Source of the DNA: an uncultured bacterium
Lineage (GTDB): Bacteria; Planctomycetota; Phycisphaerae; Phycisphaerales; SM1A02
DNA length: 61,192 nt
Direction: 5' to 3'
NCBI GenBank assembly: GCA_903891095.1
Contig: CAITDI010000066.1
Coordinates: forward strand, 1-61,192
Under the pieces are notes generated by a model. That model made no database searches. It worked only from the letters and a program-made list of their open reading frames with translations, and was not told where the DNA came from. This document shows positions 1 to 61,192 of this stretch, in pieces. Every line of letters begins with the position of its first letter. Position 1 is the stretch's first letter. The position numbers were made by a program, and so were the translations under genes.

Positions 1-452
1 CGCCGCGTGGCCGACGGATCCTTGAGAAACGGATCCAGCTTGCCCTTGAGCTCGACGATCGTGCTCTCCGCCGTGCGCTTGCCGATCTCGGGCAGCGTCG
101 ACAGGAACTTCGCATCGCCCGCCGCGATCGCCTCGGCCATGCGGCCGTGCGAGACCTGCATCGCGCGCAGCGCCTTGCGGTTGCCGATGCCCTTGACCGT
201 CGTGAGCAGCTCGAAAAACTCGCGCTGCTCGCGCGAACTAAAGCCGATCAGCCGCGGCACGAAATGCGATCCCTGCCCCTGCGACTCGAAGTAGTGCAGC
301 GTGGTGAACGCGACTTCCTTCCCTTGCCGCATCAGCAGTTCGCCCGCGTCGCACGCAGGCACGAGCACCTCGTACACGAACCCGCCGGCGACGCGGACTT
401 CCGCGACACCGTCGACGACATCTTCCAGAACACCTTCGATTCGCGAGATCAT
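1..452 (-). CDS. ruvA: Holliday junction branch migration protein RuvA (3' end cut by window edge)
   Basis: RuvA binds four-way DNA junctions and works with the RuvB motor in recombinational repair. About 150 codons are present, reading leftward; the C-terminus lies outside the window. The N-terminus MISRIEGVLEDV followed by a VRVAGGFVYEVLVP strand matches the family's OB-fold opening. Two helix-hairpin-helix signatures follow: LLTTVKGIGNRKALRAM, and LPEIGKRTAESTIVELKGKL. The start is the ATG at 452; an ATG 11 bases upstream is out of frame and stops at once. An acyltransferase gene ends 32 bases upstream on the same strand. A TAGGAT box lies 9 bases before the ATG and there is no Shine-Dalgarno sequence, so the mRNA may be leaderless. 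Confidence 0.93.
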   Translation of the reverse strand, partial: MISRIEGVLEDVVDGVAEVRVAGGFVYEVLVPACDAGELLMRQGKEVAFTTLHYFESQGQGSHFVPRLIGFSSREQREFFELLTTVKGIGNRKALRAMQVSHGRMAEAIAAGDAKFLSTLPEIGKRTAESTIVELKGKLDPFLKDPSATR

Positions 453-461
453 GCGCGGCGC

Positions 462-467
462 ATCCTA
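462..467 (-). promoter_or_regulatory. Candidate -10 box of ruvA (leaderless type)
   Basis: TAGGAT on the minus strand, 9 bases before the ruvA ATG, within the 32-base gap after the acyltransferase gene. It fits the TANNNT pattern found before eight other start codons in this window. No convincing -35 box is visible. Confidence 0.45.
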
Positions 468-484
468 CGGCGCACCCGCGCGAT

Positions 485-1324
485 TTAGCCGCGTGCGACG
501 TACGCCCGCAGATTTCTCTCGACCTCCGCGGGATCGACCGGCTCGAGCGGCACATCGGTCACGGGCCAACCGCTCTCGCGCTTCATGAGCTCGAAGATCC
601 GTTCCGCCGTGTCGCGCGCATGACCGTCGGGCCCCGGCTCGATCCGCGCGAGAAAGCGCACTTTCGCGCGCGTCGGCTTGAGCAGCGCGCCGTACGCGGT
701 GTCCGCGGTGACGCCTGGATCGATCAACGCGACCAGCACCGGCGCCTTCGTCCGCGCGAGGATCAGCCGCAGCCCTCCCGAAAATGCACGCAGCTGCCGC
801 GCAGGCCGCTCGATCGCGCCTTCGGGAAAGATCCCGAGCGTGCCGCCCGACGCGACATGTGCGATCGCGGTCTTGAGCGCCGACGCATCGCGCGCGTCGA
901 AGCACACGGGGATGATCCGCAGCCTGCGCCACGCCCAGCCGAGTTCGGGGCGCATCATTTCCGCGCTCATCATCCAGCGGATCGGATGGCGCATCGCCGA
1001 CTGCAGCGCCACCGGATCGAGTCCCGCGCCGTGGTTGGAGACGACGATCAACCCTTCAGCCCCGACCGATTCCGGAACGAACTGCCGTCCGTCCACCCTC
1101 AGCCGTTGGAAGTAGCGCAGGTACGGCAGCACCGCGAGCCGCATCCAGCCGAGCAGGGGATCTCCCTGGTACGACCACCTGCCGACCGCGCGCACCAGCA
1201 TGAATGCGCAGGCCGGCAACACGAAGATCGCCGCCAGCAGCCAGAACGCCGCAAAGGCAGGTCCGATCGTCGATTCCGCGAGCGTCGCCGGCAGGAAGGT
1301 GATCGATGCGCATCGCATATGCAT
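485..1324 (-). CDS. 1-acyl-sn-glycerol-3-phosphate acyltransferase (PlsC family)
   Basis: A 279-residue membrane-associated acyltransferase that probably acylates lysophosphatidate in phospholipid synthesis. A hydrophobic stretch near residues 22-48 should anchor it in the inner membrane. The family's catalytic NHxxxxD motif is present as NHGAGLD (N97, H98, D103), and the substrate-binding FPEG motif appears near residue 167 as FPEGAIER. The size is normal for the family. The start could be M1 or M3; neither has a clear ribosome-binding site. It is transcribed toward ruvA and diverges from carB. The exact acyl acceptor cannot be read from the sequence, so no gene symbol is given. Confidence 0.85.
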   Translation of the reverse strand: MHMRCASITFLPATLAESTIGPAFAAFWLLAAIFVLPACAFMLVRAVGRWSYQGDPLLGWMRLAVLPYLRYFQRLRVDGRQFVPESVGAEGLIVVSNHGAGLDPVALQSAMRHPIRWMMSAEMMRPELGWAWRRLRIIPVCFDARDASALKTAIAHVASGGTLGIFPEGAIERPARQLRAFSGGLRLILARTKAPVLVALIDPGVTADTAYGALLKPTRAKVRFLARIEPGPDGHARDTAERIFELMKRESGWPVTDVPLEPVDPAEVERNLRAYVARG

Positions 1325-1439
1325 GGCTCTGGAGCCCGCGCACGGTCGCGTGTGCGGCGCGGACTGTCAACAGTGCGCGAACCTCGTTCACGCCCACGCG
1401 AATCTCGACCCGCAAGCGCCCGAGTGACGCCCGCCCGTG

Positions 1440-1445
1440 TACACT
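1440..1445 (+). promoter_or_regulatory. Candidate -10 box upstream of carB
   Basis: TACACT about 54 bases before the chosen carB ATG, in the 175-base region between divergent plsC and carB. The same hexamer occurs just before tRNA-Lys and in the purL upstream region. No good -35 was seen. Confidence 0.3.
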
Positions 1446-1499
1446 CGTAGAAATTTTGCGCCCCGACCTCTAGGACGGTCTCACAGACCGACGACGCTC

Positions 1500-4997
<3,498 letters not shown>

Positions 4998-5111
4998 AGC
5001 GTTCGCAGCTGGCGAGCGGCTGCGGCTTTGCCCTAGGTCGCTCGCCTTTGCTCGCTTTGGCGGCACGAGCGCCAGCGGCGACCGCCCAAACCCGCACGCC
5101 TTGAGTCACGC

Positions 5112-5117
5112 TAGACT
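5112..5117 (+). promoter_or_regulatory. Candidate -10 box of nuoH (leaderless type)
   Basis: TAGACT followed by 9 bases and then the nuoH ATG at 5127. There is no Shine-Dalgarno sequence in between, so transcription would begin at or next to the start codon. Confidence 0.45.
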
Positions 5118-5126
5118 CTCCGCCCT

Positions 5127-6449
5127 ATGGCGTCTGGCCTCAACCTTCAGCTCTCCCCCGAAATCGTCCAGCTCCTGGTCAACGTGGGTCTCATCTTCGC
5201 GATGGTCCATGTGATCCTGATCGGCTGCGCGTACGCGATCATGCTCGAGCGCAAGCTCAGCGCGTGGATGCAGGACCGCATCGGTCCCAACCGCGTCGGC
5301 CCGCAGGGTCTCCTGCAGCCGATCGCCGACGGCATCAAGTTCATGCTCAAGGAGGACTACAACCCGATCGGCGTCGACAAGGCGCTGTTCTTCCTGGCGC
5401 CTGGGTTCATCGTGGCCCCGGCGATCATGGGTTTCGTGGTCATTCCGTGGGCGGGGCAGATCGACCTCACCGATGCGATCAACTGGCTCGGCGTCGGCGT
5501 CGCGGGCGCGACCTACACGGTCAAGTTCGTGGGCGCGAACATCAACATCGGCATCGTGTATCTGCTCGCCACGTCGGCGATTGGCGTCTACGGCGTCTCG
5601 CTCGGCGGCTGGGCCAGCAACAACAAGTGGTCGTTCCTCGGCGGTCTCCGCGCAAGCGCGCAGATGATTTCCTACGAGATTCCCATGGGTCTGGCGCTGC
5701 TTTGCGTCGTGCTCGCCGCGGGAACATTCTCGCCGTACTCGATCATCGAGCAGCAGCTCAACGGCCAGTGGAACATGGTGCAGCAGCCGCTTGCGGCCGT
5801 GATCTTCTACGCCTGCCTCCTCGCCGAGGCCAACCGCGCGCCGTTCGACCTCGCTGAGGCCGACAGCGAGCTCATCGGTGGCTACCACACCGAGTATTCC
5901 TCGATGAAGTTCGCGCTGTTCTTCCTCGGCGAGTACTTCCACATCGTCACGGGTTCGGCGTTCTTCGCGGTGCTCTTCATGGGTGGCTGGTCGATCAACC
6001 CGTTCACGGGCGCGGATCTCCCGATCGTCGGCGGCCCGCTGCTGATGCTCGCGCAGATCTCGATCATGCTCGCCAAGGTCACGCTGATGGTCTCGCTCAC
6101 CATGGCGATCCGCTGGACGCTGCCGCGCTTCCGCTTCGACCAGCTCATGCGCCTCTCGTGGGAAGGCATGATCCCGGTCTCGCTGATGCTGCTGGTGACC
6201 AACGCGATCTTCGTGTACTTCGGCAAGGTCCAGTACCTCTGGGCCGGCTCCATCGGCGTCGCCGCGCTGGTCTACATGCTCAAGCCCATCATGGGCGCGC
6301 ATGTCGAGGCCAACGAGCGCATCCGCATGATCGGCAGCCGCTTCAGCCCGCTGACCGAAGCCGAGTCGACCCTCGCGAACCGTCCGAGCGTGGCGCTCGA
6401 CGATCGCGCGATCCCCGATGCGCGCCAGGGCATGATCTCGTCGCACTGA
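5127..6449 (+). CDS. nuoH: NADH-quinone oxidoreductase subunit H
   Basis: A 440-residue integral membrane protein, the proton-channel/quinone-site subunit of respiratory complex I. At least eight hydrophobic segments are visible, starting with VQLLVNVGLIFAMVHVILIG. Family signatures include ERKLSAWMQDRIGPNRVGP near residue 41, followed by LLQPIADGIKFMLKED, and LAEANRAPFDLAEADSELIG near residue 232, followed by GYHTEYSSMKF. The length is slightly above the usual 320-430 because of a hydrophilic C-terminal tail. No other nuo gene is in the window; it sits alone between carB and radA, although complex I genes are commonly in one operon. It probably serves a complex encoded elsewhere. Confidence 0.95.
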   Translation: MASGLNLQLSPEIVQLLVNVGLIFAMVHVILIGCAYAIMLERKLSAWMQDRIGPNRVGPQGLLQPIADGIKFMLKEDYNPIGVDKALFFLAPGFIVAPAIMGFVVIPWAGQIDLTDAINWLGVGVAGATYTVKFVGANINIGIVYLLATSAIGVYGVSLGGWASNNKWSFLGGLRASAQMISYEIPMGLALLCVVLAAGTFSPYSIIEQQLNGQWNMVQQPLAAVIFYACLLAEANRAPFDLAEADSELIGGYHTEYSSMKFALFFLGEYFHIVTGSAFFAVLFMGGWSINPFTGADLPIVGGPLLMLAQISIMLAKVTLMVSLTMAIRWTLPRFRFDQLMRLSWEGMIPVSLMLLVTNAIFVYFGKVQYLWAGSIGVAALVYMLKPIMGAHVEANERIRMIGSRFSPLTEAESTLANRPSVALDDRAIPDARQGMISSH

Positions 6450-6468
6450 GTCGACGGCGGTTGATGGC

Positions 6469-6666
6469 ATGATCCAAGCTCTGATCGGTCTCTTCCGGCT
6501 CGGCCTGTCCACGCGGTTCCGCATGGGCGGCAGCTACTGGAAGTGGCGCAAGGAGACGGCGTTCGGCAACGACCCGTCCAAGTGGCCGCCCGCGGCCGAG
6601 CGTCGCCATGCGATGCTCGAGTACGCGCGCTGGTCGCAGCGCATGCGGAAGCACCTCGCTCCCTGA
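6469..6666 (+). CDS. Small basic protein of unknown function downstream of nuoH
   Basis: A 65-residue reading frame 19 bases after nuoH on the same strand. The protein is rich in Arg, Lys and Trp (WKWRKE, KWPPAAERRHAMLEYARWSQ). It has a mildly amphipathic N-terminus (MIQALIGLFRLGL) but no clear signal peptide. I do not recognise it. The codon use, with G/C in third positions, looks like a real gene, and its position suggests co-transcription with nuoH. No ribosome-binding site stands out. It could be a planctomycete-specific small protein. Confidence 0.55.
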   Translation: MIQALIGLFRLGLSTRFRMGGSYWKWRKETAFGNDPSKWPPAAERRHAMLEYARWSQRMRKHLAP

Positions 6667-6729
6667 TCGCGCATCTGACTTTTTGCACCAAACTTTTCCC
6701 GAACAAACGGGGATCGCGTGATGCGCGGC

Positions 6730-6735
6730 TATCGT
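6730..6735 (+). promoter_or_regulatory. Candidate -10 box of radA (leaderless type)
   Basis: TATCGT followed by 7 bases and the radA ATG at 6743, with no Shine-Dalgarno sequence. Confidence 0.4.
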
Positions 6736-6742
6736 CGCCGCC

Positions 6743-8269
6743 ATGGCCAAGACGCGTACCGAATTCCTCTGCCGCGAGTGCGGCGGCAACCATCCCAAGT
6801 GGATCGGCAAGTGCCCTGATTGCGGCGCGTGGGACAGCCTCGAGAAGTTCTCCGTTGAGGTCGAAGCCACGAAAGCGGGGGCGGCGCCCATCTGGGGCAC
6901 ACCCACCGACGGCACCGACGCGGACGAACTCGCCCGCGGCGGCATCGGTCGCGCGATCGCCCTCGGCAGCGTGCCAGAAGCGTCGGTCCCGCGGATCGCC
7001 AGCGGCATCGGCGAGTTCGACCGGGTGCTCGGCGGCGGCATCGTCCCTGGCTCGGTGATGCTGCTTGGCGGCGATCCAGGCATCGGCAAGAGCACGCTCC
7101 TCATGCAGGTCGCGGCCTCGGTCGCCGCGCGCGGCGGCAGCGCGCTCTACGCATCGAGCGAAGAGAGCCCGCAGCAGGTTCGGCTTCGCGCCGAGCGGCT
7201 CGAAGCGGTGGTCGACGCCGGCGGCGCGCCCGCGCTTGGCGAACGGCTCATGGTTCTCGGCGAGACCAATGTCGCGCGCATCGTCGAGCAGGCGCGGCGC
7301 ACGCGTCCGACCGTCGTGCTCGTCGACTCGATCCAGCTCGTGCACCGCACCGATGTCTCTGCAGCCCCAGGATCGATCGCGCAGCTGCGCCGATGCTGCC
7401 TTGACCTCGTTGGGCTCGCCAAGTCCAGCGGCTGTGGAGTCATCGTCGTCGGCCACGTCACCAAGGACGGCACGCTCGCAGGCCCCAAGCTGCTTGAGCA
7501 TCTCGTCGACGTGGTGCTTTCATTCGAAGGCGATCGACACTCCGCCGTGCGCGTCGTGCGCGGCGTGAAGAACAGGTTTGGATCCACGCAGGAAATCGGC
7601 TTGTTCGAGATGCGCGGCGATGGCCTCGCCGAAGTCGAGGCCGTGCGCGTCCCGCAGACCGGCGGACCATCGGCGCCTGGCTGCTCGTTTGTCGCGACCA
7701 TGGCGGGCACGCGCTGCTTGCTCGGTGAGATCCACGCGCTTGTCGCAACGGGTTTTCTCGGAAGTACCAAGCGAAAGGCCAGTGGTCTTGATTCATCGCG
7801 ACTCGCGATGCTGATCGCAGTTCTGGAGAAGCACGGCGGCCTGCGGCTCGCCGATCAAGACATCTTCGCGCAGTCGCTCGGCGGCCTGAAGATCGCGGAA
7901 CCCGCGGCAGATCTCGCAGTTGCGCTTGCAATCGCCGGCGCGTTCCTCAATCGAGTGCTCCCAACGGGGACGGTCGCGATCGGCGAGATCGGCCTTACGG
8001 GCGAGCTGCGCTCTGTTCCGCAGATCGAGCAGCGCGTGCATGAGTCACTGCGCCGTGGCGCGCGCGTGGTGATCGTTCCAACGTCTGCGCGCATCAGCGC
8101 ATCGGTTTCTTCGACGCAGCGAGCGGACGGCGAAGAAGGCCAGATTGTGAAGGTTGGCACGATCGCTCGTGCGCTCGAGTTCCTCGCTCCATCGCAGCGC
8201 GCGATCGCGTCGGAGCCAAAGCCGATGGAAGCGAACGTTCGTACGCCTCGCACGGCGCGGCAGAGCTAG
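6743..8269 (+). CDS. radA: DNA repair protein RadA
   Basis: RadA is a RecA-like ATPase that drives branch migration of recombination intermediates. At 508 residues it is ~50 longer than usual. In order: a C4 zinc finger (C10, C13, C24, C27); a RecA-type ATPase core with Walker A GGDPGIGKS at 109-117; the RadA-specific KNRFG motif at 276-280; and a C-terminal Lon-protease-like domain from about residue 300 (FLGSTKRKASGLDSSRLAML, then EPAADLAVALAIAGAF). The first three codons give MAK, common for the family. The upstream region offers no Shine-Dalgarno but a TATCGT box 7 bases before the ATG. It is followed by a 325-base gap before the porin cluster. Confidence 0.96.
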   Translation: MAKTRTEFLCRECGGNHPKWIGKCPDCGAWDSLEKFSVEVEATKAGAAPIWGTPTDGTDADELARGGIGRAIALGSVPEASVPRIASGIGEFDRVLGGGIVPGSVMLLGGDPGIGKSTLLMQVAASVAARGGSALYASSEESPQQVRLRAERLEAVVDAGGAPALGERLMVLGETNVARIVEQARRTRPTVVLVDSIQLVHRTDVSAAPGSIAQLRRCCLDLVGLAKSSGCGVIVVGHVTKDGTLAGPKLLEHLVDVVLSFEGDRHSAVRVVRGVKNRFGSTQEIGLFEMRGDGLAEVEAVRVPQTGGPSAPGCSFVATMAGTRCLLGEIHALVATGFLGSTKRKASGLDSSRLAMLIAVLEKHGGLRLADQDIFAQSLGGLKIAEPAADLAVALAIAGAFLNRVLPTGTVAIGEIGLTGELRSVPQIEQRVHESLRRGARVVIVPTSARISASVSSTQRADGEEGQIVKVGTIARALEFLAPSQRAIASEPKPMEANVRTPRTARQS

Positions 8270-8594
8270 CGCGCGATCCCGCGTGAAAGCTCGCGTCGGA
8301 GCCTGGCGGAAATCGAGAAATCCCCGCAGGAGCCGTCGCCTCCGTAAACCCATTTGCGGAAAGTGTTTGAGCGATGGATCTCCGCGGCGATCCCGCGTCG
8401 AATTCAGGGGTACTTCCCTCTCGACTAGACGGCTTCGGCTTGAGCGAGTAAGTTCTCGCTCATCGTTTCGGCCAGAGTCGGCCGATGTAGGAAAACCGTC
8501 CGGCTGAGTCCTTTGGTGGACCAGCGCTAGGCGGACGGGTGGATGACGCAGACCGGAAGTTTCCGGTCACAAACAAGTACGGAGAGTTTCAAAC
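8270..8594 (+). promoter_or_regulatory. Intergenic region with two dyads upstream of the first porin
   Basis: This 325-base gap has no convincing gene. It holds a hairpin at 8442-8461 (GAGCGAG, 6-base loop, CTCGCTC) and a near-perfect palindrome at 8551-8568 (GACCGGAA, GT, TTCCGGTC) ending 26 bases before the porin ATG. A GGAGA ribosome-binding site follows at 8581. The second dyad would sit in the 5' untranslated leader, where it could protect an abundant mRNA or act as an operator; which of these is inference. No unambiguous -35/-10 pair is visible. Confidence 0.45.
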
Positions 8595-9893
8595 ATGAGT
8601 CTGACCAAGACCGTCGGCTTCTTCGCCGTCACGACCCTCGCCGTTGGTGGCGCGGCTTTCGGCGCCGAGCAGAACAACGACATGCAGGCCCAGATCGCTG
8701 ACCTGCAGGCGCAGGTTGCTGCCCTCAAGGGCGCCCAGAGCGGCCAGTGGCTCACCGAGCAGCGCGCTGCTGAGATCCGCGGCATCGTGACCGACGTCCT
8801 CGCGGACGCGGACACCCGCTCCAGCCTCGCTGGTCCCAGCGCTGGCGCTGGCTACAACGGCGGCTTCTTCCTGTCGTCGGCTGACGGCAACTACTCGATG
8901 AAGATCAACGTCCTCGAGCAGATCCGTTGGTCCTTCAACAACACCGACACCTCGACGACCGACACCATCCAGCCGTACGGCTTCGAGAACAAGCGCACGC
9001 GCCTCACGTTCTCGGGCAACATGGTTGACTCGACCTGGAGCTACAAGCTCGCGTACTACCTCGGCTACTCGAACAGCGCGGAGAACTTCGGCGCTGGCGA
9101 GCTCGCTGACGCGTTCGTCGCGAAGGACCTCGGCAACGGCCTCTCGGTCACCGTCGGTCAGTTCAAGCTGCCCTTCTCGGCTGAGTACGGCATCGACGTC
9201 GGCAACCTCCAGTTCAGCGACTACTCGGTCGCCAACACCGTGCTCGGCACCGGCTACGGCCAGGGCCTGATGCTCGGCTACGCTGCCGATCAGTTCCGCG
9301 CTGGTGTTGCTTACACCAACGCGCAGAACCAGGTCAACGAGAACTGGAGCTCCTCGTCGCCGTCTGACGACTGGGCGCTCACCGGCCGCGGCGAGTTCAA
9401 GGTCGCCGGCGACTGGGGCCAGTTCAACGACGCGCAGTCCTGGAAGGGCGAGGGCTTTGGCGCTCTCGTCGGCCTCGGCTACGCCACCGCCCGTGAGAAC
9501 GGCGCTGACAACGACCCGTGGAAGCTCACCATCGACGGCACCGTCGACTTCGGTGGCGCCAACCTCACCGGCGCGTACTACTGGACCGACCTCGACGACG
9601 GCTCGAACCAGCAGCCGGGTGGCTACACCCTCGCTGGCGGCGTGTTCCTCACCGACAGCTTCGAACTCGTTGCCCGTTGGGACTCGATCGATCCGGACAA
9701 CGGCGGCGACAACATCACCAGCTGGACCTTCGGCGGCAACTGCTACTTCGCGAAGAACACCGCGAAGTGCGGCGTCGAACTCGGCTACGCCCCGAACGCG
9801 ATGCCGGCCGGCCTCGAGTACGCCAACTGGGTTGACTCGAACGGTCAGGATGGCGAATGGGTCATCCGCGTCCAGATGTCGTTCAGCTTCTGA
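8595..9893 (+). CDS. Outer-membrane porin, coiled-coil/OprP-like type (paralogue A)
   Basis: A 432-residue outer-membrane beta-barrel protein, probably a general or anion-selective porin. A signal peptide covers about residues 1-23 (ending GGAAFGA). A short heptad coiled coil follows (MQAQIADLQAQVAALKG), then the segment WLTEQRAAEIRGIVTDVLAD, which recurs in the other three porins here. The rest is beta-rich with alternating polar/hydrophobic strands, resembling phosphate-selective porin O/P proteins (SVTVGQFKLPFSAEYGIDVG). It ends in ...QMSFSF; a C-terminal Phe is the usual barrel-assembly signal. A GGAGA site lies 9 bases before the ATG. It is very similar to the next gene, indicating tandem duplication. 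The substrate is unknown. Confidence 0.85.
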   Translation: MSLTKTVGFFAVTTLAVGGAAFGAEQNNDMQAQIADLQAQVAALKGAQSGQWLTEQRAAEIRGIVTDVLADADTRSSLAGPSAGAGYNGGFFLSSADGNYSMKINVLEQIRWSFNNTDTSTTDTIQPYGFENKRTRLTFSGNMVDSTWSYKLAYYLGYSNSAENFGAGELADAFVAKDLGNGLSVTVGQFKLPFSAEYGIDVGNLQFSDYSVANTVLGTGYGQGLMLGYAADQFRAGVAYTNAQNQVNENWSSSSPSDDWALTGRGEFKVAGDWGQFNDAQSWKGEGFGALVGLGYATARENGADNDPWKLTIDGTVDFGGANLTGAYYWTDLDDGSNQQPGGYTLAGGVFLTDSFELVARWDSIDPDNGGDNITSWTFGGNCYFAKNTAKCGVELGYAPNAMPAGLEYANWVDSNGQDGEWVIRVQMSFSF

Positions 9894-9966
9894 TCAGCTC
9901 GGCTGACAGAGCTCGCATCCACCCAGAAGTACAGGCACTCGCTGCCTGCAACCTCTAAGGCTCAGT

Positions 9967-10001
9967 CGGCCGCCCCGCAAGGGGCGGCCGATTTTGCTTT
10001 T
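9967..10001 (+). terminator. Rho-independent terminator after porin A
   Basis: Perfect 10-bp stem (CGGCCGCCCC / GGGGCGGCCG) with a GCAA tetraloop, followed by ATTTTGCTTTT. It ends 58 bases before the next porin's ATG, so porin B may be transcribed mainly by read-through or from a promoter within this short gap. Confidence 0.9.
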
Positions 10002-10059
10002 GACGCGCGCTGCTATGTTCCGCAAACTGCAGTTTCAACCTGCACACCAAGGAGCACAG

Positions 10060-11448
10060 ATGACTCGTCCCATGCATGTCGCCATGACCGCGATCGCCAC
10101 CTTGATCGCAACCTCGCACGTCTCCGTACTCGCCGCGGACCAGAGTGGTGAGCTCGCCGCGCAGATCGCACAGCTCAAGTCAGAGATCGCGTCGCTCAGC
10201 GGAGAGTCGCAGCAGTGGCTCACCGAGCAGCGCGCCGCGGAGATCCGCAGCATCGTCTCCGACGTGATCGCCGACTCCGACACGCGCACGAGTCTCCAAG
10301 GCAGCGCGGCGACCGCGGGCTACAACGACGGCTTCTTCCTGTCGTCCGCCGACGGCAACTTCTCGATGAAGATCAACGTCCTCGAGCAGATCCGCTGGAC
10401 GTTCAATGATTCCAAGGAGCCCGTGACTGCACCGCTCGGCGGCAAGCTGCTGGGCGCTCCGGGCGCCGCGGTCGATGGCGGGCAGTCGTACGGCTTTGAG
10501 AACAAGCGCACGCGCCTGAATTTCTCGGGAAACATGGTTGATTCCAGCTGGAGCTACAAGCTCGGCTACTACCTCGGCTACTCCGACAGCGCCGAAGCGT
10601 TCGGCGCCGGCGAACTCTCCGACGCCTACGTCGCGAAGGATCTCGGCAACGGCTTCAGCGTGACGGTGGGCCAGTTCAAGCTTCCGTTCTCCGCGGAGTA
10701 CGAGGTCGACGTCGGCAACCTGCAGTTCATGGACTACTCGACGGTGACGTACGTGTTTGATCTCGGCTACGGCCAAGGTCTCAAGCTCGGCTACGAGGCC
10801 GAGATGGTCCGCGTCGGCGTCGCCTACGTGAACGCGTTCGAGTCGGCGAACGCCGACTGGAGCGCGAGCTCTCCCGCGGCGGAGTGGTCGTTCGTCGGCC
10901 GCGTCGATGCGAAGCTCGCAGGCAACTGGAGCCAGTTCGAGCACGGCCAGTCGTGGCGGGGTGACGGTCTGGGAGCCAAGGTCGGCTTGGGACTCGGTTG
11001 GGAGCGCGACAGCATCGCGCCTGGCTCGTCGACGACGCTGTTCACGCTCGACACCGCGGTCAACTTCGGCGGCGCGAACGTTGCCGCCGCCTACTACGTC
11101 GCCAGCTTCAACGACACGGGCGATCCGACCCTCGATGGAGCGCACCCTGACGGATTCACGCTCAACGGCGGCCTCTTCGTGACCGACAGCGTGGAACTTG
11201 TGGCCCGCTACGAGTGGGCCGATCTCGATCTCGACCTCGGCGGCGCGGAGAACTTCTCCGCCCTGACGTTTGGCGGCAACTGGTACCTCGCCAAGAACTC
11301 CGCCAAGCTCAGCGCAGACCTCGGCTACGCGTTCGACAACGTGACGGGCTTCTACGCGTTCGAGGGACGCAGCAACAACTGGGTCGAGGACGTCGCGGGC
11401 AACGACGGCCAGTGGATGATCCGCACCCAGCTCTCCTTCAGCTTCTAA
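10060..11448 (+). CDS. Outer-membrane porin (paralogue B)
   Basis: A 462-residue close paralogue of porin A. A signal peptide covers about residues 1-26 (ending SVLAA). Next come a heptad region (ELAAQIAQLKSEIASLSG) and the shared WLTEQRAAEIRSIVSDVIAD segment, then a barrel. Long stretches match porin A almost residue for residue, such as GFENKRTRLNFSGNMVDSSW and VTVGQFKLPFSAEYEVDVGN. It differs by insertions, for example the TAPLGGKLLGAPGAAVDGG loop near residue 120. It ends ...QLSFSF. The frame is open from 9994, but AAGGAG at 10049-10054 places the start at the ATG at 10060. The loop differences suggest a different pore specificity. Confidence 0.85.
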   Translation: MTRPMHVAMTAIATLIATSHVSVLAADQSGELAAQIAQLKSEIASLSGESQQWLTEQRAAEIRSIVSDVIADSDTRTSLQGSAATAGYNDGFFLSSADGNFSMKINVLEQIRWTFNDSKEPVTAPLGGKLLGAPGAAVDGGQSYGFENKRTRLNFSGNMVDSSWSYKLGYYLGYSDSAEAFGAGELSDAYVAKDLGNGFSVTVGQFKLPFSAEYEVDVGNLQFMDYSTVTYVFDLGYGQGLKLGYEAEMVRVGVAYVNAFESANADWSASSPAAEWSFVGRVDAKLAGNWSQFEHGQSWRGDGLGAKVGLGLGWERDSIAPGSSTTLFTLDTAVNFGGANVAAAYYVASFNDTGDPTLDGAHPDGFTLNGGLFVTDSVELVARYEWADLDLDLGGAENFSALTFGGNWYLAKNSAKLSADLGYAFDNVTGFYAFEGRSNNWVEDVAGNDGQWMIRTQLSFSF

Positions 11449-11467
11449 GCCACTCCAACCGCATGTG

Positions 11468-11509
11468 CGACGGCCGTCCCCGAGGGGTTTCCTGAGGGGG
11501 CGGCCGTCG
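11468..11509 (+). terminator. Hairpin terminator after porin B
   Basis: Stem CGACGGCCG / CGGCCGTCG (9 bp, extended inward by C-rich/G-rich pairing) around an 18-24-base loop, followed by the weakly T-rich CTGCTTTCTGC. It starts 19 bases after the porin B stop. Confidence 0.7.
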
Positions 11510-11606
11510 CTGCTTTCTGCCGTTCGGCGGGATTTGTGTCGAGTGGCAGGGGCGTTTGCCGATAACGCCCTCGCCGCCCCTCGGCGCCTATCAAGGAGAT
11601 GGCTGG

Positions 11607-13229
11607 ATGCCAATGAATCACCAGAAGACTCGCGCAACGATCCGTCGCATCGCACGCACCCCACGTCCGCTCCTGACGCCGCTCATGCTTGCGGCGCTGG
11701 GAATTGCAGGCGTTGCGCGCGCCCAGGATTCCGGCGCGCCCAGTGCACAGGAGCTCATGCAGCGCATCGAGAAGCTCGAGGCTTCCAATCGTGCGCTCGC
11801 TGGCGAAGTCCAGACGCTCCGCGCCGAGGAAGGCGCGCAGTGGCTCTCCGAGGAGCGCGCTGCGGAGATCCGCAGCATCGTTTCCGACACGCTCGCCGAC
11901 AGCTCGACGCGCACCTCGCTGCAGTCGGTTGGTACGACGGCGGGATGGAACGACGGCTTCTTCCTGCAGAGCGCCGATGGCCGCTTCCGCCTGGAAATCG
12001 GCGGCTTGCTGCAGATGCGCTACGTCTACAGCTACATCCCCGATGGCGTCTCCGGCGTGAACCTGCCCGCGGGCACGGCATCGGCTGCGATCGCTGACAA
12101 CGTCGAGACCCGCTCGGGCTTCGACCTCCCAGACACGCAGCTCGACTTCAAGGGCTACGCGTTCGGTCCCAACTTCCAGTACCGCATCCGCGGCGTCTTC
12201 TCCAACCAGGATGAAGCAGTCGTCGGCCAGAATCCCTTCGGCAACCTCGGCAGCGGCAGCGGAGCCTTCCGCGTGCTCGATGCCTACGTGCGCGCGGAGC
12301 TTTCCGATGAGTTCTCTGTCCGCGTCGGTCAGTTCAAGCTGCCGTTCGCACGTGAGCAGCTCGTCGATGAGCAGTACCAGCTCGCCGTCGACCGCTCGGT
12401 GATCGTCGATCACCTCGGTCTCGGTCGTTCGCAGGGCGTTGAAGGCACCTGGTCGTCGGACAACGCGCGCGCCATGCTCGCGTTCTCCAACGGCGGCACC
12501 GACAACGTCTACGGCATCCTCAAGGCCGTCGGCAGCGAGCCGATGGGCTCGAACTACGGCAGCGACGGCGTCGATTGGGCCGTGACCGGCCGCTTCGAGT
12601 GGAAGTTCGCGGGCCAGTGGAAGCAGTTCAACTCGATGACCAGCCCGCCGGGCGACGAGTACGCCATGCTGGTCGGCATCGCTGCGCACGCGCAGGACGG
12701 CGATCCCGACAACGGCAACAACACGACGACCACCCAGCCGAACACCTGGTACGCCTTCACTGGCGACGTCAGCGTGATGCTCGGCGGCGCGTCGCTCTTC
12801 GCGAGCTTCAGCTACTCGAACACCAACTCGGGCTCCGCCTTCGTTGCTGGCTCGAACAACTTCAACCCGCCGGCCTACTTCGACATCGGCAAGTCCGAGT
12901 GCTGGGGCGTCGTCACCCAGGCTTCGTACTACATCGCTCCCAAGTGGGAAGTCTTCGGCCGTATGGAAATCGGCAACGCCTCGGTGCCCAACATCGGCAA
13001 CATCTCGAACCCGACGGGCACCAGCAGCCTCGAGAACGGCAACATGCTGACGATCACCACGATCGGCCTCAACTGGTACATCGATGGTCAGGACCTCAAG
13101 TGGTCCAGCGACTTCGGCTTCGCCTGGGATTCGGTCGACGGCGTCTGGTACGACGGCGCCAACGGATGGCGCGCCGCGGCTGACCAGAGCGAGATCGTGT
13201 TCCGGTCGCAGCTCCAGCTGGCCTTCTGA
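11607..13229 (+). CDS. Outer-membrane porin (paralogue C)
   Basis: A 540-residue porin, more divergent than A and B. The N-terminus is long and basic (MPMNHQKTRATIRRIARTPR) before a hydrophobic core and an AQA-like cleavage site (GVARAQDS). A heptad coiled coil (ELMQRIEKLEASNRALAGEV) and the shared WLSEERAAEIRSIVSDTLAD segment come next. The barrel includes SVRVGQFKLPFAREQLVDEQ and ends ...QLQLAF. The start is the ATG at 11607, with AAGGAG 8 bases upstream; the ATG six bases later is also possible. The mature barrel is longer than in A and B, with Asn/Thr-rich loops. It closes the three-porin cluster; the substrate is unknown. Confidence 0.85.
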   Translation: MPMNHQKTRATIRRIARTPRPLLTPLMLAALGIAGVARAQDSGAPSAQELMQRIEKLEASNRALAGEVQTLRAEEGAQWLSEERAAEIRSIVSDTLADSSTRTSLQSVGTTAGWNDGFFLQSADGRFRLEIGGLLQMRYVYSYIPDGVSGVNLPAGTASAAIADNVETRSGFDLPDTQLDFKGYAFGPNFQYRIRGVFSNQDEAVVGQNPFGNLGSGSGAFRVLDAYVRAELSDEFSVRVGQFKLPFAREQLVDEQYQLAVDRSVIVDHLGLGRSQGVEGTWSSDNARAMLAFSNGGTDNVYGILKAVGSEPMGSNYGSDGVDWAVTGRFEWKFAGQWKQFNSMTSPPGDEYAMLVGIAAHAQDGDPDNGNNTTTTQPNTWYAFTGDVSVMLGGASLFASFSYSNTNSGSAFVAGSNNFNPPAYFDIGKSECWGVVTQASYYIAPKWEVFGRMEIGNASVPNIGNISNPTGTSSLENGNMLTITTIGLNWYIDGQDLKWSSDFGFAWDSVDGVWYDGANGWRAAADQSEIVFRSQLQLAF

Positions 13230-13255
13230 GCCGCCAACAACCCCCAAATCACACG

Positions 13256-13287
13256 AATACGCCGCGCGAAAGCGCGGCGTATTTCTT
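13256..13287 (+). terminator. Rho-independent terminator after porin C
   Basis: Perfect 12-bp stem (AATACGCCGCGC / GCGCGGCGTATT) closed by a GAAA tetraloop, followed by TCTT. The A/T-rich outer stem could allow activity in both directions. Confidence 0.88.
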
Positions 13288-13292
13288 ACACT
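13287..13292 (+). promoter_or_regulatory. Candidate -10 box for the purSL operon
   Basis: TACACT immediately after the porin C terminator and 70 bases before the purSL ATG. The hexamer matches those before carB and tRNA-Lys. No -35 was recognised. Confidence 0.28.
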
Positions 13293-13362
13293 CACGGATC
13301 ACCTGTAGGTCGCGCGCCGCCGCCACTGTCGGCTGCGTGCCGCCAGAACGAGCAGCCGAGCC

Positions 13363-16300
13363 ATGCCCACAGCCCCCGCCAAATCCAGCAGCTCGACGGA
13401 CGCCGCGTCCGCCGCCACCCTGATCCACCGCATCGAGGTGCGTCCGCGCCGTGGACACCATGACCCGCGCGGCCAGTCGGTGCAGAAGGCGATCGAGTCG
13501 CTCGGCCTGGCCAAGCAGCCCAAGCGCGTCGAGTACACCGCGGTCTACCTGATCGAGGGCGCGCTGACCTCGCAGGAAGTCGACCGCGTCGCCAACGAGC
13601 TCCTCGCCGACTGCGTGACGCAGTCCGCCGAGGTCCACGCCTCCAACCGCGCGAGCCGCCCGACCGTCGCCCCTGGCTCCGCCGTGGTCGAGGTTCATCC
13701 GCTGCCCGGCGTGACCGATCCTGCCGCCGAGAGCGTGCAGGCGGCGATCCTCGCGCTGACCGGCCGCACCGTGAAGGTCCGGACCGGCGACCGCTACGAC
13801 CTGCATGGTGTGGACAAGGTGATCGCCAAGACCGTCGGCGAGCGTCTGCTGGCGAACCCCGTCATCCACGCGATCCACACCGATCCGTACTTCCCGAGCT
13901 CGGTCCCGACGGGCACGCCGTACAAGCTGGCGATCCGCGAGGTCGCGATCACCAGGCTCAGCGACGCCGAGCTCGAGAAGCTCTCGCGCGAAGGGCATCT
14001 CTTCCTCTCGCTCGACGAGATGAAGGCGATCCAGGCCGAGTACCGCCGCGTTGGCCGCGAGCCGCGCGAGATCGAGCTCGAGACGCTGGCGCAGACGTGG
14101 TCGGAGCACTGCGTGCACAAGACGCTCAAGTCGACCGTGCGCTATCGCGAGATGTCGAGCGACCCCGCGTTCGAAGGCCAGTGGTCGCTTGCGAGCGACG
14201 CCAAGGGCCGCCCGAACCACGAGGTCTCCGCCGACGGCACCGTGACCGTCAAGAACCTCCTCAAGTCGACCGTCGCCGCGAGCACGCATGAGCTCATGAA
14301 GGACGGCATCGACTGGTGCCTCTCGGTGTTCGTCGACAATTCGGGCGTGGTCGCGTTCGACGACGAGCACGCGGTGTGCTTCAAGTGCGAGACGCACAAT
14401 CGCCCGAGCGCGATCGAGCCGTACGGCGGCGCGGCCACCGGCATCGGCGGCTGCATCCGCGACGTGATCGGCACGGGTCTCGGCGCGAAGCCGATCGCGG
14501 CGACGGATGTCTTCTGCGTGGCGTATCCCGACGTCGCCGAAGTTCCGCAGGGCTGCCTCGATCCCAAGCGCATCCTCAACCAGGTCGTCGCCGGCGTGCG
14601 CGACTACGGCAACCGCATGGGCATCCCCACGCTCAACGGCGCGGTGTACTTCGACGACAACTACGTGGGCAACCCGCTTGTCTACTGCGGCTGCATCGGC
14701 CTCATGCCGCGCAGCTGCGTCAAGGGCCGCACGCACGCGGGCGACGCGATCATCGCGCTTGGCGGACGCACGGGCCGCGACGGCATCCACGGCGCGACGT
14801 TCTCGAGCGCCGAGCTCACCGACAAGCACGCGAGCGAGTTCAGCCACGCCGTGCAGATCGGCAACGCGATCACCGAGAAGAAGGTGCTCGACGCGATCCT
14901 CGCGATGCGCGATCGCGCAGGCGGGCCGCTGTACCACGGACTGACCGATTGCGGCGCGGGCGGATTCTCGAGCGCGATCGGCGAGATGGCGAGCGAGGTC
15001 GGCGCCACGGTGCACCTCGAGCGCGCGCCGACCAAGTACGACGGCCTTTCGCCGACCGAGATCTGGATCAGCGAGGCGCAGGAGCGCATGGTGCTCTCGG
15101 TGCCCGCGGAGAACATCGAGGAACTCGCGCGCATCTGCGCGGACCACGGCGTCGACTGGTGCAACTTCGGAACCTTCGGCAGCGACACGGGCGACATCAC
15201 GCTGTTCTGGCATGGCGTCGAGGTCGGCCGTCTGTCGTGCGAGTTCCTGCACGGCGCGATTCCGATGCCCGTGCGCGAAGCCGTGTGGGACGCGTCGTGG
15301 GCCGCGCAGCAGCGCTCGAACAAGCGCGCGCGCCAGTTCTCGCGTGATCTCGCGCAGTCCTCGGCCGACGCGATGCTGGTGCTCGAGGCTCTTCTCGCGC
15401 ATCCGAACATCGCGAGCAAGGCGTGGATCATCCGTCAGTACGACCACGAGGTTCAGGGCTCGAGCGTGCTCAAGCCGCTCGTGGGCGAGCCTGTCGGCAC
15501 GAGCGCGGGCGGCCCCGGCGATGCCGCGGTGATTCGTCCGAAGAAGGGCTCCGACAAGGCGCTCGCGATCGGCAACGGCCTCGCGACCGGACTCGGCGCC
15601 GATCCGTACGCGATGGCGATCGCCGCGATCGACGAGTGCGTGCGCAACCTCGTGTGCGTGGGCGCGGACCCGACGCACATCGCGATCCTCGACAACTTCT
15701 GCTGGCCGAGCTGCAAGGACCCGCGCAACATGGGTTCGCTCGTGCGTGCATGCGAAGGCTGCTACGACGCGGCCAAGGCGTACCGCACGCCGTTCATCTC
15801 GGGCAAGGACTCGCTCAACAACCAGTTCGTGACCGAGGACGGCCGCACGATCCAGATCCCGCCGACGCTGCTCATCTCGGGCTTTGCGCCGGTGACCAAG
15901 GATGTCAACGCGGTCTCGATGGACGCCAAGCGCGCGGGCTCCAGGCTCGTGCTCGTGGGCAACACCAGCAATCGCCTCGGCGGCTCGCACTTTGCGATGC
16001 TCGCGGGTGCGGCGCCGAGCGCGTCGCGGCTCCCGTCGCCCGACCTCGTCGCGGGTCCCAAGCACGCGGCCGCGGTCGCGCGCGCGATCGGCACGGGCAT
16101 CGTGCGCGCGGCGCATGACTGCAGCGAAGGCGGCCTGCTCGTGGCCGCCGCGGAGATGGCGTTCAGCGGCAACCTCGGCCTCGCGCTCGATGTCGCGGCG
16201 ATGCCTGCGGACGGCGACGTGCCGTTCCTCGCGCGCTGCTTTGCCGAGGACGCGCACCGCTACCTGCTCGAGGTCGACGAGAAGGACCTCGCGTCGCTCT

Positions 16301-16455
16301 CGAAGGCGCTCGGCGATGTGCCGCATGCGGTGATCGGATCGTTCAACGCGTCGGGCGAGCTCTCGCTCGGCGACGGATCGGGAATGGCTGCGACCAAGGT
16401 GTCCGCGCTCGGCGAACGCTGGAGCAGCGGCATGGCGAGCGGAGGATTCGCGTGA
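13363..16455 (+). CDS. purL: Phosphoribosylformylglycinamidine synthase: two PurS-like domains fused to PurL
   Basis: Converts FGAR to FGAM in purine synthesis, using ammonia from PurQ. At 1030 residues it is much longer than a small-type PurL (~740). Residues ~22-100 (HRIEVRPRRGHHDPRGQSVQ...) and ~106-180 (VVEVHPLPGVTDPAAESVQ...) both look like PurS domains, so it carries a covalent tandem PurS. The PurL part begins near residue 190 and shows TWSEHCVHKTLKS, CFKCETHNRPSAIEPYGGAA and GIHGATFSSAEL, plus a second AIR-synthase-like half (GGFSSAIGEMASEVGATVHL; AAHDCSEGGLLVAAAEMAFS). There is no glutaminase domain at the C-terminus; that is supplied by purQ, whose GTG start overlaps this stop codon. 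Confidence 0.94.
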   Translation: MPTAPAKSSSSTDAASAATLIHRIEVRPRRGHHDPRGQSVQKAIESLGLAKQPKRVEYTAVYLIEGALTSQEVDRVANELLADCVTQSAEVHASNRASRPTVAPGSAVVEVHPLPGVTDPAAESVQAAILALTGRTVKVRTGDRYDLHGVDKVIAKTVGERLLANPVIHAIHTDPYFPSSVPTGTPYKLAIREVAITRLSDAELEKLSREGHLFLSLDEMKAIQAEYRRVGREPREIELETLAQTWSEHCVHKTLKSTVRYREMSSDPAFEGQWSLASDAKGRPNHEVSADGTVTVKNLLKSTVAASTHELMKDGIDWCLSVFVDNSGVVAFDDEHAVCFKCETHNRPSAIEPYGGAATGIGGCIRDVIGTGLGAKPIAATDVFCVAYPDVAEVPQGCLDPKRILNQVVAGVRDYGNRMGIPTLNGAVYFDDNYVGNPLVYCGCIGLMPRSCVKGRTHAGDAIIALGGRTGRDGIHGATFSSAELTDKHASEFSHAVQIGNAITEKKVLDAILAMRDRAGGPLYHGLTDCGAGGFSSAIGEMASEVGATVHLERAPTKYDGLSPTEIWISEAQERMVLSVPAENIEELARICADHGVDWCNFGTFGSDTGDITLFWHGVEVGRLSCEFLHGAIPMPVREAVWDASWAAQQRSNKRARQFSRDLAQSSADAMLVLEALLAHPNIASKAWIIRQYDHEVQGSSVLKPLVGEPVGTSAGGPGDAAVIRPKKGSDKALAIGNGLATGLGADPYAMAIAAIDECVRNLVCVGADPTHIAILDNFCWPSCKDPRNMGSLVRACEGCYDAAKAYRTPFISGKDSLNNQFVTEDGRTIQIPPTLLISGFAPVTKDVNAVSMDAKRAGSRLVLVGNTSNRLGGSHFAMLAGAAPSASRLPSPDLVAGPKHAAAVARAIGTGIVRAAHDCSEGGLLVAAAEMAFSGNLGLALDVAAMPADGDVPFLARCFAEDAHRYLLEVDEKDLASLSKALGDVPHAVIGSFNASGELSLGDGSGMAATKVSALGERWSSGMASGGFA

Positions 16456-17288
16456 ATCGCGCGGAGAAACACACGATGAAGGCACTCGTCATCACGGCAC
16501 CCGGCATCAACTGCGACCTCGAGCTCTGCGAGGCGTTCGCGCTCGCGGGCTGCGAGGTCACGAGCGAGCTGCTCACGCGGCTCTCGCGCGATCCGTCGCA
16601 GATCGACCGCTACGACCTCATCGGCCTGCCCGGCGGATTCAGCTACGGCGACGATGTCGCGGCGGGCCGCATCATGGCCGCGCTCATCCGCGAGTCGATC
16701 TATCCCGCGCTTTCCGCGGCGATCGCGCGCGGCGTTCCCATGATGACGCCGTGCAACGGCTTCCAGATCGCGGTGCAGGCGGGACTTCTTCCGGGCCCCG
16801 AGGCCGGCGAAGCGTGGAGCGATGTGCCCACCGAGCCGACCGTCGCGCTCGCGCAGAACGCGACCGCGCGCTTCAACGACATCTGGACCACGATGGAGAT
16901 CCCCGCGGGCACGCGCTGCGTGTGGACGCGCGACCTCAAGATGGACGCGGACACCGCGCTCATGTCGTGCGCGCACGGCGAGGGCCGCTTCGTCGCCGAG
17001 CAGGAGACGATCGACGCGCTTGAGGCGAACGGCCAGGTCGCCGTGCGCTACGGCGCGCGCGATCACTTCAACGGCTCGATCAACCGCATCGCGGGCATCT
17101 GCGATGCGACGGGTCTCGTGTTCGGCCTCATGCCGCATCCCGAGCGCTACCTGCACTGGACGCAGCATCCGCGCTGGACGCGCTTGTCGGCCGCGCAGCG
17201 CACGGGCGACACGCCTGGCCTGCAGATGTTCAAGAACGCCGTCGCGCACGCCGCGAAGGCGCGCACGGTGACCGGCGGCCGTCGATGA
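16452..17288 (+). CDS. purQ: Phosphoribosylformylglycinamidine synthase, glutaminase subunit
   Basis: The class I glutamine amidotransferase subunit that releases ammonia for PurL. It has 278 residues, longer than the common ~225. The nucleophile is C101 in TPCNGFQ and the catalytic pair is H229/E231 in PHPER. LIGLPGGFSYGDDVAAGRI, before the nucleophile, is typical. The start is the GTG at 16452, overlapping the purL stop as GTGA, with GGAGG 6 bases upstream inside purL; an in-frame ATG eight codons later is a less likely start. The end overlaps the next gene as ATGA, so purL, purQ and the oxidoreductase are translationally coupled. Confidence 0.95.
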   Translation: MNRAEKHTMKALVITAPGINCDLELCEAFALAGCEVTSELLTRLSRDPSQIDRYDLIGLPGGFSYGDDVAAGRIMAALIRESIYPALSAAIARGVPMMTPCNGFQIAVQAGLLPGPEAGEAWSDVPTEPTVALAQNATARFNDIWTTMEIPAGTRCVWTRDLKMDADTALMSCAHGEGRFVAEQETIDALEANGQVAVRYGARDHFNGSINRIAGICDATGLVFGLMPHPERYLHWTQHPRWTRLSAAQRTGDTPGLQMFKNAVAHAAKARTVTGGRR

Positions 17289-18334
17289 CGGCCACCGCAC
17301 TCAAGACGCTTCGCTGCGCGACGATCGGCGTCGGCCGCATGGGCCGGCATCACGCGCGCCTCTACGCGCAGACCGACGGCTGCGATCTCGTCGGCGTCGT
17401 CGATGGCAACGTCGAGCGCGCGTCGAAGATCACCGAGGAGTGGGGCGGCCGCGCCTTCGCGAGCGTGCAGGAACTCATCGATCATGGCGTCGATGCGGTC
17501 ACCATCGCGACGCCGACGATCACGCACCGCGCGATCGTCGAGCCGCTGCTCGAGGCGGGCATCGCGTGCCTGGTCGAGAAGCCGCTCGCGCCCGACGTCG
17601 CCGAAGCGCGCGCGATCGCGGACACCGCGAAGCGCACGGGTTCGCTGCTGCAGGTCGGTCACATCGTGCGCTACGACCCGGTGATGATCGCGATCCGCGA
17701 GCTCATCATGGGCGGCGCGATGCGGCCGCGGTTCATCGAGATCGACCGCGTGAGCCCGATGACTTTCCGCTCGGTCGACGTCGGCGTCGTGCTCGACATG
17801 ATGATCCACGACCTCGACGTGCTCTTCATGCTCATGGGCGCGGAGCCCGAGGAAATCCACGCGAACGCGGTGTGCGTCGTCGGCGAGGCCGAGGACGTGT
17901 GCAACGCGCGGCTCGTGTTTCCCGCGGGTCCCGACGGCCTGCGCTGCACGGCGAACGTCACCGCGAGCCGCCTCGCGCTCAAGACCGAGCGCAAGATGCG
18001 GCTCATCAGCGAGGACGCGTACATCTCCGCCGACTACGGCGAGAAGAAGGGCCACGTCGTGCGCAAGACTGCGAACGCCGCGCAGCTCGCCGATGTGCGC
18101 GAGCGCCTCAAGCGCGGCGAGGACCTCTCGAGCGTGAACTACCTCGAGATGATCACGATGGAGCCGCTCGCCGTCGGTTCGGGCGAGCCGTTGAAGCTGC
18201 AGCTCCTCGACTTCATGGATGCGGTGCGCAACAACAGGCGTCCGCTCGTGAACGCAGAGGACGGCTTTGCCGCGGTCCGCACCGCGGAACGCATCGTCGC
18301 CGCGGCGAGGGCCGCGGGCGCGCGCATGGTTTGA
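17285..18334 (+). CDS. Gfo/Idh/MocA family NAD(P)-dependent oxidoreductase
   Basis: A 349-residue two-domain dehydrogenase. The N-terminal Rossmann fold has ATIGVGRMGRHHARLY near residue 12, and the family's EKP motif lies at 98-100 (VEKPLAPD). The C-terminal alpha/beta domain carries MMIHDLDVLFMLMG, matching the conserved catalytic-region H-D pair. Members oxidise or reduce sugars and sugar nucleotides; the compact layout resembles UDP-GlcNAc 3-dehydrogenases of lipid A synthesis, but the substrate cannot be fixed from sequence. Its ATG overlaps the purQ stop (ATGA), which implies one transcript with the purine genes, although no purine-pathway role is known for the family. Confidence 0.85.
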   Translation: MTATALKTLRCATIGVGRMGRHHARLYAQTDGCDLVGVVDGNVERASKITEEWGGRAFASVQELIDHGVDAVTIATPTITHRAIVEPLLEAGIACLVEKPLAPDVAEARAIADTAKRTGSLLQVGHIVRYDPVMIAIRELIMGGAMRPRFIEIDRVSPMTFRSVDVGVVLDMMIHDLDVLFMLMGAEPEEIHANAVCVVGEAEDVCNARLVFPAGPDGLRCTANVTASRLALKTERKMRLISEDAYISADYGEKKGHVVRKTANAAQLADVRERLKRGEDLSSVNYLEMITMEPLAVGSGEPLKLQLLDFMDAVRNNRRPLVNAEDGFAAVRTAERIVAAARAAGARMV

Positions 18335-18358
18335 CTACGTTTCTCGGGGATCCGCGAC

Positions 18359-20215
18359 ATGGCTGCCGAAGACCGCGTCCTTCTCGTCGACGACCAGCCC
18401 ATGATGGGCGAGGTCGTCAAGCGCATGCTCGACGCTGCGGGTGGATTCGAGCTGCGCGTGGTGTCGACGCCTGGCAGCGCGCTTGACGCGGCGCGCGAGT
18501 TCATGCCGACGGTGATCCTGCAGGACATCGAGATGCCCGGGATCAACGGCTTCGAGCTGCTTGACGCGTATCGCGCGGATGCGGCGCTCGCAGATGTTCC
18601 CGTGCTCATGCTCACCAGCGTCGAGAACGCCGAGGCGAAGGCGAAGGCCTTTGAACTCGGCGCGAACGACTACATGGTCAAGTTTCCCGACGCGATCGAG
18701 ATGGTCGCGCGCGTGCGGAGGCATTCGCTGGTTCGTCGGCAGGCGCTCGCGCGCGTGCAGCGTGCGGCCGACGCGGAGCGTGCGCGCAATCCGCTGGGCT
18801 TCATGCGCGAGCCGCTGCCGCAGTGCGATGTCGCGATCATCGGCGGTGGATTCAGCGGGCTCATGTCGGCGGTGCGCATCGCGGCTGCGGCGCCGGGCGC
18901 GAGCCTGAGCGTGTTCGAGCGGCGTTCGCGTGGCGGACCAGGCGTCGCGTACGGCGCGTGCGATGGCGAGCACTTGCTCAATGTTCCCGCGGCGCGCATG
19001 GGCGCGTTCGCGGAGAAGCCGACGGCGTTCCACGAATGGCTCGAGCGCGAGGCGCCTGGGCGGTTCGGTGCGAGTGATTTCGCGCCGCGCGCGATGTTCG
19101 GCCGCTATCTGATCGAGACGGTGCGTGGCGCGCTCGACGCATCGACCCCGCGGCCGCGACTCGTGTCCGACGCGGTCGTGCATCTCGAGCGCCATGCTGC
19201 GGGCTTTGAGCTGCTGCTTGCGTCGGGACGCACGGTGATCGCGCGCGGTGTCGTGCTCGCGGTTGGACTTCCACAGGCGCGCGCGCCGTGGCGCGGCGTC
19301 GGCGGCGATGCGCTCGCCGCGATTCCGCGCAAGCTGCTCGTCGACGATCCGTGGGAACCTGGCGCGCTCGATGGCATCCCTGCGGACGACACGGTCGTCA
19401 TCGTCGGCAGCGGACTCACGGCGGTGGATGTCACGCTTGGACTTCGACGCCGCGGACATCGCGGCAAGCTCGTGCTCGTGTCGCGCAACGGCCGCTTTCC
19501 GCTGCCGCACGCTGCGTCGCATGGTGCTCCGCCAGCGCTGGATTTCGCGGAGCTCGCGCGCAGTCCGCAGGATGCGTTCCGCCTCGTGCGCCGCACGGTG
19601 CGCGACCTCGCGTCGCACGATCACGAGTGGCACGGCGCGATCGACGGCGTGCGTCCGCACGCGACCAAGGTCTGGCAGGCGTGGTCGACGGAGCAGCGCG
19701 CGTACTTCCTGCGTCGGCTGCGTCCGTACTGGGAGATTCACCGTCATCGCGTTCCGCCGCATCTTCTTGCGGTGCTGGATGCGGAGCGCGCGGCGGGCAC
19801 GCTCGAGCTCGTCGCTGGCGGTGTGGCGGGCATCGCTGCTGCTGCGGATGCCGAGGCGATCGATGTGACGGTCAAGCCCGCACGCGGCGCATTGCAAGCG
19901 CTGCGCGCCGCGCGCATCATCAACTGCGTCGGTCCCGCGATGAGCGTCGCGGAGACGGTCGATCCGCTGCTTGGCTCGCTGTTTCGCAGCGGAATGGCCG
20001 TCGCGGACGCGCTTGGTCTCGGCCTGCGTTCCGACGCGGAAGGCCGCGTGCTCGACGCGCAGCATGCGCCGCAGCGCGGCATGCGTCTCGTTGGCGCACT
20101 GCGTCGCGGCGAGCTGTGGGAGTCGACCGCGGTTCCCGAACTGCGCGTGCAGGCCGCGGTCGCGGCGGAATCGCTCGCGCGCGAGCTCGGCATCTTCAAG
20201 GCGCCATCGGCATGA
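18359..20215 (+). CDS. Response-regulator receiver domain fused to an FAD/NAD(P)-binding oxidoreductase
   Basis: A 618-residue single frame joining two families. Residues 1-135 form a receiver domain: acidic pair D11/D12, phospho-acceptor D56 in LQDIEMPGINGFELL, T86, and K108 in GANDYMVKFPD, the style seen in WspR/PleD regulators. A helical linker (118-150) leads to an FAD-binding oxidoreductase of the FAD-NAD(P)-binding 9 type: GGGFSG at 162-167, GGPGVAYGACDGEHLLNVPA after it, and a second dinucleotide fold with VVIVGSGLTAVD (GSG 350-352). No DNA-binding or GGDEF domain is present. No histidine kinase is nearby. It begins 24 bases after the Gfo gene and overlaps nfo as ATGA. The chemistry and substrate are unknown; phosphorylation may control redox activity (inference). 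Confidence 0.88.
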   Translation: MAAEDRVLLVDDQPMMGEVVKRMLDAAGGFELRVVSTPGSALDAAREFMPTVILQDIEMPGINGFELLDAYRADAALADVPVLMLTSVENAEAKAKAFELGANDYMVKFPDAIEMVARVRRHSLVRRQALARVQRAADAERARNPLGFMREPLPQCDVAIIGGGFSGLMSAVRIAAAAPGASLSVFERRSRGGPGVAYGACDGEHLLNVPAARMGAFAEKPTAFHEWLEREAPGRFGASDFAPRAMFGRYLIETVRGALDASTPRPRLVSDAVVHLERHAAGFELLLASGRTVIARGVVLAVGLPQARAPWRGVGGDALAAIPRKLLVDDPWEPGALDGIPADDTVVIVGSGLTAVDVTLGLRRRGHRGKLVLVSRNGRFPLPHAASHGAPPALDFAELARSPQDAFRLVRRTVRDLASHDHEWHGAIDGVRPHATKVWQAWSTEQRAYFLRRLRPYWEIHRHRVPPHLLAVLDAERAAGTLELVAGGVAGIAAAADAEAIDVTVKPARGALQALRAARIINCVGPAMSVAETVDPLLGSLFRSGMAVADALGLGLRSDAEGRVLDAQHAPQRGMRLVGALRRGELWESTAVPELRVQAAVAAESLARELGIFKAPSA

Positions 20216-21159
20216 GCAACGCGCAATCGCTGTGCGAGAAGCACTGGATCGGCTCGCACCTCTCGATCGCGGGCGCGTTGCGCGCGGCGATCGACGAAGC
20301 CGTCGCGTTTCGCTTTGGCGCGGTGCAGATCTTCACGCGCAACCAGCGGCAGTGGACGCCCAAGCCGCTGGAGAAGGACGAGATCGCCGAGTTCCACGCC
20401 GCGCGCAAGGGCACGGTGTTCGCCGAAGGCGCGCGCATCGTGAGCCACAACAGCTACCTCGTGAACCTCGCGTCGCCCGACGCCGCGAACCTCGCGAAGT
20501 CGATGGCGTGCGAGCGCGCCGAGCTCGAGCGCTGCGAGCTGCTCGGCGTTCCCGTGTCGGTCGCGCATCCCGGTGCGCATCTCGGCACCGATGGCGCGCG
20601 CAAGCCGAAGGATCCGAACGACCTCGACGGCGAGCCGACCGCGGATGAGCTCGCGGGCCTCAAGCGCATCGCCAAGTCGATCGACCAGCTGCACAAGGAG
20701 CTCAAGGGCTACAAGGTGCGCATCGCGCTCGAGACGACGACGGGCACGGGCACGAACCTCGGCTACGCGTTCCATCATCTCGCGCGCATCCGCGACATGG
20801 TCAAGGAGCCTGAGCGCGTCGCGTACTGCATCGACACCTGCCATGTGTTCAGCGCGGGCTACGACGTCTCGACGCCCGCAAAGGCCAAGGCCACGCTCGC
20901 GCGCTTTGACGCCGAGGCGGGACTCGCGCATGTCGCGGCGATCCATGTGAACGACTCCGAGGCGCCGTTCGCGTCGCGCAAGGACCGGCACGCGCACATC
21001 GGCGAAGGCCTGTGCGGCGACGCGTGGTTCCAGGCGGTGCTGCGCCATCCTGCGTTTGCCACGGTGCCCAAGGTCCTCGAGACCGAGAAGGGCGACGCGC
21101 GCGACGGCCGCCCGTGGGATCTGGTCAACTCCGAGCGCCTCGCCGCGTTCGCGCGCTGA
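20212..21159 (+). CDS. nfo: Deoxyribonuclease IV (AP endonuclease)
   Basis: Cleaves DNA 5' of abasic sites during base-excision repair, using three metal ions in a TIM barrel. It has 315 residues, a little longer than typical (~285). Metal-ligand and signature segments are all present: IVSHNSYLVNLASPD, VAHPGAHLGTDG, ALETTTGTGTNLGYAF, YCIDTCHVFSAGYD, and HVNDSEAPFASRKDRHAHIG, where the final His-Ile-Gly is diagnostic. The frame is open much further upstream, but that part is the shadow of the upstream gene; the ATG at 20212 overlaps its stop codon (ATGA), so translation is probably coupled. Confidence 0.95.
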   Translation: MSNAQSLCEKHWIGSHLSIAGALRAAIDEAVAFRFGAVQIFTRNQRQWTPKPLEKDEIAEFHAARKGTVFAEGARIVSHNSYLVNLASPDAANLAKSMACERAELERCELLGVPVSVAHPGAHLGTDGARKPKDPNDLDGEPTADELAGLKRIAKSIDQLHKELKGYKVRIALETTTGTGTNLGYAFHHLARIRDMVKEPERVAYCIDTCHVFSAGYDVSTPAKAKATLARFDAEAGLAHVAAIHVNDSEAPFASRKDRHAHIGEGLCGDAWFQAVLRHPAFATVPKVLETEKGDARDGRPWDLVNSERLAAFAR

Positions 21160-21164
21160 TCGCG

Positions 21165-21170
21165 TAGTAT
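21165..21170 (+). promoter_or_regulatory. Candidate -10 box of queF (leaderless type)
   Basis: TAGTAT, 8 bases before the queF ATG at 21179 and within the 19-base gap after nfo. It would give queF its own start site despite the tight spacing. Confidence 0.42.
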
Positions 21171-21178
21171 CCCGCCCC

Positions 21179-21571
21179 ATGCCTGACGCAAGCCCAGTCG
21201 ATCCGTCGCTGCTCGAGTTCTTCGATTCGCCGAGCGATTCGCCGTTCATCATCGAGCACGTGAGCGATGAGTTCACTTCGGTGTGCCCGAAGACGGGCCA
21301 CCCGGACTTCGGCCGCATCATCCTGCGCTACCAGCCGGCCGCGGTGTGCGTCGAGCTCAAGAGCCTCAAGCTGTACTACCAGAGCTTCCGCAACGCGGGC
21401 ATCTTCTACGAGGCGGTCACCAATCGCCTGCGCGACGATCTCGCCGACGCGATGAGCCCGGTGTGGATGCAGGTCATCACCGACTGGAAGGGTCGCGGCG
21501 GAATCCGCTCGAAGATCGTTGCCACGCACGGCCACGTTCCCGACGCGTGGGTGGCGAAGCTGGACGCTTGA
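21179..21571 (+). CDS. queF: NADPH-dependent 7-cyano-7-deazaguanine reductase
   Basis: Reduces preQ0 to preQ1 in queuosine synthesis for tRNA. It has 130 residues, the short unimodular QueF type. The catalytic C36 lies in EFTSVCPKTGHPDFG, with the conserved Asp as D43. The NADPH-binding QueF motif is CVELKSLKLYYQSFRN near residue 60. The open frame begins further left inside nfo, but MPDASPVDPSLLEFF from the ATG at 21179 is the natural N-terminus. No other queuosine gene is in the window. The downstream gap to the convergent gene contains a fragment of the dispersed repeat family. Confidence 0.93.
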   Translation: MPDASPVDPSLLEFFDSPSDSPFIIEHVSDEFTSVCPKTGHPDFGRIILRYQPAAVCVELKSLKLYYQSFRNAGIFYEAVTNRLRDDLADAMSPVWMQVITDWKGRGGIRSKIVATHGHVPDAWVAKLDA

Positions 21572-21595
21572 TCGGCATCCGCTTGCGTGCATGAC

Positions 21596-21626
21596 ACCAA
21601 AGCGAGCGCGCGCACGGCGCGAGCGC
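21596..21626. repeat. Fragment of the dispersed intergenic repeat family
   Basis: These 31 bases are identical to the reverse complement of 31436-31466, at one edge of the 31.4-kb repeat copy. The fragment lies between the convergent ends of queF and the 902-residue gene. The rest of the repeat is missing here. Confidence 0.7.
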
Positions 21627-21679
21627 TCAAGGACTTCGCGGACTCCGCTTGCGGCTTCGGCCTTAGGCGTGCATGACCG

Positions 21680-24388
21680 TCAGCCGCCGAACTGGATCGT
21701 CGGCATCGCGCGCTTCTTCTTCGCGGGGAGTTCGCCGATGTCCTTGGCCTTCTCGGCGCCGACTTCGACGAGCAGCATCTCCTGCAGCTTGCGGAACGAC
21801 GACGCCTCGATCTGCTCGAGGTCCTCGCGCAGCTTCTTCTGCTCGCGCATGCGGTTCTGCATGCTGGCCATCTGCGCGGAGGGATCCTCCTGCTTCGCGC
21901 CCCTGGCCTCGGATGCCTTGGCCTCGGATGCCTTGCGCATGTCCTCGATGTAGCTTTCGCAGCGCGTCTCGCGGGTCTCGATCCAGTCGCTGCGCATTGC
22001 GGCGAGCTTGGCCTTGGCGGAGTCGCTCATGCCTTCGATCGCGGCGGCCTTGGTGAAGAACGGCTCGAGGTCGCGCATGCCGCGGTAGACCGAGGGATTC
22101 GCGGCGCGGAGGAATCCGCGGCGAACGGCCTTCTGCGCGGCGATGTCGCCGTCGAGCGCGGCGACAAGCGTGTCGACCGTGCGGCGGTTGTTGTCGGCGA
22201 TGCGGCCGCGTGCCTTGGTGATCTTGGACTCGACGGCCTGCAGCTTCTCGACGGTCTCGCCTTCGATCTGCACGGCTTGGCTGACCTTGACCTGGCCGTT
22301 GCCGCTGTCCTCGGTGACTTCCTTGGTCGCGTTCTGGAACAGTCGGTAGCGCTCGGCCTCGAGGGTCTTGACCTCGCTCTTCATCGAGCGGATCGAGTCG
22401 ACGGATGCCTCGTCCCACGACTTGAGGTCGCCCGCGACCTTGGCGCGCGCGGCGTCGGCGAGCGCGGCGGCCTCGACGATCGCGACGAGATCCGCGGACT
22501 GCGCGCCGGTCTCGCCCGGGAGCAGGCGCACGCGTGCGCGCGCGCGGCGTGCCGCGGCGAGCGCGTCGTTTTTGTCGTTCGCGACGACGGCCTTGAGCTC
22601 GTCGAACATCTGCTCCTCGAGCGTGTCGATCGCCTCGATGAGCTTGGGGTTGTCGCCAGATGCGAAGCCGGAGACTTCGCCATCGCCGCCGACGGAGAGC
22701 TGGAACGTCATCGCGCCGCCGTCGGCGCCGCCGACTTCGATCTGCTGCTGCTTGGGCGCGAGTTCCTTCTCGGCCACGGTGCGGGCCTCGACGGCGCGCG
22801 CGATGATCTCGTCGAGCAGGCCGCGCGTGTCCTTGCCAAAGCCGAGCTTGTTGGCGAGCTGGTCGATTTCTTCGCCATTCATCGGGCGCGGGACGCGCTG
22901 GCCGCCGCCACCGATGCCGCCGAAGAACATGCCGCTTTCCATCATGTCGTCGCCCGAGAGCACGATCATGTTGTCGCCGCCGGGACCCGCCATCACGGCG
23001 CTCACCGCGATCGTGGCCTCGCCGGCGATCGCTCCGCCGATTGCACCCTGGATCGCATCCTGGATTCCGACGCGGTCGAGCTTCTTGCCGTCGACGTCGG
23101 CGGGCTTCTCGATGCCGAGCAGCGCGCGCAGCGTGTCGGCGTCGCGCGTGTCGATGCCCGCGAGTTCATCGCGCAGGCGCTTGAGCTTGTCGTCGGCCTT
23201 GGCTCTTTCGTCCATGGCTCTTTCGTCCGTGGCGTTTTCGTCCTGCTGATCTCCGCTCATGATGATGCGGATGCCGATGCCGTCCTCGGTCGGCGGATGC
23301 GCGTCGATCTCGCTCATCAAGTCGTTGTAGAGCGGGCGCACGGACAGCTCGTGCGACTCGAGCAGCGCCGTGACTGCGGGGAACTTGGACTCGTCGAGTT
23401 CCTTCTTCTTGCGCTTGGCGACGGCGAGGTCGGCGACGGTGTCGAACTCGCTCTTGGTTCGGATCGTGGGGTAGACCGCGCTGAGCATCGCGTTGCGGAG
23501 CGTGCGCGCCTTGATCGGCTCGAGCAGGCCGCTCACGTTGTCGAGCGCGTCGCGCTGGAGCTTGCGGATCTCGCCGGCGATCTTGTTGCACTCGACGTTG
23601 GCCTGCGCCTGCACGTCGCGCATCTTCTTGAACCACTCTTCGCCGGGCGGCGCTTGCTCTGCGGGTTGCTCGCCGTCGGCAGCGGGGGCGGCGTCGGGGC
23701 CGCCGTTGAGGCCCATTTCCTCGCGGAGTTCCGCGACGCGCACGCTGCGGTTGATGGCGGCGGTGGCGTAGCTCTCCAGCAGCCGCGCGAACTCGGCCTC
23801 GTAGCCGAACAGCGAATGCAGGATGAAGCGACGGTCCTCGGGATCGAGATCCGCAAAGACCGGCTGCGCGCAGATGTTGAACTCGAGCGCCTTGGCGCCG
23901 AGGCCGAACGGCGGGGCGAGCGCTGCGCAGCGGCGGCGAACGAGCGCGAGGCGAAGGCGCTCGACGCTCTCGCTCGCTTGCGACGGAAGCAGTCCCGCGA
24001 GCTCGGCAGTGAGCTGGTCATCGAGCTGTGCGGCGCGCTCGAAGATGCGGCGGCGCGCTTCGGCGTCCTTCTTGGCGTTGGCGACGGTGCGCGAGAGATC
24101 GAACAGGTTGTCCTTGCCCTTGGCGAACGTGGGATCGACCTCGCGCTCCTCGAACTCGCGGAAGCGCTTGAAGTACGCCTCGTGCAGCGGCAGCGCGGTG
24201 TCCTTGGTCGAGTCGGGCATGCCGCACTCGAGCAGCATGGTCTCGAACTGCGCGGCCGAGACGGGCGACGGCAGCTGGCGGCCGAACTGCGCATCCGCGC
24301 GCGGCGCGAGCGCGATCGGCGCGGCGAGGGCGACCGCGAGGGCGAGCGAAGCGATGGGGCGAAGAAGGTGGGCGAGGTGCTTGTTCAT
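21680..24388 (-). CDS. Large secreted, mostly helical protein of unknown function
   Basis: A 902-residue protein with a clear signal peptide (HLLRPIASLALAVALAAPIA..., cleavage near ADA-QFG at about residue 34). Beyond that I recognise no domain. The sequence is dominated by charged, Ala-rich helices likely to form coiled coils (residues ~70-330 and ~590-860). They are interrupted near residues 425-510 by a Gly/Met-rich stretch (AIQGAIGGAIAGEATIAVSA, then SGMFFGGIGGGGQ). A short acidic duplication, DERAMDERAKADD, lies near residue 390. The C-terminus is basic (PAKKKRAMPTIQFGG). It probably sits in the periplasm. A secreted esterase ends 100 bases upstream on the same strand. Codon use matches its neighbours, giving no sign of recent transfer. 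Confidence 0.75.
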   Translation of the reverse strand: MNKHLAHLLRPIASLALAVALAAPIALAPRADAQFGRQLPSPVSAAQFETMLLECGMPDSTKDTALPLHEAYFKRFREFEEREVDPTFAKGKDNLFDLSRTVANAKKDAEARRRIFERAAQLDDQLTAELAGLLPSQASESVERLRLALVRRRCAALAPPFGLGAKALEFNICAQPVFADLDPEDRRFILHSLFGYEAEFARLLESYATAAINRSVRVAELREEMGLNGGPDAAPAADGEQPAEQAPPGEEWFKKMRDVQAQANVECNKIAGEIRKLQRDALDNVSGLLEPIKARTLRNAMLSAVYPTIRTKSEFDTVADLAVAKRKKKELDESKFPAVTALLESHELSVRPLYNDLMSEIDAHPPTEDGIGIRIIMSGDQQDENATDERAMDERAKADDKLKRLRDELAGIDTRDADTLRALLGIEKPADVDGKKLDRVGIQDAIQGAIGGAIAGEATIAVSAVMAGPGGDNMIVLSGDDMMESGMFFGGIGGGGQRVPRPMNGEEIDQLANKLGFGKDTRGLLDEIIARAVEARTVAEKELAPKQQQIEVGGADGGAMTFQLSVGGDGEVSGFASGDNPKLIEAIDTLEEQMFDELKAVVANDKNDALAAARRARARVRLLPGETGAQSADLVAIVEAAALADAARAKVAGDLKSWDEASVDSIRSMKSEVKTLEAERYRLFQNATKEVTEDSGNGQVKVSQAVQIEGETVEKLQAVESKITKARGRIADNNRRTVDTLVAALDGDIAAQKAVRRGFLRAANPSVYRGMRDLEPFFTKAAAIEGMSDSAKAKLAAMRSDWIETRETRCESYIEDMRKASEAKASEARGAKQEDPSAQMASMQNRMREQKKLREDLEQIEASSFRKLQEMLLVEVGAEKAKDIGELPAKKKRAMPTIQFGG

Positions 24389-24488
24389 GGCGTCGTCGTC
24401 TTGAGTTCGGTGGGGACCGTGATGCGCGGGACGGAAGTATCCGTCGATCGCGGGTGCAATATCGGCTGAATCGCGGGATTTCCGCGCG

Positions 24489-26234
24489 TTACCGCGGAGG
24501 CTTGGCGGTGCCTGCCGAGGGGGCGGGGCGCGGGTCGGGCTTCATGCCCGGAATCGGATCGGCGAGTCCGTTGGCGCGGAAATGCTCGACGATCCCGCGG
24601 TGGAATCGCAGCTGCGCCGCCGAGTACGCGGTGTCGTGGGTGAGCCCGTCGAGGAGCTCGATGTAGCCGGGGCCGTCGGCGGGCTTGTCGCCGCGCGCGC
24701 GGGCGGCGGTGCGCCAGGCCTCGAGCTTGCCCTTGAGGCGGGCGACCGCCTCGTTGAGGTAGTACGAATCGCGCGTGCCGCACACGAGCCGGATGCGGGT
24801 CGCGAACAGGTCCGCCACCCGCGCGGGCTCGCGCTCGAACAGCTTGGCGATGTCGTGGCGCGACCACGCCTCGACGGTCACGGGGTCGATGGCACCGCTG
24901 GTCGGATCGCACAGTCGACGGGGCGCCGCATGCGCGGGGTCGTAGGGCGACCACATCGCGTCCCACGCGGCCCACTGCTCGCCGCCGCGGCCGTTGGGGT
25001 CGATCGCGTACTCGGAGCCGACCTCGTCGCGCACGGTCATGAACACGCGGTCTTCGTTCGGCCCGAGCGGGCCGCGGTAGCTCGGCGTCTCGCTGCCGTC
25101 GCCGCCGATGAAGAGGCTCGCCTCGCGGTAGATGTCGGTGCGCTGGAACGCGCTGAAGTCGACGGGATCGGGCGAGCTCGCGAAGCACGCGCCGAACGTC
25201 GCGGGGTACGAGAGCGCGAGGTGGACCGATGTCCATCCGCCGCTCGAGTGGCCGGTGACGATGCGCGCTTCTGGCTTGGAAATCAGGCGAAATCGCTCCT
25301 CGAGGAACGGCACGAACTCCTCGACCAGCGCCTTGCCGACTGGACCGTTGGTCTCGGAGTCGCAGAACCCGTGATGGCCCCACGCCGTCTCGGCGTCGAG
25401 GAACACCCACACCGCCTGCGGGATCGCGACGCGCGCATCGGGCGAGCGCAACGCGGCGGCGGCGCTGGCCGCGTCGAGGTGGTTGCCGCCGAAGCCGCTG
25501 ATCACATAGATCGTCGGCCACATGCGGCGCGGATACGAAAGGTCGTCGTAGCCAAACGGCAGCACGACTCCCGCACGCATGTTCACGTCGCGGCGGAAGT
25601 GCTTCGACAGCAGGGCGCTCTTGCGCTCGATCCACTCGACGCCCGGCGTCGCGGGCGGCTTGGTCGCCTCGACGCGATGGACGAGCTCGATGCGGATTTC
25701 GTCGGCGCGGTCGGGCGAGAGCTCGATGCGCACGGGCTCGGACAGGATGTCGCCCGGACCGACGTGCCCGCGCTCGGTGAAATCGGTGTCGAGCACGGCC
25801 TGCACACGCCACGCGCCGTCCAGGAGGTCGAGCGGACCGCCGAACGTCGTCGCGTTCGAGTCGTCGAGGGTGATGGTCGCGCCGTCGGTCGCCGCGGGGA
25901 CCGCGACCGAGGCGATCGGCTGGAGCTTCTGAAAGAACGGGCCCTCGACGGGGGACTCGCCGGCCCACCGCGCGGTGTCGGGGACGAAGAAGAGCACGAT
26001 GCGGCCGGAGGTCGGCGGTGCTGGCGGCGCAGCGGGGTCGGGCGTCGCGTCAGGTTTCTTGTCGCCCTGCGGCGCGATCTTGAAGAGATATCGGTCTCTT
26101 GGCGCGGGCTTCGCGTCCTGTTCGGACGCGGTGGGCGCTTGGGCCATCGCGATGGCTGCGCACGCGAGGGTCGCGATCGCGGCAAGTCCGCGCGACAAGT
26201 GGGCGTGTTGGAAGTCGTTGCTGAAGTGCCGCAT
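24489..26234 (-). CDS. Secreted esterase (esterase D / enterochelin esterase-like alpha/beta hydrolase)
   Basis: A 581-residue exported hydrolase. The N-terminal hydrophobic segment LSRGLAAIATLACAAIAMAQ is a signal peptide. A Pro/Ala/Asp-rich linker (~35-77) precedes a beta domain (~78-190). The hydrolase core follows, with the nucleophile elbow GHSSG (S330), an oxyanion-side YVISGFGGNHLD near residue 243, and a likely catalytic His in LLDGLTHDTAY near the C-terminus. The overall look is of the PF00756 esterase family, which includes feruloyl and enterochelin esterases. The substrate is unknown. The start at 26234 gives the whole signal peptide. It diverges from the lipoprotein at 26385. Confidence 0.82.
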   Translation of the reverse strand: MRHFSNDFQHAHLSRGLAAIATLACAAIAMAQAPTASEQDAKPAPRDRYLFKIAPQGDKKPDATPDPAAPPAPPTSGRIVLFFVPDTARWAGESPVEGPFFQKLQPIASVAVPAATDGATITLDDSNATTFGGPLDLLDGAWRVQAVLDTDFTERGHVGPGDILSEPVRIELSPDRADEIRIELVHRVEATKPPATPGVEWIERKSALLSKHFRRDVNMRAGVVLPFGYDDLSYPRRMWPTIYVISGFGGNHLDAASAAAALRSPDARVAIPQAVWVFLDAETAWGHHGFCDSETNGPVGKALVEEFVPFLEERFRLISKPEARIVTGHSSGGWTSVHLALSYPATFGACFASSPDPVDFSAFQRTDIYREASLFIGGDGSETPSYRGPLGPNEDRVFMTVRDEVGSEYAIDPNGRGGEQWAAWDAMWSPYDPAHAAPRRLCDPTSGAIDPVTVEAWSRHDIAKLFEREPARVADLFATRIRLVCGTRDSYYLNEAVARLKGKLEAWRTAARARGDKPADGPGYIELLDGLTHDTAYSAAQLRFHRGIVEHFRANGLADPIPGMKPDPRPAPSAGTAKPPR

Positions 26235-26384
26235 GCGCTGATTGATACCCGCTAGCCGAGCCGATACACCGACTCTCGGGCGCGGATGCGTGCATTCACG
26301 CCGGATTTCGGGAGTTGACGTCGCCGTCGCAGGCGCTGTTGCAGTCGTTGTCGTAGGCGTTGTTGCAGATCAGGAGTCGAAGCC

Positions 26385-27233
26385 ATGCTCGAAGGATCGG
26401 TCCGCTCGTTCGTCGTCATCGCCGCTGTCGCCGTTTCGGCCATCGCAGGTTGCACCGCGACTCATCCGCTCGACGAGACCGTTGCCGGCGTCCGCCGCGA
26501 CGCGCGCGAAGCCGTGCGCTCGTACACCTTCTCCAACGACGAGCCCGTCGAGCTCAAGACCACGGGGCCGCTGGCCTTCGACGTCGAGAACTTCGCCGGC
26601 AACGTGACCATCCGCGCCGACCGCAAGGTGACCTCGACCGTGATCGAGGCGCGCCGCGGCGGTTCGCACGGCATTGGCCGCCGCGAGGAGTCCGATGCCG
26701 CGCTCAAGGAAATCAACTGGACCGCGACCCTCGAGCCGCGCGAGGGTGGTGGCGACAAGCTCGTCGTCCGCTCCAGTACGCAGAGCGCGGAGCCGCACTT
26801 CCTCCGCCTCGATCTCGAGATCCTCACGCCCGCGATCGACACCGTGAAGGTGCGCTCGACCCGCGGCGATGTCGTCGTCATCGAGAACCAGGGCGTCGTC
26901 GACATCGAGACGACCCGCGGCGACGTGCGCATGATGACCCCGTGGCCGATGACCGGCCCGATCACGATCCTCACCAGCGACGGCTCGATCGACTACCGCG
27001 TGCGCGGCGAGTCGAAGGGCGCGTTCGACTGCGAATCGCACGGCGGCGAGGTGCGCCAGCGTTGCCTGTTCGGCAAGTGGCTTGCGCTCGACGCGTCGAA
27101 CAACCAGGAGCGCCTGCACGCCGTGCTCAACGGCGGGACGAACCCCGTTGTTCTCCGCACCAGCGGCAAGAACATCCGCGTGGCGGTGGTTGCGGATCCG
27201 ATCGTGGTTGGGACTGAGATCGTCGATCCGTGA
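26385..27233 (+). CDS. Lipoprotein with putative adhesin-like (DUF4097-type) beta domain
   Basis: A 282-residue predicted lipoprotein. The N-terminal hydrophobic stretch ends in a lipobox (VSAIAGC, Cys about residue 23). The body is a run of short beta strands alternating with turns (VENFAGNVTIRADRKV; VKVRSTRGDVVVIENQGVVD; IETTRGDVRMMTPWPMTG; ILTSDGSIDYRVRGE), the pattern of DUF4097-type right-handed beta-solenoid proteins. CAGGAG at 26371-26376 lies 8 bases before the ATG. It diverges from the esterase. The role is unknown; exposure on the envelope is likely from the lipobox. Confidence 0.78.
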   Translation: MLEGSVRSFVVIAAVAVSAIAGCTATHPLDETVAGVRRDAREAVRSYTFSNDEPVELKTTGPLAFDVENFAGNVTIRADRKVTSTVIEARRGGSHGIGRREESDAALKEINWTATLEPREGGGDKLVVRSSTQSAEPHFLRLDLEILTPAIDTVKVRSTRGDVVVIENQGVVDIETTRGDVRMMTPWPMTGPITILTSDGSIDYRVRGESKGAFDCESHGGEVRQRCLFGKWLALDASNNQERLHAVLNGGTNPVVLRTSGKNIRVAVVADPIVVGTEIVDP

Positions 27234-27288
27234 AGTGAGCGGTCGCGGCGTGCGCCCGGCGCGCGCGAAAGCACGGCTTTCGCCTGAC

Positions 27289-27430
27289 GGGCATTCACGG
27301 CTTTCGAAGGCTCACGGTTGTGATCGTGGGCGACGACCTGTCGTGGACCACGACCTGCGTGAATGCCCGTGGGCGGAAGCCCGCGGCACGCTGGACGTCA
27401 TCACCACCAAAGCGCGCGCGCGTCCCTCTC
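27289..27430. repeat. Dispersed multi-hairpin repeat, copy 1
   Basis: Inverted outer arms GGGCATTCA (27289-27297) and TGAATGCCC (27360-27368) enclose a perfect odd palindrome GTCGTGGACCACGAC. The right arm runs into a second hairpin, CCGTGGGC-GGAA-GCCCGCGG (27367-27386), with a GNRA-type loop. An inverted, similar copy lies at 31433-31610, and the core recurs at 55300. No transposase is encoded, so it behaves like a REP/MITE-type element. Confidence 0.75.
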
Positions 27431-27441
27431 CTGCGCTCTGC

Positions 27442-27447
27442 TAGAGT
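27442..27447 (+). promoter_or_regulatory. Candidate -10 box of rlmE (leaderless type)
   Basis: TAGAGT followed by 6 bases and the GTG start at 27454. The stretch TAGAGTCTCCGC closely parallels TAGACTCTCCGC before nuoH. Confidence 0.45.
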
Positions 27448-27453
27448 CTCCGC

Positions 27454-28143
27454 GTGAAAGAAGTTCAAGACCACTGGTTCCGACTCGCCAAGGAAGAGGG
27501 CTACCGCTCTCGCGCGGCGTACAAGTTCATCGACATCGATGATCGCAAGCGGCTGCTCCGTCGCGGCGATCGCGTGCTGGATGCGGGCGCGGCGCCGGGC
27601 AGCTGGTCGCAGGTCGCTGCGACGCGCGTCGGCCCCAAGGGCGAGGTCGTCGCGGTCGATCTCAAGCAGATCAACGGCGGCGGCTATCCGTCGAATGTGC
27701 GCCTGATCCAGGCCGACCTGCGTGAGCTCACGCTGGCCGAGATGGGCGGTCGCCCGTTTGACGTGGTCATTTCCGACATGGCGCCCGACACGACCGGCGA
27801 CCCGATGGGCGACGCGATGCGTTCGGCGCGGCTCTGCCACGACCTGCTCGATCGCTGCGTCCAGTGGCTCCGCCAGGGCGGCAATCTCACGATGAAGGTC
27901 TTCGAGGGCGGCGAGTACCCCGAGCTGCTCAAGCGGGCCAGCCGCATGTTCGAGGAAGCCAAGGGCTACAAGCCGCGGGCGTCGCGCGCCGAGAGCGTCG
28001 AGATGTTCGTGGTCTGCCTCGGCTACCGCGGCAACGACGGCTTCGTGCAGAACGCCGAGACCGCGATGCTGCCCAAGCGCAAGCCGTCGAAGGGCTGGGG
28101 CGCGTCGTCGGGCGCCGATTCGGGCGCCGATTCGGGCGACTGA
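27454..28143 (+). CDS. rlmE: 23S rRNA 2'-O-methyltransferase (FtsJ/RrmJ)
   Basis: Methylates the 2'-OH of a conserved uridine in the 23S rRNA A-loop, using S-adenosylmethionine. It has 229 residues. The SAM-binding motif is VLDAGAAPGSWSQVA (from residue 41). The catalytic tetrad can be placed as K24, D108 (ISDMAPD), K148 (LTMKVFEG) and E183 (SVEMFVV), with spacing matching E. coli RrmJ. The start is the GTG at 27454; there is no Shine-Dalgarno, but a TAGAGT box lies 6 bases upstream. The C-terminal tail is basic and then ends in a short duplicated SGADSGAD tract, encoded by a 15-base tandem repeat and probably dispensable. Confidence 0.94.
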   Translation: MKEVQDHWFRLAKEEGYRSRAAYKFIDIDDRKRLLRRGDRVLDAGAAPGSWSQVAATRVGPKGEVVAVDLKQINGGGYPSNVRLIQADLRELTLAEMGGRPFDVVISDMAPDTTGDPMGDAMRSARLCHDLLDRCVQWLRQGGNLTMKVFEGGEYPELLKRASRMFEEAKGYKPRASRAESVEMFVVCLGYRGNDGFVQNAETAMLPKRKPSKGWGASSGADSGADSGD

Positions 28144-28275
28144 CGGGCGCGGTTCCTGCGCGGAACCCGCACGCCTTGCCCGTCCTGCATTCCAAACCCA
28201 GCGTGGCGGGCTCTCCGTCGCGGGCATGACTGTTGCAAGGGACTCCTGCGGTTCACTCCGCACAAAGGAGCTTCT

Positions 28276-29115
28276 ATGCAGGTCAACAGCGCTTCTCTCA
28301 ACGCCGCCATGATGGCGAGCAAGCTTCGCCCCGCGGCGCGGCAGAACACCGCAGCCGGTGCGTTTGCCGCCGCCTCGACGCAGGCGACCACTGGCTCCGA
28401 CCCCACCTCGGCCGGCGGCCCGATCGGGCTCAAGGACGCGGAAGAGCCGCAGTCGCTCGTGAACCGCATCATGCAGCACTGGGGCAGCTCCGATGCCGAC
28501 AGCGATCTCAACGCCGACGGCACCGTGGATGCGACCGATCTTGCCGAGGCGCTCAACCGCCAGCAGACCGCGGGGGGCGCGGACGGACACACCGGCAAGG
28601 TCCTCGACACCTGGGGCAACTCCGGTGGCGCGACCGACCTCAACGGCGACGGCACCGTCGACGCGCGTGATCTGGCGGAAGCGCTCAATGGCACGACGGC
28701 TGGGCGTTCGACGTCCGCCCCCGCTCCGGGCAAGCCGGCTCCCGAAGAGGTCGTGAAGAAGATCGTCGATGCGACTTTCGCGGCACGCGACGCCGACGGC
28801 GACGGCACGCTCGTCGCCAATGAGTTCGGCAAGGCCAGCACGGGCCTGTTCGACCAGATCGACCTCGACAAGAGCGGTGGCGTCCAGCGCGAGGAGCTCG
28901 GCAAGGCGATCCTTGCGGACTTCAACAAGCTCGGCGCGCAGTCCAAGAGCGTCTCGCCCGATGCGTTCGCGAGCCGATGGATGGCGGCCCTGACCGGCAA
29001 CGGTCCGGCGCCGAATGTCGGCCAGTTCCAGCGCATGCAGGAGCTGTTCGCCAAGCAGCCGTCGCAGGCGCATCGATCCGCCTCTCAATCAAGCATCCTG
29101 TCCGTTCGCGCGTGA
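28276..29115 (+). CDS. EF-hand/dockerin-repeat calcium-binding protein without signal peptide
   Basis: A 279-residue protein with two dockerin-like loops, DLNADGTVDATDLAEAL (~82-98) and DLNGDGTVDARDLAEAL (~115-131). A pair of classical EF-hand loops follows (DADGDGTLVANEF ~174; DLDKSGGVQREEL ~196). The N-terminus (MQVNSASLNAAMMASKLRP) is hydrophilic, with no signal sequence. Most dockerin-bearing proteins are exported, so this one either works in the cytoplasm or leaves by a signal-less route. AAAGGAG lies just before the ATG, confirming the start. Pro/Ala/Thr-rich linkers separate the modules. The partner and role are unknown. Confidence 0.8.
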   Translation: MQVNSASLNAAMMASKLRPAARQNTAAGAFAAASTQATTGSDPTSAGGPIGLKDAEEPQSLVNRIMQHWGSSDADSDLNADGTVDATDLAEALNRQQTAGGADGHTGKVLDTWGNSGGATDLNGDGTVDARDLAEALNGTTAGRSTSAPAPGKPAPEEVVKKIVDATFAARDADGDGTLVANEFGKASTGLFDQIDLDKSGGVQREELGKAILADFNKLGAQSKSVSPDAFASRWMAALTGNGPAPNVGQFQRMQELFAKQPSQAHRSASQSSILSVRA

Positions 29116-29434
29116 CTTGAGCCCGCGCGAGCAATCGAACACGCCCGTGGCAGGATGCCGCGGGCTGTTCGCTTTCAGGGCGCCTTTCGGCCGTTTGCGC
29201 GAATTGGGAATTCACCCCTCGAAAATGGCGAACCGCCGCTGGAGGGCGTGCGTTGTCTGCTGCGACAGGGTTGCGAACGGACGGGACGACCGGTTGGATC
29301 GGACGACGATTCGAACGGAGATCCGGGCGCGACCGACGATGACGGGACGACAGGGCGCATTCTCTCCTCTCTCTCTGTGCCGCACGCCGACCAAACCGGT
29401 CGGCGTGCGGCGTTTTTGAGATGGTGATGCGCGC
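29116..29434 (+). terminator. Gene-free gap with a strong terminator at 29380-29417
   Basis: This gap lies between the convergent EF-hand gene and dapL. A weak hairpin follows the EF-hand stop (AGCCCGCG near 29112, CGCGGGCT near 29160). About 220 bases later there is a perfect 13-bp stem, CCGCACGCCGACC / GGTCGGCGTGCGG, with a 5-base loop followed by CGTTTTTG, functional on the plus strand. Between them I see no convincing gene, only GGACG-rich sequence and a CT-rich run (29370-29377). The terminator may end a long 3' untranslated region or a small RNA. Confidence 0.8.
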
Positions 29435-30676
29435 TCAGACGCGGCCGAGCCGGCGCACGACTTCCTCGACATTCGCGCGCGAGTTGAACGCGCTGATGCG
29501 GAAGTAGCCCTCGCCGCAGCGGCCGAAGCCCGCGCCCGGAGTGGTCACCACGCGCGCGTTCCGCAGCAGGTGATCGAAGAAGCCCCAGCTGTCGAACGAG
29601 CCCGGCGTCTTGCACCACACGTACGGCGCGTTCTCGCCGCCCCAGGTCTTCCAGCCGAGCGCGCGGCAGCCGTCGCGCAGGATGCGCGCGTTCTCCATGT
29701 AGAAGTCGACGAGCGCCGCGACCTCGCGCTTGCCCGACTCGGTGTAGAGCGCCTCGGCGCCGCGCTGCACCGCGTAGCTCACGCCGTTCGAGCGCGTGTT
29801 CCAGCGGCGCGTCCACAGGCCATGCAGCGCGACGGCGTCGCCCGCGCGGGTGTAGGCCATCACGCTCTTCGGCAGCACCGTGTAGCCGCAGCGCACGCCA
29901 GTGAAACCGCCCGACTTGGAGAAGCTGCGGAACTCGATCGCGCACTCGCGCGCGCCCGCGATCTCGTAGACCGACTTGGGGGCGTTCGCGTCGCGGTTGT
30001 ACGACTCGTACGCCGCATCCCAGAAGAGCAGCGCGCGGTGCTTGCGGGCGTACGCGACCCACGCCTCGAGGCGCGCGCGGTCCATGACCGTGCCCGTCGG
30101 GTTGTTGGGCGAGCAGAGGTAGATCACATCGGGCGCAGGCGCGCTCGCGGCGGGCACGTCGGCGAGAAAGCCGTTGGCCTCGGTGCAGGGGAGGTAGGTG
30201 ATGCCCTCGTATCCGCCGCCCGCCATCGCGGCGCCGGTGTTGCCGAACATCACGTTCGCGTCGACATACGCGGGGTAGACGGGATCGGTCACCGCGATGC
30301 GGTTTCCCGCGCCGAGGATCTCGAGGATGTTGCCGCAGTCGCCCTTGGAGCCGTCGCTCAGGAAGATCTCGTCGTCGGCGACATCGAGGCCGCGCGAGCG
30401 GAAGTCGCCGTGGGCGATCGCAGCGCGCACCGAGTCGTATCCCGTGCCAGGCCCGTAGCCCTTGAAGGTCGCGCGGTTGGCGAGCTCGTCGTTCGCAGCG
30501 TCCATCGCCTTGATCGCGCTCGCGGGCAGCGCCTCGGTCACGTCGCCGATGCCGCAGCGGATGATCTCCTTGGCGAGGTCGGGCTTCTCGCTGGCGAACG
30601 CCGACACGCGGCGCGCGATCTCAGGAAACAGGTAGCCGGCGGAGAGCTTGAGGTAGTGTTCGTTGACGAGTGCCAT
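29435..30676 (-). CDS. dapL: LL-diaminopimelate aminotransferase
   Basis: Converts tetrahydrodipicolinate directly to LL-diaminopimelate with glutamate, the short route to lysine and peptidoglycan precursor found in planctomycetes, chlamydiae and plants. It has 413 residues, normal length. It is a class I PLP aminotransferase: the Schiff-base lysine is K254 in SFSKSGGFTG, with NNPTG at 191-195 and the cofactor Asp as D220 (FWDAAYESY). The N-terminus NEHYLKLSAGYLFPEIARRV is diagnostic for DapL. The frame is open to 30763, but the ATG at 30676 gives the family N-terminus. It diverges from a methyltransferase gene. Confidence 0.95.
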   Translation of the reverse strand: MALVNEHYLKLSAGYLFPEIARRVSAFASEKPDLAKEIIRCGIGDVTEALPASAIKAMDAANDELANRATFKGYGPGTGYDSVRAAIAHGDFRSRGLDVADDEIFLSDGSKGDCGNILEILGAGNRIAVTDPVYPAYVDANVMFGNTGAAMAGGGYEGITYLPCTEANGFLADVPAASAPAPDVIYLCSPNNPTGTVMDRARLEAWVAYARKHRALLFWDAAYESYNRDANAPKSVYEIAGARECAIEFRSFSKSGGFTGVRCGYTVLPKSVMAYTRAGDAVALHGLWTRRWNTRSNGVSYAVQRGAEALYTESGKREVAALVDFYMENARILRDGCRALGWKTWGGENAPYVWCKTPGSFDSWGFFDHLLRNARVVTTPGAGFGRCGEGYFRISAFNSRANVEEVVRRLGRV

Positions 30677-30757
30677 GGTGATCTCGATCGCCCAGCGCGG
30701 TCGGCGCGCGGACGAAGTGCGGGCGGTGAATGTACGGACAAATCGCGCGCGCTGCGC

Positions 30758-30763
30758 TAGCAT
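30758..30763 (+). promoter_or_regulatory. Candidate -10 box of the SAM methyltransferase (leaderless type)
   Basis: TAGCAT followed by 8 bases and the GTG start at 30772; no Shine-Dalgarno. It lies in the 95-base divergent region shared with dapL. Confidence 0.42.
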
Positions 30764-30771
30764 GACCGACC

Positions 30772-31419
30772 GTGCTTGACTTCCTTACCGAGGCTCTTCG
30801 CAACTTCCGCAGCACCGGAGCAGTGTGGCCGTCGTCGCCGATGCTTGCGAAGGCGATGACCAGCCACATCGCGAGCCTCGACGGCAAGCGCCGCATCCTT
30901 GAGGTTGGTCCGGGCACCGGGCCGTTCACCAAGGCGATCCTGCGAAAGCTGCGCGCGGGCGACCACTTCGATCTCGTCGAGATCAACCAGACCTTCTGCC
31001 GCAAGCTCGAGAAGGACGTGCTCGCGCCGTATCGCGCGCGGCATCCGCAGGTCACCGTGCGGCTGCACTGCGCGCCGATCGAGGACGCGGATCTCGCCGG
31101 TCCCTACGACGCGATCGTGTGCGGACTGCCGTTCAACAACTTCCCGCCCAAGCTCGTGCGGCAGATCTTCCGCCGCATGTTCGCGCTGCTCAAGGATTCG
31201 GGCGAGCTCGTGTACTTCGAGTACGCGGGCGTGCGCGTGCTCAAGAGCCCCGTGGTCGACAGCGATGGCCGCGCGCGGCTCAAGCGGATCGACGCGATCG
31301 GCAAGTCGCTGCGACGCAAGCACGAAGGCAAGAAGGAACTCGTGCTCGGCAATTTCCCGCCGGCGTTCGCGTACCGACTGACGGGCAACGCGGCGGCGAA
31401 GTCCAAGCGCAAGGCGTGA
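30772..31419 (+). CDS. SAM-dependent methyltransferase, phospholipid N-methyltransferase-like
   Basis: A 215-residue class I methyltransferase. The SAM-binding motif is RILEVGPGTGPFTKAIL near residue 41, and the acidic ribose ligand follows in FDLVEINQTF. The post-catalytic segment IVCGLPFNNFPP near residue 118 resembles the GLPxxNF motif of PmtA-type phosphatidylethanolamine N-methyltransferases and, more distantly, rRNA adenine dimethylases. WPSSPMLAKAM near the N-terminus also fits the PmtA group. The tail is basic (AAAKSKRKA). The GTG start is supported by the upstream TAGCAT box. I call it a lipid methyltransferase only tentatively. Confidence 0.72.
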   Translation: MLDFLTEALRNFRSTGAVWPSSPMLAKAMTSHIASLDGKRRILEVGPGTGPFTKAILRKLRAGDHFDLVEINQTFCRKLEKDVLAPYRARHPQVTVRLHCAPIEDADLAGPYDAIVCGLPFNNFPPKLVRQIFRRMFALLKDSGELVYFEYAGVRVLKSPVVDSDGRARLKRIDAIGKSLRRKHEGKKELVLGNFPPAFAYRLTGNAAAKSKRKA

Positions 31420-31432
31420 GGCGTGTCGTGTT

Positions 31433-31610
31433 TTCGCGCTCGCGCCGTGCGCGCGCTCGCTTTGGTGGTGATGATGTCTGGCGTTCCGCGGGCTTCCGCC
31501 CGCGGGCATTCATGCAAGTTGTGGTCCACGACAGGTCGTGGTCCACGGCGGGTCGTGGCTCACGATCACAACCGTGAGCCTTCGAAAGCCGTGAGTGCCC
31601 GTCAGGCGGC
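31433..31610. repeat. Dispersed multi-hairpin repeat, copy 2 (inverted relative to copy 1)
   Basis: Its reverse complement matches copy 1 over most of its length. Outer arms are GGGCATTCA (31504-31512) and TGAGTGCCC (31592-31600). The CCGCGGGC-TTCC-GCCCGCGG hairpin precedes the left arm, and two overlapping GTCGTGG/CCACGAC palindromes lie inside. It extends further than copy 1 on the side of 31433-31466, and that edge matches the fragment at 21596. It lies between convergent genes. Confidence 0.75.
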
Positions 31611-31642
31611 AGCCTGCGGCACGGGTTGCGCGAGCGTTCCAC

Positions 31643-32770
31643 TCACAGCGTCGCGGCGAACTTCTCGCCCGGCTTCATCGCCAGCGCGAAGCCCGCGAAC
31701 AGATGCGCGATGCGCGTGAGGTCGCGCAGGCTCGTCATCTCGACGGTCGTGTGCATGTAGCGGATCGGCAGCGACACGAGGCCGCACGGGATTCCACCTT
31801 GCACGAAGATCGCGTCGGTGTCGGTGCCCGAGCCGCCCGGCGTGGCCGCGCGCTGCAGCGGGATCGAGAGCGTGCCCGCGATCTCGGTGAGACGCGCGAC
31901 GACCTCGGGCTGCATCGAGCCGCCGATGGCGATCTTCGGGCCGCCCGCGAGCTTGAACAGACCGTGCTGCGCGTGGCTGATGCCAGGGCTGTCGGTCGCG
32001 TGGCCGACGTCGGTCACGAGCGCGACATCGGGCGCAAGCGTGCGGCCGATGATCTGCGCGCCGCGCAGGCCGACTTCCTCCTGCACGGTCGACACGGCGA
32101 CCACGCGCACCTTGAGCTCGCTCGCGCGCGCGGCGACGAGGCGCAGCGCTTCGGCTGCGATCCAAGTGCCGATGCGGTTGTCGAGCGCGCGCGCGACGAC
32201 GATGTCGTCGTTGATGTGCATGAATCCGTCGAGGAACACGCCCGCGTCGCCGATCGCGAGCTTGGACTTCGCGTCATCGCCGCTGGTCGCGCCGATGTCG
32301 ATGAAGAGCTCGTGCATCTTGCGCACCTTGCCCTCGGCCGACTTGTCCTGCAGGTGGATCGCGGTGGCGCCGATCAGGCCGATCACCGGGTTCTTGACGC
32401 CGGGAATGCTCGAGTTGAAGCGCACGCGCTTGCCCACGATCGAGCCGACATCGATGCCGCCGATCGCCTTGCAGTACACGAAGCCCTTGTCGTCGAAGTG
32501 ATTGACCATCAGGCCGATCTCGTCGGCGTGGCCGCAGATCGCGATGGTCGGGACGCCCGCGCCCTCGGGACCGAAGCTCGCGAAGCAGTTGTTGTACGAG
32601 TCGTTCCACGTCTTGGTCGCAAAGCCGCGCGCGTACTTCATCCACACGCGCTGTCCGTCGCGCTCGAAGCCCGACGGGCTCGGCGTATCCAGCAGTTCCT
32701 TGAGGAACGCGAGGCTCTCGGGGCGAATCGTGTCGGCGGGTCCGGGCGCGGTGGTGGTCTCGTTGGCCAT
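31643..32770 (-). CDS. M42 family metallopeptidase (aminopeptidase)
   Basis: A 375-residue cytoplasmic aminopeptidase of the glutamyl-aminopeptidase/FrvX group, normally a large tetrahedral complex that trims peptides. The co-catalytic metal ligands and catalytic acids are in place: His in AICGHADEIGLM near residue 80, Asp in ARALDNRIGTW, paired Glu in VSTVQEEVGLRG, Asp in LVTDVGHATDS, and His near the C-terminus in RYMHTTVEM. There is no signal peptide. The start is the ATG at 32770, with TATCCT 6 bases upstream and no Shine-Dalgarno. Substrate specificity cannot be read. Confidence 0.9.
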   Translation of the reverse strand: MANETTTAPGPADTIRPESLAFLKELLDTPSPSGFERDGQRVWMKYARGFATKTWNDSYNNCFASFGPEGAGVPTIAICGHADEIGLMVNHFDDKGFVYCKAIGGIDVGSIVGKRVRFNSSIPGVKNPVIGLIGATAIHLQDKSAEGKVRKMHELFIDIGATSGDDAKSKLAIGDAGVFLDGFMHINDDIVVARALDNRIGTWIAAEALRLVAARASELKVRVVAVSTVQEEVGLRGAQIIGRTLAPDVALVTDVGHATDSPGISHAQHGLFKLAGGPKIAIGGSMQPEVVARLTEIAGTLSIPLQRAATPGGSGTDTDAIFVQGGIPCGLVSLPIRYMHTTVEMTSLRDLTRIAHLFAGFALAMKPGEKFAATL

Positions 32771-32776
32771 CGGCGC

Positions 32777-32782
32777 AGGATA
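32777..32782 (-). promoter_or_regulatory. Candidate -10 box of the M42 peptidase (leaderless type)
   Basis: TATCCT on the minus strand, 6 bases before the ATG at 32770. Confidence 0.4.
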
Positions 32783-32803
32783 GCGGTGACGACGGCGCGC
32801 GCG

Positions 32804-32836
32804 AAAAACGAAAACACGCCGCGAGGTGCGGCGTGT
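32804..32836 (-). terminator. Rho-independent terminator of the 96-residue gene
   Basis: On the minus strand: ACACGCCGC, 5-base loop, GCGGCGTGT, followed by TTTCGTTTTTCG. It lies between the stop of the small gene (32884) and the M42 start, insulating the two. Confidence 0.85.
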
Positions 32837-32883
32837 GGGTTTCGTGGGAGAGGCGTTCGTTCGCCGTCGTCAGTTGGCCTGCA

Positions 32884-33174
32884 TCAGTTGGCCTTTTTGG
32901 GCCGCGCCTTCAAGCGCTGACCGCCCTCGGCAAACATCTCGCTGGCGGCGCGGATCGGAGGCGCAGCGTGTCCGCCCGTGCTACCGACAGGAGCGGGTGT
33001 CTGCTGCTCGGCGACCGGCTTCGGCGCAGGCTCGTTGCGAGCTGGCGGAGCATTGGGCGTCTGCGGAGCCGGCGGACCAAGTCGGCGATTGCGCGCCTCA
33101 TCGATCGATCGACCCATGTTCTGGATGATCGAGCGGACTTGCTGGGCATTGCGCGTGGAGCGGTTCGAGTGCAT
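32884..33174 (-). CDS. Small proline-rich basic protein of unknown function
   Basis: A 96-residue frame supported by AGGAG 7 bases before its ATG and by its own terminator. The N-terminal third is polar and helical (RSTRNAQQVRSIIQNMGRSI). The middle (33-75) is rich in Pro and Ala (GPPAPQTPNAPPARNEPAPK), and the C-terminus is basic (GQRLKARPKKAN). There is no signal peptide or transmembrane segment. I do not recognise a family; it looks disordered and might bind nucleic acid or a protein partner. It diverges from the Tricorn-like gene across 259 bases. Confidence 0.6.
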   Translation of the reverse strand: MHSNRSTRNAQQVRSIIQNMGRSIDEARNRRLGPPAPQTPNAPPARNEPAPKPVAEQQTPAPVGSTGGHAAPPIRAASEMFAEGGQRLKARPKKAN

Positions 33175-33379
33175 GTGGGTCTCCTGACGGAATCGCCTGA
33201 CGTGTCGTGCATGGATCCCGAATGGCGGGAGCCCCTACGCAGCGACCATGGCGCGGTTCCGAAATTTCCAATTCGCCCATCGGCGCATAAAGCGATCGAG
33301 TTTGGCGAAGGTCTGATCTTTCTTCAGACATGCCCTTTCAGAACGCACCAAGCGCACAAAACGACCTTGAAACAGCGCG

Positions 33380-33385
33380 TAGACT
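33380..33385 (+). promoter_or_regulatory. Candidate -10 box of the Tricorn-like gene
   Basis: TAGACT 48 bases before the ATG at 33434. Here a leader with a GAGGA ribosome-binding site (33424-33428) lies between box and gene, unlike the leaderless cases. Confidence 0.35.
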
Positions 33386-33433
33386 GTCCGCCCCCGTCTG
33401 GGCGCCACGCCTGGGCATGGAACGAGGAACGCC

Positions 33434-36400
33434 ATGAACAACCGATCCGCCGCCGCCGTCGTCCTTCCGCCGCTCGCCCTCCGTGCCAGCTGCTCGAGCC
33501 GAGTCCTTGCTGTCGCCGTCGCCGCCTGCTGCGCCCCCGTTGCGCTCGCGGCCAAGGTCGACCTTCCGCGCTACCCCGCGCTCTCGCCCGATGGCACGCG
33601 GATGACCTTCACCTGGCGCGGCGATCTCTGGAGCGCGCCGTCCGATGGCGGTACTGCCGTGCGCCTGACCTCGAGCCCCGCGGTCGAGGCGCGCAGCGCG
33701 TTCAGCCCCGATGGCTCGCGCATCGTGTTCGAGAGCGAGCGCGACGGACTCAGGAACCTCTGGTCGATCGCGCCCGATGGCAGCGACCTCAAGCGCCTGA
33801 CCGAGCTCGACGCCGCGTTCGCGCTGTCGTCGGTCGGCATGCTCGGCGGCAAGCCGACGATCTTCATCGACAGCACGATCGAGGGCGATCTCTTCCGCTC
33901 GGCGCGGCCGTTTGTGCTGCCGCTCGAAGGCGGCGTGCCGACGCGCCTGCATGATGCGTTCGGCACCGCGGCGAGCGTTTCGCCCGACGGCGCGAAGGTC
34001 ATCTTCGAGCGCGGCGGCATGAGCTGGGTGCGCCGCGGCTACAACGGCCCCGACAACCACAACGTGTGGATGTTCGATCCCGCGACCAAGGCCTTCACGC
34101 AGCTGACCAAGTACGACGGCAACGACGGCATGCCGCGTTGGATCTCCGCCGACCAGTACGTGTATCTCTCCGACCGTGGCACCGGCGCGTACAACCTGCA
34201 CCGCGCGCGCATCGGCGAGGCGCCCGACACGGGCAAGCGCCTGACCGATTTCACCGCCGACGACATCAACGGCCTCGCGGTTTCGGGCGACGGCAAGACC
34301 GCGGTGTTCTGCGTGCTCGGCGATCTCTTCCGCATCGATCTCTCGAAGGAAGGCGCGAAGGCGGAGAAGTTCGCCCTCACCGCCGCCGACGACGCGCTCA
34401 GCGACCGCGAGATCAAGCAGGTCGGCAAGAGCGTGAGCGATGCAGCGCTTTCGCCCGACGGCAAGACGATGGCGGTCGTGGCCGACGGCGACGTGTTCGT
34501 GCGCAGCGTCGACGACAAGAGCCCGACCCGCCGCGTGACCGAAGGCGAGGGCCGCGAGCGCGACATCTGCTGGAGCGCCGACGGCATGACGCTCTACTTC
34601 GCGTCGGATCGCGACGGACACGACGCGCTCTACGCCGCGACCGTGGCCGAGACGCGCAGCGAGGCACGCGAGCACGGCAAGCTCAAGAAGGACGCGCCGA
34701 AGGCCGAGCCCAAAAAGGATGAGGCCAAGAAGGATGAGACGAAGAAGGATGAGCCGAAGCCTGAAGTGAAGCCGGAAGAGCCCGCGAAGGACCCCGCGCC
34801 GACGCCCGCCGCCGAGCCTGCGAAGGACGAGCCGAAGCCCGAAGCCAAGCCTGAGGCCAAGAAGGACGACGCGAAGAAGGACGACGCAAAGCCCGACGCC
34901 AAGAAGGAAGAGAAGAAGAAGGACCCCAAGCTCGATCCCGCGCGTTGGGCCGATGCGATTCGCTTCGACGTCAAGCCGCTCGTGCAGGGCACCGACAACG
35001 ACCGTCGCCCCGTCGCGTCGCCTGACGGCAAGTGCGTGCTCTTCACGCGCAATCTCGGCGATCTCGCGCGCCTCGATCTCGCGACCGGCGACGTCAAGGT
35101 GATCCACCCGGGCTGGGACGACGAACTCGAATACGTCTTCTCGCCCGACGGCAAGATCATCGCGATGGCCGAGAGCGACGCGGATTTCAACAAGGACATC
35201 TGGCTGCTCGCCGCCGACGGCAGCGTGCCCGCGGTCAACGTCACGCGTCATCCCGACAACGACACGCGTCCGCGCTTCTCCGCCGACGGCAAGATCCTCA
35301 CCTTCCTCTCCGAGCGCACGAACGAGGAGTTCGACGTGTGGATGGTGATGCTCGACCGCGATCTCGAGGGCTACTCGCAGCGCGATCTCGACCAGTACTT
35401 CAAGGACGCCGCCGAGGCCGCGAAGAAGCGCAAGCCGCTCGAGGTCAAGGCGCCCGAAGTGAAGGCTCCCGAGATGAAGGGCGCCGAGATGAAGGGCGCC
35501 GAAGCCAAGAAGGAAGAACCCAAGAAGGAAGAACCCAAGAAGGAAGAAGCCAAGAAGGACGAGCCCGCGAAGGATGAAACCAAGAAGGACCCCTTCGACG
35601 GCCTCGAGCTCGACGACGCGTATCTCCGCGTGCGCCGCGTGAGCACCGCGCTCGGCGACGAGGGCAACCTCGAGATCACGCCCGCTGGCGACCGCATGGT
35701 GTTTACCGCGGCGGACGGCAAGGAGCCCGCGCTCTTCACCATCAAGTACGACGGAACCGATCAGAAGAAGATCGGCGCCAGCATGGGCGTCGCAGGCCTC
35801 TCGTTCGCCGGCGACCGCGTGATCGGCGTCGCAGCGGGCCAGGCGCAGAGCGTTGGCCTCGCTGCCGCAGGCGATGCGAAGGTCGTCGACATCACGGCGA
35901 ACAGCGAGATCGATCTCGCCAAGCGCAACATCGAGAAGCTCGAAGAAGTCTCGCGCATCATGGGCATGAAGTTCTACAAGGACCCGAAGGACAAGGGCCT
36001 CGATTGGCCCGCGCTCACCGCGCGCCACCGCGAGCTCGCGTCGCGCGCGCGCACGGCCGATGAGTTCGACTTCGTCGCCAACATGTTCATCGGGCATCTC
36101 GATGGCTCGCACCTCGGCGTGCGATCGCCCGATGCGAACGGCGGCGCCGCGGGCGCGCGCCGCGCGCAAGGCCGACTCGGCGTGACCACCGTTGCCGCGG
36201 AAGGCGGCCGCGCGGTCACCGCCGTGCTGCCGGAATCGCCTGCATCGCTCGTCAATCCGCGCATCGAGGTCGGAGACATCATCACCGCCGTGGACTTCGA
36301 GCCGGTCGACGCCGCCAAGCCGCTCGAGTCGATGCTCGCCGGCAAGAGCGGACAGGAAGTGTTCGTGTCGTTCACGCGCCGCGCGAAGGACGCTGCGCCT

Positions 36401-37102
36401 GACGCGAAGCCGCTCGAGCTCGGCGTACTCGTGGTGCCGATGTCGTCGGCCACCGAGCGCACGCTGCGCTACAACGCCGAGACGATGGCCAACGCGCGCA
36501 AGGTCGACGAGCTCTCGAAGGGCCGCCTCGGCTACATCCACATCGCCGCGATGGACCAGGCTTCGCTCGATCGCTTCGAGCGCGACCTCTACGCCGCCGC
36601 GAACGGTAAGGACGGACTCGTCGTCGATGTGCGCAACAACGGCGGCGGCTCGACCGCCGATCGCCTGCTCGCGTCGATCGACGTGCGCACGCACGCGTAC
36701 ACCGTGCCGCGCGAAGGCGACCCGACGCGCAAGAACAGCTATCCGCAGGACCGCCTCTACATCCAGCGCTACACGATGCCGATGGCGATGCTCTGCAACG
36801 AGAAGAGCTTCTCCAATGCCGAGATCACCGCGCACGCGTTCAAGACGCTCGGCCGCGGACCGCTCGTCGGCCAGCAGACCGCAGGCGGCGTGATCTCGAC
36901 GGGCTCCGATTCGCTCGTCGACGGCACGACCGTGCGCACGCCGTTCCGCGGCTGGTACCTCGCCGATGGCACCGACATGGAAGAGCACGGCGCGATGCCG
37001 GACTTCGTCGTCGTGCAGACTCCCGAGGACGAATCGCGGAACTTCGACGCGCAGCTCGCGAAGGCCGTCGAGGAGCTCATGAAGAAGCTGCCGAAGAAGT
37101 GA
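33434..37102 (+). CDS. Exported Tricorn-like S41 family protease with beta-propellers, PDZ and lysine/glutamate-rich inserts
   Basis: 1222 residues. A long signal peptide ends near residue 40 (PVALAAKV). PD40/WD40-type propeller blades follow ([38 protein letters not shown]). The propeller region is split by two low-complexity inserts of KKDE/PKPE and KKEEP repeats (residues ~414-500 and ~671-720). Then come a Tricorn C1-like domain with HLDGSHLG (H888, H893), a PDZ domain (~915-985), and an S41 core with the likely nucleophile S1127 in EKSFSNAE and [16 protein letters not shown] before it. It probably degrades peptides in the periplasm. GAGGA precedes the ATG. Pyrophosphatase follows after 19 bases. 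Confidence 0.88.
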
Positions 37103-37121
37103 TCACGCCGAAGGGGGACCG

Positions 37122-37739
37122 ATGACCGACGGGAAACTGCAGTTCAACACCTCGCGGCCGCATCCGTGGCACGGCCTCTCGGTCGGCCCCGATGCGCCGT
37201 CGGTGGTGCACGCGTTCATCGAGATCACGCCGTTCGACGTGGTGAAGTACGAGATCGACAAGCACTCGGGCTACCTGCGCGTCGACCGGCCGCAGCGCTC
37301 GAGCTCGGTGCCGCCCGCGCTGTACGGCTTCGTGCCGCGCACCTACTGCGGCACGCGCGTCGCGGCGCTGTCGCCCAAGTCGACGCGCGGCGACGGCGAT
37401 CCGCTCGACATCTGCGTGCTCACCGAGCGGCCCGTGTCGCGCAGCGAGATCCTCATGGACGCGCGCGTGCTCGGTGGAATCCAGATGGTCGACGGCGGCG
37501 AGGCCGACGACAAGATCGTCGCCGTGCTGCCGAGCGATCCCGTGTACGGCGGCGCGCGCGAGATCAGCGACCTGCCGCGCTCGCTGGTCGATCGGCTCGT
37601 GCACTACTTCGCGTCGTACAAGGCGATGCCCGGCGAAGAGAACAAGGTCGCGATCGCGGGCATCTACGGCGCGAGCGAGGCACGCAGCGTCGTGGTCGCC
37701 GCGATGGACGACTACGCCGAGCTGCTCGCGCGTCGGTGA
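37122..37739 (+). CDS. ppa: Inorganic pyrophosphatase
   Basis: Hydrolyses pyrophosphate from biosynthetic reactions; cytoplasmic, family I, metal-dependent. It has 205 residues, slightly longer than the bacterial norm (~175). The active-site signature is [14 protein letters not shown] near residue 88. [16 protein letters not shown] and [12 protein letters not shown] supply the other conserved Lys, Arg and Tyr residues, and [12 protein letters not shown] is close to the C-terminal family motif. GGGGGA lies 5 bases before the ATG. It starts 19 bases after the Tricorn-like gene, so co-transcription is likely, although their functions are not obviously linked. Confidence 0.94.
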
Positions 37740-37748
37740 TCGCTGCGA

Positions 37749-38786
37749 TTACTCGTTGTCGTTGTCGCTGCTGTCGTCGTCGCTGTCGGCCGCGTCGTCG
37801 GCCGCTTCGGCCTCCGCGTTGGCGGCGGCATCGCTCGTCTCGCGCAGCTTGCGTCCGTCCTCGGCGATCGAGTCGTAGATCGACGCGAGCAGGCCGACGA
37901 GCGGGAACTTGCCTTGCAACGGCGACTGTCCGAGACGGCGCAGCAGCGCGTGCGGCGCAAACGGCTCGGTCTCGCTCGGCATCTCATCGATCTGACGACC
38001 GGGCCGCCAGAAGTTGTTGAGGCAGCGCTCGAGCGGCATCGCTTCGGGCGCGGCTTCGGCAGCGGGCGGAGTCGAGTGCGCGCGGGCGAGACCGCGGGTG
38101 GCGATGGCGCGCGCCTCCTGCAGGCGCTCGAGCAGACGCTGACCGTCGAGCCCGCGCATCGTGAATGCAAGCAGCGGGTCGCCCGCGAGACGCTCGATCA
38201 GCAGCGCCGCGACGCACGCGATGTGCTTGCACGGCATCGGCAGATCGCACGTGCAGCTGCGCGTGACGGTCGACGCATCCGTGGGAACGAGGTGCTTGCC
38301 GAGCGACGCAAACGGCTGTTCGACCAGCGGCGGCATTTCGCCCGCGAGAAGCTTGGCGGAGTACACGGCTTCGCGCGCCATGATCGCGACCACGCGCTCC
38401 CAATCGGCGGCGGCGAGCATTTCCGGCGTGATGCGCACGGTGTACGGACGCGGCGCGCGGCCTTGCACCGCAGCCTCGACGCCCGTCGGACCAATCTGCA
38501 ACGTCGCGGTCTGGCCCGCGCGCGCGTAATCGAGACCTTCGGTCTTGACGGCCTCGCCGATCCCTTGGAGCAGCAGCATGGACCACGCGTCGGCGGGCCA
38601 CGCAAGCATCTCGATGCCTTCGCGGCGACGCAGGCGGATGCCGTTCTTCAGGCGACGCGGCGTGTCGGGACGGCGCATCTGGCGCCCGCCAGGACCGGCG
38701 TTGAAACTCGGATTGCGCGCGAACTGCGAGGTCGCGGGCGGCGGCGTGGGGACCGGCGCAGGAGTCGTATCTTCTGGAACGCTCAT
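37749..38786 (-). CDS. SWIM zinc-finger protein paired with a SNF2 helicase
   Basis: 345 residues. The SWIM motif CTCDLPMPCKH (CxCx6CxH) is near residue 180, inside a domain that usually binds nucleic acid or protein. The N-terminal ~25 residues are Pro-rich, and the C-terminal ~25 are strongly acidic (ADDAADSDDDSSDNDNE). The ATG overlaps the upstream helicase stop as ATGA, so the two proteins are made together and probably act as one complex. Pairs and fusions of SWIM proteins with SNF2 ATPases are common in bacteria, but their job is poorly known. No clue beyond that is visible here. Confidence 0.85.
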   Translation of the reverse strand: MSVPEDTTPAPVPTPPPATSQFARNPSFNAGPGGRQMRRPDTPRRLKNGIRLRRREGIEMLAWPADAWSMLLLQGIGEAVKTEGLDYARAGQTATLQIGPTGVEAAVQGRAPRPYTVRITPEMLAAADWERVVAIMAREAVYSAKLLAGEMPPLVEQPFASLGKHLVPTDASTVTRSCTCDLPMPCKHIACVAALLIERLAGDPLLAFTMRGLDGQRLLERLQEARAIATRGLARAHSTPPAAEAAPEAMPLERCLNNFWRPGRQIDEMPSETEPFAPHALLRRLGQSPLQGKFPLVGLLASIYDSIAEDGRKLRETSDAAANAEAEAADDAADSDDDSSDNDNE

Positions 38787-41700
38787 GTGCCTTCCTCCAG
38801 CGTGTCGCGGCGCAGCGTGAGCAGGTCACGCAGCTGACCGGTCGAGAGCTCGGTGAGCCACGACTCGCCCGAACCGATGATCTGCTGCGCGAGCTCGGTC
38901 TTCTGCTCGATCATCTGATCGATGCGTTCCTCGAGCGTGCCTTCGGAAATCATCTTGTGCACATTGACCGTGCGGTGCTGGCCGATGCGGAACGCACGGT
39001 CGGTCGCCTGGTTCTCGACGGCGGGATTCCACCAGCGGTCGAAGTGGAACACGTGGTTCGCGGCGGTCAGGTTGAGACCGACGCCACCTGCCTTGAGCGA
39101 GAGCACGAAGATCGGGCACGCGGGGTCGTTCGACTGGAAGCGCTCGATGAGCGCCTCGCGCTTGGCCTGCGGCGTTCCGCCGTGGAGGAACAGCGCCTCG
39201 GTGTCGATCTCCTGGCGCAGCATCGCGACGAGCAGGTGGCCCATCTGGCGGTACTGCGTGAAGATCAGCGCGCGGTCGCCGGTCGCGACGACTTCCTCGA
39301 CCATCTCCATGAGGCGCGTGGCCTTGCCGGAGCGCGAGGAGAGCTTCTCGCCGGGCGCGAGCTTGGGCAGCGGCGGGGCGTCGTCGTCGTCGGAACCCTG
39401 CCGCAGGAAGTGCGCCGGGTGGTTGCAGACCTGCTTGAGCTTGACGAGCGCCGAGAGGACGAGGCCGCGGCGCTTCATGCCGTCGGCGTTGTCGACGCGG
39501 TGCAGCATGTCGTTGACGACCGAGTCGTAGAGCTGCGCCTGCTCCGCGGTGAGCGGCACGTTCTGGCGCGACTCGATGAGCGGCGGAAGATCGCTGATGA
39601 CCGTCGGATCGGTCTTGAGGCGACGCAGCACGAACGGACGCACGAGGTGCTTGAGGCGCTCGGCCTGCCGGCGGTCCTTGTGGCGCTCGATCGGTCCCGC
39701 AAAGCGGCGGCGGAAATCGCCCTGCGTGCCGAGGTATCCCGGCGTGCAGAACTCGAGGATCGACCAGAGTTCGCTCAGGCGGTTCTCGACGGGAGTACCG
39801 GTGAGCGCGATGCGGTGGCTCGTGCGCAGCGCGCGGATCGACGCGGTCTGCTTGGTCGGCGGATTCTTGATGTGCTGCGCTTCGTCGAGCACGACGCGGC
39901 GCCAGTGGATGCGCTCGAGGCTGTCCTTGTCGCGCACGACGAGCGCGTAGGTCGTGACCACGATGTCGCTCGACAGCGCGGTCTCGACGAACTTCTCGCC
40001 GATCGGGCGCTCGAGTCCGTGGTGGACATGCACGACGAGCTCGGGCGCGAAGCGGTGCAATTCGCGGTTCCAGTTGCCGACGACCGACATCGGGCACACG
40101 AGCAGCGTCGGGCCGACGACGCGGCCGTTGGCCTTCTCGCGCTCGTGCTGGAGCAGCGCGATGAGCTGCACGGTCTTACCGAGACCCATGTCGTCGGCCA
40201 GGCAGCCGCCCAGGCCGAACCGGTCGAGGAACGCGAGCCACGAAAGACCCTGCTGCTGGTACGGGCGCAGCGTGCCTTGGAATCGCGTCGGCTGATCGAC
40301 GTTGCTGAAGCGCTCGTCGCCCTTGAAGCCGAGGAGCTCGCTCACCCAGCCTTGCGCGTCGAGGCCGAGGATCGGCAGTCCGGTCTCGGCGCCATCGATG
40401 CCGTTGCCAAGGCGGATCGCCTGCATGACGGTCATCTGCCCGCCCGGATGCTCCTTGAGGAAGCGCACCGCGCCGTGCAGATCGTCGGGACGGATCTCGA
40501 CCCACTGGCCGTTCACGCGCAGGAGCGGCGAGCCTTGCGACGCGAGCCGCTGGAACGCCTCGATCGAGAGCGACTGATCGCCGAGCGCGATCTGCCACGA
40601 GTAGTTGACGAGGCTGTGCAGGCCGAGGTGGCTGCCTTCGCCATCGGCGCCCGCGCCGCCGCCGGACATGGGCGCGCCCGTGCCGGAGTCAATGAGCAGT
40701 CGCGCGCCGAGACGGCTCGCGGCCTGGCCCCACCAGCTCGGCGAAAGCACGACAAAGCCCGACTCCATCAGGATCGGGCGGAAATCACGGAGGAACGCGT
40801 ACGCCTCGGTGGTCGAGAGCGTGATCTCGGTGGGCGTCGAGTCCTCGAGCGCGCGTTCCACGCGCGGCCAGATGCGCGCGGCGCGCGCGAGCTCGGCAAG
40901 CAGCACGTCGCCCGCGGGCTCGCCCTCGCCGCCAAAGCGCGCGAGCAGGCCCTTGAGTCCGTCCTTGCCCTGCGCCCAGATCTGATCGGCATCGATCACG
41001 ACCGGCGGATCGTCGTTGGTGATGAGCTTGAAGCAGATCGTCCACTCGGCGTTGCGGCCGATCTCGTCGCTGGCATCGAAACCCGTCGTGTCGGGCTCGA
41101 GCAGCTCGAACGCGAGCTTGACGAAGCGCGACTCGCTCGCCGCGTCGAGCGACGAGAGCCATTGCCGTGCGCCGCGCATGAGATGCGTGTCGGAGCTCTT
41201 GAGTCCCTGCACGGTGTCGGCCTTGCCGAGCAGGCCGCTCAGCCACGCGACGTGCGGGTCGGCGGTCGGATCGCGGTCCTCGATCGCGTCGCCGTAGCTC
41301 TCGACGTCGAGCACGCGGCGCGCCTCGGCGTCGACAAGGCCGATGAGCGCGGCCTCGATGATCGCCCACGGCTGCGCGCGGAACTCATCGTCCACGCAGC
41401 GCGCGCTCGGCGGAATCGCAGCCAGCAGCGCGCTGAGTCGCTGCGCGGGCGCGCCGTCGGCGAGCCACGGCTGCCAGATCGCGCGAAATCGCCCGGACTT
41501 CTCCTGAATCAGCGACGGCACGATGCGCTGGTCGGCGATCACATCGGCGGCAAGCGCCGCGAGTTCGCGCCAGAAGCGCAGGTCGTGGCCCGCGTACATG
41601 TCGGGCGCGAGCGGGAGTTCTTCGTCGGCGAGCGCGAGCAAGAAGCGCAGCGCCGCGGTGGGCTCGACGGCGACGGCGGGGACCTCGAGCGTGCTCAGGT

Positions 41701-42058
41701 GCGCGATGGGCTCGTCGGTGAGGCCGATGAGGTTCGCCAGGCGATCGCTCGGAAGCGGGGCGCTGCCGGCCTCGCTCGTCGTCGCGGGAACCATCATGCG
41801 AAGCATGGTCGGTTGGCCGGGCTGCTCGGCGATCAAGTCGTCGCCGGCGAGCAATCCCGCGGCGACCAGCGCCGCGCGGAGGCGCGCGGTGCCGCAGGCA
41901 AACGGATGGGTGGTTCCAGCGACGGCGGCCGTCGTGTGCGTCGACTCGCTCGCGTTCGCAGAGGCCTGGACGATCGCCAGCGCAGGGCCGATCAGCGAAG
42001 CATCTTCCGCCCAGAGGTGAAGCCGTTCTCGGGTCCAGACAGCGTGAAGTACAAGCAT
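38783..42058 (-). CDS. SNF2-family DNA-dependent ATPase/helicase
   Basis: A ~1091-residue SWI2/SNF2 protein. The N-terminal ~530 residues include a region resembling the bacterial SNF2-associated domain (GLHSLVNYSWQIALGDQSLS). The ATPase core follows, with Walker A DDMGLGKTVQLIALL, DEAH-like box VLDEAQHIKNP, and a helicase C domain (ALIFTQYRQMGHLLVAMLRQ; FVLSLKAGGVGLNLTAANHV; DRWWNPAVENQATDRAFRIG; arginine fingers in this last block). Such proteins remodel protein-DNA or RNA-polymerase complexes rather than unwind DNA. The ATG at 42058 precedes the first conserved residues (MLVLHAVWTRERLHLW); a GTG eight codons earlier is an alternative. No Shine-Dalgarno was seen. Confidence 0.93.
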   Translation of the reverse strand: MLVLHAVWTRERLHLWAEDASLIGPALAIVQASANASESTHTTAAVAGTTHPFACGTARLRAALVAAGLLAGDDLIAEQPGQPTMLRMMVPATTSEAGSAPLPSDRLANLIGLTDEPIAHLSTLEVPAVAVEPTAALRFLLALADEELPLAPDMYAGHDLRFWRELAALAADVIADQRIVPSLIQEKSGRFRAIWQPWLADGAPAQRLSALLAAIPPSARCVDDEFRAQPWAIIEAALIGLVDAEARRVLDVESYGDAIEDRDPTADPHVAWLSGLLGKADTVQGLKSSDTHLMRGARQWLSSLDAASESRFVKLAFELLEPDTTGFDASDEIGRNAEWTICFKLITNDDPPVVIDADQIWAQGKDGLKGLLARFGGEGEPAGDVLLAELARAARIWPRVERALEDSTPTEITLSTTEAYAFLRDFRPILMESGFVVLSPSWWGQAASRLGARLLIDSGTGAPMSGGGAGADGEGSHLGLHSLVNYSWQIALGDQSLSIEAFQRLASQGSPLLRVNGQWVEIRPDDLHGAVRFLKEHPGGQMTVMQAIRLGNGIDGAETGLPILGLDAQGWVSELLGFKGDERFSNVDQPTRFQGTLRPYQQQGLSWLAFLDRFGLGGCLADDMGLGKTVQLIALLQHEREKANGRVVGPTLLVCPMSVVGNWNRELHRFAPELVVHVHHGLERPIGEKFVETALSSDIVVTTYALVVRDKDSLERIHWRRVVLDEAQHIKNPPTKQTASIRALRTSHRIALTGTPVENRLSELWSILEFCTPGYLGTQGDFRRRFAGPIERHKDRRQAERLKHLVRPFVLRRLKTDPTVISDLPPLIESRQNVPLTAEQAQLYDSVVNDMLHRVDNADGMKRRGLVLSALVKLKQVCNHPAHFLRQGSDDDDAPPLPKLAPGEKLSSRSGKATRLMEMVEEVVATGDRALIFTQYRQMGHLLVAMLRQEIDTEALFLHGGTPQAKREALIERFQSNDPACPIFVLSLKAGGVGLNLTAANHVFHFDRWWNPAVENQATDRAFRIGQHRTVNVHKMISEGTLEERIDQMIEQKTELAQQIIGSGESWLTELSTGQLRDLLTLRRDTLEEGT

Positions 42059-42113
42059 GGGCGAAACGCGGAAAGGGAACACACGGGACTCGCGCGCCGC
42101 GGATGGCCGCGAC

Positions 42114-42186
42114 TGATTGCGCTGGGACTTGAACCCAGGACCTACGGCTTAAAAGGCCGCTGCTCTACCGACTGAGCTACGCAATC
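42114..42186 (-). tRNA. tRNA-Lys (anticodon UUU)
   Basis: 73 bases that fold as a full cloverleaf on the minus strand: acceptor GATTGCG/CGCAATC, D-stem GCTC/GAGC, anticodon stem GCGGC/GCCGT (one G-U pair) with loop CTTTTAA, a 5-base variable loop AGGTC, and T-stem CTGGG/CCCAG with loop TTCAAGT. The discriminator base is A. CCA is not encoded. It lies upstream of the SNF2 gene on the same strand. Confidence 0.97.
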
Positions 42187-42198
42187 GCGAAGGGAAAT

Positions 42199-42204
42199 AG
42201 TGTA
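42199..42204 (-). promoter_or_regulatory. Candidate -10 box of tRNA-Lys
   Basis: TACACT on the minus strand, 12 bases before the mature tRNA 5' end. As a promoter for a stable RNA whose start must lie just downstream, it supports TANNNT as the -10 consensus in this genome. Confidence 0.5.
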
Positions 42205-42343
42205 GCGGACCCTGCCGTCGCCGACCGCAATTCGCGGGAAACCGTCGAGGATCGGCTTCCTCTCCAAACCGCACAGATCCGCTCAACCGCACAGGACACG
42301 CAGCCGATAGCGCCGACAGCGGCGATTGCCGCAGGAGCTTGTC

Positions 42344-43789
42344 ATGCACGGTCCCACCGTCGATCTGTCCATGTCCGACCGCACCCGCGACATCCGCAGC
42401 GCCCTCCGGCGCGCCGGGTCGCAGCATGGCGTGGCCGCGTGCGCCGCATCGATTGCCTTGGTGCTTTCGGGCTGCACCGTGACTCGCACGGTGGCCAACG
42501 ATCTCCTCGGCGGTTCGAGCGCCAAGGTGCCGACCCGCACCGCCGTGGCCGCTTCGACCACCCAGACCGCCACCAATGGCGCCGCGCTCAACGGCGTTTC
42601 AACGACGAAGACCGCCTCGGCCAACGAAGCCGTTTCTGTTGACGCCTCCGGCTGGGACACCACGCCGCTGACGCGCCGCAACAAGGGCGCCACCGCGGGC
42701 CTGGCCGGCGACGCCAATCTCGCCAACGACAACGGCATGACCGACGGCGGCGGCAACCTCGCCCAAGTCAGCTTCGCGACCGAGGGCGGCGACTACGCGC
42801 CCGACGTCGACCGCACGGGCACCTTCATGGTGTACGCGTCGACGCAGCATCGCCCGACCTTCGACATCTACAGGAAGAGCGTCGACGGCCGCACGGTCAC
42901 GCAGCTCACGATGGATCCGAGCGACGACCTCATGCCGTCGCTGGCGCCCGATGGCTCGCGCCTGGCGTTCGCGTCGAACCGCAACGGCAACTGGGACATC
43001 TACGTGATGCCCATCGGCGGCGGCGCGCCCACGCAGCTCACTTCCGACACCGACGACGAGGTCCAGCCCACCTGGGCTCCCGACGGCCGCCGCATTGCGT
43101 TTTCCCGTAAGAACGGCCGCACGAACACCTGGGAAATCTGGATCGTCGACACGCAGAATCCCGGCCTCCGCTCGTATGTGTGCGAGGGCTTTCTCCCGCG
43201 CTGGTCGCCGAACGAGAAGAGCGACGTGATCCTCTTCCAGCGCGCCCGCCAGCGTGGCACGCGCCTGTACGGCGTGTGGACGATCGAGCTCGTGCAGGGC
43301 GAAGGCCTGAGCCCGACCGAGATCGTGAGCGCCAAGAACTCCGCCGTGCTCCAGCCGAGCTGGTCGCCCGACGGCGGCAAGATCTGCTTCACATCGGTCG
43401 TGAACCCCGGCAGCGACTCCGATTGGCCCGAGCAGTCGGACATCTGGATCGTCAACGCCGACGGCACGGGCCGCATCGGGCTCACGAACGGGCGCTTCCG
43501 CAACATGCAGCCGAGTTGGGGCGCCGACGGACGCGTGTACTTCGTGTCCAACCGCGGCGGCATCGAGAACATCTGGTCGATCGCCGCCGACGGCGGTCAG
43601 AAGGCCGCGGGCTCGGTCGAGTTCGCCGCCAAGAACCGCGCGCAGTCCAAGGATCTCGCCGACGGCAAGTCGAAGCCCGTCGCCTCGCACACCGCGGCGA
43701 CCGCTGGCCAGGCGGAGCTCGACGCCACGCCCGAGCTCTTGCGCGCTGGCAAGCTCGCCGGCGCCGAAGACGAGAAGTCCGGCGGCTGA
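42344..43789 (+). CDS. TolB-like beta-propeller lipoprotein
   Basis: 481 residues from the ATG at 42344, chosen because AGGAG lies 6 bases upstream. An unusually long polar N-terminus (~35 residues) precedes a hydrophobic segment and lipobox (IALVLSGC). A Thr/Ala/Asn-rich linker comes before at least five PD40 blades with SPDG-type turns (SLAPDGSRLAFASNRNGNWD; TWAPDGRRIAFSRKNGR; SWSPDGGKICFTS; SWGADGRVYFVSNRGG). The fold resembles TolB, but no Pal, TolA or TolQ gene is nearby. It probably acts in the periplasm as a binding scaffold. A second lipoprotein gene follows after 92 bases. Confidence 0.85.
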   Translation: MHGPTVDLSMSDRTRDIRSALRRAGSQHGVAACAASIALVLSGCTVTRTVANDLLGGSSAKVPTRTAVAASTTQTATNGAALNGVSTTKTASANEAVSVDASGWDTTPLTRRNKGATAGLAGDANLANDNGMTDGGGNLAQVSFATEGGDYAPDVDRTGTFMVYASTQHRPTFDIYRKSVDGRTVTQLTMDPSDDLMPSLAPDGSRLAFASNRNGNWDIYVMPIGGGAPTQLTSDTDDEVQPTWAPDGRRIAFSRKNGRTNTWEIWIVDTQNPGLRSYVCEGFLPRWSPNEKSDVILFQRARQRGTRLYGVWTIELVQGEGLSPTEIVSAKNSAVLQPSWSPDGGKICFTSVVNPGSDSDWPEQSDIWIVNADGTGRIGLTNGRFRNMQPSWGADGRVYFVSNRGGIENIWSIAADGGQKAAGSVEFAAKNRAQSKDLADGKSKPVASHTAATAGQAELDATPELLRAGKLAGAEDEKSGG

Positions 43790-43881
43790 ACCACGCGCGA
43801 ACCACGCGCGAACCTTGCCGATGCGTCGGCGATTCGACCCTCAAGTGCACGGGCACGGCGATTGCCGCCGATATCCCCACC

Positions 43882-44661
43882 ATGGGATCCCTTACGGCAC
43901 GCATCTGCAACGCTCGAACCCTCGTCGTCATCTTGGCGCTTGTGCCGCTGCTGGCGCCGATGTTCGGCTGCCAGTCCAAGCTCAAGCAGCCGACGGTGCT
44001 CAAGGCGCCGTATGAAACCGAGCGCGTGTGGGCGGTCGTGCCGTTTGCCAACGAGTCGGGCGTTTCCGGCGTCGATGGCACGATGATCGCCGACCGATTC
44101 GTCTCCGAGATCGAGCAGGTCGACGGACTTCGTTGCCTGCCGCTCAACCGCACGCTCGCGGCCATGAAATCGCTGGGAATGACGGGGATTCGCGACGTCC
44201 AGGCGGCGTCGACCCTGATGCGCACGCTGCAGGCCGACGGCCTCGTGCTGGGCACGGTTACGGACTGGGAGCCCTACAAGCCGTTGCGCTTTGGCGTCGC
44301 GGTCGAGGTGATCTCCGCCACCGACGGCGCCAACCGCCGCCCGGTCGACCTCAAGGAACTCACCATGCCGACCGCCGAGAGCACGCGCTCGGGCGGCGTC
44401 GAGAAGATCCGCGCCGAGGTCTCGCAGGGCTCGCGCGTCCTCGACGGGCGCAACCACGAGACGCTCATGGAGCTCGAGCGCTACACCAACGGCCGGTCGG
44501 ACGCCGACACCGCGCTTGGTTCGGGCGCCTACGAAACGAGAATGGATCTCTTCACCAGGTTTGGTGCCTATATTTTGACCCGCGACCTCCTCGAACAGGA
44601 GGCCGCGCGGCTCGGGATCGCCCTGGAGGGCGGCCGAGCAGAGCGACCGAAGAAGGACTAG
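43882..44661 (+). CDS. Lipoprotein of unknown function following the TolB-like gene
   Basis: A 259-residue predicted lipoprotein. The hydrophobic N-terminus ends in a lipobox (LLAPMFGC, C30). Residues ~45-165 (ERVWAVVPFANESGVSGVDG; ADRFVSEIEQVDGLRCLP; LQADGLVLGTVTDWEPYK) resemble the alpha/beta pattern of TolB N-terminal or CsgG/FlgT-type domains, in which a protein senses or builds an assembly at the outer membrane; this is tentative. The remainder is charged and helical (YETRMDLFTRFGAYILTRDL). The start ATG at 43882 gives the cleanest signal peptide; the frame is open upstream. Co-transcription with the TolB-like gene is likely. Confidence 0.75.
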   Translation: MGSLTARICNARTLVVILALVPLLAPMFGCQSKLKQPTVLKAPYETERVWAVVPFANESGVSGVDGTMIADRFVSEIEQVDGLRCLPLNRTLAAMKSLGMTGIRDVQAASTLMRTLQADGLVLGTVTDWEPYKPLRFGVAVEVISATDGANRRPVDLKELTMPTAESTRSGGVEKIRAEVSQGSRVLDGRNHETLMELERYTNGRSDADTALGSGAYETRMDLFTRFGAYILTRDLLEQEAARLGIALEGGRAERPKKD

Positions 44662-44936
44662 TCGGGACGAGAGAGTGCGCGCACGCGCCGCTGTTGCGGC
44701 TCGGCGCGCAAGTCGTTGCCCACGAGAGGCCTGTGTTTGGAGCCACCGGCGCGGTCCGAGAGGAATTTGGCTCGGTCCGCGGAAAAATAGATGAACTCTG
44801 GCGGGTATCGGGCCGATAGCCATCCCGCAGAAGTGCAAGCCAGTCGGTGGCCGGAAAGATGAGCAGTGTGGGTGGAACTGAGACAAGCACGACGACCAAA
44901 ACGTGGCGTCCGGCACGCCAGATTGAGGCAATAGCC

Positions 44937-45932
44937 ATGAATGAAAATCTCCCCATCGTTGAACGCTTCCTCTCGTACCTGATCGACGAGCGCGCATTCA
45001 GCCCCTACACCTCGCGGTGCTATGGGCTCGACCTGCGCCAGTTCGTCGAGTTCCTCGAGGGCGACCTGAAGACCCGCGTCGACGCCAAGAACGAGCAGGC
45101 GGCGCTCGAGGCCGTGACGGCCAAGAAGGCCGTGCCCTCGTCGATCACCGCGACCATCCTCGCGTGCGACGTCGAGCGCATCCGCGGCTTCCTCGCCAAG
45201 CTCTCCGAGCAGAACTACTCGCCCGCCACGATGGCGCGCAAGATCGCGACGCTTCGCAGCTTCCACAAGTGGCTCGAGAAGCGCAGCTTTACCGCGACCA
45301 ACCCGATGACGCTGATCCGCACGCCCAAGCAGGCGCGCCGCCTCCCCAAGGCGATCACCGTCGACGAGGTCGAGCGTCTGCTCTCTGCGCCGGACGACAC
45401 CGATCTCCTGGGCGCGCGTGACCGCGCGATCCTCGAGACGCTCTACTCGACCGGTATCCGCGTCAGCGAGGTCGTCGCCATCAACCGCGGTGACCTGAAC
45501 GAAGCCAACGAGTGCATCGTGATCCGCGGCAAGGGCCGTCGTGAGCGTCTGGTTCCGCTGGGCGCGCACGCGCTCAAGAGCCTGCGCCACTACCTCGACA
45601 TGCTCGATGCCGAGATGCGCGCTGCGGGTCTCCAGTCGAGCCCCGATGCTCCGCTCTTCGTCAACAAGCACGGTTCGCGCCTCTCGAGCCGCTCGGTGCG
45701 CCGCAAGGTCGCCAAGTACCTCGTCAAGGTCGGACTCGACCCGGACATCAGCCCCCACACGATCCGTCACAGCTTCGCGACGCACCTCCTCAACAACGGT
45801 GCGGATCTCCGCGCCGTGCAGGAGCTGCTTGGTCACCAGTCGCTCTCGTCCACGCAGGTGTACACGCACCTCGCGCAGGGCAAGACGCGCGCCGACTACG
45901 ACAAGGCGCACCCGCGCGCCGAAGCGAGCTGA
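44937..45932 (+). CDS. Tyrosine recombinase, XerC/XerD type
   Basis: A 331-residue integrase-family recombinase, probably resolving chromosome dimers at dif, or acting on the neighbouring repeats. The N-terminal SAM-like core-binding domain (FLSYLIDERAFSPYTSRCYG) is slightly enlarged by an Ala/Lys-rich insert (~45-65). The catalytic set is complete: Arg in YSTGIRVSEVVAIN, Lys in VIRGKGRRERLVP, HxxR in PHTIRHSFATHLL, His in ELLGHQSLSSTQ and the Tyr nucleophile in QVYTH. The frame is open to 44847, but MNENLPIVERFLSYL from the ATG at 44937 is the family start. A terminator follows, then a repeat array. Whether it is XerC or XerD cannot be decided, so no symbol is given. Confidence 0.92.
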   Translation: MNENLPIVERFLSYLIDERAFSPYTSRCYGLDLRQFVEFLEGDLKTRVDAKNEQAALEAVTAKKAVPSSITATILACDVERIRGFLAKLSEQNYSPATMARKIATLRSFHKWLEKRSFTATNPMTLIRTPKQARRLPKAITVDEVERLLSAPDDTDLLGARDRAILETLYSTGIRVSEVVAINRGDLNEANECIVIRGKGRRERLVPLGAHALKSLRHYLDMLDAEMRAAGLQSSPDAPLFVNKHGSRLSSRSVRRKVAKYLVKVGLDPDISPHTIRHSFATHLLNNGADLRAVQELLGHQSLSSTQVYTHLAQGKTRADYDKAHPRAEAS

Positions 45933-45961
45933 TCGACCGCCAGCACAACCGAACGTGGAAC

Positions 45962-45989
45962 CACAGCCCCGCCCTCGCGCGGGGCTGTG
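45962..45989 (+). terminator. Rho-independent terminator after the Xer recombinase
   Basis: Perfect 11-bp stem CACAGCCCCGC / GCGGGGCTGTG with a 6-base loop, followed by TCTTTG. Confidence 0.8.
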
Positions 45990-46009
45990 TCTTTGATTGG
46001 TGACTTCGG

Positions 46010-46645
46010 GCCGCCGAGTCGACTCGGCTCGCGAGTCGCCTGGCGCCCACCCTCGGTCTCGGCCGTGGCGGGGGGCGTGGGATTCCGCGAGCCGCGACTG
46101 GCCGGACGGGTGCCCTCAGGCCGCCGAGTCGAGTGACGTGGATGTGAGGTTGACGTCAGCGGCGAAGCCTGAGGGTGGGGGTGAGGAGACTCGGAGGCCG
46201 AGTCGACTCGGCTGTCGAGCCGGCTGACGCCCACCCTCGGTCTCGGCCGTGGCGGTGGGCGTGGAGGTCCGCGGCCCTCGACTGGCCGGACCAAGGGCAC
46301 CCGTGATGTCGATCGACATGGCGACTCGACGGGTGCCCTCAGGCCGCCGAGTCGAGTGACGTGGATGTGAGGTTGACGTCAGCGGCGAAGCCTGAGGGTG
46401 GGGGTGAGGAGACTCGGAGGCCGAGTCGACTCGGCTGTCGAGTCGGCTGACGCCCACCCTCGGTCTCGGCCGTGATGGTGGGCGTGGGATTCCGCGAGCC
46501 GCGACTAGCCGGACCAACGTCACCCTCGAGTGTTGGTTGATGTGGTGATCGGCGGGTGAGGTCGAGTCGGCTGACGCCCACCCTCGGTCTCGGCCGTGGC
46601 GGTGGGCGTGGGATTCCACGAGCCGCGCCCGGCCGGCCCCAGGGC
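46010..46645. repeat. Noncoding tandem repeat array with four 34-base hairpins
   Basis: This stretch between the Xer gene and the lipoprotein gene has no convincing gene. A unit of about 155 bases at 46106-46260 recurs almost unchanged at 46329-46483 (period 223). A 34-base hairpin, CGCCCACC, 18-base loop, GGTGGGCG, occurs four times in the same orientation (46044-46077, 46228-46261, 46451-46484, 46575-46608); copy 1 has one arm mismatch. The 155-base unit also carries an inverted pair CCCTCAGGC / GCCTGAGGG. GAGTCGACTCGGCT-like palindromes recur. A palindrome TTGAGTACTCAA lies at 46651-46662. Confidence 0.85.
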
Positions 46646-46670
46646 ACCCGTTGAGTACTCAATGCTGCGG

Positions 46671-47090
46671 TTACTTCTTCGCGGTGCCTTCGCGCTTCCA
46701 TGGCCAGGCCATGTGCTCTTCGCGCGCGGGGCAGCTGTCGGAAACCTGCGTGAATCGCACGGTATCCCGCACGACTTCCGGCTTGTACTTGCCGGCGGCG
46801 TCGGTGCATCCAGGAGCGGTCGCGTCGTTCATCAGCGCAACGCCGCCGTCTTCAACCGACCAGCGGCCGGTGAACGCGCCGCTGCCGTTCGGCTCGATGC
46901 GGAACACGCCGTCCTTCTCAAACACGAGCTTCGTGCCGTCGAGTTCGCTGATCCACGCGCCGACGATCGCGCTCGGGCCGCGCTCGGCGACTTCCTTCGC
47001 CGAGGGAATCGACGTGCAGCCGACGAACGCAAGCGGCGCGAGGCCGAGCGTGAACGAGACGATGGCGTTGCGGAATCGATGCATGTTCAT
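46671..47090 (-). CDS. Small lipoprotein, translationally coupled to purK
   Basis: A 139-residue predicted lipoprotein. The signal ends in a lipobox (LAPLAFVGC, Cys about residue 25), and the body looks like a small beta barrel or lipocalin-type fold (IVGAWISELDGTKLVFEKDG; FRIEPNGSGAFTGRWSVEDG). The opening GAWISELDGTKLVFEKDGVF resembles proteins whose beta sheet starts with a G-x-W motif, as in lipocalins. The start is the ATG at 47090, which overlaps the purK stop (ATGA). It would therefore be made with PurE/PurK, though no functional tie is evident. The function is unknown. Confidence 0.75.
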   Translation of the reverse strand: MNMHRFRNAIVSFTLGLAPLAFVGCTSIPSAKEVAERGPSAIVGAWISELDGTKLVFEKDGVFRIEPNGSGAFTGRWSVEDGGVALMNDATAPGCTDAAGKYKPEVVRDTVRFTQVSDSCPAREEHMAWPWKREGTAKK

Positions 47091-48202
47091 GCCAGCCTGT
47101 TGGCGCGGCGCGCGAGCGCTTCGACGCGCGCGAGTCGCTCGAGCAGTTCGTCGCGCGTCGGCGCGACGACGTTGATGTGCGCGACCTTGCGGCCGGGGCG
47201 CGGCGACTTGCCGTAGAGCTGCGCGGAGGCGCCAGGAATCGCGAGGATTTCCGCGGTTTCCGGCACGCCGCCGATGAGGTTCACCATCGCGGCGAACTCG
47301 GGCGCGCCCGCGTCGCCGAGCGGAAGGCCCGCGACCGCGCGCATGTGGTTCTCGAACTGGCTCGTGCGCGCGCCTTGGATCGTCCAGTGCCCAGAGTTGT
47401 GGACGCGCGGCGCGATCTCGTTGGCGACGAGCGTGTTGTCGGCGACGAACATCTCGAGCGCAAGCGTGCCGACATGTCCGAGTGCCTCGAGCACGCTGCG
47501 CGCGTGCTTCATCGCGGCGTGCGAGAGCGCATCGCCCACGCGCGCGGGCGCGATCGAGCGAAACAGGATCCCGCTCGTGTGCAGGTTCTCGACGACGGGA
47601 TACACCGCGGTCGTGCCGTCGAGCGCGCGCGTCGCGACCACGGAGACCTCGCGGTCGAACGGCACGAACGCCTCGTAGATGCAGGGCGCGCGGCCGAGTT
47701 CGTTCCACGCGGGCGCGAGCTCCTGCGCCGCGCGCACCACGCGCTGGCCCTTGCCGTCGTAGCCGAGCGTGCGCGTCTTGAGCACGCCGTGCGGTCCGAC
47801 GGTCGCGAGCGCGATGTCGAGATCCGCGTCGCTCGCGATCGCCGCGAACGGCTGCACGGGCACGCCCGCCGATCGGAGGAACTCCTTCTCCTTGATGCGG
47901 TCGCATGTGAGTTCGAGCGAGCGCACGCCGGGCCGAACAGGCTTGATTCCTGCGAGAAACGCGAGGCTTTCCGTCGGCACGTTCTCGAACTCGAACGTGA
48001 TCGCGTCGATCGACTCGGCGAACGCAGCGAGCGCGGCGCGGTCGTTCCACGCGGCGCACACGTGACGGCCCGCGACGCGCGCGGGCGCATCGGGCGCGGG
48101 GTCGTAGAACACGCACTCGATCCCAAGCGGAATCGCCGCAAGCCCGAGCATCTGCCCGAGCTGGCCGCCGCCGAGGACGCCGATCTTCTTCGCGGTGCTC
48201 AC
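47087..48202 (-). CDS. purK: N5-carboxyaminoimidazole ribonucleotide synthase
   Basis: ATP-grasp enzyme that carboxylates AIR to N5-CAIR in purine synthesis, the partner of PurE. It has 371 residues. The N-terminal motif is [17 protein letters not shown]; the ATP-grasp region shows [17 protein letters not shown] and [14 protein letters not shown], then [20 protein letters not shown] and [20 protein letters not shown]. The start is the GTG at 48202, overlapping the purE stop as GTGA. The frame is open further upstream, but that part is purE read in another frame. The stop overlaps the start of the lipoprotein gene. Confidence 0.96.
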
Positions 48203-48729
48203 GCCTTCGCCGCTCCGCCGCCGTGACCGGTCACGCCGGGAATCGGATTCGCAAGCACATCCGCCGTCTGCTTCGCGCGGAACGCCGCGAGCCGCGACGC
48301 GACGCCCGCGTCGAGGTGCGACAGGATGCTCGCTGCGAGCAGCGCGCCGTTGATCGCGCCCGCGCGGCCGATCGCGAGCGTGCCGACGGGAATGCCCGCG
48401 GGCATCTGCACGATCGAGAGCAGCGAGTCGACGCCTTGCAGCGCCTTCGACTCGACGGGCACGCCGAGCACGGGGAGGTCGGTCTTGGACGCGCACATCC
48501 CGGGCAGATGCGCCGCGCCACCCGCGCCCGCGATGATCACCTTGATGCCGCGACCGCGCGCCGCAGCCGCGTACTCGAACAGCAGGTCGGGCGTGCGATG
48601 CGCCGAGACCACGCGGCATTCATGCGGAATCGCAAGCGAGGTCAGCGTGGCCGACGCATGCTGCATGGTCTCCCAGTCAGACTGGGAGCCCATGATGATT
48701 CCGACCGCAGGGGAGGCGTCGCTCGTCAT
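48199..48729 (-). CDS. purE: N5-carboxyaminoimidazole ribonucleotide mutase
   Basis: Converts N5-CAIR to CAIR, using the product of PurK. It has 176 residues, class I PurE. The signature [12 protein letters not shown] is near residue 11 and [15 protein letters not shown] near residue 40, followed by [20 protein letters not shown]. It is first in a three-gene unit (purE, purK, lipoprotein) whose genes overlap by four bases each. The start is the ATG at 48729, with TAACAT 9 bases upstream and no Shine-Dalgarno. It diverges from the 278-residue gene. Confidence 0.96.
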
Positions 48730-48738
48730 GATGGCGCG

Positions 48739-48744
48739 ATGTTA
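48739..48744 (-). promoter_or_regulatory. Candidate -10 box of purE (leaderless type)
   Basis: TAACAT on the minus strand, 9 bases before the ATG at 48729. It lies in the 103-base region shared with the divergent gene at 48833. Confidence 0.42.
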
Positions 48745-48832
48745 CGGTCGCGCGGTTGGTGCTACCATCGCGGTTCTCTGTTCTCAGCAGCATTTCCCGC
48801 AGCGAGGCCTTCGGGCCCGGCACAGGACCACC

Positions 48833-49669
48833 ATGAGCGCGATCCGTCTGAACGGCCAGTACGTCCTCCTCCGCGATGTCGAGAAGAAGGACTTCATGAG
48901 CTTCATCCAGCTCTGCCTTCCCAAGGTGACGATGGAGGAGGCGATCCCGCACACGCTCGCGAACCAGGTCGCGGCGCTGCTGGCCGAGGGCAAGCCGCAG
49001 ACCGATCCGGTCGTGCAGGCGGGCTTCCAGTCCTGCGCGTCGCTGGGCGTCAAGAACATGTGGACCGACGGCGCGACCGCGAGCGTGACCGAGGAGACCG
49101 CGACCGACGCGTCGCAGGGCCTCGAGACTGCGTTCGGATTTGCCGCGATCCAGTCGGGTCTCGCGCTGTCCGCGGCCATGTGCAACGCGTTCCGCCGCAA
49201 GATCCGCATCAACGACCAGGAGATCGCCGTGATCCGCCAGCCGCGCGAGATCCTCATGGCGGTCGCCAAGGCCGTGAGCGACATGAAGAACGTCGACGAG
49301 CCGATCTTCATGACCGCGGGCCGCGCGCTCGGCGGGCGCATGAAGGACGGCAAGATGTTCGACGATCCGCACACGATGGCGGTGCTCTGCATGCTGTCGG
49401 ACTTCGGTGCGACCGGAGTGCGCATCGACATCGAGAAGAACCTGCTTGGATTCGCGGAGTTCAGCACCGCCAACGCGATGGCGAGCGCGATCCTGCAGGG
49501 ACTCGACGCCGAGAAGGTCACGCAGGTGCGTGGCTCGATCGAGAAGACCAACGAGCATTTCCGCAAGGTGCTGCAGAAGCAGGGCGCGCCCGCGGGCCAG
49601 CAGCCGCAGCCCGGCCAACAGCAGCAGATCAACATCCCGCGCGTGCTCGGTACGCGCCGTCGGCGCTGA
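48833..49669 (+). CDS. Protein of unknown function, possibly planctomycete-specific
   Basis: A 278-residue protein I do not recognise. It starts MSAIRLNGQYVLLRDVEKKD and has no signal peptide. Helical stretches (EEAIPHTLANQVAALLAEGK; TAFGFAAIQSGLALSAAMCN) alternate with strands (KIRINDQEIAVIRQPREIL). The tail is low-complexity (GQQPQPGQQQQ) and then basic (VLGTRRRR). The open frame continues left, but the ATG at 48833 is the only plausible start outside the divergent purE region; no Shine-Dalgarno is clear. Third-position base use matches its neighbours. A membrane protein gene begins 72 bases downstream. Confidence 0.65.
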   Translation: MSAIRLNGQYVLLRDVEKKDFMSFIQLCLPKVTMEEAIPHTLANQVAALLAEGKPQTDPVVQAGFQSCASLGVKNMWTDGATASVTEETATDASQGLETAFGFAAIQSGLALSAAMCNAFRRKIRINDQEIAVIRQPREILMAVAKAVSDMKNVDEPIFMTAGRALGGRMKDGKMFDDPHTMAVLCMLSDFGATGVRIDIEKNLLGFAEFSTANAMASAILQGLDAEKVTQVRGSIEKTNEHFRKVLQKQGAPAGQQPQPGQQQQINIPRVLGTRRRR

Positions 49670-49741
49670 GCGCGGCGCGCGACGTCGGATACACCGTGAT
49701 TTCCCCGGTCAGATCGCCAGTTGCGAGAGGATCCACGAGCC

Positions 49742-50572
49742 ATGCAACGCACGAACACGAATCCCGTCCGCGGCAACCGCATCTCGCGGCTGATTGTCGG
49801 CGCCGGCGCCGCGCTTCTCTGCGCGAGCGCGTCCGTCGCATCGGCCGCCGTGTGGGACTCGCGGAGCAGCAGCAGCGGGAGCCTGTTCTCGACGAGCGTC
49901 AAAGGCACTTCTGAGGATCGCCTGTCCCACGCCTTCAGCCAGTTTGGCGAATGGGCCAACTGGGTCGAGGTCATCCTCGGCATCCTGCTTGCGGTCGGGC
50001 TTGCGACGCTGCTCGCGTACCACCCGCGTTCGGCGAGCAAGCGCGACCAGGTCGAGGCGGCCGAGGAGCGCAAGCTGCTCGTGCTGCTCGGACTCATCGG
50101 CGCGGTCGTGTCGGCGCTGGTCGCGATCGATCAGTCGATGGCGCTGGTGATCTTCGGCATCGGCGGGCTGATCCGCTTCCGCACGGTCGTTGGCTCGGCC
50201 CATCTCACGGCGCGCGCGATCCTCGTGGTCGTGATCGGCCTTGCCGCGGGGCTCTCGCAGTTCGTGACCGCGATCGTGGTCGCGATCGCGGCGTGGATCG
50301 TGATCTGGTGGCTGCATGCGCATCGCGCGGCGCGGCTCAAGGTGCGGCTCCCGCTCCATGCCGACCGCCAGCGCGCCGAAGCCGCCGCAACCGCGGCGCT
50401 CAGCCGCATGCACTGCCGCGTGCACTCGATCAAGCAGGGCGATTCGGGCAGGACCTTCACGCTCACGCTGCAGGTGCCGTCCGCGGTGCACGACGATCTC
50501 CTCGCCAAGGGCCTCGCCGGCACGATGTCGGCGGAGTTCGGCGCGGTCGAGGTCGAGATGCAGGACGAGTAA
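49742..50572 (+). CDS. Multi-pass membrane protein, DUF4956-like
   Basis: 276 residues. A hydrophobic N-terminal segment (ISRLIVGAGAALLCASASVA) may be a signal peptide. A short Ser-rich periplasmic stretch follows, then about five membrane spans between residues ~65 and ~195 (VEVILGILLAVGLATLLAY; LLVLLGLIGAVVSALVAI). The motif IFGIGGLIRFRTVVGS resembles the IRFRT segment of DUF4956 membrane proteins, so that family is my best guess. The C-terminal ~80 residues form a soluble alpha/beta domain. The start is the ATG at 49742 rather than an in-frame start seven codons earlier. A bidirectional terminator follows. The role is unknown. Confidence 0.68.
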   Translation: MQRTNTNPVRGNRISRLIVGAGAALLCASASVASAAVWDSRSSSSGSLFSTSVKGTSEDRLSHAFSQFGEWANWVEVILGILLAVGLATLLAYHPRSASKRDQVEAAEERKLLVLLGLIGAVVSALVAIDQSMALVIFGIGGLIRFRTVVGSAHLTARAILVVVIGLAAGLSQFVTAIVVAIAAWIVIWWLHAHRAARLKVRLPLHADRQRAEAAATAALSRMHCRVHSIKQGDSGRTFTLTLQVPSAVHDDLLAKGLAGTMSAEFGAVEVEMQDE

Positions 50573-50592
50573 ACGGCGCACCACGCGCGAAT

Positions 50593-50649
50593 GAAACGCA
50601 GCCGGCGCACGCAACTCCCCCGGGGAGCCGCGTGCGCCGGCGCTGTTTC
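50593..50649. terminator. Bidirectional terminator between convergent genes
   Basis: A long imperfect stem pairs GAAACGCAGCCGGCGCACGC with GCGTGCGCCGGCGCTGTTTC around a 17-base loop. The GAAAC/GTTTC outer pairs give a short A or T run on each side, suiting both the membrane-protein gene (plus) and the lipoprotein gene (minus). Confidence 0.8.
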
Positions 50650-50683
50650 ATGCGTCGCTGCGATCTCTCAGGGTTGCGATTGC

Positions 50684-51163
50684 TCAGGCGCCGCTCGAGG
50701 CCTTCCAGTCGGCGATCATCTTGGCCTTGCGGTCGGCCTTGAGCGCGCGGAACTGGTTGGCGTCGGACACGCTCGCGAAGCCGATCACGGTGCCTTCGTA
50801 CACGACGGGCGACGCCCACGCGGTGAGCGTCTCGCCGGTGAGCGGGCAGGTGGTGTTGGCGATGCCCTTCTGCGGGAGCACCTGCGCCGCGCCGAGCTTG
50901 CCGCGCTGCTTGGCGTCGAGCGACGCGAACTGCCGCGCGTTCTCGCGACCCTTGCAGTAGACCACGAAGCTCTCGATGTACGCCGCCTCGTCGTCGATGG
51001 TTACGGGCTCGCCGCTGATCGGGCAGAGCATCTCGACCTGGACGATCGGAGCGGGGACCTCGATCACGACCGTCGTGCTCTTGACGGCGGGATTGCATCC
51101 GGCCACGAGGCATGCGAGCGAGATCATGGCGGCGGCGGTGAGGCGGGTTTGGATCGTGTTCAT
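50684..51163 (-). CDS. Lipoprotein with two CPxxG (YHS-like) modules
   Basis: A 159-residue predicted lipoprotein (MISLACLVAGC lipobox, Cys about residue 23). It contains two related modules: CPISGEPVTIDDEAAYIESF followed by VVYCKGRENARQFASLDAKQ, and CPLTGETLTAWASPVVYEGT followed by IGFASVSDANQFRALKADRK. The CPx(S/T)GE opening and the downstream F-x-x-x-x-x-A-x-Q-F pattern recall YHS domains, which bind metals, but the usual second Cys pair is incomplete. A role in metal handling is speculation. The open frame runs to 51268; the ATG at 51163 gives the signal peptide. The next gene on its right, a porin, diverges. Confidence 0.72.
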   Translation of the reverse strand: MNTIQTRLTAAAMISLACLVAGCNPAVKSTTVVIEVPAPIVQVEMLCPISGEPVTIDDEAAYIESFVVYCKGRENARQFASLDAKQRGKLGAAQVLPQKGIANTTCPLTGETLTAWASPVVYEGTVIGFASVSDANQFRALKADRKAKMIADWKASSGA

Positions 51164-51627
51164 GGCGCGTGTTTCCGTCAGGTTTCGAGGTGTGCCGCGG
51201 GCCACCGCGGTCGAGCCGCGAGGTTCGCGCGGTCGCGGCAGCCGTGCAAGGGGCGCAGCGCGCATCATGGACGCTCTTCACGCTGGCTGAACAGAAGGCA
51301 AACATTCCTGCGTACGCACACGAAGGCGGCGTTGGGACAGTATGCGGATTTGAGTTTGACTTGTGTTTAGGTTTAGTTCAGCGGCGGCGCGAAACATGCG
51401 GAAACACCGCGTTTTCAGGCGTGTTTTGCACGACCTGTACGCAGCCTTCATATGAAGGAACGGTGTAGGCGCATTCAGGTTCTGTTCACGCCCGCGGGGC
51501 GGCGGCTGGCTCTTAGATTGGTTGGACTGCGAGTGACGCAGTGCCTTCGCGCGGTCCGTGCGCGGTGGCGACGGACGCAGGTTCATCCACCCAGTGCCCC
51601 CCACGGGCCCCACAGGAGCAAAGAAAC
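51164..51627 (+). promoter_or_regulatory. 464-base upstream region of porin D with a 14-bp palindrome
   Basis: No gene is seen here. Compared with its surroundings it is AT-richer around 51290-51480. It contains a perfect palindrome CCTTCATATGAAGG at 51445-51458, a possible operator. An imperfect inverted pair, AAACACCGCG near 51402 and CGTGTTTT near 51419, precedes it. A TTGACTTGTGTTTAGG stretch (about 51356) could hold a -35 element, but no matching -10 is clear. AGGAG at 51614-51618 serves the porin D start. The long leader suggests regulated expression. Confidence 0.4.
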
Positions 51628-53187
51628 ATGACGCCCATCGGAACCCTTTCCATGCTCGCCGGCGCCACGACGCTTTCCATCGCGGGAAGCGCCTTCGCGG
51701 CCGCCGACGGCAACAACGACCTCGCGCAGCAGATCGACGCGCTCCGCGCCGCCAACGAGGCGCTGTCCGCGAAGGTCGCGCACCTCGAGCAGGCCGCCGG
51801 CAGCGACAAGTGGCTGACCGAGGAGCGCGCGGCCCAGATCCGCGCGATCGTCAGCGACACCCTCGCCGACGCCGAGACCCGCACCAGCCTGCAGTCGAGC
51901 GGCATGACCGGCGGCTGGAACAAGGACCAGGGCGGCTTCTTCATCGCGTCGTCGAGCGGCGACTTCAAGCTCAACATCAAGGGTCAGGTCCAGGTCCGCT
52001 GGGCGTACGACCACCGCAACAACACGGGCCTTGGCGCGACCGCGCCGAAGTCCGACAGCTGGGGCTTCGAGAACCGCCGCACCAAGCTCACCTTCGGCGG
52101 CTTCGTCGTCGACCCGAGCTGGACCTACGAGGTCAAGGAAGTCTTCAACCGCACGACGGGCACCGTCTCGAGCGGCGCGCAGACCTACAGCGCCAACAAC
52201 ATCGTCGGCTCGGTCGAGGACATCTGGGTCCAGAAGGACTTCGGCGACGGCATCATGCTGCGCGCTGGTCAGTTCAAGGCCCCGTTCATCCGCGAAGAGC
52301 TCGTGTCGAGCAGCGCGCAGCTCGCCGTCGAGCGCTCGCTCGTGAACGACGTCTTCTCGCCCAAGTACTCGCAGGGCCTCCAGGTTGAGTTCGGCGGTCG
52401 CGCCGGCGACCAGTGGCGCGGTCTCGCGTTCTACGGAGACGGCCTGCGTGCCAACGCGACCAGCGTTCCGACCTCTTCGACCGCGGCTGCGGGCGGCTAT
52501 GCGGGCGGCTACACGACTTCGTTCAGCCAGAACACCACGAACTACGCGTTCGCGGGTCGACTCGAGTACCTCGGCGCCGGCACGTGGAAGGCGATGAAGG
52601 ACTTCAACAGCTACATCGGCGACGATGCGAGCTGGATGGTCGGCGTCGGCGGCATGGCGCAGAGCCTGCGTCCCGTCAACGACGGCAACGTGACCCCGAT
52701 CACGACCACGGACAACATGTGGGGCGCGACGGCGGACGTCACCGTGAACTTCGGTGGCGCGAGCATCTTCGCGTACGGCGTGTACCGCAACGTCGGCCTG
52801 ACCGGCGACGTCGCGACGCGCGGCGGCGGCACCTCCGACTCGATCGATCAGTGGGGCGCGGTCGTGCAGGCGGGTTACTTCCTCAACACGCAGCTTGAGG
52901 TCTACGCCCGCTACGAGCTCGGCAACACGGGCACGGACAAGTTCCGCACCGCCGATTCGGGCACCAATCTCGACAACGTCAGCCTGGTCAGCCTCGGTCT
53001 GAACTACTTCGTCGGCGGCAGCAAGGATCTCAAGTGGACGACCGACGTCGGCTACGCGATCACGCCGGTCGGCGACTTCAACAGCTCGGGCGCCGATTGG
53101 CTCACCGACGGCTCGTCGACGGCTGGCAACGGCTTCTCGAACGAAGGCCAGTGGGTCATCCGCTCGCAGTTCCAGCTGCTGTTCTGA
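51628..53187 (+). CDS. Outer-membrane porin (paralogue D)
   Basis: 519 residues, related to the 8.6-13.2 kb porins. A signal peptide (IGTLSMLAGATTLSIAGSAF, cleavage near AFA-AAD) precedes a heptad region (DLAQQIDALRAANEALSAKV) and the shared WLTEERAAQIRAIVSDTLAD segment. The barrel has GFENRRTKLTFGGFVVDPSW and MLRAGQFKAPFIREELVSSS, and ends ...FQLLF. It is closest in layout to porin C. AGGAG lies 9 bases before the ATG at 51628. A strong terminator follows. It sits about 38 kb from its paralogues, with a much longer upstream region, implying separate control. The substrate is unknown. Confidence 0.85.
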   Translation: MTPIGTLSMLAGATTLSIAGSAFAAADGNNDLAQQIDALRAANEALSAKVAHLEQAAGSDKWLTEERAAQIRAIVSDTLADAETRTSLQSSGMTGGWNKDQGGFFIASSSGDFKLNIKGQVQVRWAYDHRNNTGLGATAPKSDSWGFENRRTKLTFGGFVVDPSWTYEVKEVFNRTTGTVSSGAQTYSANNIVGSVEDIWVQKDFGDGIMLRAGQFKAPFIREELVSSSAQLAVERSLVNDVFSPKYSQGLQVEFGGRAGDQWRGLAFYGDGLRANATSVPTSSTAAAGGYAGGYTTSFSQNTTNYAFAGRLEYLGAGTWKAMKDFNSYIGDDASWMVGVGGMAQSLRPVNDGNVTPITTTDNMWGATADVTVNFGGASIFAYGVYRNVGLTGDVATRGGGTSDSIDQWGAVVQAGYFLNTQLEVYARYELGNTGTDKFRTADSGTNLDNVSLVSLGLNYFVGGSKDLKWTTDVGYAITPVGDFNSSGADWLTDGSSTAGNGFSNEGQWVIRSQFQLLF

Positions 53188-53222
53188 GCGGCGGAGTTTG
53201 TGTGATTCAAGCGTCATCCGCG

Positions 53223-53258
53223 CGCCGCCCGGTTCTCCGCCGGGCGGCGTGTTTTTTT
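53223..53258 (+). terminator. Rho-independent terminator after porin D
   Basis: 10-bp perfect stem CGCCGCCCGG / CCGGGCGGCG with a 7-base loop, followed by TG and a run of seven T. It ends 15 bases before the metal ATPase start codon. Confidence 0.92.
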
Positions 53259-53261
53259 GGT

Positions 53262-53267
53262 TAGGCT
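53262..53267 (+). promoter_or_regulatory. Candidate -10 box of the metal ATPase (leaderless type)
   Basis: TAGGCT directly after the porin D terminator, 6 bases before the GTG start at 53274. No room remains for a Shine-Dalgarno sequence. Confidence 0.42.
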
Positions 53268-53273
53268 GCGTGG

Positions 53274-55274
53274 GTGCACGGATCGCGCCATGGCCATCAT
53301 CACCACCACGGACCTGATTCCGGCCACGATCACGGTGGCGGTGCGGTTGCGAAGCCCGCGGCGGCGTGGTCGCCGTTCCACCGGCTGGGCGCGTACGCGG
53401 AGCTCGTCTGGCCTGCGATCGCGGGCGTCGCGCTGCTCTCGGGCTACATCTGCGAGCGGCAGGAGATCACGGTCGTGGCGTGGGTGCTCTACGCGATCGC
53501 CTACGCGGCGGGTGGATGGGAAGCGACGCGCGACGGACTCAAGCAGCTGCGTCACGCGCGGCTCGACATCGACTTCCTGATGGTGATCGCGGCGATCGGC
53601 GCGGCGCTGGTCGGCGAGTTCGTCGAGGGCGGGCTGCTGCTGTTTCTCTTCTCGCTCGGGCATGGGCTCGAGCATCTCGCGCTCGATCGCGCGCGGAGCG
53701 CGGTCACCGCGCTTGCCAAGATCGCGCCCAAGTTCGCGCGCGTGCGCGCAGCGGACGGCAGCGAGCGCGAGGTTCCCGTCGAGGAAGTCGCGCTCGGCGA
53801 CGTCGTGGTCGTGCGGCCTGGCGAGCGCATCGCCGCCGACGGCACGGTGATCGAGGGCCGTTCGGGCGTGGACCAGAGTCCGATGACGGGCGAGAGCATG
53901 CCCGTCGACAAGGAGCCGGGCGAGCCGGTCTTTGCGGGATCGATCAACGGCGACGGCGCGCTGGTCGTGCGCGTGACCCAGCTCGCGAGCGACACGCTGG
54001 TCGCGCGCATGGTGCGGCTCGTGGCCGAGGCGCAGGCGTCGAAGTCGACGGCCGAGCGCGCGGCGGAGCGCTTTACGCGGATCTATGTGCCGTGCGTGCT
54101 GGTGGCGACCGCCGCGGCGATCGTCGTGCCGCCGCTCGCGGGATGGCTGTCGTGGCCGGTCGCGTTCATGCGTGCGATGAGCATGCTGATCGGCGCATCG
54201 CCGTGCGCGCTGGCGATCTCGACGCCGGCTGCGGTGCTCGCGGGCCTTGCGCGTGCGGCGCGCGGCGGCGTGCTCGTCAAGGGCGGCGCGCATCTCGAGT
54301 CGCTTGGAATGGTGCGCGCGGTCGCGGTCGACAAGACCGGCACGATCACCCGCGGAAAGCCCGAGCTTTCGGCGCTCATGTGCGCCGAAGGCGTGCGCGA
54401 GGAAGAGCTGCTGCGCATCGCCGCGAGCGTCGAGAGCACGTCGAGCCATCCGATCGCGCGCGCGGTGCTCGATGCGGCGCGCGCGCGCGGCATCGAAGTG
54501 CCCGCGCCCGTCGATTCGGCCGCGGTCAAGGGCAAGGGCGTCGAGGCGACCGTCGATGGCGTGCGCGCCGGCGTGGGCAAGGCGTTGCTCTTCGAAGGTC
54601 ACGCGCTGCTCGTGCGCGATGCGAAACTCGAGGCGTTTGCCGCGGAAATCCAGGCGCAGGCGATGACCGCGATGATCGTCGTCCACGGTAAGCGCGCGCT
54701 TGGCGCGATCGGCGTGAGCGACCGTCAGCGCGACGAGGCCAAGCAGGCCGTCGCATCGCTGCGCGCGCTTGGCTGCGAGGTCGTGATGCTCACCGGCGAC
54801 AACGCCGCGACCGCCGCGCATGTCGCGGGCGAGGTCGGCATCGTCAAGATCGAGGCGGGCCTGATGCCCGAGCACAAGATCGACTTCGTCCACAAGCTGG
54901 TGGCCGAGTACGGCGCGATCGCGATGGTCGGCGACGGCGTGAACGACGCGCCCGCGCTCGCGGCGTCGACGGTCGGCATCGCGATGGGCCACGGCGGCAC
55001 GGATGTCGCGCTCGAGGCGGCGGATGTCGCGCTGATGGCGGACGACCTCACGCGCCTGCCGTTTGCGGTCGAGCTCGGCCGCGCGACGCGCACGATGATC
55101 AAGCAGAACGTGATCTTCTCGATGAGCGTGGTGGTCGGGCTGATCCCGCTCACGCTGTTCGGGATCTTCCCGCTGTCGCTCGCGGTGATCTGCCACGAAG
55201 GCAGCACGGTGCTGGTCGCGCTGCACGGCCTGCGGCTGTTGTCGCGGCATGATCGGTTTGCGCGGAAGGCGTGA
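53274..55274 (+). CDS. Heavy-metal P-type ATPase, P1B-4-like (Co/Zn/Cd/Fe exporter)
   Basis: A 666-residue inner-membrane cation pump. The N-terminus is His-rich (HGSRHGHHHHHGPDSGHDHG) and lacks a CxxC metal-binding domain. The actuator domain has SPMTGESMPVDK; the channel motif is SPC (IGASPCALAIST). Next come the phosphorylated DKTGTITRG, the HP motif SSHPIARAVL, the nucleotide-site TGDN, and the hinge GDGVNDAPAL. The last membrane region has HEGST. SPC plus HEGST defines the P1B-4 group, usually exporting Co or Fe, sometimes Zn/Cd. It starts with GTG at 53274. Its stop codon is the first three bases of a 14-base tandem repeat. Confidence 0.93.
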   Translation: MHGSRHGHHHHHGPDSGHDHGGGAVAKPAAAWSPFHRLGAYAELVWPAIAGVALLSGYICERQEITVVAWVLYAIAYAAGGWEATRDGLKQLRHARLDIDFLMVIAAIGAALVGEFVEGGLLLFLFSLGHGLEHLALDRARSAVTALAKIAPKFARVRAADGSEREVPVEEVALGDVVVVRPGERIAADGTVIEGRSGVDQSPMTGESMPVDKEPGEPVFAGSINGDGALVVRVTQLASDTLVARMVRLVAEAQASKSTAERAAERFTRIYVPCVLVATAAAIVVPPLAGWLSWPVAFMRAMSMLIGASPCALAISTPAAVLAGLARAARGGVLVKGGAHLESLGMVRAVAVDKTGTITRGKPELSALMCAEGVREEELLRIAASVESTSSHPIARAVLDAARARGIEVPAPVDSAAVKGKGVEATVDGVRAGVGKALLFEGHALLVRDAKLEAFAAEIQAQAMTAMIVVHGKRALGAIGVSDRQRDEAKQAVASLRALGCEVVMLTGDNAATAAHVAGEVGIVKIEAGLMPEHKIDFVHKLVAEYGAIAMVGDGVNDAPALAASTVGIAMGHGGTDVALEAADVALMADDLTRLPFAVELGRATRTMIKQNVIFSMSVVVGLIPLTLFGIFPLSLAVICHEGSTVLVALHGLRLLSRHDRFARKA

Positions 55275-55477
55275 ATGCCGTCGTGTGAATGCCGTCGTGT
55301 GAATGCCCGTGGGCGGAAGCCCGCGGAGCGTTGGACGTGCATTGTCGAATGGACGGATTGAAGGCTGGCGTCCGGTGTTCCGCAGGCCGCGGGCCTGCGG
55401 GCATTCACGGTCAGTGACGGCTCATGGTCAGTGACGGCTCACGGTGAATGACGGCTCACGGTTGATGACGGCTCACG
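55272..55477. repeat. Dispersed repeat copy 3 with two sets of short tandem repeats
   Basis: Starts with three 14-base units (TGAATGCCGTCGTG twice, then TGAATGCCCGTGGG; 55272-55313). The third runs into the family core hairpin CCGTGGGC-GGAA-GCCCGCGG. TGAATGCCC at 55300-55308 pairs with GGGCATTCA at 55399-55407. Four 17-base direct units close the region (55410-55426, 55427-55443, 55444-55460, 55461-55477), of the type GTCAGTGACGGCTCACG with changes at a few positions. It lies between the ATPase and acetylesterase genes; no gene of its own. Confidence 0.8.
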
Positions 55478-55537
55478 AGCATCCGTCCCGTGCCGCGCGC
55501 ACTTGCCACATCGTGCGCGCTCGGTCACGATGCGCGG

Positions 55538-57568
55538 ATGCACATCAAACCCGCCATCGCAACTCTCGTGCCGATCTTCTGCCTCTCGGCGTCCGCGCTC
55601 GGCGCGATCACGCTTGACCCGCTGTTCCGCGACCACGCGGTGCTGCAGCGCGATCGCGCGATTCCCGTCACGGGCCGCGCGGAGGCGGGCGACAAGCTCA
55701 CCGTCACCTTCGGCTCGACCAAGGTCGAGGGCGTCGCGGGCAAGAACGGCCGCTTCCGCATCGAGCTGCCTGCGATGGCTGCGTCGCTCAAGCCGCGCGA
55801 CCTCGTCGTGCACGGCGCTGCGTCGGGCGATGCGAAGTCGACCGACATCCTTGTCGGCGAAGTGTGGTTCTGCTCGGGCCAGTCGAACATGGAGTGGGTC
55901 GTCGACGGCGCGTTCGAGGCCGATGTCGCCAAGTCGATGGCGGCGAAGCTGCCGATCCGCTCGTTCAAGGCGCCGCATGTGACGGCGAACGAGCCCGCGG
56001 AGAGCGTCGAAGGCGCGTGGCGCGCGGCGAGCGCGGACACCGTCGGCCAGTTCACCGCGGTCGGATTCTGGTTCGGCGTCGATCTCGCGCGGTCGTTCGA
56101 TCTCGAGGTGCCGATCGGCCTCGCCGACATCTCGTGGGGCGGCACGCGCATCGAGCCGTGGATTCCGCTCGACGAGATGGCGAAGTCCGACTTCAAGAAG
56201 ACCGCCGACGATCTCGCTGCCGCGATCAACGCGTCGCGCGCCGTGAAGCCCGAGGATCGCGCGAAGGCGCAGTCCATCGAGGACGCGCGCTACGCGAAGG
56301 AAATGGACGCGTACTGGACCAAGGCCCTCGCGGGCGAGCCTGGTCAGAAGGACGGCTGGTCGAAGGCCGACGCCGCGATCTCCGGATGGAGCACCGCGAA
56401 GATGCCCGCGTACTACCCCGCGATGGATCGCGCGCTCGAGCGTTTCGACGGATTCGTGTGGGTCGCGCGCGACTTCACCGTGCCCGCGGCGATGGCGGGC
56501 AAGCCGCTCGCGCTCGCGCTGCCGGCGATCGACGACTGCGACATCACTTGGATCGACGGCGTGCAGGTCGGCGCGACCGTCAACAACTGGACGCAGCCGC
56601 GCCGCTACGAGATCGCGAAGGGTCTCACCGCGGGTTCGCACCGCATCACCGTGTGCATCCTCGACATGTCGGGCCAGGGCGGTTTTGCGGGTGGCGCGAT
56701 GACGCTGTCGGCCAATGACGGCGGCGCGGGATCGATCGATCTCGCGGGCGACTGGAAGTGGAAGCAGGGCGGCGGCGTTCCGCAGGTCGGCGTGCCGATG
56801 CGTCGCGAGATGAACAAGCAGCCCGGTACCGAGCCGCACGAGCCCGCCGCGATCTACAACGCGATGATGGCGCCGTGCATCTCCTTCCCCGTGCGCGGAA
56901 CGATCTGGTACCAGGGCGAGTCGAACGCGGGCGAGCCCGACAACTACCGCAAGCTGCTGCCGCTTCTCATGAACAGCTGGCGCGCGAAGTCGGGCAACCC
57001 CGACATGGCGTGGGGCATCGTGCAGCTCGCGGGTTACATGCCCTTTGTCGAGAACGAGCCGGCGCAGGGCGCGTGGGCGCTGCTGCGTGAGGCGCAGTTC
57101 CGCGGCGCGGCCGAAGGCAAGGGCGGCATGATCAGCGCGACCGACATCGGCGAGGCCGGCGACATCCACCCGAAGAAGAAGCACGAGGTCGGCTCGCGTC
57201 TCGCGTCGTGGGCGCGCAACACCGTCTACGGCGAGAAGAGCGTGCAGTGGAAGGGCCCCGAGCTCGCGAAGGCGTCGCGCAGCGGCGCGAAGGTCGTGTG
57301 CGAGTTCGACAACGCGCAGGGCATGCGCGTGCGCGGCGACAAGCCGGGCGCGGAGCTCGGCGGTTTCGCGCTCGCGGGCGCGGACGGCAAGTTCGTGTGG
57401 GCGACGGCGAAGATCGACGGCAGCAAGGTCGTCGTCGAGGCCGCGGGCGTGACCGATCCCGTCGAGGTCGTGTACGCGTGGCAGAACAATCCCGAGCGCG
57501 CGAACCTGATGAACGGCGCGGGGCTGCCCGCGGTGCCGTTCCGCGTGAAGGTCGCGGCGGGCAAGTGA
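55538..57568 (+). CDS. Secreted sialate O-acetylesterase family protein
   Basis: A 676-residue exported esterase of the SGNH/SIAE type, likely removing acetyl groups from sialic acids or other acetylated glycans. A signal peptide covers residues 1-23 (IATLVPIFCLSASALGA). The Ser nucleophile is S116 in FCSGQSNMEW. A central insert with a beta-jelly-roll look (residues ~230-400) separates it from the second block WYQGESNAGEPDN and the Asp-His pair in ATDIGEAGDIHPKKKHEVG. The start is the ATG at 55538, chosen for the signal peptide; the open frame begins 16 codons earlier. It is first of three genes with almost no gaps: DUF1592 starts 3 bases after its stop. Confidence 0.88.
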   Translation: MHIKPAIATLVPIFCLSASALGAITLDPLFRDHAVLQRDRAIPVTGRAEAGDKLTVTFGSTKVEGVAGKNGRFRIELPAMAASLKPRDLVVHGAASGDAKSTDILVGEVWFCSGQSNMEWVVDGAFEADVAKSMAAKLPIRSFKAPHVTANEPAESVEGAWRAASADTVGQFTAVGFWFGVDLARSFDLEVPIGLADISWGGTRIEPWIPLDEMAKSDFKKTADDLAAAINASRAVKPEDRAKAQSIEDARYAKEMDAYWTKALAGEPGQKDGWSKADAAISGWSTAKMPAYYPAMDRALERFDGFVWVARDFTVPAAMAGKPLALALPAIDDCDITWIDGVQVGATVNNWTQPRRYEIAKGLTAGSHRITVCILDMSGQGGFAGGAMTLSANDGGAGSIDLAGDWKWKQGGGVPQVGVPMRREMNKQPGTEPHEPAAIYNAMMAPCISFPVRGTIWYQGESNAGEPDNYRKLLPLLMNSWRAKSGNPDMAWGIVQLAGYMPFVENEPAQGAWALLREAQFRGAAEGKGGMISATDIGEAGDIHPKKKHEVGSRLASWARNTVYGEKSVQWKGPELAKASRSGAKVVCEFDNAQGMRVRGDKPGAELGGFALAGADGKFVWATAKIDGSKVVVEAAGVTDPVEVVYAWQNNPERANLMNGAGLPAVPFRVKVAAGK

Positions 57569-57571
57569 TCG

Positions 57572-59863
57572 ATGCGCCGCCTCGCCGCCACAACCTCGCT
57601 TGCGATGGTCGTGGCGGCGATGGCGCGCGCGGATGGTGTGGATGTGGCGATTCCTGCGGAAATCAAGCCACTTCTCACCACGCACTGCGTGGATTGCCAC
57701 GAAGGTGCGCGTGCGAAGGGCGGGCTTGACCTCGAGCGCGCGCTCGCCGCGGGCGCGTGCGACGAAGGCATGCTGCGCGCGCTGCGCCGGCGACTCGCGC
57801 GGCGCGACATGCCGCCCGCGACCGAGACGGTTCGGCCGAGCGATGCCGAGTACCGCGCGGCGGTCGGTGCGATCGACGCGGTGTGCGCGCCGGTCGCGCG
57901 CGAGGTTCCCGCGGTGCGGAGGCTGAATCGCGCGCAGTACGCGGGCGCGGTGCGCGATGTGTTTGGCTTCGACGCCGATCGCGTGCGCGAGCTGCTGCCG
58001 CGCGACGAGATCGGCGAAGGATTCGATACGACGGCCGCGACGCTCGCGCTGCCGCCGCTCCTTGTCGAGAAGTACTTCGATGCCGCCGAGCGTGTGGCGG
58101 GCGAGTGCGTGCTGCCCGCGACGCGCGAGCGCAGGCAGCAGGTTTCGCCTGAGAAACTCGAGCGAAACGGGCAGGGCGGCACCTACGACGGCGTCGCGTG
58201 GCTGGCGACGATGGGTGCGCTGGGCGCGCGCTTCGACGCGCCGTACGCGGGCAGGTACCGCATCACGTTCGATGCGTGCGCGCAGTTCGCGGGTGATGCG
58301 CTGCCTGAGCTCGAGGCGAGCGTCGACGGGCGGCGCATCGCGAGTGCGGCGATCCAGGCTGCGGCGGACACGGCGCAACCCGTCGTGATCGAGGTCGCGC
58401 TCGACGCGGGACCGCATGTCGCGCGCGCGCGGTTTACCAACGATTTCTACGACCCCAAGAATCCCGATCCCAAGCGGCGCGACCGCAACCTCGGCGTGGC
58501 GCGCGTGCTGATCGAGGGACCGCTTGGTCCGACGCCTGATTCGGATTTCGAGCGGCGCGCGCAGGCGATCGCGGGTGACGGCGCCGACGGCGAACGACTG
58601 CGTCGCGTGGCGGCGGCGATTGGCGAGGAGTGCTTCCGTCGGCCGCTCGCGCGCGAGGAGGTCGACGCGCTCGCGGCGACGGCGATCGCGGCGGCGGGCG
58701 CGCAGGCCGCGTTCGATGCGCAGCTGCGCGCGCTGGTGACGGCGCTGCTCGTTGATCCGCGGTTCTTGCTGCGTGTGGAGGCCGTTCCGCAGCTTGCTGC
58801 GGGGAACGGCCATGCGGCGCTCTCAGGTCTCGAGCTCGCGTCGCGGCTGTCGTTCTTTCTTTGGTCGAGCGTGCCTGACGCCGAGTTGCGCCGCGCGGCC
58901 GCTGCGGGCGAACTCGCACGCCCCGATGCGCTGCGCGCACAGGTGCGGCGGATGCTGGCCGATCCGCGCGCGGCGAGCCTGTCGCAGCGCTTTGCTACGC
59001 AGTGGCTCGGCATCGACGGGCTTGAGGCGAAGCAGATCGATCCCGTGCTGTTTCCTGGCGTCGACGCGGCGCTGCTGGCATCGATGCGCCGCGAGACGGA
59101 GCTGCTCTTCGACGAAGTCGTGCGCGGTGCGCGCCCCGTGCGCGCGTTGATCGAATCGCGCAACACGCGCGTCGACGCGCGGCTTGCGGCGCACTACGGG
59201 CTTGCGCAGCCGTCAGCGGCGAATGCGTGGAGCGAGCGCGAGATCGCGCCCGATCGCGGCAGCGGCGTGCTCGGTCACGCGAGCGTGCTGGTCGCGACGA
59301 GCAATCCCACGCGCACCAGTCCGGTCAAGCGCGGCAAGTGGGTGCTGCAGGCGATGCTCGACGATGCGCCGCCGCCACCGCCGCCCGGCGTGCCGCAGCT
59401 CCCCGAACGCGCCGACGAGATGAAGGGCCGCTCGATGCGCGAGCTCATGGCGATGCATCGCGCGAACCCCGATTGCGCGGCGTGCCATGTGAAGATGGAC
59501 GCGATCGGCCTTGCGTTCGAGTCGGCTTCCGCCGATGGCCGCGTGCATGCCGGCGCCGACGATGCGACTGAATTGCCCGATGGTTCGATCCTGCGCGGAG
59601 TACGCGGCGTGGGCGACATGCTCGCCAAGAACCGCGCGTTCGAGCGCTCGCTCTCGCGGCAGCTGCTGGTCTACGCGCTCGGTCGCGGCACGGCGGATGC
59701 GGACGACGCGCTGGTCGATGGGCTCGCGGCGCGACTGGCCGACAAGGGCGAGTTTGCTGTGTTGGTCGAGGAAATCGTGCTTTCTGATGCGTTCGGCACG
59801 AGGATCGCACGAGGATCGCGCGATAGAGTGGGGCAAGAGCCGATTCCATGCGTGAACCGTTGA
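57572..59863 (+). CDS. Planctomycete DUF1592/DUF1588-type protein with two CxxCH motifs
   Basis: A 763-residue protein with a signal peptide (MRRLAATTSLAMVVAAMARA). It has the standard DUF1587-DUF1592-DUF1588-DUF1585 arrangement. A c-type heme motif CVDCH (C39, C42, H43) lies in the N-terminal domain. VRRLNRAQYAGAVRDVFGFD is typical of DUF1587 and LELASRLSFFLWSSVPDAEL of DUF1592. A second heme-type motif CAACH (C635, C638, H639) lies in PDCAACHVKMDAIG, in the DUF1588 part. The C-terminal FAVLVEEIVLSDAF matches DUF1585. These proteins are abundant in planctomycetes and probably handle electrons or polymers outside the cytoplasm; the function is unproven. It overlaps the DUF1552 start. Confidence 0.9.
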   Translation: MRRLAATTSLAMVVAAMARADGVDVAIPAEIKPLLTTHCVDCHEGARAKGGLDLERALAAGACDEGMLRALRRRLARRDMPPATETVRPSDAEYRAAVGAIDAVCAPVAREVPAVRRLNRAQYAGAVRDVFGFDADRVRELLPRDEIGEGFDTTAATLALPPLLVEKYFDAAERVAGECVLPATRERRQQVSPEKLERNGQGGTYDGVAWLATMGALGARFDAPYAGRYRITFDACAQFAGDALPELEASVDGRRIASAAIQAAADTAQPVVIEVALDAGPHVARARFTNDFYDPKNPDPKRRDRNLGVARVLIEGPLGPTPDSDFERRAQAIAGDGADGERLRRVAAAIGEECFRRPLAREEVDALAATAIAAAGAQAAFDAQLRALVTALLVDPRFLLRVEAVPQLAAGNGHAALSGLELASRLSFFLWSSVPDAELRRAAAAGELARPDALRAQVRRMLADPRAASLSQRFATQWLGIDGLEAKQIDPVLFPGVDAALLASMRRETELLFDEVVRGARPVRALIESRNTRVDARLAAHYGLAQPSAANAWSEREIAPDRGSGVLGHASVLVATSNPTRTSPVKRGKWVLQAMLDDAPPPPPPGVPQLPERADEMKGRSMRELMAMHRANPDCAACHVKMDAIGLAFESASADGRVHAGADDATELPDGSILRGVRGVGDMLAKNRAFERSLSRQLLVYALGRGTADADDALVDGLAARLADKGEFAVLVEEIVLSDAFGTRIARGSRDRVGQEPIPCVNR

Positions 59864-61192
59864 TCCATCGCCGCAGCGTTCTTCGAGCAAGTGGCGCCGT
59901 CATCGCGCTGCCGTGGCTCGAGGCGATGCTGCCGCGAGGTGTGATGCGCGCGGCGGTGGCGAGCGCTGCGCCGTCGAGCGTCGCGGCGCCGGCGCGCGTC
60001 GCGTACATGTTCTTCCCGAACGGCGTGAACACGCAGGCGTGGCTGCCCACGGTTGCCGCGGATGGCGCCTGGACGCCGTCGGCCACGCTCGCGCCGCTCG
60101 CCGATTTCCGCAGCAATATCACGGTGTACACGGGCCTCCGTCACCGCAACGCCGAGGCCAACGGCGACGGCCCCGGCGATCATGCGCGCAGCGCCGCGTG
60201 CTTCCTGACCGGCGCGCAGCCGCGCAAGACCGCGGGCGACGACATCAGGGCGGGGCGCTCCATCGACCAGGCGTTCGCCGACGCGCTCGAGCAGTCGGGC
60301 CGCGCGACGCGCCTGCGCTCGCTCGAGCTCGGCAGCGAACCCGCGATGACCGCGGGTAACTGCGACTCGGGCTACTCGTGCGCGTACAGCGCAAACATCT
60401 CGTGGAAGTCGGAGAGCCTGCCCAACGGCAAGGAGACCGATCCGCGCGCGGCGTTCGAGCGCATCTTCGGCAAGCGCGGCGAGAGTCCCGAGGAAGCCGC
60501 CGCGCGCCTGCGCTCGCGGCGCTCGATCCTCGACGGCGCCGTGCAGGAGGCGAAGCGGCTCGCGCGCGACATCGGCGCCGCCGACCGCGCGCGGCTCGAC
60601 GAGTACCTCGACGGCGTGCGCGGCCTCGAGCAGCGCATCGACGGCGACGCGATGGCGCAGCTCGACGCGAAGCGCGACATCCCCGACTTTGGCGAAGGCC
60701 CGCTCGACATGGCGCGGCGCGTCGACCTGCTGGGCGAGGTGCTCGCGCTCGCGTTCAGGACCGACTCGACGCGCGTGGCCACGCTGATGATCGCCAACGA
60801 AGGCTCGAACCGCGCGTACCGCGAGGTCGGCGTGAGCGCGGGCCACCACGATGTCTCGCATCACGCGGGCGACGCGGAGAAGCTCGCGCATTTCGCGGCG
60901 ATCAATCGGTTCCACGCCGAGCGTTGCGCGGCGTTCCTGCGCGCGCTTGCGAGGACGCGCGACGAGAGCGGCCGGCCACTGCTCGACTCAACGCTCGTGC
61001 TGTACGGCGGCGCGATTGCGGATGGAAACCGGCACAACCACGATGATCTGCCGATCCTCGTTGCGGGTGGAAGCGCGCTCGGCCACGCCGGCGGACGCGT
61101 CCGCGCGTGCGAGAAGGGCACGCCGTTGTGCAATCTGCATGTCGGCATCGCGCGCGCGGCGGGTGTGGAGCTCGAGCGGTTTGGGGATGCGA
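59848..61192 (+). CDS. DUF1552 family protein (3' end cut by window edge)
   Basis: Starts at the ATG at 59848, 16 bases inside the end of the DUF1592 gene, and runs off the window after 448 codons. The N-terminus MREPLIHRRSVLRASGAVIA has a twin-arginine-like signal (H-R-R-S-V-L-R-A), typical of this family. Signatures are MFFPNGVNTQAWLP, DHARSAACFLTGAQPRKTAG, RVATLMIANEGSNRAY and HHDVSHHAGDAEKLAH, followed near the end by LYGGAIADGNRHNHDDLPIL. DUF1552 genes almost always follow DUF1592 genes in planctomycetes. The protein is exported and its function is unknown. Confidence 0.9.
   Translation, partial: MREPLIHRRSVLRASGAVIALPWLEAMLPRGVMRAAVASAAPSSVAAPARVAYMFFPNGVNTQAWLPTVAADGAWTPSATLAPLADFRSNITVYTGLRHRNAEANGDGPGDHARSAACFLTGAQPRKTAGDDIRAGRSIDQAFADALEQSGRATRLRSLELGSEPAMTAGNCDSGYSCAYSANISWKSESLPNGKETDPRAAFERIFGKRGESPEEAAARLRSRRSILDGAVQEAKRLARDIGAADRARLDEYLDGVRGLEQRIDGDAMAQLDAKRDIPDFGEGPLDMARRVDLLGEVLALAFRTDSTRVATLMIANEGSNRAYREVGVSAGHHDVSHHAGDAEKLAHFAAINRFHAERCAAFLRALARTRDESGRPLLDSTLVLYGGAIADGNRHNHDDLPILVAGGSALGHAGGRVRACEKGTPLCNLHVGIARAAGVELERFGDA

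Follow-up and report, generated by a model that had tools for sequence, protein, structure and literature searches.

The window analysed here is a stretch of 61,192 nucleotides (contig CAITDI010000066.1) from an uncultured planctomycete of the SM1A02 lineage. At positions 18359 to 20215 of its forward strand, an uninterrupted run of 618 codons plus a stop encodes a receiver fused to a flavoprotein, in the gene order PurL-PurQ-Gfo/Idh-fusion-Nfo-QueF, with the fusion starting 24 bases past the Gfo/Idh stop. An earlier note, made from the sequence alone, had described one frame with a complete receiver and a flavoprotein of two dinucleotide folds, and the residues and motifs are found at the positions that it gave. 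The features of the locus are as follows.

13363-16455, + strand: PurL
16476-17288, + strand: PurQ
17285-18334, + strand: Gfo/Idh/MocA oxidoreductase, upstream border of a variable site
18359-20215, + strand: fusion gene, 618 amino acids, single open frame from ATG to TGA
18359-18724, + strand: receiver domain of the WspR type by sequence and model, residues 1-122 (Pfam 7-119; 3bre, E 2.3e-32)
18524-18526, + strand: codon of D56, the phospho-acceptor, invariant in 5/5 fusions
18725-18814, + strand: last part of the long helix plus linker, residues 123-152 (predicted helix 112-143, like the WspR stalk)
18815-20212, + strand: PF13454 flavoprotein, residues 153-618 (Pfam)
18842-18859, + strand: GGGFSG, FAD dinucleotide motif, residues 162-167 (motif read in the sequence)
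18980-18982, + strand: codon of N208, counterpart of the catalytic FzmM residue Asn62 (profile alignment)
19406-19414, + strand: GSG, NAD(P) dinucleotide motif, residues 350-352 (motif read in the sequence)
19730-19750, + strand: WEIHRHR, conserved Arg/His cluster, residues 458-464 (conservation among aligned family members)
20212-21159, + strand: Nfo-like endonuclease IV (AP_endonuc_2), downstream border; its start overlaps the stop of the fusion (ATGA)
21179-21571, + strand: QueF-like

The Response_reg family (PF00072) matches residues 7 to 119 of the fusion protein with an E value of 1.5e-19 and 70.6 bits against a curated cut-off of 30.2, and the acidic pair D11 and D12, the aspartate D56, the Thr/Ser residue T86 and the lysine K108 are all present. 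The solved structure that best matches the receiver by sequence is that of WspR (3bre), the REC-GGDEF protein of Pseudomonas, and residues 4 to 141 of a structure model, comprising the receiver and the long helix, superpose on WspR with an rmsd of 1.1 Å over 138 residues. The model as a whole is weak (mean pLDDT 64, pTM 0.44, from a restricted set of alignment rows). Judged by sequence and by model, the receiver is of the WspR type, with a stalk helix that superposes as well. The window protein differs from WspR in that it contains no GGDEF domain (Pfam, E 0.01), has a flavoprotein as its output and is encoded outside a wsp operon. The receiver type named in the earlier note therefore stands, but GGDEF was a less apt comparison output, as the nearest receivers of the genus drive SpoIIE phosphatases. 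Outside the phylum, such receivers carry PP2C/SpoIIE-like, cyclase-like or GGDEF outputs, as read from the sequences rather than by a family search. A conserved short form of the protein starting at the internal M149 was also considered; it is unlikely, as among the five fusions M149 is found in the window's species only.

In the flavoprotein part, NAD_binding_9 (PF13454) matches residues 159 to 303 (E 5.7e-32; 111.3 bits against a curated cut-off of 21.8). A search with the single sequence gave no good match among solved structures. A profile of 22 family members matched one chain at family level, namely, FzmM (8cp2), with an E value of 9.1e-22, the next match being at 2e-9 over a short stretch; with one FzmM-like row (L107) in the profile, the value was 6.5e-30, the figure of 9.1e-22 being that obtained without this row. 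Foldseek also places FzmM (8cp2) first (E 3.4e-16), with a loose superposition (TM of about 0.4, rmsd of 12.8 Å), and FzmM is absent from the best 50 rows of a second aligner, where receivers, thioredoxin reductases and the like are found. As described in excerpts of PMC10404684, FzmM is an L-aspartate N-hydroxylase in which Asn62 lies over the flavin C4a and Trp51 against the isoalloxazine, with the substrate held by an Arg cluster. In the profile alignment, Asn62 aligns with N208, which is invariant among the 22 family members, and Trp51 aligns with Y198. The substrate residue Arg13 corresponds to F165 in the window protein, and Arg is not kept there; Arg residues 266, 276, 409, 412 and 416 and Asn413 of the helical domain, as well as Arg577, fall outside the aligned stretches. 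Among solved structures, FzmM (8cp2 and 8cp5; excerpts of PMC10404684) is the best homologue for the enzyme part and has the same catalytic Asn, but it contains no receiver, its Arg13 is not shared and its helical substrate region is left unaligned by the profile. The PF13454 family has a conserved Arg/His set of its own among the 22 aligned members. NAD(P)H-driven flavin chemistry of the class-B type is plausible for the window protein, and aspartate is not indicated as its substrate. A literature search by family name yielded, among the matches listed, no paper on the function of this PF13454 enzyme family.

Thioredoxin reductases are NAD(P)H-using flavoproteins, and a redox-active CxxC motif is their mark. 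According to an excerpt of PMC5847659, bacteria are known to have receivers joined to metabolic enzymes, and one that is named there is a "Mycobacterium-like" protein in which a receiver is joined to a thioredoxin reductase. The window protein shares with it the joining of a receiver to an NAD(P)H-using flavoprotein and differs from it in having PF13454 and no CxxC motif (its cysteines are at 156, 201 and 523). To speak of an undescribed system, as was done at first, is too strong, since receiver-metabolic enzyme fusions, that with thioredoxin reductase included, are in print according to the same excerpt. Among the matches listed from open-licence papers, none combined a receiver with PF13454. 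While the principle of a receiver-enzyme fusion is already known, its combination with PF13454 appears to be new; such fusions may occur elsewhere, the search beyond the phylum being a pattern scan for close relatives only.

PF13454 itself is found at an E value of 1e-10 in 18 of 294 genomes across the phylum, and receiver-less PF13454 proteins, among them the E. coli and Corynebacterium glutamicum controls, which match, belong to the same enzyme family; invariant residues are common to the 22 members aligned. Within the family of the window's organism, 36 of 181 genomes match the protein at an E value of 1e-45 or better, and in five of the 181, from two genera, the match starts at residue 1 or 6, inside the receiver, so that the two-domain order, which it had been proposed to look for in other genomes, does recur. 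Three further species of the genus, G001, G008 and G014, encode full-length fusions at 85 to 87% identity (L038 to L040 were treated as these same genomes and not added to the counts). The fifth fusion, from G570 in a second genus, emerged when 397 genomes across the class were searched and has 60 to 61% identity over the full length. The other 31 matching family genomes, reread with six receiver queries, have no receiver adjoining the flavoprotein; in two of them, G816 and G766, the contig ends there and leaves no readable upstream DNA, and the count is 0 of 29 readable family loci. The description of these flavoproteins as normally free-standing accords with those loci as far as receivers are concerned, but it does not hold throughout, as members of the same enzyme family are fused to another partner domain, cysteine dioxygenase, in G041, G058, G436, G767 and G770. 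One further genome, G727, was considered as a possible fusion (match from residue 87, with a stop inside), and rereading found no receiver.

That most matching family genomes (31 of 36, two of them without readable upstream DNA) show no receiver is what an assembly or frameshift artefact could produce, and the earlier note had named the splitting of all homologues into two proteins, together with a frameshift or misassembly between residues 130 and 150, as the sign of one. Against this, the homologues are not all split, no frameshift lies at residues 130 to 150 and the joint (residues 123 to 152) is open and in frame in 5/5 fusions. In four sequences of the genus, dN/dS is 0.16 to 0.24 for the receiver, 0.12 to 0.23 for the 30-residue linker and 0.10 to 0.14 for the flavoprotein (five of six pairs; G014/G001 was left out as too close), and by this measure both domains are under purifying selection. 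The receiver and flavoprotein of G570 are equally diverged from those of the window (60 and 61% identity), and D11, D12, D56, T86 and K108 are invariant in 5/5 fusions, down to 60% identity. Furthermore, each domain of the five fusions forms one clade in its tree, supported at 99/99 for the receivers (bootstrap not settled) and 85/90, not starred, for the flavoproteins; a single fusion event fits both domain trees, without being proven by them. With the fusion present in five genomes from two genera, its joint intact, dN/dS low and one clade for each domain, we reject an artefact of assembly and consider the chance of any such artefact negligible. Among viruses, one contig encodes a distant flavoprotein (36%), the match being limited to that part, and among 72,556 plasmid records, 3375 match and none aligns to 80% of the query at a single place.

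The fusion occupies a site that varies within the genus. Between Gfo/Idh and Nfo, 4 of 16 genus genomes have the fusion, 5 have a receiver-less flavoprotein and 5 are empty, with about 20 to 50 bases at the empty sites; the remaining two were not scorable (a break at this point in G006, and no match to Gfo in G013). One receiver-less relative is encoded at L059, 9968-11443. As an observation in its own right, this junction (window 17285-21159; L056 to L064) is a site of gene presence and absence, and it is of note that a record titled Candidatus Kuenenia stuttgartiensis (L040) bears the locus of the genus, a title that may be a mislabel. In a tree built from Gfo and Nfo, the four species that carry the fusion are not placed together (AU p 0.0027). 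Between G014 and G001, the gene shows 22 differences in 1881 positions (99% identical), whereas identity in the flanks, taken per 100 bases, is 56 to 90% and dS for the adjacent Nfo is 0.91, which argues that the gene moves by recombination. The identical tract runs from the last codons of Gfo to about 90 bases into Nfo, a pattern that homologous recombination through conserved gene ends would be expected to leave. In a second genus, g26, the receiver-less form is found at the Gfo/Nfo site, with both borders in 10 of 12 genomes and one border in the other two, where the stretch stops at a contig end. In a third genus (G729; L169, 2800-4551), a receiver-less flavoprotein lies between border remnants, with matches confined to the final 30 residues of Gfo (at 83% identity) and to Nfo residues 13 to 64 (44%), and it looks like a cassette that took pieces of its borders along. 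The fusion of G570 sits elsewhere, among genes unrelated to the Gfo-Nfo region. From these comparisons, the gene appears to be passed on laterally as a cassette of one gene, both from species to species and from genus to genus.

In the window's own genome, the nearest receiver (57% over residues 5 to 143) is that of a REC-SpoIIE protein (G000:C24; L054, 7541-8746), followed by that of a REC-GAF-HD protein (41%). The REC-SpoIIE protein differs from the fusion in its output, a PP2C-type phosphatase, and in its recognition surfaces, which the fusions of the genus share by half. Its gene closes a Wsp-like operon (MCP, CheW, CheR, CheW, CheA-REC, CheB and REC-SpoIIE); this chemosensory operon (L054, 1-8746) is worth recording for having REC-SpoIIE rather than REC-GGDEF as its output. 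In the receiver tree, the fused receiver groups nearest the Wsp-like receiver of the genus, with support of 97/100 without G570 and 83/100 with it (bootstrap not settled). A tree that keeps the 15 genus receivers together and apart from the fusions has a higher likelihood (AU 0.84), and we therefore claim only that these are nearest relatives, and not that the fused receiver arose from the Wsp-like receiver of its own genus.

The surfaces by which a receiver would be recognized have changed in the window's genus. Compared with the Wsp-like receivers, the four genus fusions have 48, 43 and 52% identity in α1, α4 and α5, respectively, helices in which the 15 Wsp-like receivers of the genus agree with one another at 92 to 95%, and 25 and 50% in the β4-α4 and β5-α5 loops. 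While β1, β3 and β4 are at 87 to 100%, β2 (36%) and β5 (65%) are also changed, and hence the divergence is not confined to the surface. The G570 fusion, which has L57/V58 where the other fusions share I57/E58, is at 77, 51 and 90% in α1, α4 and α5 and at 48 and 50% in the two loops; since it keeps α1 and α5, their divergence belongs to the window's genus.

These comparisons bear on the phosphodonor. No kinase gene had been seen nearby, and this holds for the whole contig, to which none of the genome's listed matches to HisKA (10), Hpt (4) or HATPase_c (18) maps. The Hpt matches include the Wsp-like CheA (C24; L054, 4066-6420), a second frame of 899 amino acids (C104) and a small frame (C36). 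The Wsp-like CheA is a possible but doubtful donor, beside about a dozen histidine kinases of the same genome: the ancestry shared with the Wsp-like receivers speaks for it, yet the diverged surfaces of the genus fusions weaken the idea of a common kinase. With α1, α4 and α5 at only 43 to 52%, these fusions may use a different kinase or pair in another way. Conversely, the 77% of α1 and 90% of α5 in G570 suggest that the fused receiver may have started out with a Wsp-like CheA kinase.

Sequence comparison establishes the one-piece fusion, the phosphorylation residues, the dinucleotide motifs, the catalytic Asn, the selection, the trees and the lateral spread, and from these we infer phosphorylation, gating, chemistry and substrate. 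We propose, with about even confidence for and against, that the protein is a response regulator whose output is an enzyme, namely, an NAD(P)H/FAD oxygenase-like one gated by phosphorylation. A kinase would phosphorylate D56; the receiver and its long C-terminal helix (112 to 143) would then change their pairing or orientation, as in WspR and PleD, and this change would switch the FAD enzyme, reduced by NAD(P)H, which is probably a flavin oxygenase of the class-B type acting on a small, acidic or sulfur amino acid-like substrate. Alternatively, the receiver might serve solely as a docking or pairing module, for dimerization of the enzyme or its placement at a partner, with catalysis unchanged by phosphorylation. 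The receiver-less relatives at the same site in five genus species, which indicate that the enzyme is kept without a receiver, and the diverged recognition surfaces would agree with such a module; however, the five phosphorylation residues are invariant in all five fusions though the receivers differ by up to 40%, and we regard this alternative as rather unlikely. It is also conceivable that the flow is reversed, with the state of the flavin setting the gain or loss of phosphate by the receiver, which would then be a redox-sensitive phosphate sink, for example, for the Wsp-like pathway. The nearness of the fused receiver to the Wsp-like receivers in the tree, with or without the fifth fusion, the presence of the Wsp-like operon elsewhere in the genome and the Wsp-like α1 and α5 of G570 favor a sink, but the surfaces needed to compete for that kinase have diverged in the window's lineage and the gene is unlinked to the operon, making it quite improbable. 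If gating of the enzyme by phosphorylation is true, a two-component kinase would control a redox or oxygenase reaction directly, without transcription as an intermediate step, and closely related species would offer natural sets with the fused form, the receiver-less form or no gene at one chromosomal site.

As for the substrate, 37 receiver-less loci were read in stretches of 4 to 20 kb, 18 of the Gfo-Nfo type (G729 included) and 19 others, one of which (G766) is unreadable on its upstream side. In 10 of these 19, cysteine dioxygenase is fused to the flavoprotein or lies beside it, the dioxygenase coming first in four fusions (G058, G436, G767 and G770) and the flavoprotein in one (G041), and being a neighbour in five loci (G034, G074, G078, G381 and G754). 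The dioxygenase assignment has confirmation from Pfam in G058 and G078; all others are BLAST matches. The in-frame fusions are at the following positions, with the dioxygenase assigned by BLAST except in L068.

L067, 9849-11909: cysteine dioxygenase-flavoprotein fusion
L068, 9565-11517: cysteine dioxygenase-flavoprotein fusion
L145, 7787-9667: cysteine dioxygenase-flavoprotein fusion
L170, 2521-4413: cysteine dioxygenase-flavoprotein fusion
L171, 4902-3001: cysteine dioxygenase-flavoprotein fusion

In addition, a sulfate-type binding protein (read from SBP_bac_11) lies near the flavoprotein in L071, L072 and L146, and a CysD-like gene (read from PAPS_reduct) does so in L065, both by Pfam/BLAST. 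The enzyme family thus repeatedly joins cysteine dioxygenase. The product of the latter, cysteine sulfinate, is similar to aspartate, on which FzmM acts, and on these grounds the window protein could be a flavin oxygenase that acts on sulfur amino acids and is gated by phosphorylation, with the receiver replacing the dioxygenase as supplier and a kinase setting the flux. We consider this extension improbable. Cysteine dioxygenase is found at 0 of the 18 Gfo-Nfo type loci and has no match in any of the 16 genomes of the window's genus, so that the sulfur link is a lead only, and we did not adopt the idea, prompted by relatives at other loci, that the window protein acts on a sulfur compound. 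Nonetheless, the cysteine dioxygenase fusions and the homology to FzmM provide a first testable class of substrates.

Two further observations concern the surroundings of the gene. Downstream, a protein of 902 amino acids (window 21680-24388) has no Pfam match at 1e-5; its identity is 36 to 48% in four relatives, below that of its neighbours, and 68% over a fragment of 62 residues in a fifth. Upstream, positions 8595 to 13229 encode three consecutive proteins with signal-like starts, as read by eye, of which relatives hold two or three.
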